Below, in pieces: positions 1 through 25,929 of a stretch of DNA of 25,929 nt. The translations under genes and the position numbers were made by a program. Positions within the stretch are counted from its first letter, which is position 1. The number at the start of each line of letters is the position of its first letter. The DNA is from a virus. Location of the stretch: positions 1-25,929 of the IMG/VR virus record IMGVR_UViG_3300018079_000035, one strand, 5' to 3'. The notes under the pieces are model-generated. The model saw nothing but the letters and a program-made list of their open reading frames with translations, was not told the origin of the DNA and searched no databases.

Positions 1-122
1 GCGCTGGCGGTGGTGGACGAGCCGGTAATGCGACAGACCGAGCATCCGGGGGTGGTTCCAGTGGACAAGTAAAGGTTGATTGGATTCCTCCTGCATCATT
101 GCTGCTATTAGGCGTAGGTTAA
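1..122 (+). CDS. C-terminal end of a glycine-rich phage protein (5' end outside window)
   Basis: The reading frame starting at base 3 is open from the window edge to TAA at 120-122 and encodes 39 visible residues. They begin with a Gly-rich stretch (AGGGGRAGNATDRASGGGSS) and end in a hydrophobic tail (WIPPASLLLLGVG). Gly-rich C-termini of this style occur in phage tail-fibre and other virion-surface proteins, and the next gene starts 3 bases after this stop, so co-translation is likely. A second frame, from base 1 to a TAA at 70-72, is also open, but its residues show no comparable composition, so I prefer frame 3. With only 39 residues visible, the function is a guess. Confidence 0.6.
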   Translation, partial: AGGGGRAGNATDRASGGGSSGQVKVDWIPPASLLLLGVG

Positions 123-125
123 ACC

Positions 126-755
126 ATGTCTCTCCTGTTGTTACTTCGTAATGCCGGCGATGTAACACGGCGAGCGCAAGTTTCCTTCGCTGAACTAGAA
201 GTTCCGAATGGACAACGGCGAGCGCAAGTTTCCTTCGCTGAACTAGAAGTTCCGAATGGTCAGCGCAGAGCACAGGTCTCATTCGCTGAACTGGAAGTTC
301 CGAATGGACAACGGCGAGCGCAAGTTTCCTTCGCTGAACTGGAAGTTCCGAATGGTCAGCGCAGAGCGCAAGTTTCCTTCGCTGAACTAGAAGTTCCGAA
401 TGGACAACGACGAGCGCAAGTTTCCTTCGCTGAACTAGAAGTTCCGAATGGACAACGGCGAGCGCAAGTTTCCTTCGCTGAACTAGAAGTTCCTGACCGT
501 GTTAGACGGGCACAAGTTTCTTGGGCAGAGTTTGAAGTCCCAGATGCTCCCACAACAGATCGGCGAGCGCAAGTTTCCTTCGCTGAACTAGAAGTTCCGA
601 ATGGTCAGCGCAGAGCACAGGTCTCATTCGCTGAACTAGAAGTTCCGAATCAGGATCAAAGACGAGCACAAGTTTCATTTGCTGAACTGGAAGTCCCATC
701 ACTTTCTAGTGACGTTAAGAAGTGGTTTTTCTTCCAGAAAATCTTGAGGCGATAA
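126..755 (+). CDS. Tandem-repeat protein: eleven copies of a 16-residue RRAQVSFAELEVP motif
   Basis: This 209-residue protein has a short hydrophobic start (MSLLLLLRNAGDVT), eleven copies of RRAQVSFAELEVP with linkers (usually NGQ) from residue 15 to 191, and a unique aromatic-basic tail (SLSSDVKKWFFFQKILRR). Copy 8 is divergent (SWAEFEV, longer linker DAPTTD). Each unit carries two Arg and two Glu, so it is charge-balanced. The alternating V-x-F and L-x-V pattern followed by Pro and an Asn-Gly turn suggests one beta-strand plus a turn per unit, hence a stacked beta array; this is inference. I do not recognise a named family. It lies between a Gly-rich protein and a head-completion protein, 1 base before the latter's ATG, so a virion role such as fibre or decoration is likely. 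The upstream Shine-Dalgarno is weak, suggesting coupling to the preceding gene. Confidence 0.8.
   Translation: MSLLLLLRNAGDVTRRAQVSFAELEVPNGQRRAQVSFAELEVPNGQRRAQVSFAELEVPNGQRRAQVSFAELEVPNGQRRAQVSFAELEVPNGQRRAQVSFAELEVPNGQRRAQVSFAELEVPDRVRRAQVSWAEFEVPDAPTTDRRAQVSFAELEVPNGQRRAQVSFAELEVPNQDQRRAQVSFAELEVPSLSSDVKKWFFFQKILRR
168..698 (+). repeat. In-frame 48-bp tandem repeat array, 11 units
   Basis: Units start at 168, 216, 264, 312, 360, 408, 456, 504 (57 bp), 561, 609 (51 bp) and 660 (39 bp, truncated). Most are almost identical even at synonymous sites. Two start variants (CGGCGAGCGCAAG and CGCAGAGC) and two end variants (GGACAA and GGTCAG) occur. The junction GGTCAG followed by CGCAGAGC recurs at units 2/3, 4/5 and 9/10, as expected from unequal crossing-over or gene conversion. 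Unit 8 is the outlier and may be an older copy. Most units contain the interrupted palindrome GAACT-AGA-AGTTC or GAACT-GGA-AGTTC. Confidence 0.95.
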
Positions 756-756
756 A

Positions 757-1647
757 ATGATCCGTCTAATTAAAGTCAGCGAACCACTTGCCGCATTGCG
801 ACAAGTGTGGTTTGATCTTCGTTTGGAGTCAGACGGCATCACACCGGTTTTGACAGAGGCGGGCGGGCAGCCACAGATTTCAATTTCTGGGGCACCCTGG
901 ACCAATGTTGGCATCGGGACATTGACTCATGTTGGAAATGGGCGTTATTTCGCGGTTCTCGCGGATACGTCCGTAGCCAATGCTGATGTATTCATTGACA
1001 CCCGATATAAGGGAACTCTAACCGCTGAAACTCCAGGTGATACCGCCCAGATCGAAGAGTTCGATCACAGCGATATTATGGAGCGGCTGGACCTTACCAG
1101 CGGTTCCTTGACTCCTGGTGTTGGTAGCGGAATCACTGGTAATTATTACGGCACCTTGTTGGAAGCCAATGATTACTTCGACAATCGCCTACACGAGAGT
1201 GCTTGGTATGATGCAGCCGTCGCTGATCGACCAAAAGCACTGCTTGCTGCAACTAGAATTATCAACGCCCTGAATTTCAAGGGTGACAAAGCTACGGTTG
1301 CTGCTCTGTTGGCCAGCAACCCGAACGCTACTGATGAGCAAATTCGTGCAGCCGACGCTGACCAGCCTCTCGAATTCCCAAGAGGCACTGACACGGTAGT
1401 TCCCGAATCAATTAGGATTGCTTCCTACGAGATCGCTCACAGTTTGCTTGATGGGAAAGACCCGGAAGCTGAGCTTGAGAATCTCGGTATCATCTCGCAG
1501 GGATACGAGTCCGTGCGAACCACATACAATCGAAATCAGGTGCCGATTGAGCACCTAATCAACGGCATCCCGAATGCCGCAGCTTGGCGTTATATTCGTC
1601 CGTTCTTACGCGACGAAGACGCCATCAAGATTGCGAGAGTTTCGTAA
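757..1647 (+). CDS. Head-completion/adaptor protein with N-terminal beta domain
   Basis: This 296-residue protein has two parts. Residues about 125-296 contain YYGTLLEANDYFDNRL (130-145), Trp150, a run annotated in relatives as an Ala-rich helix (ALLAATRIINALNF), QPLEFPRG (203-210) and VPESIRIASYEIAHSLL. This order is typical of phage gp6-like head-tail adaptors and of the family often labelled DnaT-like, which fits a connector ring under the portal. Residues about 1-105 look like an extra beta-sandwich (VWFDLRL, then VGNGRYFAVLAD), similar in style to small domains on tail and fibre proteins. The gene starts 1 base after the repeat-protein stop and precedes the scaffold. The family call for the C-terminal part is fairly firm; the role of the N-terminal part is unknown and could be decoration or docking of the neighbouring repeat protein. 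Confidence 0.7.
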   Translation: MIRLIKVSEPLAALRQVWFDLRLESDGITPVLTEAGGQPQISISGAPWTNVGIGTLTHVGNGRYFAVLADTSVANADVFIDTRYKGTLTAETPGDTAQIEEFDHSDIMERLDLTSGSLTPGVGSGITGNYYGTLLEANDYFDNRLHESAWYDAAVADRPKALLAATRIINALNFKGDKATVAALLASNPNATDEQIRAADADQPLEFPRGTDTVVPESIRIASYEIAHSLLDGKDPEAELENLGIISQGYESVRTTYNRNQVPIEHLINGIPNAAAWRYIRPFLRDEDAIKIARVS

Positions 1648-1737
1648 TCTTTTCCGACCGTCATTTCGACGGGTGGAAGGCGATGACCCTAATCGTTCTT
1701 CCGTAATGTTCAATAGGGGCACAAGGTTTATTGACCC

Positions 1738-2508
1738 ATGTTGTTTGATCTGTACCGCTCGAATCCCCGTCTCGTGTGTTTTGATGGTGAACCCGTTGTG
1801 GACCCCACCACCAATCCCGACCCTGACCCGAATCCGGCGGCCGACAAAGTGTTCACACAGGCGGAGGTCAATAAAATCCTCGCCGAAGACAAGCGCAAGC
1901 ACCAGGCGCAGGCCCAGAAGCTCGAATTGAAGCTGAATGAGACGCTCACAAACGTCAAGCTCACCCAGGAAGAGCGGACCAAGGTCGAAGAGTCTCTGGA
2001 AGACTTGCGGAAGCAGTTCCGCACGAAGGACGAGACTGCCAAAATCGAGCGCAAGGCGCTCGAAGACCGATACACGAATGAAATTACCACGCTGAAGACA
2101 CGCGCTGAATCCGCCGAAAGCAAGTACGTCGAATCGACGATTGCTAGGGCCATTCAAGATGCGGCCGTCACCGGCGATGCGTTCAGTCCCAATCAACTCG
2201 TCGTCCTCCTTCGCCCGATGACGAAAATGATTGGTGACAACCCGATGATTGACTTTCCCGATGTCGAAGCCGACACGGGGAATCCAATCGTCAAACAGAT
2301 GACCACGACCGAAGCCATCTCACGGATGAAGCAATTGCCTGAAATTTACGGCAATCTGTTTAAGTCCAATGTTGTTGGTGGCGTTGGTGCGGGGTCGGCT
2401 ACCGGTGGCGCACCGGGTTCGACTGGGAAGGTCGATCTGAAGAAGATCACGATGGAACAGTACCAGCAGCTTCGGAAAACAAATCCGAAAGCCCTGGGGC
2501 TGCAATAA
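1738..2508 (+). CDS. Capsid scaffolding protein
   Basis: This 256-residue protein has a Pro/Asp-rich N-terminal segment (about 20-35: VVDPTTNPDPDPNPAADK), then a long charged heptad-like region (about 40-150) rich in K, E, Q and L that predicts coiled coil, then a Gly-rich linker (VVGGVGAGSATGG) and a basic C-terminal end (KITMEQYQQLRKTNPKALGLQ). An acidic/coiled-coil protein encoded directly before the coat gene is the classic position of a scaffold, and in P22-like systems a basic C-terminal helix binds coat protein. No protease domain is present, so coat maturation by cleavage is not implied here. The start at 1738 is preceded by a modest AAGG at suitable distance. Confidence rests on position and composition rather than on a specific motif. 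Confidence 0.75.
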   Translation: MLFDLYRSNPRLVCFDGEPVVDPTTNPDPDPNPAADKVFTQAEVNKILAEDKRKHQAQAQKLELKLNETLTNVKLTQEERTKVEESLEDLRKQFRTKDETAKIERKALEDRYTNEITTLKTRAESAESKYVESTIARAIQDAAVTGDAFSPNQLVVLLRPMTKMIGDNPMIDFPDVEADTGNPIVKQMTTTEAISRMKQLPEIYGNLFKSNVVGGVGAGSATGGAPGSTGKVDLKKITMEQYQQLRKTNPKALGLQ

Positions 2509-2616
2509 TCCAGGACTCACCCGGAGTCTTTCCCGAAACAATCCGGGGCGGATAGTTTTCACACAACCACCGGCGGCAATTTGCCGCCAACCAATTCCTA
2601 AAAGGAAAATCAGACA
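2509..2616 (+). promoter_or_regulatory. Leader of coat gene: palindrome and strong ribosome-binding site
   Basis: This 108-base gap contains a near-perfect palindrome, GGCGGCAA-T-TTGCCGCC, at 2572-2588, and the Shine-Dalgarno AAAGGAAA at 2601-2608, about 10 bases before the coat ATG. Two mutually exclusive weaker stems (GACTC/GAGTC at 2514-2528 and CCCGGA/TCCGGG at 2520-2547) lie upstream. The palindrome has no T-run after it, so it is not a standard terminator. It may stabilise the 5' end of coat mRNA or act in translation control; that is inference. Confidence 0.5.
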
Positions 2617-4035
2617 ATGAACAAGCTGTACGCTTCCCTGGCGAAGATCGTTTGCTTCGCCAACGACAATGACGCTTTCACCCCCGAGCTTTGGGCGATG
2701 GAAGGTCTCACCATCCTCGAAGAAAACATGGGCATCGCTCGCCTCGTCCACCGGGACTTCAACAGCGCCGTCGCCAACTACGGTGACGTTGTGAACACCC
2801 GTCGGCCGGGTGAGTTCCGCGTTCAGCGTAAGACGGATTCGGATTCCGTGGCCGCCCAAGACGCGAGCGCCACGAACGTCCGCGTGCCCCTGGATCAGCA
2901 CTTCTACACGACCTTCATCATCAAGGATGGTGAGGCGTCGAAGTCGTTCCAGGAACTCGCCCAGGTTTACCTCGTCCCCGGTATGCAGTCGGTCGCTCGC
3001 GGTGTTGACCGTGGCTTGCTCGGTCAAGCCCACCGGTTCTTCCGCACGAACGCTCTGCGTGCTGGTCGCCTGACGGCCCTCAGTTCCAGCAATGCCAAGG
3101 ATTACACCTTGGAAGCGCGGGAAATCCTCAACCGCAACAAGGCGTACCCGGAAGGTCGCAATCTCGTCCTGGCCCCGGCCAGCGAAACCGCTTTGCTGAA
3201 GACTGAACTCTTCATCAAGGCCAACGAGCGCGGCGACGGCGGCAACGCCCTGGAGAACGCTCGGCTCGGTCGAATCCTCGGCTTCGACACCTATATGTTC
3301 CAGAACGTCCCGGCAGTCGCCACTGGCGCTGACGTGGCCACTGGCACCGTTACCAACGCCTTGGCGGCTGGTATCGGCGGCTCGCAGACCGTCGTGATTA
3401 CGGGCTACGAAGTCGTGGTCGGCGAATTCGCCCTGGTTGAAGGCAACCAGCAGCCCTTGTACATCACCGCTAAGACGAGCGGTGGTGGCAATACGACGGC
3501 CCTCACGCTGTCGGAAGTCAACAAATACGCGACTGGCGCGGTGGCTCCGATCACCGTGTTCAAGACTTGCGAAGTCAACGGTAGCTATCCGGCTGGCTGG
3601 ACCAAGGAAGTCGTGGTCGATGGTTGGACTGCCCTCTCGGCCCCCCAAGTCGGTCAAATGATCGCCTTCGGTACGGGTGCTGGTCGGCACGTTTACACGA
3701 TCATCGAATCGTTCCTGTCGGCGGCCGGCGAGCAGTCCTTGCTCCTGGATCGTCCGTTGGACATCTTGCTGACGAACGACGATGCGGCTTTCCCCGGTCC
3801 CTACGGTGCCTTCAACCTCGCGTTCCACCGCGAAGCGATGGCTCTCGTCAACCGGCCGTTGGCCCGTCCGAACAGCCAGTTCGGCGTGATGAGCGGTGTG
3901 GCTGCCCACAACGACATCTCGATGCGTGTCACGATGCAGTACGCTTCCGACATCCAGGGTACTCGGGTTACGCTCGATCTGCTCTGTGGCTACGCGCTGC
4001 TCAACGTGAATCTCGGCGTCCTGTTGCTCGGCTAA
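2617..4035 (+). CDS. Major capsid protein, P22 coat-like HK97 fold
   Basis: This 472-residue protein forms the capsid shell. The N-terminal half shows features of P22-type coat proteins: NVRVPLDQHFYTTFIIKD (87-104), a following helix with VARGVDRGLLGQ (126-137), and LILxx-style ends such as RNLVLAPASETALL. The C-terminal part has AFHREAMALVNRPLARP (402-418), diagnostic of this family, and a final beta segment (DIQGTRVTLDLLCGYALLN). Residues about 231-396 form a beta-rich insertion, at the same place as the P22 I-domain. The gene follows the scaffold and is flanked by a strong ribosome-binding site and a strong terminator. Codons end mainly in C or G (GTC, CTC, GCC, AAG), more so than in neighbours, consistent with high expression. 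Family assignment is by remembered motifs, not by search. Confidence 0.88.
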   Translation: MNKLYASLAKIVCFANDNDAFTPELWAMEGLTILEENMGIARLVHRDFNSAVANYGDVVNTRRPGEFRVQRKTDSDSVAAQDASATNVRVPLDQHFYTTFIIKDGEASKSFQELAQVYLVPGMQSVARGVDRGLLGQAHRFFRTNALRAGRLTALSSSNAKDYTLEAREILNRNKAYPEGRNLVLAPASETALLKTELFIKANERGDGGNALENARLGRILGFDTYMFQNVPAVATGADVATGTVTNALAAGIGGSQTVVITGYEVVVGEFALVEGNQQPLYITAKTSGGGNTTALTLSEVNKYATGAVAPITVFKTCEVNGSYPAGWTKEVVVDGWTALSAPQVGQMIAFGTGAGRHVYTIIESFLSAAGEQSLLLDRPLDILLTNDDAAFPGPYGAFNLAFHREAMALVNRPLARPNSQFGVMSGVAAHNDISMRVTMQYASDIQGTRVTLDLLCGYALLNVNLGVLLLG

Positions 4036-4073
4036 ACCGAGCGGCTTAGACAGCCGCAACCAAACCCCAAGTT

Positions 4074-4112
4074 CCCCGCCCGGTCGTTTTCGGCCGGGCG
4101 GGGTTTTCTTTG
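4074..4112 (+). terminator. Strong intrinsic terminator after the coat gene
   Basis: Stem CCCCGCCCGG (4074-4083) pairs perfectly with CCGGGCGGGG (4094-4103), with a 10-base loop, followed by TTTTCTTTGTT. A second hairpin, GCGGCT-TAGAC-AGCCGC, lies just upstream at 4041-4057. The structure ends the coat message or reduces read-through into the neck genes. Confidence 0.92.
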
Positions 4113-4140
4113 TTCGCACTCTTATCCTGGGGCTACGGCT

Positions 4141-4401
4141 ATGGATAGCATTGAAATGTTTGCGCTGCTAAAGCAGTATGGGCCGCTAGTCGGCCTCGTA
4201 GTCTTCTTCATCTGGCGCGATTGGAAACGCGAAGAGCAATTGACGGGCCGGATCGTGAAGCTCGAAAACGAGAGTAAGGAAATTCTCCTGCCACTCGTTC
4301 AAAAATCTACGGAAGTCATCGCTCGTAACACAGAAGTCATGGAGCGTCTTGAGTACGCCTTTGAGAAAGTGACCGACGATGCCCACAAACGCCAACCTTA
4401 A
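4141..4401 (+). CDS. Small single-span membrane protein, BhlA/UviB holin-like
   Basis: This 86-residue protein has one predicted transmembrane helix (about 13-25, YGPLVGLVVFFIW), then a charged turn (RDWKREEQL) and a long amphipathic, probably coiled-coil C-terminal part (about 32-75). That layout, with the membrane helix at the N-terminus and a REE/KRE motif right after it, matches BhlA/UviB-type holins, which are 70-90 residues. Such holins make membrane lesions at lysis. The location between the coat and neck genes is odd for a lysis gene, and no endolysin is seen nearby; a head/neck accessory role is the alternative. The next gene starts inside it (23-base overlap), implying translational coupling. 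The call is moderate because short membrane-plus-coil proteins look alike. Confidence 0.5.
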   Translation: MDSIEMFALLKQYGPLVGLVVFFIWRDWKREEQLTGRIVKLENESKEILLPLVQKSTEVIARNTEVMERLEYAFEKVTDDAHKRQP

Positions 4402-4888
4402 TCAACGGATCAAGCAATCGTTATACTCACTCAAGAAAGAGTATGGCGGTGGTCCATTTTTGATCCACACGTATCACGGAACTGACACCAATCTTGACAC
4501 TGGCGAGAAGATCGTCAGTGAGACTGTCACCAAGGTACGGCGTGTGATTATCCTACCGGCTAGGCTTAGCCGGGAACTCGTTCAAAGCATTTCGCAGATC
4601 AGCGCGAATAAAGAGTTCGTGTATGGCGGCAGCTATGATGCCCGCCAGCGGACTTTCATCATCGACCGAAAAGACTGTCCTGGACTCGTACTGAAGGATG
4701 ACGATTGGTTCGTCTTCAACGGGCGAAAATACGAGATCAAGAACATTCAGGAATTCGAGTTTGACACAGCATACGTCGTAGTTGCAAAGCACCTAGTAGG
4801 CGAAGACTCTGGGAGCGTGTACCGACCGACGATCACCGAGACACTAACGCTTGCCTCGCAAGCAAGTGCCATCCTGGAAACTCCGTAA
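4379..4888 (+). CDS. Probable neck / head-closure protein
   Basis: This 169-residue protein is likely to sit in the neck between the adaptor ring and the tail. It is mostly beta with a helical start (LNQRIKQSLYSLKKEYGG). The segment LKDDDWFVFNGRKYEIKNI followed by EFEFDTAYVVVAKHLVGE is the pattern seen in head-closure (stopper) proteins, in which a small beta-barrel ends in a motif describing a measured field and its correction. Size and position (after coat, directly before the tail-terminator candidate) fit that role. It overlaps the preceding small membrane gene by 23 bases and is followed at 12 bases by the next gene. No catalytic motif is visible. It could equally be another neck component; the call relies mostly on gene order. 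Confidence 0.55.
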   Translation: MPTNANLNQRIKQSLYSLKKEYGGGPFLIHTYHGTDTNLDTGEKIVSETVTKVRRVIILPARLSRELVQSISQISANKEFVYGGSYDARQRTFIIDRKDCPGLVLKDDDWFVFNGRKYEIKNIQEFEFDTAYVVVAKHLVGEDSGSVYRPTITETLTLASQASAILETP

Positions 4889-4900
4889 GGAAGGACAACT

Positions 4901-5389
4901 ATGGCCGACCGAAATTGGACCAGATGGATTCATGCTTCAGTAGCAAAATATCTGAAGCAAGTCGCTGTGGACAACAACATTCCTGTGCTAATTGAAGGTA
5001 TTGATGATCGTGACCAGAGCTTCATGGAAGCTCCTGATCGTGTTGAAGTCCGTTTGAACGGACCCTTCTCACAAGAACTCAGCAGAGGATACCATCGCCT
5101 CTATGTGGACATCAACGTATTGCTCTCCAGCCAAATGGGTGGCGAGAGTAAGAACGCTTATGATTTGGATGCCCGACTAGGCATCTTCCATGAAGCGATG
5201 GATGGAGTCATCTCCATCTTCAAAGTCGGCACCGGCCCCGACGATGACCAAAGTCTCCTGGTGTGTTTGACGCCTCGGCCGGGCAAAAACGATAGCGTTC
5301 GCGTTGTCCACTTCGGTCAAATCGAGAGGACAGATCGCTTGAAGCAAGGCGTCGTTGACGCCCGGTACATCGGACATATCAATAGCTGA
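4901..5389 (+). CDS. Probable tail terminator / tail completion protein
   Basis: This 162-residue protein has an N-terminal helix (RWIHASVAKYLKQVA), a strand pair with VEVRLNGPF and the segment YHRLYVDINVLLSSQ, then a helix (YDLDARLGIFHEAMDGVISIF) and a C-terminal strand (VRVVHFGQIERTDRL). The alternating strand-helix layout and size resemble lambda gpU / SPP1 gp17-type tail terminators, which cap the tail tube and attach it to the head. Its place immediately before the tail-tube genes is the usual one. A good Shine-Dalgarno (AAGGAAGG) precedes the ATG. No sequence motif alone proves the assignment, so it is a position-plus-shape call. Confidence 0.6.
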   Translation: MADRNWTRWIHASVAKYLKQVAVDNNIPVLIEGIDDRDQSFMEAPDRVEVRLNGPFSQELSRGYHRLYVDINVLLSSQMGGESKNAYDLDARLGIFHEAMDGVISIFKVGTGPDDDQSLLVCLTPRPGKNDSVRVVHFGQIERTDRLKQGVVDARYIGHINS

Positions 5390-5423
5390 CGTGTCCCCAA
5401 CACAACCAAAGGACCAAACATAA

Positions 5424-6155
5424 ATGGCTCGTATTGAATTGCGAGATTGCACCATCCTGATCCAGGATGGTCTTAGCGGCTCCGCCGCTGTCAACCAAAT
5501 GGGCCTGATGGCTAATGATGTCGATTTCGATGTCAATACCATCGTGCTCAATACGCTGGACACCGATCTGATCCCGGTCGGCGCTCGCTTTACCGTCGCT
5601 GGTGAAACTGGCCTGCCGATCCACACTGTCACCGCTCGAACCCCATCCAGCACCAGCCCGACGACCAACATCGTTTTCACGCCTGCTCTCGCCAGCGCCG
5701 TGGCCGATGATTCCGTCATCACCTTCCTCCCCATTCGGATTGAAGTTAAGATCGGCGAAGGCAACCTGACGTACACCGAGAACAAAGAGTACGAGTATCT
5801 GACGGACAAGGGCAACCTTGATACCGTCCGAGAAGGTAACGAAGTTCCGATGGATGTTGTGATGGACTTCGTTTACGAGTTCGTCCGAACCGGTACGAGC
5901 GAAGTTGTCACTCCTGTCGATGCTCTGAAGAATATCGGCGGGGCTGCCGAATGGGTTAGCTCTTCGAGCGACCCGTGTGAACCGTATAGTGTGGACATTA
6001 TCATTTTGCACGTTCCGCCCTGCGGAACGGCCCAAGATGAGACAACCACGTTCCCCGAGTTCCGGCATGATACCTTGGAATTCGATCTGAGCGCCGCAAC
6101 AATTTCGAGCACCGGCCGTTGCAATGCGACCGAGCCTGAAATCGTGCGGTCGTAA
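5424..6155 (+). CDS. Major tail (tube) protein, copy 1
   Basis: This 243-residue protein is the shorter of two tandem paralogues likely to form the tail tube. Residues about 105-243 include EVKIGEGNLTYTENKEYEYL and VPMDVVMDFVYEFVRTGT, a strand-loop-helix-strand layout typical of siphovirus tube subunits. The C-terminal region has three cysteines (SDPCEPYS, PPCGT, GRCN), also present in copy 2, which might pair or bind metal. Over the last 138 residues the copies differ at 14 positions (about 90% identical), while the DNA differs mostly at third codon positions, so both are probably functional. The Shine-Dalgarno is AAAGGA at 5408-5413. The tube call is supported by its place between the tail terminator and the tail-assembly chaperone. 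Confidence 0.72.
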   Translation: MARIELRDCTILIQDGLSGSAAVNQMGLMANDVDFDVNTIVLNTLDTDLIPVGARFTVAGETGLPIHTVTARTPSSTSPTTNIVFTPALASAVADDSVITFLPIRIEVKIGEGNLTYTENKEYEYLTDKGNLDTVREGNEVPMDVVMDFVYEFVRTGTSEVVTPVDALKNIGGAAEWVSSSSDPCEPYSVDIIILHVPPCGTAQDETTTFPEFRHDTLEFDLSAATISSTGRCNATEPEIVRS

Positions 6156-6191
6156 TCCCTCTCTTTTAACCTTTGAAAGGGTTACACAACA

Positions 6192-7220
6192 ATGGCTCGT
6201 ATTGAACTTCGAGACTGCACCATCCTTATCCGTGACGGTTTCTCCGGCACCGGTGCTGTGGATGATGCGGCAATTTCTGGTGGCCAGACCAGCATTGAGA
6301 TCGACACCCTGGCCAATCTGCCGAACGCCCGGACTACGGTTCCGATTGGCGCTCGGTTCAACGTCGCGGGCGTAGGCTCGCCGCTGACCACGTTTACGGT
6401 CACTGCTGCCAACAGCAACGAGAAGCAGCAAGTCGTAGTTGATGCCACGTCAGGCAACTTCACGCTGACCTTCAATGGTCAGGTGACGGCCAACATCGCT
6501 TTTGACGCCAATGCTGCTACGGTGCAATCCGCACTGGAAGCCCTCAGCAACATTGCTCCCGGCGACGTGGTTGTGACTTCGCCGATGGCAAGCACATGGA
6601 TCATCGAGTTCCGTGGTGTTTACCTGGGCTTGAATGTGTCCATCCTGATTGGTACGGACGTGGACCTGATGGGCGGTGGCGACACCATTACCATCACGAC
6701 CCCGAGACCGGGCGGAATCACTTGGGAGTTGACGTTTACGCCGGCTCTCGATGGCGGTGATTTGCCGATCAACAACGATGTCATCACGTTCCTTCCTATC
6801 CAGATCGAAGTCAAGATCGGTGAGGGGAACCTGACGTACACGGAGAACAAGGAATACGAATACCTGACGGATCGTGGCAATCTCGACACAGTGCGAGAAG
6901 GCAACGAAGTCCCGATGGATGTCGTAATGGACTTCGTGTATGAGTTCGTCCGAACGGGAACAGGTGAATTGGTCACTCCGGTCGATGCCCTCAAAGGTAT
7001 CGGCGGCGCGTCCGACTGGACAAGCTCTTCGAGCGACCCGTGCGAACCGTACAGCGTGGACATCGTGATTCTCCATGACCCGCCCTGCGGGACTGCGGAG
7101 AATGAGACCACGACTTTCCCCGAGTTCCGGCACGATACGCTGGAATTCGATCTGAATGCTGCAACAATTTCGAGCACCGGTCGCTGCAATGTGACCGAAC
7201 CTGAAATCGTGCGTGGCTAA
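6192..7220 (+). CDS. Major tail (tube) protein, copy 2 with inserted beta domain
   Basis: This 342-residue paralogue of the preceding gene shares its N-terminus (MARIELRDCTILI) and almost the whole C-terminal 138 residues. The main difference is an insertion at about residues 75-180, between the first strands and the common core. It contains a recognisable phage module: FTLTFNGQVTANIAFDANA, then ATVQSALEALSNIAPGDVVV, then IIEFRGVYLGLNVSIL. Modules of this type recur in many phage tail proteins and are thought to be surface-exposed beta-sandwiches. A tube bearing it would display an extra knob, as T5 and lambda tube subunits do with Ig-like domains; the parallel is inference. A strong terminator follows 13 bases after the stop, consistent with tube message ending here. 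Whether both copies enter the same tube, or copy 2 is the decorated major one, cannot be read from sequence. Confidence 0.72.
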   Translation: MARIELRDCTILIRDGFSGTGAVDDAAISGGQTSIEIDTLANLPNARTTVPIGARFNVAGVGSPLTTFTVTAANSNEKQQVVVDATSGNFTLTFNGQVTANIAFDANAATVQSALEALSNIAPGDVVVTSPMASTWIIEFRGVYLGLNVSILIGTDVDLMGGGDTITITTPRPGGITWELTFTPALDGGDLPINNDVITFLPIQIEVKIGEGNLTYTENKEYEYLTDRGNLDTVREGNEVPMDVVMDFVYEFVRTGTGELVTPVDALKGIGGASDWTSSSSDPCEPYSVDIVILHDPPCGTAENETTTFPEFRHDTLEFDLNAATISSTGRCNVTEPEIVRG

Positions 7221-7233
7221 ACTTTAACCTTTC

Positions 7234-7268
7234 GGGGCGGCCGGGATTATTCCGGCCGCCCCATTTTT
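7234..7268 (+). terminator. Strong intrinsic terminator after the tail-tube genes
   Basis: Stem GGGGCGGCCGG (7234-7244) pairs perfectly with CCGGCCGCCCC (7252-7262) around a 7-base loop, followed by ATTTTT. It lies directly after tube copy 2, before the Shine-Dalgarno GAGGGAG (7274-7280) of the next gene. Confidence 0.93.
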
Positions 7269-7288
7269 CACATGAGGGAGAAAATCCA

Positions 7289-7819
7289 ATGAAGATTGGT
7301 GGTGTGGCGGTCACTAAACCGTCCGAAAAGATTCTCGTCATTGAACGAGAAGATGGTCCGCTGGTGTTTCGTGCGTTAGCACTGCCCAGCATGGACGAAT
7401 TTGAACAACTGGTCCCGATGCCCAAGCCTCCGGGCAAGCTGACCAAAGACGGGTTTATCCCCGACGCGAATGACCCGACGTATCAGACCATCTTGGGCCA
7501 GCACGCTTTGAAGCGCCTTGGCTATATGGTGATTCGCACGTTGGACAACTCTAAGATCGAGTGGGGCACTGTTGATCCATCAAATCCGAAAACCTGGACC
7601 AACTGGGAAGGCGACCTGAAGGCCGCCGGATTCACCCAGGTGGAACGCAACCGCATTCTGGAACTCGTTATCGACGTGAACACGCTCGACGAAGAGAAGA
7701 TCAAGGCGGCCCGCGACAGTTTTCTACGTGGTCAAGCGGCACAGAAGGCCGATACCAGTGGCCCCCAAGCCGAACCGGAAAATACGCTATCTGGACCGCC
7801 TGCGTCCGGGTCGGCGTAA
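7289..7819 (+). CDS. Tail assembly chaperone (gpG-like)
   Basis: This 176-residue protein should bind the tape measure and bring tube subunits during tail polymerisation. The sequence is soluble and mostly helical, with an N-terminal strand part (KILVIEREDGPLVFRALALP), a middle helix region (YQTILGQHALKRLGYMVIRTL) and W-rich segment (NPKTWTNWEGDLKAAGF), and a low-complexity polar end (SGPQAEPENTLSGPPASGSA). Location between tube and tape measure is the standard place for this gene. The -1 frame is open through the end of the gene and beyond, encoding a conserved-looking extension to 7995, the hallmark of lambda gpG/gpGT. The Shine-Dalgarno is GAGGGAG, 8 bases before the ATG. The assignment is by gene order, composition and the frameshift extension. 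Confidence 0.72.
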   Translation: MKIGGVAVTKPSEKILVIEREDGPLVFRALALPSMDEFEQLVPMPKPPGKLTKDGFIPDANDPTYQTILGQHALKRLGYMVIRTLDNSKIEWGTVDPSNPKTWTNWEGDLKAAGFTQVERNRILELVIDVNTLDEEKIKAARDSFLRGQAAQKADTSGPQAEPENTLSGPPASGSA

Positions 7820-7995
7820 GGCCACCCGGCTTGAAGGAATCCTGGGAAGAATGTAGTGTTGAGGCGCAGGCGGATATTATGGCCTACGATCAGACTGCAT
7901 CACACGACGAGATCAAAAGGCAAGAAGCCATGCTGGGGGCAGGGAAGCCCCGAGCGTCGGCTCCTAAGTCGAAGAGCAAACCTCGTAAGAAATAA
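7820..7995 (+). CDS. Frame -1 extension of the chaperone (gpGT-like, by programmed frameshift)
   Basis: In the -1 frame relative to the chaperone, the DNA is open from 7576 to TAA at 7993-7995. After the chaperone stop it encodes LKESWEECSVEAQADIMAYD, QTASHDEIKRQEAML and a basic tail (KSKSKPRKK). A Trp-Glu-Glu followed by an Ala-rich helix with Tyr/Asp, then a charged helix, is the usual T-domain pattern of gpGT proteins, which contacts the tape measure. Possible shift sites, in zero-frame codons, are GGC CCC CAA at 7760-7768 (five C's let Pro-tRNA re-pair perfectly at -1) and CCG GAA AAT at 7775-7783. Neither is a textbook X-XXY-YYZ heptamer. An internal ATG at 7879 could start a 38-residue protein instead, but then the conserved-looking part before it would be lost. 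The entry covers only the part past the chaperone stop. Confidence 0.68.
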
Positions 7996-8008
7996 CCAGG
8001 ACTTGACC

Positions 8009-8521
8009 ATGAAAGTAAAGGCTACACTTCCGGTCCCACGATTGGATTTGGAAGCCTATCGGGCTAGTGCGCACGAGCATCTCACCGAGATTCTTACACA
8101 GGCCGCCTTTGAATGGGTAACAGCGGCCACTGATAAGATTCCGGTATGGAGCGGGGCTTCTTGGGCCACGTTCCTGCATGTCTCCAGAGATATAGGATTT
8201 CAACTCGTTATCGCCCCAAAGAGTAACGCTCCCCGTCGCATCAGCTACGGGTTGAGCAACTCCGGCGGCGAGTTAGAGGCAGACCCAACCACCGGAAGAT
8301 ACTTCCTTCACTATGACACGAAGCTGAAGCATCTGATCTGGAACGAATTCAACAATGCCAACACGAATCCTGACCCAGGATTATTGTCTCAATTGATTGA
8401 TCCAGGCCCGTACCACTTCCAGGAAGCGGCACGAGAAGCGTTCAATCGGGTTGCTAGGACGGCTCGGTTGCCGTCCTTTACCAAAGGCCATTTCAAGATC
8501 GTCATGTATAGGGTGAAATAA
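8009..8521 (+). CDS. Conserved phage tail-region protein of unknown function
   Basis: This 170-residue protein begins at ATG 8009, preceded by AGGA at 7 bases. The frame is open back to 7856, but that stretch overlaps the chaperone extension and lacks a ribosome-binding site. It has a helix (YRASAHEHLTEILTQAAFEWV), then IPVWSGASWATFLHVSRDIG, a Gly/Ser-rich loop, and YFLHYDTKLKHLIWNEFNN. The phrase of Pro-Val-x-Ser-Gly with a Trp following recalls HK97 gp10-like minor tail / tail-completion proteins, but the usual place for those is before the tube, so I treat the match as loose. It ends in TAA abutting the tape measure ATG, so the two are probably coupled. No known catalytic motif. Confidence 0.6.
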   Translation: MKVKATLPVPRLDLEAYRASAHEHLTEILTQAAFEWVTAATDKIPVWSGASWATFLHVSRDIGFQLVIAPKSNAPRRISYGLSNSGGELEADPTTGRYFLHYDTKLKHLIWNEFNNANTNPDPGLLSQLIDPGPYHFQEAAREAFNRVARTARLPSFTKGHFKIVMYRVK

Positions 8522-11500
8522 ATGGCTGACGAAATCAAGCAATCAATTGGCATCGACGTTGGTCAAGCGTTACAAGCTCTCAGTGCCCTGGATAAGGGCT
8601 ACGCGAGCTTTGAGCAGCGTATCCAGTCTGTTGTTACGAAGCTGGATGCCCAAAACAAGATGGCCGGCAAGACTGTTGCCGCCCTCAAGCAGATTCGGTC
8701 TGAGGCGGAAGCCGCTGCCAAAGCGCTCGACCGTCTCAATAAAACAGAGAGCAAGTCCAGCGGGACTGGCTCCAGTGCGGGTACATCTCGCCCTTCTCGA
8801 CAGCGACTACTGTCAGGGGATTCTGCCGCTGATGCAATGAATCAACTGCTTGGTCAACCGACCAATCAGAAGCTCAATGCACAAAAAGCAGCGGCAGATG
8901 GGCTGGTGTCTTCTCTTCGTAATGTTGGCAACGTAGCCAATAACGAATTGCAGAAGGCCAACCAAGCCACCCAGAAGTGGACGATCAGTTGGGAAACTCT
9001 TTCCCGCGTGGTCGCCACTCAGCTTATTGTTCGAGCACTCAGTCAGATTCGTAACGCCCTCAATGATGCGGTCAGCGAAGCGATTGAGTTCCAACGTCAA
9101 GTGGCGTTGATCCAAACGATTGCTGGCGGGGCGGGCTTCAGCGAGATTGCCGAAAGCGTCCGCTCCATTTCCGATAATTTTAACATCCCGTTGCTTGAAA
9201 CGGCTAAGGGTGTTTATCAGGCATTGAGCAACCAAGTTGGTGATTTTGGAGAAAGTCTCCGGTTCACTGAAGAAGCTGCCAAGTTTGCTAAGGCCACCAA
9301 TTCTACATTGGCGGATTCAGTTGACTTACTATCAGGAGCTATGCGGAGCTTCGGCCTGTCTGTTGAGGACACCGGGAGAATCTCTGGTATCTTCTTCACC
9401 GCTATCGACAAGGGTCGTGTGACGGCGACTGAATTGGCGAATGCCTTCGGTCGAGTTGGTCCTGCTGCAAAAGAAATCGGTATCAGTCTCGAAGAACTGG
9501 CGGCTGCGGCTGCTACGATCTCGGATAAGGGCATCGGTACGTCGGAAACCTTGACTCAGTTCCGTGGTATCATCACGGCGTTGACCAAGCCCACTGACGA
9601 GATGAAGAAGAAGTTCCGCGAGCTTGGCTTTGCGAGCGTAGAGTCTGCCATTGGCACTCGTGGCTTGTCTGGCGTGCTCACGGATTTGGCGTCTAGTACA
9701 GACGGGACAACGCAAGGTTTTGCCAAGCTGTTCCCGAACGTGCGTGGTATTGGCGGTGCCTTGGCTTTGACTGGAGACAATCTCCGGGACTTTGCTACGA
9801 ACATCGAAGAGGCGAGGGCAAATGGTGAGGATTTCGCCAACTCCAAATTCCTAACGGCTACATCCACAGATGCAGAAAAGCTGACTAGCGCGATCAACAA
9901 GGTGAAAAATGCCTTCACGGTTGAACTTGGTCAAGCCATTGTGAAACTTGGAGCCGATCTTCTCGGCAACGAAAAAACAATCACTCTTACTACTGAAGCG
10001 ATTAAGGTTCTCGCTGCCTCTCTGCCACAATTGGCGGCAGGTTTGGTGGCGGTAGCTGGTGCTGTCGGGGTAATGAAGCTCAGTCTGTTGGCGCTGGCCA
10101 GCCCGGTTAATATCGTGATTGCAGCCTTGGCTGCTCTCGCGGTGGCAATCCCTCTGGCTTTTGAAGCCATCGACCGTGCTCGGACAAATGCAGCCTTCGC
10201 CGGTCTCAGCGCTCTGGAAGCCCAAAATAAGAAGGACTTGGAAAATTTCCGAAAAACTGAGAATGACAAACTCAAAGCCGCCAAAGGTTTTGATGACGCA
10301 GTTATTCAAGGGGTCAAGGAACGCTTCCGAGTTATCGCCAGAGAATACTTCAAAGATGTTGAGGCGGCTCAGTCCGCTAACAAAGCTCTGGTTGATAACA
10401 CCGAGCGTTCTTTGGAGAAGGTGGTTAGCGCACGGACCAAGTTCATTCAAGCTCTTGAAAGCGCCATTCAGGACAGTGACAATCTAATTCAGCAATCCCA
10501 AAATCGGATCGCTGATATCCAGCAACGGCAGAGCGACCGAAAGTTCGAGTTCAATACTCGTGGCTTCTCGGATGCCCAAAAGGTCAGTGTCCTTGTTTCG
10601 AGGGCGGCCGACGAAGCACGCAAGGCCGAGCAGAGTCTTATCAAGGCTTTTGCAACTGGTGACGACAATCTGAAGCAGCGGGCGTTAGCCCAGTTTCAGC
10701 GGGCCGACTCCATCGCTTCTGAAGCACAATCTATTGGCCAACGTGCCGGTAGTCGAGCACTGGAAGTTCGTTCCGCTAAAGAACTGGAAGACATCGCCCG
10801 GCGTCAGATCAGCGCTGAAGAGCAGATCAATGATCTGCAACGGAAACGAGTCGAGCAACAGAAGAAAGAGAAAATCGCCCAGGAAGAAATTCTTAGGCAG
10901 ATTCGAGAACAACAGCAAATTGTTTTGGATAATGTCGGACAGTTTGACAAGCAAGGTCAACTATTCGATCCTGAAGAAGAAGCTAAGCGAGCACAGAAAC
11001 GACAAGAAGCGTTGAAGAAAATCGCAGGCTTGGCCTTCAGCAGCAAAGATTTCAAGGCGGCGGATGCGCTCGGCTTGGGCAACCTTGTTCGAGACATCCA
11101 AGGCGATCTGAAGCAAACTCCAATCCAGTTGCAATTTGATGTTGAAGCGGCCGTCCAACGAGTCGGTAATGCGATACGAAAATCGCTTTCCAATTTGGAT
11201 ATTCAGTTTCCTTTCCTAAAGAATCTCGAAGAGGCTGTCGGACAAACTCTGAGGAATAGCGCGGATCAAATCCCGCAAGCCCTAGATCAGGTTTCCGCAG
11301 AAGCTCAAGGTATCCGTGGGCGGCAAAACCAGCAAAATGTTCTCGACCAAGAGATTGTTAAACAGCGTCAAGAAATTGAACTGCTGATTCAAAAATTGGA
11401 GGCTCGTGCGCCTCTGCGTTCCCAGGTACAGGATCAGTTCAAACCGGCTGTCGAAGCAACCAATGCAACGATTGCTCGGTTGAAAGAACTGGCCAAATCC

Positions 11501-12232
11501 GATAGTATCAATGTTGGTGCTATACAGACGGAATTGCAGTCTTTAGGTCAGCTTGATTTTGGCAGTAAATTTGGTACTCTGGCGACAGATGCTAAACTGA
11601 TCGGCGAAGCATTTACGAGAGCGGCTACGCTTTCGCAGTCTTTGCAGAAGGTTGATCCGGTTACGCCGGAACAAATCCAGCGTCTTCAGATACTCGACGG
11701 TATCCTTCGACAAGCTGGTGTGTCTAACATCCTGTCTGCGGCTTCAAGTCTCAGTACAAATGTAGTCAATGCTGTGCAACCCACAGGGACTATTGCTACT
11801 AACGCCCAGAGTACGGCGACCAGCTATCAGTTGGCACTCCAGCAGTTGCAACAGATTGCAGCCATCGGGGTGCCTTCTGGGACAATCACTGTCCAGCAGG
11901 CTTCGGTGGCGGCTGCACAGGGTCGAACCCTCCTGGGTCAGAAGAGTCTGTACTTCGCTCAAGGCGGTACGGTGAATCGTGGTATGGATACCATGAACGT
12001 GAAAGCTCGTGCTGGTGAGTCCATCATCAACCCGGATTCCACTCGGAAGTTCTTTTCTCAAATTCAAGCCATCAATGCTGGCAAGCCCCCAATCTTCCGA
12101 GAGGAAGGTGGTGGAGTGACCAACATTGGCGACGTGAAAATCAACATTAACGGAAGCGAATCGCCTCAAGCGACGGCCCGTGAAGTGATGAAAGCCTTCC
12201 GCCGCGAGAAGCGGCGAGGCTCCGGTCGGTAA
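8522..12232 (+). CDS. Tape measure protein
   Basis: This 1236-residue protein sets tail length and is ejected with DNA. It has an N-terminal helical section with a Ser/Gly/Thr linker (about 78-95), a conserved phage tape-measure core (about 190-370, with FQRQVALIQTIAGG, VYQALSNQVGDFGESLRFTE, DLLSGAMRSFGLSVEDTGRI, ELANAFGRVGPAAKEIGISL and ELAAAAATISDKGIGTSETL), a hydrophobic segment (about 500-550, several predicted membrane helices), long coiled-coil stretches (about 560-960) and a Gly-containing C-terminal end (FAQGGTVNRGMDTMNVKARA, then FREEGGGVTNIGDVKININ). By the usual rule of about 0.15 nm per residue, the tail would be near 185 nm. It starts directly at the stop of the previous gene and is followed by a strong terminator 10 bases after its stop. 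The call is secure. Confidence 0.96.
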   Translation: MADEIKQSIGIDVGQALQALSALDKGYASFEQRIQSVVTKLDAQNKMAGKTVAALKQIRSEAEAAAKALDRLNKTESKSSGTGSSAGTSRPSRQRLLSGDSAADAMNQLLGQPTNQKLNAQKAAADGLVSSLRNVGNVANNELQKANQATQKWTISWETLSRVVATQLIVRALSQIRNALNDAVSEAIEFQRQVALIQTIAGGAGFSEIAESVRSISDNFNIPLLETAKGVYQALSNQVGDFGESLRFTEEAAKFAKATNSTLADSVDLLSGAMRSFGLSVEDTGRISGIFFTAIDKGRVTATELANAFGRVGPAAKEIGISLEELAAAAATISDKGIGTSETLTQFRGIITALTKPTDEMKKKFRELGFASVESAIGTRGLSGVLTDLASSTDGTTQGFAKLFPNVRGIGGALALTGDNLRDFATNIEEARANGEDFANSKFLTATSTDAEKLTSAINKVKNAFTVELGQAIVKLGADLLGNEKTITLTTEAIKVLAASLPQLAAGLVAVAGAVGVMKLSLLALASPVNIVIAALAALAVAIPLAFEAIDRARTNAAFAGLSALEAQNKKDLENFRKTENDKLKAAKGFDDAVIQGVKERFRVIAREYFKDVEAAQSANKALVDNTERSLEKVVSARTKFIQALESAIQDSDNLIQQSQNRIADIQQRQSDRKFEFNTRGFSDAQKVSVLVSRAADEARKAEQSLIKAFATGDDNLKQRALAQFQRADSIASEAQSIGQRAGSRALEVRSAKELEDIARRQISAEEQINDLQRKRVEQQKKEKIAQEEILRQIREQQQIVLDNVGQFDKQGQLFDPEEEAKRAQKRQEALKKIAGLAFSSKDFKAADALGLGNLVRDIQGDLKQTPIQLQFDVEAAVQRVGNAIRKSLSNLDIQFPFLKNLEEAVGQTLRNSADQIPQALDQVSAEAQGIRGRQNQQNVLDQEIVKQRQEIELLIQKLEARAPLRSQVQDQFKPAVEATNATIARLKELAKSDSINVGAIQTELQSLGQLDFGSKFGTLATDAKLIGEAFTRAATLSQSLQKVDPVTPEQIQRLQILDGILRQAGVSNILSAASSLSTNVVNAVQPTGTIATNAQSTATSYQLALQQLQQIAAIGVPSGTITVQQASVAAAQGRTLLGQKSLYFAQGGTVNRGMDTMNVKARAGESIINPDSTRKFFSQIQAINAGKPPIFREEGGGVTNIGDVKININGSESPQATAREVMKAFRREKRRGSGR

Positions 12233-12241
12233 CAACAAACT

Positions 12242-12276
12242 CCGGGGCTAGGGATGTTCCTAGCCCCGGTTCTTTT
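12242..12276 (+). terminator. Strong intrinsic terminator after the tape measure
   Basis: Stem CCGGGGCTAGG (12242-12252) pairs perfectly with CCTAGCCCCGG (12259-12269) around a 6-base loop, then TTCTTTTC. The ATG at 12254 in the loop region is not a likely start for the next gene. Confidence 0.93.
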
Positions 12277-12312
12277 CAACACGCCTCGGCCGTTATCGGC
12301 GTGGCAAGATTT

Positions 12313-12317
12313 GAGGA
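12313..12317 (+). promoter_or_regulatory. Ribosome-binding site that sets the start at 12323
   Basis: GAGGA lies 5 bases before ATG 12323. The in-frame ATG at 12254 sits inside the terminator hairpin and has no such site, so this Shine-Dalgarno decides the start. Confidence 0.75.
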
Positions 12318-12322
12318 ATCAA

Positions 12323-12949
12323 ATGAATCAATTGAGTATTTCCCAGGCGGCCGGAGTCCAACTCATTCGGAACGCCAAGCCCATCCAGGACGCCGATCTG
12401 TCGAACGCACTGAGCGCTCTTCGTGGTGAGTTCCAAGTGGAACACGTCCGCGATGGCAAAGTCATCGGCACTTACAAATTCAAGAACGGCATCACCAACG
12501 AAGGCAAGAACTTCTTGCTCGACGTGATGTTTCACAACACGCCGGCCCCGATGACCGTGTGGTATCTCGGTCTCATCGACAACGCCGGTTTCAGTGCTCT
12601 GGCTGCGGCCGACATCTACGACAACATCAATCAAGCCGGTAACGGCTGGGATGAGTTCTCGACTTATACTGATCCAGGTAACGCGAACAGCACCACGACT
12701 CGTCCCTCGTGGACGGAAGGTGCCGCTTCGGGTCAGGCAATTACCAACTCTTCACCAGTGATCTTCGACATCACTGGTACTGCCACCGTGAAGGGTGTGT
12801 TCCTGGCTGCGGGCACCAATGCCCAGACCAAGGGCGACCACACGGCCGGCACTGCTCACAAGCTGTGGGCCACGGCTCTGTTCACTGGCGGCGATGTCGC
12901 TGTACAAAACGGCGACCAACTGAAGGTGACATACACCGTCAGCGCCTAA
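12323..12949 (+). CDS. Phage structural protein, conserved, probably tail-associated
   Basis: This 208-residue protein starts at ATG 12323. It contains FQVEHVRDGKVIGTYKFKNG followed by ITNEGKNFLLDVMFHN, then WYLGLIDNAGFSALAAADIY, a WDEF-S-Y motif and PVIFDITGTATVKGVFL. This arrangement (a strand pair, a GLxxxx-LL helix, WYxGLI and a W-x-E-Y/F-type loop) recurs in phage structural proteins encoded near the tail tip, but I cannot name the family. The predicted content is beta-rich, without transmembrane or catalytic motifs. Codons end mainly in C or G (AAC, GCC, ATC, AAG), like the coat gene, suggesting abundant synthesis. It is an isolated transcription unit in layout: strong terminators lie on both sides, with the left one 47 bases before and the right one 18 bases after. 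A decoration or fibre-related function is possible. Confidence 0.7.
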   Translation: MNQLSISQAAGVQLIRNAKPIQDADLSNALSALRGEFQVEHVRDGKVIGTYKFKNGITNEGKNFLLDVMFHNTPAPMTVWYLGLIDNAGFSALAAADIYDNINQAGNGWDEFSTYTDPGNANSTTTRPSWTEGAASGQAITNSSPVIFDITGTATVKGVFLAAGTNAQTKGDHTAGTAHKLWATALFTGGDVAVQNGDQLKVTYTVSA

Positions 12950-12966
12950 TCGTTCTCCCTCGCCAC

Positions 12967-13014
12967 GGCCGGGGCCGATCTCTGCAAGGGGCTTCGGTCC
13001 CGGCCTTTTCTTTT
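12967..13014 (+). terminator. Intrinsic terminator after the 208-residue structural gene
   Basis: GGCCGGGGCCGA (12967-12978) pairs with TCGGTCCCGGCC (12994-13005); all 12 positions pair, counting one G-U. A 15-base loop separates them, and TTTTCTTTTGTTT follows. Confidence 0.9.
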
Positions 13015-13059
13015 GTTTACTGGTCGATGGAAGGATGACACGCAAGAAGGAATTAAGAA

Positions 13060-13983
13060 ATGACTGCACCCAAACGCGAACAGTTTAAGAACGACGCCTT
13101 CAGCACACTGAACGGCGCTATCGACAACAGCCAAACTACTATTACGGTCACGAGCGGTACAGTCTTTCCGTCCATTGGAAACTTCCGAATTCGTGTCGGT
13201 GACGAGATCATGCTGGTGACGGCCCGTTCCACGAACGACCTAACGGTTGTTCGTGGCCAGGAAGGTACGACGCCCGCCAGCGGTAGTAATGGAGCGGATG
13301 TCGTGCATGTCGTGACGGCCGCCGGCCTGACTCGCTGGGCACAAGATAACGATGGGCTTTGGGGGTATAGCGGCTCCCCACCCCTGGGCAAGATTGTGAA
13401 TGATGCCGGAGACACGCCGCTAGTTGTCTCGGACTTCACTTGGCAAAACCAGGGTTCATCCACGGCCACGGATGAGAATGGCACGATTGTGATGCGTGCT
13501 CCGGCCGCTGCCGGTGAGAATGTTCGATCCTTGATCCGAACTGCGCCTTCGGCCCCATATAGCTACATCTTTGCTATGCAGGGCATTGCAGTCCGTGAAG
13601 GCATTCAACAGTTTGGTGTGGGCTTTCGACAAAGTAGCTCTAGCAAGATGGTGGTGATGCATGTTCTTGCGGATGGTTCTGAGGCTAAACGTGTTGCCGT
13701 CTATAAGTTCAATAGCTCAACGTCATTCAACGGGAGTCTTTTGGCTGTATCTAATCTCTTGCTGTTCAGTCGGTACATTTGGTTTAAGATCGAAGACGAC
13801 AATACCAACATCAAGTTCTCGATTAGCTTTGATGGCATCGCATTCATCGAGATTGCATCGGAAGTTCGCACGACGTTTCTTTTGACAACCGGACCCGATC
13901 AAATTGTTTGGGGCATCAACAATCAGGGTAGTAGTGCCAGACAAATGTTGGCGCGCCTATTCCATTGGAGCCGAGCATCGTGA
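13060..13983 (+). CDS. Tail fibre / receptor-binding candidate, copy 1
   Basis: This 307-residue protein has an N-terminal beta domain (about 1-95) with TLNGAIDNSQTTITVTSG, FPSIGNFRIRVGDEIMLVTA and LTVVRGQEGTTPAS, a module shared by many phage tail proteins. The second part (about 125-307) resembles a concanavalin A-like lectin fold: FTWQNQGSSTATDENG, the core VGFRQSSSSKMVVMHV, YKFNSSTSFNG, IWFKIEDDNTNIKFSISFDG, and a closing strand LARLFHWS. Lectin-like folds at tail tips usually bind cell-surface sugars, so receptor binding is the likely job. It is followed by a GTGA-overlapping paralogue. No catalytic residues of a depolymerase are apparent. The family call is by general pattern; the sugar specificity cannot be inferred. 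Confidence 0.65.
   Translation: MTAPKREQFKNDAFSTLNGAIDNSQTTITVTSGTVFPSIGNFRIRVGDEIMLVTARSTNDLTVVRGQEGTTPASGSNGADVVHVVTAAGLTRWAQDNDGLWGYSGSPPLGKIVNDAGDTPLVVSDFTWQNQGSSTATDENGTIVMRAPAAAGENVRSLIRTAPSAPYSYIFAMQGIAVREGIQQFGVGFRQSSSSKMVVMHVLADGSEAKRVAVYKFNSSTSFNGSLLAVSNLLLFSRYIWFKIEDDNTNIKFSISFDGIAFIEIASEVRTTFLLTTGPDQIVWGINNQGSSARQMLARLFHWSRAS
13967..13970 (+). promoter_or_regulatory. Ribosome-binding site for the GTG start at 13980
   Basis: GGAG lies 9 bases before GTG 13980, which overlaps the previous gene's TGA as GTGA. An in-frame TTG at 13965 is possible but would place this site inside the reading frame with no other upstream site. Confidence 0.65.
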
Positions 13984-14924
13984 GCATTCCTCTGCGAGAA
14001 CAACACAAGAACAATGGTGCCACCACGCTGAATGGTGGCATTGACAACAGTGTAACGTCATTGACGGTAACTACAGGATCGGTACTCCCGTCCACAGGTA
14101 ATTTCCGAATTATTATCGGATCGGAAGTGATGATTTGCATAGCGCGTTCTACTAACACATTGACAGTTATTCGTGGCCAGGAGGGAACTTCGGCGGCTTC
14201 GCACAGTGACACCGACCCGGTGAATATGATTTATACCAACCAAGGCATGACCCGGTTGTTCCAAGATCATGTTGGCTTGTTTGGGTCCGCCAATGTGCCT
14301 CCCATCGGTTTGCTGGTTGCTGATGACGGTGTTACACCACTTGTGGCATCAGACTTTACCTGGGTGAACCAAGATAGTGCATCGGTAACAGATCGTGGTG
14401 GTACGATCTTAATGACTGTCCCCGAGCGCGCCGGAGTCAGTGTGAATGCACAGGAGAGAAGTGCTCCCAGCACACCTTACACTTACCGAATGGCTATGCG
14501 TGCTGGCTGCATCAGTGGTGCCACTGACTCAAAACCATTTTTCGGGGTAGGATTTAGAGAATCCAGTTCTGGTAAACTGGTACTCATCGGTGTCCTCCTG
14601 GAAAAATTCTTCCAAGAAGGCCCACAGGTTAGGATTACTCGATATTCGTCTCCGACCACTGGCTTTACGAACGTCGTCGCTCCGGCCCCTTTGAATATCG
14701 TAGATGATGTAGTTTGGTTCAAGATAGAAAACGACGGAACCAACACAATTTTCTACATGAGCTTTGATGGAATCGAATGGTTGACAGTTCTATCGGAAAG
14801 CAAAACCAGCTATTTTGCCGGCGACCCGGACAAGGTGTGCTGGTTTGGTAACAATCAAGCAAACAATGGCACCGGTTCAACCGAGATGCTGATTGAATTG
14901 GCTCATTGGAGTAAGGGAGAATAA
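13980..14924 (+). CDS. Tail fibre / receptor-binding candidate, copy 2
   Basis: This 314-residue paralogue of the previous gene has the same two-part layout: a N-terminal domain with TLNGGIDNSVTSLTVTTG and LPSTGNFRIIIGSEVMICIA followed by LTVIRGQEGTSAAS, and a lectin-like C-terminal domain with FTWVNQDSASVTDRGG, FGVGFRESSSGKLVLIGVL, YSSPTTGFTN, VWFKIENDGTNTIFYMSFDG and ELAHWSKGE. The copies keep the same framework but differ widely between the strands, where ligand loops would lie. The start is GTG at 13980, overlapping the previous stop by 4 bases (GTGA), which implies translational coupling and balanced synthesis. Two related binders could widen the host range, or form a mixed trimer; neither is demonstrated. 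Confidence 0.65.
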   Translation: MSIPLREQHKNNGATTLNGGIDNSVTSLTVTTGSVLPSTGNFRIIIGSEVMICIARSTNTLTVIRGQEGTSAASHSDTDPVNMIYTNQGMTRLFQDHVGLFGSANVPPIGLLVADDGVTPLVASDFTWVNQDSASVTDRGGTILMTVPERAGVSVNAQERSAPSTPYTYRMAMRAGCISGATDSKPFFGVGFRESSSGKLVLIGVLLEKFFQEGPQVRITRYSSPTTGFTNVVAPAPLNIVDDVVWFKIENDGTNTIFYMSFDGIEWLTVLSESKTSYFAGDPDKVCWFGNNQANNGTGSTEMLIELAHWSKGE

Positions 14925-14927
14925 GTC

Positions 14928-16619
14928 ATGTTCACCGGGAAATTAGGTACAGCGGATTCTCGTCCCGGTAATATGATCCTGGGCGGTGGTCAACCAACTG
15001 GCTCGAATATCTTCGACCGTTCCTTGGAAGACACGATCTCGCTGACGCAAACTTGTACCGTGGTTGGTGGAAGTTTATTGGTGGATGCCAATAGTCCAAT
15101 ATCCCTGGTTAGTACAGCTTCGGCTCCCAAGACATTCCACAAGAGCGCCAGCAGCCCGTTGACTCTAACGAGTGCGGCTGTTGGGGAGGGGCCGGTTAGT
15201 GCTTCCGCCAGCAACGCATTGACGCTAACGGATTCGGCCCGCTCGGGTATCTTTGTTGTCACGGCGGATAACGTCTTAGCGCTCCTGGACTTCGGCTATG
15301 CGGGCCAGACATATATTGTGTCTGCCAGCAGCCCGTTAGCCCTGGTGGGAGTCGGGTCCGGTTTCAATCTCCATGTTTACGCCACAAGTCCGATTTCTCT
15401 GACTGATTTGGGTGAGACACGAGAGAAATACCGGGACGCCATCTCCACGATCACTGCCGACAGCACGGCGACGGCAGAGCAGATTCGTCGAGCGGCATCG
15501 GTCATTAACTTAACCAATACCGCATCTTCTTCAATCACTGGCATAAATGCCGCCAGCCCGCTGACACTGACGCAGGAAGCACGTAATACTAGCATCAAGT
15601 TAATACTTGAAGCTCACGTTATCGAATTCACGCAGGAAGTCACCACAAATATCAAGATGTTGTCCATTACGGACCTTCTTGATGTTCAGCAGACACTTAA
15701 TGTACTGAGACCGCATTATGCTTCAGCTACTAGCCTACTGATTACGACCGAGTTCGTGTTCGATTTGGACACGTTCACGATGGTCGAAGTCACGACCGGC
15801 TTGAGCCATAGTGTGTCTTATGTGCTGATAGGCGTCAAGCAGGCGTCGAATATCATCTCATTCGCTCAATTTGCGAATGGAGCGAATGCTAGAGCAGATG
15901 GTGATTCGGTCTCGGCTACCAGTGCTTTGTCTCTGACAAGCACAGCACTAACAAACAAGACGGCATCGGCTAATAACTCAATTAGCTTAAACAGTGTGGC
16001 TTCGGCCACACTAAGCAACGCGCTGGCTGAGAATGAATTGGACTCACTGGATGTTGAAGCAGACTTCATCATCACTCGGACCAAAGCCGCAACAAGTGAT
16101 CTGGCTTTAACACAGTCGGTGGCTTTTGTCCTAGAGAGGGACAACACGCGATGCACATACTCGCCCTTCGTGGGGGGTACGAGCGACCCAAATGCTCCCA
16201 ATCCTCCGCCGGCCACTTATACGGCAGCGGGCGTGACTGCCGGCTTCCGCCTTCAGTACCCGTCCACAGGTATGGTGACAGATGAGTTGCTCTTGCGGAC
16301 TCCCAACTTAGGGAACCAAGATCGGTTGGCTATGACGAGGATCAACCGCGAAACTCGCGGCGGAACTTTGATCGTTTACTCCGACCCAATTTGGCCAAAG
16401 GTGCAAACGCTCCTAGTGTCATTTAGCGGTTTGTCGAATACACAGGCTCAAGGTTTGTTGACCTTCATGGATACTTATCTTGGCCAGGAGATTCGACTTA
16501 TTGACTGGGAGGATCGTGTTTGGGTCGGTGTCATTACCAATCCGTCTGATCCCATTGTTCAAGACGGACCCGGCTGCCAAATGACGGCCAGCTTCGAGTT
16601 TGAAGGAACCAAAGTCTAA
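14928..16619 (+). CDS. Repeat-rich tail protein with distal-tail-like C-terminal domain
   Basis: This 563-residue protein has two parts. Residues about 33-400 consist of degenerate repeats with a period near 20 residues; cores include ANSPISLVSTAS, ASSPLTLTSAAV, ASNALTLTDSAR, ASSPLALVGVGS, ATSPISLTDLGE, AASPLTLTQEAR and ATSALSLTSTAL. The alternating Leu-x-Leu-Thr pattern suggests short strands stacked into a solenoid or an elongated fibre. Residues about 430-563 (TAGFRLQYPSTGMVTDELLL to FEFEGTKV) form a compact domain that resembles the whole of the next protein: a strand pair, RGGTLIVYSDP, a helix (GLLTFMDTYLGQEI), then EDRVWVGVI and a final FEFEGTK strand. That suggests distal-tail or tail-tip attachment. 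The repeat part would then project outward. Its Shine-Dalgarno AAGGGAGA lies 8 bases upstream. Similar repeats occur in other phage proteins, but I cannot name a family. Confidence 0.62.
   Translation: MFTGKLGTADSRPGNMILGGGQPTGSNIFDRSLEDTISLTQTCTVVGGSLLVDANSPISLVSTASAPKTFHKSASSPLTLTSAAVGEGPVSASASNALTLTDSARSGIFVVTADNVLALLDFGYAGQTYIVSASSPLALVGVGSGFNLHVYATSPISLTDLGETREKYRDAISTITADSTATAEQIRRAASVINLTNTASSSITGINAASPLTLTQEARNTSIKLILEAHVIEFTQEVTTNIKMLSITDLLDVQQTLNVLRPHYASATSLLITTEFVFDLDTFTMVEVTTGLSHSVSYVLIGVKQASNIISFAQFANGANARADGDSVSATSALSLTSTALTNKTASANNSISLNSVASATLSNALAENELDSLDVEADFIITRTKAATSDLALTQSVAFVLERDNTRCTYSPFVGGTSDPNAPNPPPATYTAAGVTAGFRLQYPSTGMVTDELLLRTPNLGNQDRLAMTRINRETRGGTLIVYSDPIWPKVQTLLVSFSGLSNTQAQGLLTFMDTYLGQEIRLIDWEDRVWVGVITNPSDPIVQDGPGCQMTASFEFEGTKV
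15024..16127 (+). repeat. Degenerate protein-level repeats, period about 20 residues
   Basis: About 15 to 18 diverged units of the form A-S-x-P-L-x-L-T-x-x-A are spaced mostly 19-21 residues apart in the upstream-to-middle part of the protein (residues 33-400). The best run is residues 71-150, where four units align at exactly 20-residue intervals (SASSPLTLTS, SASNALTLTD, TADNVLALLD, SASSPLALVG). The repeats are visible in protein but not in DNA, so they are old. Confidence 0.7.
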
Positions 16620-17014
16620 TGCAATTCTCGGCACCCTACCCGGCTGTGCAGACGAATCTAATTACAGTCAACCCCGACTTTAGCGACACCGAAGGTCTAA
16701 CGGCCTCGGTGTCGTCGAAGCGGGCGGTTGATGGGACGCTGTACACTTACATCAAACGTAAGGGCGGTCGCCGAAAGATGACCTGGACCCTTGTGATGGC
16801 TCGACCCGCCGCTCTGGCGCTGCGAGCCTTCCTCTTTTCCTACTTCGCTTCCAAGATTCGGGTTGAAGACCACAACGGTCGCATCTGGATCGGGAACTTT
16901 ATGAATAATCCTTTTGAGTTCGACACACCCTCTGGCGGGGGACCGGTCGGAGTCGATGGTCTGCGTAACGATTTGCAGAGCATCACACTTGAATTTGAGG
17001 GCATCGAGCAATGA
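16619..17014 (+). CDS. Distal-tail-like / minor tail protein
   Basis: This 131-residue protein is alike in layout to the C-terminal domain of the preceding gene: strand pair, GGRRKMTWTLVMA, a helix (ALALRAFLFSYFASKI), RVEDHNGRIWIGNFM, and a closing strand SITLEFEGIEQ. The helix followed by a strand with D-x-x-G/R-x-W-x-G-x-F/I and ending in F-E-G matches a general phage minor-tail (Dit-like) pattern. It starts at TAATG, sharing 1 base with the previous stop, and its TGA overlaps the hub gene's ATG (ATGA at 17011-17014). Such chaining suits equimolar tail-tip parts. It likely forms part of the ring that links tail tube to hub. The paralogy with the previous C-terminal domain is my reading of the aligned motifs. 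Confidence 0.6.
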   Translation: MQFSAPYPAVQTNLITVNPDFSDTEGLTASVSSKRAVDGTLYTYIKRKGGRRKMTWTLVMARPAALALRAFLFSYFASKIRVEDHNGRIWIGNFMNNPFEFDTPSGGGPVGVDGLRNDLQSITLEFEGIEQ

Positions 17015-19767
17015 GAAACATTTCGGCAGGGGGCTTGGCTAAGCTCGCGCAAAGCAAAGGCACTGAGCCTATCATCATCATCGAAGTGGATTGGGCGCTA
17101 AACGCTACGATTTCCTACGCTGATCGAGACATTGGCACGAGTGTCAAAGGCAAGATCACGGAAGTAGGCGACCTGGACAATGTAATCGACGTTTTGAATT
17201 CCAATTCCTCACAAGAACTGAGCGTGACTCTCGATGACACCGATGGATCAATCAAGGCAATCATGGACTCCCATGACATCCACCAGAGAGATGTTCGTGT
17301 TTATCAGTGGTTCGACGGGCTGGCACTTAGCGACAAATTCCTCTTGTTCGCCGGAAAGCTCAGCAGCCCCGTGTCTTGGTCTGAAACCAATCGGTCTATT
17401 TCGTTTTCCGTCATCTCCCAACTCGAAGACAAAGAGTTCGGGTTCTCGGCCGAAGAAGGTCAGTTCCCGTTCCTGCCGAAAGACCTAGTAGGTAAACCTT
17501 GGCCAGTGATCTTCGGGAAGGTTCTGGATTGCCCGGCTTTGCAAGTGAACAAGGCGGTGTCCGGCAGCACGCTCTGTGGTGTCGGTATTATAAGTGGCGA
17601 AGATTTGCATAATCAAGTTCCGCTGGGCGGCGATGACTGCGGGCTGGGTATGAGCTTGGCGATGATGTCGGAGAACATTAGCTTTCTCGATGCGTGCCAC
17701 TTTGCATGGAGTGGTCTGGGAACTCCTGAAGGAAACCAGAAGGCCGATGAGCTTCTCGATCAGATCAATAGTTTGCAAGCACAAATTAGTTCGGCCGCCA
17801 ATTCTCGAACTGGACAACGATCTTGCGCGCAGATTCAACGAGCCTCAAAGATCACTGCCGCCAATAATAATGGACTAGGCTGCAACCCAGTCCGAATCTT
17901 GGGCGGCGAAGATTTTCGTCAAGATACAACCATCCGCTTGAACATCAACGGAGGGTTATTCACTGGTCACATGGATGGTGACGAGTTCACGATTACGAAC
18001 CGAGAGCATCCAGACAACGATGATAAAGCTGCGGAACTCTTTAGCGGGATTGGTGCCGATCAATGTGAGACCGCCACCCCAGCACAGTTCTTCGACTTCC
18101 AAGCTGAAGTGCCACCGGGCACCGGTGACTTGTTCGGTAACACAGTTCGGCGGCACGGGTTCATCATTTGCAATATCTCGCAGGTGTCCCGCCCGTCCAC
18201 ACCCCAGGTAGCCCAGCATTTCTGGGCGGATGCTGGTAGCCGAGTTGTGGTTGATAGCGACGAGCCAATCACGTATATCGTGTCGATCACGCCGGGGACC
18301 GTCTTAGCCGTTAAGGCTTTCAAGACCCTGAGTGGCGTCCGTAAGCTGGTGAATGTCCCGAACTCGCTGTGGTTTACCCAAGTGCAAAACTACGGCACCA
18401 TCACGGCAGTACAAGTCGTGACTACTAAGCCGCTATCGAGCATTGAGGATCAGGGCTGGGAAGACGATCTATTCGTGACATTCCAATCAACGATTGGACC
18501 AAACACGGTTGACATCCTAGAATACATCATCGAGAACTGGACCGATCTGGATTTTGACACGACAACTTTCAATATCGTCAAAGCAAAGCTAAATCAGTTC
18601 CCAAGCAACTTCCCAGTGCTGGATAGAAAGAACACTCTGGAGTTGATTCGGGAAATTGCGTTCCAAGCTCGATGTGCCGTGTGGCTCAGTAACGGATTCT
18701 TCTACCTGAAATACCTGCCGGATGAACCTGCATCAGACAAAACGATTCAGGTGACAGATATTGAGATTGAGTCGGTGGATGTTGGCTTCACCGAGACTGA
18801 AGACCTTGTGACCAAGATGGTCGTGACATGGTGGCTTAGCTATGCGGCTGAGGAACCCAATAAGATCATTCTTCGGAACAATGTCCCGAAGTACGGCACA
18901 AAGGAAGAAGAGTTCGAGTGGTATATCTACAATCAGCCAGACATCATCTACAAGTGTGCTACGTTCTGGCTGATTAGGAAGTCGTACACCTGGAAGAAGA
19001 TAAAGTTCAATGGTATGTTAAAGCTCCTGGCTTTGGAGACCTTTGACACCGTGACACTTGATCTCCCTGGTTACATTGCCAGCGCTCCTGTTAAGGCCGT
19101 TGTGGAGAATGCCAGCTACAATTCGGAAGATAACGCCATCAACTTTGAGTGTTTGGTTCCTGTGAAAGTTGGCACCAATGTATTCTACAAATTCTTCTGG
19201 CCTGCCTCACTCCCGGTAACGGATACGTGGCCGCCTCCAGACGAGATTGCTGCCGGAACAGCGGGTGGCGGAGGAATTGGTGCCGGTGCAACGGGTACTT
19301 TACCTATTGGTTTCACTGAAACCATTGGTATTAACGGTGTGGTATTCGTTGGCGGTCCCAATGTGGTATTCGGACCACAGAGCGACCGTGGCGACCGCAC
19401 ACCGTCTGACACTGGTTTTGTAGCCCAAACAATCATCCCTGGCAACGTGTTTGCCCAGGTTGACAATACTCCTAATCCTCAACCCAACCTTCTGCTCAAC
19501 TATATCGACCCGTTGCCGGCTATCCCTTTGCCGGGTTCGCAGGCATCACCCTTCGTGATCGACATTCGTAATACCAAGATCATCGACTCTGCTGATAACA
19601 ACGCCGAATCCATTTTGGCGACTGTGTTCCAAGGTATCTTGGCCAATGAGTTGCTTATTAAGACCACGGCTAAATTCAGCGACACCAATAACGTCCAACC
19701 CTTCGACTTCAAGTTCGACGATGAGGGCGGGAAGTGGGGTGCAGGAACGGCCTTCTTACAGGATTAA
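17011..19767 (+). CDS. Tail hub / tail-tip protein
   Basis: This 918-residue protein probably forms the tail-tip hub through which DNA and tape measure exit. Residues 1-160 include a strand-rich start (PIIIIEVDW, YADRDIG, GKITEVGDL, DVLNSNSSQELSVTLDDTDG) and then LLFAGKLSSPVSWSETN, SISFSVISQLEDKEFGFSAE, and LVGKPWPVIFGKVLDCP. This is the style of the N-terminal hub domain of gp27/Tal-like proteins. A long middle part (about 200-700) contains several cysteines and a coil-like helix (DELLDQINSLQAQISS). The C-terminal part has a Gly linker (AGTAGGGGIGAGATG, about 746-762) and a final beta domain. It follows the minor tail gene at an ATGA overlap and precedes the ClpP-like gene at 3 bases. No hydrolase motif was recognised, so cell-wall digestion is not supported. 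Confidence 0.65.
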   Translation: MRNISAGGLAKLAQSKGTEPIIIIEVDWALNATISYADRDIGTSVKGKITEVGDLDNVIDVLNSNSSQELSVTLDDTDGSIKAIMDSHDIHQRDVRVYQWFDGLALSDKFLLFAGKLSSPVSWSETNRSISFSVISQLEDKEFGFSAEEGQFPFLPKDLVGKPWPVIFGKVLDCPALQVNKAVSGSTLCGVGIISGEDLHNQVPLGGDDCGLGMSLAMMSENISFLDACHFAWSGLGTPEGNQKADELLDQINSLQAQISSAANSRTGQRSCAQIQRASKITAANNNGLGCNPVRILGGEDFRQDTTIRLNINGGLFTGHMDGDEFTITNREHPDNDDKAAELFSGIGADQCETATPAQFFDFQAEVPPGTGDLFGNTVRRHGFIICNISQVSRPSTPQVAQHFWADAGSRVVVDSDEPITYIVSITPGTVLAVKAFKTLSGVRKLVNVPNSLWFTQVQNYGTITAVQVVTTKPLSSIEDQGWEDDLFVTFQSTIGPNTVDILEYIIENWTDLDFDTTTFNIVKAKLNQFPSNFPVLDRKNTLELIREIAFQARCAVWLSNGFFYLKYLPDEPASDKTIQVTDIEIESVDVGFTETEDLVTKMVVTWWLSYAAEEPNKIILRNNVPKYGTKEEEFEWYIYNQPDIIYKCATFWLIRKSYTWKKIKFNGMLKLLALETFDTVTLDLPGYIASAPVKAVVENASYNSEDNAINFECLVPVKVGTNVFYKFFWPASLPVTDTWPPPDEIAAGTAGGGGIGAGATGTLPIGFTETIGINGVVFVGGPNVVFGPQSDRGDRTPSDTGFVAQTIIPGNVFAQVDNTPNPQPNLLLNYIDPLPAIPLPGSQASPFVIDIRNTKIIDSADNNAESILATVFQGILANELLIKTTAKFSDTNNVQPFDFKFDDEGGKWGAGTAFLQD

Positions 19768-19770
19768 CAA

Positions 19771-20331
19771 ATGGCAAGAGTGGCGAAGGAGAGTATCGAC
19801 AGGTTCTTTGACAATCATCTGCATATCGAGACCAGGACTGTTTACATTGGTGACGGTTCGGATGGTATCGACGACGAGACAAGCCGGAACGTCATTAAGG
19901 CGTTCCATCTCATGCAGTCGGCAGACAAAGAAAAGCCTATCACCGTTTACATCAACAGCTTTGGCGGTTGTACGTTTAACGGCATGGCCATATATGATGT
20001 GATGAAGCATTGCCCGTGCGAGATCACAGCGTATGTTCTGGGCTGTGCGATGTCAATGGGATCGGTGATCCTACAGGCGGCCGACGTGAGAATGGCCTAC
20101 CCAAATGCAACCATCATGGTGCATGACGGATCGTGGAAAGTTGAGGATACGTTTCAATCGTTTCACAACTGGGCCGAGTTCACGAAGAAATCCCAGCAAG
20201 CGATGTACCGAATTTACGCGGAACGCTCTGGGCGACCACCGAGCTTCTGGAAGAAGAAGTGCGCCACGGATATGATCCTCACGGCGCAGGAAGCTAAAGA
20301 GTTCGGCTTGATCGACGACATTCTAACATAG
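19771..20331 (+). CDS. ClpP-like serine protease
   Basis: This 186-residue protein belongs to the ClpP fold. It has ITVYINSFGGCTFNGMAIYD (the family's NSPGG-xxxGMAIYD), GCAMSMGSVILQAA carrying catalytic Ser95, TIMVHDG carrying His118, and CATDMILTAQEAKEFGLID carrying Asp167 (ClpP: S-H-D triad). The usual Pro of NSPGG is Phe here. Length is close to that of bacterial ClpP. The ClpP reaction cleaves unfolded proteins inside a tetradecameric chamber fed by an AAA+ unfoldase; no partner is seen in this window. Its place at the end of the virion block differs from that of prohead proteases, which lie before the coat gene. It could trim tail proteins, process the coat, or borrow the host ClpX/ClpA. 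The stop TAG overlaps the first base of the terminator. Confidence 0.85.
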   Translation: MARVAKESIDRFFDNHLHIETRTVYIGDGSDGIDDETSRNVIKAFHLMQSADKEKPITVYINSFGGCTFNGMAIYDVMKHCPCEITAYVLGCAMSMGSVILQAADVRMAYPNATIMVHDGSWKVEDTFQSFHNWAEFTKKSQQAMYRIYAERSGRPPSFWKKKCATDMILTAQEAKEFGLIDDILT

Positions 20332-20388
20332 GCCCACTCCCTCGGGCCTTTTCAACCCCTTGTGGCCTTGTGTCACGAGGGGTTTTTT
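20331..20388 (+). terminator. Tandem intrinsic terminators ending the virion block
   Basis: The first is GGCCC (20331-20335) with GGGCC (20344-20348) and TTTT. The second is AACCCCTTGTG (20354-20364) paired with CACGAGGGGTT (20374-20384; one G-T pair) followed by a T-run to 20388. The stop of the convergent minus-strand gene (20373-20375) lies in the second hairpin. On the minus strand no T-run follows, so it is not clearly bidirectional. Confidence 0.88.
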
Positions 20389-20837
20389 CGTGGACCTACT
20401 CGGAGCGGGCAGGCCGAGCAATCCACAGGGGTCACGTAACGCATGAAATGGGCTGTTACAGCCGGGTTGTGGCAAAGCATCTTCAGACCTAGGCTGCCGT
20501 CTGCGGCCTTCCTGAAGCCTGCCAGACGCCTCTGGCACTCATTCCAGGCTGGTCGGAATAGCCAGGGATTGTCCGGGTCCGCAGAATACCCCTCGGCCGC
20601 GACCGGGGGTGCCGCGTCCAGGACAGGCACGAACTCTATCGAGCCGTCGTCGTGAATCTTCGGCCGACCGTAAACCCGGCCGCCCACTAGAGGCAGCGCA
20701 TTGCGAAGACTGGACGCCAACGGCTTGGTTGGGTCGCTAGGTGCAACTACTGAGGAAGAGATGCGTGCTAGATTTTCATCGGTCTGTTCTTGGGTTATCA
20801 CAGGTCTAGCCGGCATATCACCATCACAGCAACTCAT
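20373..20837 (-). CDS. Hypothetical protein with Cys-rich C-terminal end
   Basis: This 154-residue protein is not recognised. It has an N-terminal polar part (ITQEQTDENLARISSSV), a middle part with RPKIHDDGSIEFVPVLDAAP and WLFRPAWNECQRRLAGF, and a Cys-containing end (MLCHNPAV, later VDCSACPLR). The C-terminal C-x(17-20)-C-x-x-C layout could bind zinc; that is a guess. A good Shine-Dalgarno (GGAGAG, 6-7 bases before the ATG) supports the start. It is the last gene of the minus-strand operon, converging on the virion block with its stop inside the shared terminator. No transmembrane segments. Confidence 0.6.
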   Translation of the reverse strand: MSCCDGDMPARPVITQEQTDENLARISSSVVAPSDPTKPLASSLRNALPLVGGRVYGRPKIHDDGSIEFVPVLDAAPPVAAEGYSADPDNPWLFRPAWNECQRRLAGFRKAADGSLGLKMLCHNPAVTAHFMRYVTPVDCSACPLRVGPRKNPS

Positions 20838-20850
20838 TGGGTCTCTCCAA

Positions 20851-21450
20851 CTATGGATTATTTAACCGAAGGATGTATTCAGCGCTGATGTCTTCACCAA
20901 TGGTGCTGGTAATCACCATGAAAGCTCCGGCGTAATTGACGACTCCATCACAGGGTAATGGTTCAATGACAAGATCATCACTGTCAAAGATGCTTCCATC
21001 CAGATTTAGTCTTTCAAAGAAGGCCCATGTTCGACCAGGAATGTCAGGTGCGCCAAGAACTATACCGTTAATCAACGAAGATAAAAGAACTTGTTCCGGC
21101 GGCTCGACTAATGGACCGCTTGGTATCGAGAAGAAAATGAACTCAAATCCGTCTTCCGATGGAATTGGTGGTTCACTACATTGACAATCACACCACACCT
21201 GACTCATCGCATCATTGATCTCGTCGATGATGGATTGTTTCCAAAGTTCTGGTGTCTCACTGAACGTGATGGTCTCGCAAGTTTCAATAAGAGCATCTTG
21301 CACTTCTTGTATGTCGCCGAATGTCCAGATATGATTCGGCCCCACTTCGTCAATAGGGTCCAGAGGATCGCACCCACTGGGAGGATTCGCCCGGATGTCA
21401 TTTACTTGCTGGATGATCTGATTCCAGTCACTTCGTTTGAAGGCAGCCAT
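20851..21450 (-). CDS. Conserved phage hypothetical protein
   Basis: This 199-residue protein opens with FKRSDWNQIIQQVNDIR and a GCDPLDPIDEVGPNHIWTFG segment, then helix IQEVQDALIETCETITF and a Cys cluster (MSQVWCDCQCSEP). The D-W-N / NHIWT / W-C-x-C ordering recurs in hypothetical phage proteins, usually near structural genes, though here it lies on the replication strand. The second half is beta-rich (FEFIFFSIPSG, ITSTIGEDISAEYILRL) and might be a virion domain. The start (TAATG) shares one base with the HNH gene's stop, and GGAG precedes it. The function is unknown; the Cys residues may bind metal. Confidence 0.62.
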   Translation of the reverse strand: MAAFKRSDWNQIIQQVNDIRANPPSGCDPLDPIDEVGPNHIWTFGDIQEVQDALIETCETITFSETPELWKQSIIDEINDAMSQVWCDCQCSEPPIPSEDGFEFIFFSIPSGPLVEPPEQVLLSSLINGIVLGAPDIPGRTWAFFERLNLDGSIFDSDDLVIEPLPCDGVVNYAGAFMVITSTIGEDISAEYILRLNNP

Positions 21451-21920
21451 TATTTCTCCGACCTGAATCCCACGAGACCTTTTCGTGTGATAAATTTTTT
21501 ACGGGCTTGGGCGGCTTGTGCGGGGGATTTGAACAAACCTAGATGATGCCGTTTTCCATCGACATTGATATACGCTCTCCATAGCCGTTGGTGTTTACTC
21601 ACGCCTTTGAACCCTGAACTATTGTCGATTCTTTTCTTTGAATTCGCCATATTAACACTGTGCGAAACCACTTGTAGATTTGCCGACGCATCATTTAGAC
21701 CGTCTCTGTCTTGGTGGTCCACTTCTCCAGTAACATAGCCTCTCTGGCAGAGTCTAATGATTTCTACGTGAAGATACAAAGTATGTTTCTTACCATTACG
21801 CCGAACCGTTCGGTAAGCATACCGACCATTGAATGCCCATTTGTGACGGTTGACTATATCATAGATAAAATCATCCACAATAGCAAACTTGCCACGAGTC
21901 AGTGGTAAGGGAAGAAACAA
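21450..21920 (-). CDS. HNH-AP2 homing-type endonuclease
   Basis: This 156-residue protein has an N-terminal strand-rich lead (PLTRGKFAIVDDF), an HNH core (YLHVEI with H51, VDHQDRDGL with D68-H69, ANLQVV with N81, and NMANSKK with N90/N93) and a C-terminal AP2-like DNA-binding region (about 101-150: SGFKGVSKHQRLWRAYINVD, then HLGLFKSPAQAAQA). HNH nucleases with an AP2 domain are usually selfish mobile genes that nick or cut a target and are copied into it. The start is TTG at 21920 directly after the exonuclease stop (TAG-TTG); no ATG is available there, and a weak ribosome-binding site suggests coupling. It sits cleanly between two other genes, with TAATG downstream, as expected for an inserted passenger. 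The call is secure. Confidence 0.88.
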   Translation of the reverse strand: MFLPLPLTRGKFAIVDDFIYDIVNRHKWAFNGRYAYRTVRRNGKKHTLYLHVEIIRLCQRGYVTGEVDHQDRDGLNDASANLQVVSHSVNMANSKKRIDNSSGFKGVSKHQRLWRAYINVDGKRHHLGLFKSPAQAAQARKKFITRKGLVGFRSEK

Positions 21921-22541
21921 CTACAGGATGTCCACGTTGAGAAGATTACGATAGACTTCAGCCTCAGCGAGGCAGTCGTGAAGGGCATCGTGAGCCTTTG
22001 GGTTAATGACGCCGAAGTGCTTGCACAAGTCGCCCAGGCCAACTTGAGAAAAGGGAACCTTAGCGCCCCGCATGAACGCCTTGTCGTTCAAACTCACGGC
22101 ATACTCCATCGCATCACGCGCGTGCCCATGCCACAATCGGTTGGTCAGATCATGTCCGAACCAGGCGCGGAGAAAGCTGTGCTCGAAAGGCCAATTGTGC
22201 GCCAGAGGCACCAGCTTCCTCTCGAATGGCAGCCCAATGGACTCCCACCATTCGATGAACAAATCTTGTACCCGACCCCTATCGAGGCCATACAGAAGAA
22301 GGTTGTCCATGTCGAGACCGTGGATGCGAGATGCTTCCGGGTCTTGACGTTCGGGGAATTCCGGCTTAATGTTCGTGTAGAACGGTCGGATGTCTTCCAT
22401 CGGCCGCAGGTCAGAGTTTAAGAGTACGACAGCAACCTGGATTGGCTCATGCCAACCAGACTTGACGCCGGTGGTCTCGAAGTCCACGGCGGCCATAATG
22501 TTGCCGTTCAAATGTGGCATGGAGGATCGAATCTTCGGCAT
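21921..22541 (-). CDS. DEDDh 3'-5' exonuclease (DnaQ/RNase T-like)
   Basis: This 206-residue protein starts at ATG 22541 in a TAATG with the preceding 73-residue gene; an in-frame longer version starting at 22625 overlaps that gene and lacks support. Motifs: AAVDFETTG (D20, E22; Exo I), LAHNWPFEHSFL (Exo II, where the usual Asp is Glu120) and AHDALHDCLAEAEVY (His184, Asp189; Exo III, H-x4-D). Such enzymes remove nucleotides from the 3' end of DNA or RNA, using two metals. In a phage it could proof-read, process replication intermediates or degrade host nucleic acid. The substitution at Exo II may alter metal binding or be family-normal. It lies within the replication operon, directly before the HNH gene. 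Confidence 0.82.
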   Translation of the reverse strand: MPKIRSSMPHLNGNIMAAVDFETTGVKSGWHEPIQVAVVLLNSDLRPMEDIRPFYTNIKPEFPERQDPEASRIHGLDMDNLLLYGLDRGRVQDLFIEWWESIGLPFERKLVPLAHNWPFEHSFLRAWFGHDLTNRLWHGHARDAMEYAVSLNDKAFMRGAKVPFSQVGLGDLCKHFGVINPKAHDALHDCLAEAEVYRNLLNVDIL

Positions 22542-22762
22542 TACTTGAGTGCTCCAGTTTGGCAGGCGCGTCGGAACATATCGGGGTCGATCCCTTGAAT
22601 AGGAAGACCCTTTTGCTTCACCCATAGCTCAAATTCGGCAACGAGCCGATCACGGGCGTATCCCTGGCCGATCACTAGCGGGTTCTCACGTTTGCAGCAA
22701 TGGTCCAGAAAATCATAAACGGCTCCAAGCACAAAGACTCGGGTGGCACTAGCGCTATCCAT
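22541..22762 (-). CDS. Small hypothetical protein in the replication operon
   Basis: This 73-residue protein overlaps the kinase gene by 8 bases and the exonuclease start by 1 base (TAATG). It reads MDSASATRVFVLGAVYDFLD, then a short Cys-Cys (HCCKRENP), and a C-terminal part with AEFELWVKQKGL and MFRRACQTGALK. It is predicted mainly helical and soluble. I recognise no family. The tight coupling on both sides and similar base composition argue that it is real and cotranscribed. Confidence 0.65.
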   Translation of the reverse strand: MDSASATRVFVLGAVYDFLDHCCKRENPLVIGQGYARDRLVAEFELWVKQKGLPIQGIDPDMFRRACQTGALK

Positions 22763-23387
22763 TTATTTTCTCCACGGCTAAAGCGGCCATCTTCGATTCG
22801 TGTGTCTGGACCCTGTATAGTCGTTTAAGAGAGATGGCTTCCGATAGGCTTAGTGCCCACTGCTCCAGTTCGCCCATTAAACCAGACTGACCAATCACAG
22901 CATCCCAGCCGGTAAACCCGACCAGAGCGCGGTCAGCGACCGTGTTGCGAGGACCATAACCGGGTCTAACGATCTTACCCAGCCAACCACCAGCATCCCG
23001 AATTGCTTCAACTTCGTTTGGGAACCGAACATCAGGGATGATGATGACATCAGCTTGATGATCCGACTTCAGAACGAAGTCGATCCATGTGTTCATATAC
23101 ACATTGTTGCGAACAGCCGGGGTTCCCATTGCAACCCAGACTTCGACCGGTGTCATGTTCAAACCGGGGAGCTTTACATCCCTGAACGGTTCACCGTCTT
23201 TTGTGTCATAGAACTCAGCACACTTCAGACCTGACCAACCGTAAAGCTGATGACAGATGTCCTTCAGCTTCCATGCAAACGGAATCTTCTTGGCAATGAT
23301 GCCGTGTGCTCGTAAGTCCGTCACTAGGTAATTGGCAAGAGTGTCTTTGCCTGTCCGGGAATAGTGCCCGAGGCCGATGATCTTCAT
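22755..23387 (-). CDS. Deoxynucleoside monophosphate kinase
   Basis: This 210-residue protein phosphorylates dNMPs to dNDPs, feeding phage DNA synthesis. The P-loop region is MKIIGLGHYSRTGKDTLANY, with Gly-Lys-Asp-Thr at 13-16, as in the T4 gp1-like family (GKDT, not GKST/GKS). Further family features are VEVWVAMGTPAVRNNVY, ADVIIIPDVRFPNEVEAIRD (a Walker B-like strand with Pro-Asp-x-Arg-x-Pro-Asn-Glu) and GWLGKIVRP. The D-V-R-F-P-N-E segment is common in phage dNMP kinases. It starts at ATGA overlapping the primase-helicase stop and overlaps the next gene by 8 bases. The sequence has no obvious lesion. Confidence 0.85.
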   Translation of the reverse strand: MKIIGLGHYSRTGKDTLANYLVTDLRAHGIIAKKIPFAWKLKDICHQLYGWSGLKCAEFYDTKDGEPFRDVKLPGLNMTPVEVWVAMGTPAVRNNVYMNTWIDFVLKSDHQADVIIIPDVRFPNEVEAIRDAGGWLGKIVRPGYGPRNTVADRALVGFTGWDAVIGQSGLMGELEQWALSLSEAISLKRLYRVQTHESKMAALAVEKING

Positions 23388-25929
23388 TTCTCCACCCTTT
23401 TGATGCGACCGCCCGCCACGTAATACGGCGTTGGGTCCGAAGCAACTGCTCGATCTTCCCAGGAGCAGTTTACGAGATAAGTCTTGTTGCCATTGCCTGC
23501 ACCGGAAGCAAACTTCATAGGAAGATGCTTGGTGACTTTATAGCGACTCCAGTTGCCCTTCTCTTCGCTAGGCAACCACTCAAGGAACTTTGCATAAAAG
23601 TCCGCATAAGATACAAGTTCCCCTGGGCACTCAAACAAGTTCTCAGTAATAAACTGATCGAGTGGAGAACGATTCAATTGTTCGGCCCTCTGTTTGTGCT
23701 GTGTGGAAACAATCGGAATGCGTAGTCGTCCGGTGGACGGAGGAAGTTGGAAGTCCATTAGCGTGCGCATAAACTGCGGAGCTTCTTCCTTCAGTTTGTC
23801 AATTAGAACTGTCTTTGGGATGTCGGTTTTTGGTCGGGGCACGTACATCATTGTGATGCGAGTGTCACCCTCGAAGATTGGACAGTTGTCTGGTGAGTTG
23901 GCATTCTGAACCCAGTGGGTCATGTTGTCCACCATGTAGGAGTTGGTTCGCATTTTGCGAATCGACAGCCGACGGTTGGTAACAGCCGCCTTGATTTTAT
24001 TCAGTGCTCCAGGTGTCTTACTGATGTCCTTTTCTTCGACTACACAGATAATGGCACCTTCTAGTTCTCCATTAAAATCTGACTGGTTGGTAAGGGCACG
24101 GTCTGCCATCACAACACCCGTTGTTACGAGTTCAGTGAACGCTTCGTGGAAGATTGACTTCCCCGAATTCTCCGGCCCGAAGAAGAATAAGTAGGGTGTC
24201 GGCTCGTAAGGGAGCCGAATGATGGAAGAGCAGATTGCTTTAAGATAATCTCCGCCAGTTCGGATACCGCTTATCTTCGCCCATTCTAACTCTTTTAGAT
24301 AGGGTGTCAAATCCTGCCCGCAGTGATCCATAATCAAATCCCAGAATGGATGCAGGCTGTTCTCCCCTTCTCCGTCTGCGCCCACGGATAACCTGGGCGC
24401 AGGCTCGTATTTCAATTGGGGTGCGCCGGCATTCCACAGACGGTTGCCAGGATACTCACCGGTGAATGGGATCATCACCATTCTCCAAGGTCGTAATTCA
24501 TAACGACCCATGATCTGTTCCGCTTCGGGCTTTTGATGTCCCATCTCTTGCAAGATGTTCTTTACGCTCGCGCTATTTTTGCGAGTCCATTGATTGTCTG
24601 ATCGCTTCTTCACGGACCATCCAGCCGCATCGCCCGCCGTGGTTTCCAAGCAGCGAATCAATTCGTCGTAGTCAGTGATGTCAACTTCATCGCTGTCAGC
24701 AACGATATTAAGCACCTGTGTCCAAGCACCCTTCTTATCCGATGAGTTCCATTCCCCGATGGACTCGGGATCGGTTTTGCCTTTGGGAATCTCCAGCGAG
24801 ATGTTCCCTTCTTTAGTCTTAGTCAGTATGGCTTTTCTACCTTGAAGGGTATCTTCGACATTGACTTTGACATCGGGGTTCAGGTATCCCGCAACTTCGA
24901 TGGCCTTTTCAATGCTCTCGAATTCGTATCCGCCCCTTTTAAGTTGCTTGCCGCCCAGGGCGCGTGCGGCTGCCTTGAAAGACGGTCGCACGTTGAACCC
25001 GCAAGTGGTCCATCCTTTACCGTCTTGCTCCCAAGTCGGTGATTCACCAGTGCCGGGACCAAATCGGAAAATCTTCCAACCGCCGAAGTCCAGAGGAAAA
25101 GCAAAACAATTGGCCGTCTTCAAATCCTTACCCTGGCTGCTAGTCTGAAAAACCCCTTCCAGATTAAGCTCTTCTTTTCGTCCCATCAGCCGGGCGAAAG
25201 CGTGCGTGTGCGTTTGAAGAAGGTAATGATCCGGGCACCAATTGCAGATAATACCCATTCGCCGGATTTCGTCCAAAATCAGATTGTGCTTTTCGTCTAG
25301 CTTCACCCGGCGGTGGGCCGACGTTAGTTGCTCGAATGGGTCTTGATCTTGTTCAGAGACCAAGGTATCCGGCATTCGGACTCTAGCTTGCTTACCTTGA
25401 ATGACGGCGATATGATCCTTCCAGCTTTGGTCCATCTTATCTGAAGGGAAAAGACCAGTTGCCGGCTTTAACAGTTTCAGCCCATCATTAACCTTGCTGG
25501 ACTTGCGGTGCCAAATCCATAGATTGCCACCGCATACATCCAGTTGATTCTGGAAATTGTATCCAGCGTCACGACTCATCAGGCCCAAAATGTATCGTCC
25601 TAGAGCGGCGTGCTCGGTATGGTTTTTCGTGTCAAAGGCAGGATCATCCTCGAACATCACATAAAGATGCAGACCAGCGCCTCCGGTGGAACGTCTAGCT
25701 TCGACATAACCCAGATTACGCGCGGCATCACGAACCTTATCGAGTTCTTCTTTGGTGACACCCACGCCAGTCGCATGGCCCACAATGCTGTCGAAGTCGA
25801 AGCCGACCCAACGAGATCGTTTAGCGACCCAATCCCAACCTGTTGAACCGATGCCTTCGCAATGAAGGTCCAGAGGAAATTCAATCTTGTAATCCTTGAA
25901 CTCCGGGTTGGTGTCAGCGTTTCGAGGGA
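23384..25929 (-). CDS. Primase-helicase (AEP-type primase + D5/SF3-like ATPase), 5' partial
   Basis: The frame is open from its TGA (23384-23386) to the right edge; a GTG at 25783 is not a real start because 48 more residues are open before it, and the true start is outside. Visible residues (847): the primase part shows WVGFDFDSIVGHATG (Asp-x-Asp, motif I, 25791-25805) and YVEARRSTGGAGLHLYVMF (S-x-x-x-x-x-H-like motif II), plus FQNQLDVCGGNLWIWHRK (a probable motif III Asp), as in archaeo-eukaryotic primase/PrimPol enzymes. The C-terminal part has a Walker A GPENSGKS (about 24155-24178), Walker B-like AIICVVEEKD, and sensor/arginine regions THWVQNANSPDN and GDTRITMMYV. Such proteins prime and unwind DNA at the phage origin. 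The next gene (dNMP kinase) overlaps by 4 bases. Motif placement is mine. Confidence 0.8.
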   Translation of the reverse strand, partial: PRNADTNPEFKDYKIEFPLDLHCEGIGSTGWDWVAKRSRWVGFDFDSIVGHATGVGVTKEELDKVRDAARNLGYVEARRSTGGAGLHLYVMFEDDPAFDTKNHTEHAALGRYILGLMSRDAGYNFQNQLDVCGGNLWIWHRKSSKVNDGLKLLKPATGLFPSDKMDQSWKDHIAVIQGKQARVRMPDTLVSEQDQDPFEQLTSAHRRVKLDEKHNLILDEIRRMGIICNWCPDHYLLQTHTHAFARLMGRKEELNLEGVFQTSSQGKDLKTANCFAFPLDFGGWKIFRFGPGTGESPTWEQDGKGWTTCGFNVRPSFKAAARALGGKQLKRGGYEFESIEKAIEVAGYLNPDVKVNVEDTLQGRKAILTKTKEGNISLEIPKGKTDPESIGEWNSSDKKGAWTQVLNIVADSDEVDITDYDELIRCLETTAGDAAGWSVKKRSDNQWTRKNSASVKNILQEMGHQKPEAEQIMGRYELRPWRMVMIPFTGEYPGNRLWNAGAPQLKYEPAPRLSVGADGEGENSLHPFWDLIMDHCGQDLTPYLKELEWAKISGIRTGGDYLKAICSSIIRLPYEPTPYLFFFGPENSGKSIFHEAFTELVTTGVVMADRALTNQSDFNGELEGAIICVVEEKDISKTPGALNKIKAAVTNRRLSIRKMRTNSYMVDNMTHWVQNANSPDNCPIFEGDTRITMMYVPRPKTDIPKTVLIDKLKEEAPQFMRTLMDFQLPPSTGRLRIPIVSTQHKQRAEQLNRSPLDQFITENLFECPGELVSYADFYAKFLEWLPSEEKGNWSRYKVTKHLPMKFASGAGNGNKTYLVNCSWEDRAVASDPTPYYVAGGRIKRVEK

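Follow-up and report, generated by a model that had tools for sequence, protein, structure and literature searches.

The repeat gene of the window

The window, meaning the whole stretch of DNA analysed, is a 25,929-bp linear virus record, and near its 5′ end it carries an ORF of 209 aa with tandem copies of a unit of the pattern RRAQVS[F/W]AE[L/F]EVP (Table 1). Tandem Repeats Finder detected it as the sole array in the window (167-694, period 48, 10.8 copies, score 589). With this and the ORF call, together with the eleven cores located, the eleven-unit repeat ORF described in an earlier note on this DNA is confirmed. That note gave the unit a constant length of 48 bp (16 codons), which applies to eight of the ten steps, the other two being of 19 aa (after the unit at 504) and 17 aa (before the last unit). 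It also considered the units to be identical in protein and nearly so in DNA. Ten of the eleven cores are RRAQVSFAELEVP, the remaining one (504) being RRAQVSWAEFEVP, and units 1, 2, 4-7, and 9 are near-identical in DNA; however, identity among the cores averages 85% with a minimum of 62%, units 3 and 10 forming a second synonymous type and units 8 and 11 being diverged. The junction GGTCAG/CGCAGAGC was counted three times, as previously described, while the unit at 504, regarded then as an outlier, is instead the window unit that best matches the family-wide consensus. Pairs of cores have 4.75 synonymous vs. 0.36 non-synonymous codon differences. With the differences mostly silent, selection seems to act on the sequence of each unit, and the protein looks to be under strong purifying selection.

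A change in repeat number, also proposed at that stage, was observed. Two contigs (L007 and L022) that are 96.6-98.4% identical to the window over ~5 kb have an array that is longer by two units (+96 bp) at its 3′ end, which directly supports a recent copy-number change in this lineage. Unit number likewise differs among more distant relatives, with a range of 1 to 27. The repeat protein belongs to no named family, in agreement with the note. Its Pfam and PHROG matches (DPC4_N, TrbI, phrog_25866 etc.) were dropped as short repeat or low-complexity hits, almost all of them without a significant single stretch, and a match to a Halorubrum virus was dropped as it lies antisense to an annotated gene. 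The array protein ends in a short tail; such tails, basic or aromatic, end many related arrays and may serve as the anchor of the array.

Table 1. Features at the 5′ end of the window; strand units are predicted.
Feature	Position	Strand	Remarks
Gly-rich protein gene, 3′ end, between JR gene and array	1..123	+	JR in syntenic contigs at L004:654-1094, L064:10001-10441
Putative donor-strand array protein, 11 tandem copies of predicted terminal jelly-roll strand	126..755	+	ORF, TRF, relatives
N-terminal lead	126..167	+	MSLLLLLRNAGDVT, conserved in L003/L004/L005/L008
Strand unit 1	168..206	+	RRAQVSFAELEVP
Strand unit 2	216..254	+	
Strand unit 3	264..302	+	Second synonymous type
Strand unit 4	312..350	+	
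Strand unit 5	360..398	+	
Strand unit 6	408..446	+	
Strand unit 7	456..494	+	Linker DRV
Strand unit 8	504..542	+	RRAQVSWAEFEVP, family-consensus form; then long linker DAPTTD (543-560)
Strand unit 9	561..599	+	
Strand unit 10	609..647	+	L007/L022 have two added units here
Strand unit 11	660..698	+	
C-terminal tail	699..752	+	SLSSDVKKWFFFQKILRR
Head-tail adaptor Ad1-like gene, downstream of array	757..1647	+	phrog_477 E=5.6e-12

Gene context and mosaicism

The suggested virion-gene neighbourhood of the array is borne out, with the window encoding an Ad1-like adaptor, a scaffold, a P22-type major head protein, tail tube-like genes, a tape measure and tail genes. Among its other genes is one for a 563-aa protein (14928-16619, plus strand) that has a loose repeat, SASSPLxLTxxA, matches nothing in Pfam or PHROGs and may be a further array of the strand type. 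There are also two adjacent tail-fibre-like paralogues (13060-13983 and 13965-14924, plus strand) with a common N-terminal module, REQ.KN...LNG.IDNS, and two adjacent tail gene paralogues (5424-6155 and 6192-7220, plus strand; MARIELRDCTILI..), the second of which has an insert resembling major tail protein domains. A ClpP-like head maturation protease (19771-20331, plus strand) lies after the tail genes, which is an unusual location.

A more complete view of the upstream region is offered by contig L064, where the order is terminase, portal, a 98-aa protein, a jelly-roll protein (JR, see below), two small/medium proteins, Gly-rich protein, array, Ad1-like adaptor, scaffold, and major head protein, the last two being assigned by homology to the window. 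The stretch from JR to array is largely 89-99% identical between phages whose portal/adaptor regions are only 60-68% identical (compared were L064:10450-12400 with L068, and window positions 1-490 with L064). This difference suggests that the block is exchanged or conserved as a unit, and with breakpoints in or near JR and array it looks like an exchange cassette. Contigs L067 and L068 have no overlap with the window, and one of them comes from the same metagenome as L022; they may come from the upstream region of a close relative of the window's phage.

Related arrays in other viruses

Scans of IMG/VR identified ~25 further contigs with the unit of the window array, with 4-19 units per array in that set. 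The consensus of this type of unit, designated W, is RRAQVSWAEFEVPNAP, and all eleven window units match the pattern [RA][RQ]A.[VI]S[WF].E[LFM]E[VI]P, their cores all being equally long. Across the family the 13-residue core keeps its length while the linkers vary, the spacing being 16 aa in 89% of 255 steps. Some arrays are pure and others are fused to domains that, judged by eye, have jelly-roll-like or beta-helix-like folds. In most arrays the units have diverged in DNA with the protein kept, those of the window being more alike in DNA than the units of any other array measured. Strings of the W-type unit were absent from the papers searched, and scans of bacterial and archaeal genome contigs with the units alone gave no relatives, although such relatives were found with the JR alignment.

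A jelly roll that stops before its last strand

Two contigs (L060 and L061) have only a single unit, with which a jelly-roll domain ends (..DLRIRWVTSASGGSPANRRGGAISWAELEVP). A separate gene for this domain, JR, occurs in the contigs with arrays. In L004, which is syntenic with the window, its product stops at ..TDYTDLYLRFVGNKP, just before the strand, and three other genes lie between it and the array. The same holds for JR in array contigs with enough upstream sequence, where it ends with ..LRF(V)AN[KQ][PV] just before the strand. The protein is of ~147 aa and starts directly with the domain (MAQFARPS..). As the window breaks off 5′ of the array, its own JR gene presumably lies beyond that end; the gene is present in the syntenic contigs L003, L004, L005, L008, and L064, relatives being 83% identical there.

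Viral and genome contigs were searched for JR alone with alignment A2, and the hits were clustered at 90% identity. Among the 71 viral clusters that could be classed, 63 stop at the end of the domain and 8 continue. Of the stopped clusters, 57 have at least 3 kb of downstream sequence. When these were examined with a strand matrix derived from arrays, some of which lie on contigs also in the JR scan, 52 showed strands in trans (44 with at least two units in one ORF, up to 27), with no trans strand recognised for the other five. Control ORFs totalling 153,190 aa gave no false positives with the matrix, and 1.38 M shuffled aa gave 1-2 (2 at the looser survey threshold). Trans units almost always follow JR on its own strand, either directly adjoining it or at a distance of up to 5 kb, and the donors occur in unrelated proteins at -1.5 to +5 kb from JR. 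Array-less phages with a stopped JR often have a lone trans unit in another protein, for instance C-terminally in an ORF of L133 and N-terminally in one of L124, with a further case in L128. In six of the eight phage JRs that continue, the unit follows in cis after 5-13 residues, and JRs with one such strand in cis were also identified in bacterial/archaeal contigs (L141-L146, L148). None of the JRs of this type (JR-W) was found in cultured phage records.

Structure prediction agrees with this arrangement. AlphaFold2 modelled the cis JR of L129 (462-968, alignment A3) with a pLDDT of 94.6 and a pTM of 0.89, placing the unit (residues 148-157) as a confident strand within the domain (pLDDT ~97). 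Foldseek finds carbohydrate-binding module (CBM) families 30, 16, 4, and 6 as the solved folds nearest to the completed JR (PDB 2y6k, 5fui, 2zex, 1wzx; E 3e-4 to 3e-3), with a probability of 1.00 but a TM of only ~0.4-0.5, so that the modelled resemblance is one at superfamily level and not one of membership. No sequence matches to JR were found in Pfam, PHROGs, or PDB. Sequence and model identify the unit as the final beta-strand of a jelly roll that resembles those of CBMs.

A second, parallel system

The motif ARVTQ..VEVL (ARVTQxxVEVL), which we took to be similar to the array unit, returned matches in the Caulobacter phage phiCbK, in Brevundimonas phages and in giant phages. In phiCbK, gp316 (69 aa) has three of these strands, designated Q, and the product of the gene after it, gp315, ends in a jelly-roll-like domain stopping at ..VNGMQAGWQVDT. 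In Brevundimonas phage Domovoi the Q-strands form the C-terminal end of a Gly-rich lectin-like protein, which adjoins the truncated protein. Eight virion proteins of phiCbK have been reported (PMC3556154); they include the product of the tail gene that neighbours the array, and the small proteins are not among them.

A scan for this second receiver (JR-Q) was performed with alignment A5, A4 being too diverse for the purpose, and yielded ~130 instances, essentially all of which stop within a few residues of the position where the truncated JR-W ends. At least two Q-strands in one ORF are found at 64 of 80 JR-Q loci vs. none of 80 JR-W loci, the Q matrix having been refined on JR-Q loci so that the within-set count is favoured and the zero in the JR-W set acts as the control. 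W-strands, conversely, are present at 63 of 80 JR-W loci and at a single one of 80 JR-Q loci. Since the strand counts split by JR type and the two profiles align (hhalign probability 96.8), JR-W and JR-Q appear from their sequences to be two related receivers, each paired almost without exception with its own donor strand. No clear cis counterpart of JR-Q was found, with a possible one in Sphingomonas phage Lucius, and in several cultured JR-Q phages the strands are diverged or none was recognised.

Other strand-like tandem repeats were noted beside JR-Q, such as ARMSGLVLEAH in Sphingomonas phage Kimi (L237) and VRxVxRNVVYT in Proteus phage Saba (L236), and in neighbouring proteins of Achromobacter phage AchV4 (L233) and of L239 and L244. 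The motifs across these five loci are SGLVLEAH, VRxVxRNVVYT, AQFAQVL, and SKxxGYAVL, and their sequences possibly represent further donor types. It is also worth mentioning that L172, L178, L182, and L187 have three to seven tandem JR-Q paralogues per phage.

Proposed function and alternative explanations

The array is probably a polyvalent donor-strand scaffold that would bind truncated JRs and complete them in trans. This reading is favoured because the unit corresponds to the last strand of the cis JR, because JR is truncated just before it, because the two co-occur, because strand and JR types match, and because the copy number changes. JR would be made as a separate protein ending just before its last beta-strand, and each RRAQVSFAELEVP unit of the array would be that missing strand. 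After translation, the array strands would complete JR subunits in trans, and the eleven-unit chain could hold up to eleven jelly rolls on flexible linkers in the manner of beads on a string. The completed array would serve the virion as a multivalent appendage for adhesion or decoration, which the gene order places probably at the head or neck in the phage of the window, and the predicted fold of JR suggests binding to a glycan or cell surface. Slippage between near-identical units would alter the valency by whole units and leave the JR gene untouched.

A first alternative is that the genes are linked without their products interacting, the truncated JR being already a complete domain and the array binding some other host or virion protein through its motif. 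The genes are often adjacent, and descent alone would give co-occurrence. This nevertheless seems unlikely, as the cis and trans forms behave as alternatives to each other, two JR families each match their own type of strand, and the donors are found in unrelated proteins over the range of distances given above.

Slightly less likely again is the self-stacking beta array envisaged in the earlier note, a self-contained fibre of variable length in which the units fold on one another as a sheet or solenoid with no partner. One strand is indeed predicted per unit, as that note had it, and the period is near-constant at 16 aa. However, AlphaFold2 of the window array alone gave no confident repeated beta fold (pLDDT 55.9, pTM 0.44), to which a poor repeat alignment may contribute, and such a low value is as expected in a model of partnerless strands. 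The Pro-containing linkers (PNAPRR) of other arrays are also unsuited to tight hairpins, and a stacked fibre leaves unexplained both the stop of JR before exactly this strand and the donors with a single strand. What the unit matches instead is the strand missing from the end of the truncated jelly roll that a separate gene encodes. Lastly, a fusion of JR and array in one protein by frameshift or stop-codon readthrough, for which ORFs 4-13 bp apart in some contigs might speak, was rejected as very improbable because in most contigs 0.3-5 kb and often other genes intervene, and a single chain would offer one JR for many strands.

Returning to the scaffold reading, we lean slightly towards a wider version of it, in which tailed phages widely use tandem donor-strand scaffolds whose n strands complete and order n separate jelly-roll adhesin subunits. 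Strands and receivers would come in several types, each specific to its partner (W, Q, and perhaps others such as ..SGLVLEAH, VRxVxRNVVYT, and SKxxGYAVL), with valency open to change by array slippage and receivers open to independent swapping. If the scaffold reading is correct, these phages possess a natural and modular display system, in which truncated jelly rolls snap onto a scaffold of strands and the valency can shift by repeat slippage. It would also explain repeat proteins and truncated domains now called hypothetical, tie two gene families together in each of many phages, and provide orthogonal strand/receiver pairs for protein engineering.

Comparison with known systems

In chaperone-usher pili of the FimA/PapA type, Ig-like subunits lack one strand and each donates one to its neighbour, with the help of a chaperone and an usher. 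The likeness lies in a beta-sandwich subunit without one strand, which would here also be supplied in trans by another polypeptide. In contrast to pili, the putative donor strands (1-27 in tandem) are located on a separate protein, a CBM-like jelly roll would receive them, and both are encoded among phage structural genes. Alignments A2 and A3 show no N-terminal donor extension on JR, and no chaperone or usher genes were identified by PHROGs near the array, its neighbours being terminase, portal, and adaptor, with no assignment for the others.

Jelly rolls of the CBM4/6/16/30 type are the nearest solved folds to the completed JR. However, known CBMs are single chains, whereas the phage JR is split and has no Pfam or PDB sequence match.

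In the cellulosome, tandem docking sites on one polypeptide, the scaffoldin, display many copies of a separately encoded partner. The proposed array resembles it as one chain with tandem docking sites for a separately encoded partner, but its docking element would be a single beta-strand completing the fold of the partner and not a cohesin domain; neither array nor JR has cohesin or dockerin matches in Pfam.

A likeness in layout is with phiCbK gp316/gp315 (YP_006987998/YP_006987999) and the Brevundimonas "lectin-like domain protein" and its neighbour, which have the same split arrangement with the Q-type strand. These differ from the window array in their strand sequence, in having 3-6 units, in their position after the tail genes and in being annotated as hypothetical or lectin-like.

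No precedent for donor-strand or strand complementation in phages was found in the full-text literature searched (open papers only). Nor are we aware of any described system in which a scaffold bears donor strands in tandem. Pili already exemplify the physical principle of donor-strand complementation, and cellulosomes that of the polyvalent scaffold. Neither of these families would accommodate a phage scaffold that is built from donor strands in tandem, serves a truncated jelly roll and comes in two strand/receiver pairings. Its layout is seen in many other phages, and no description of it was found in open papers.
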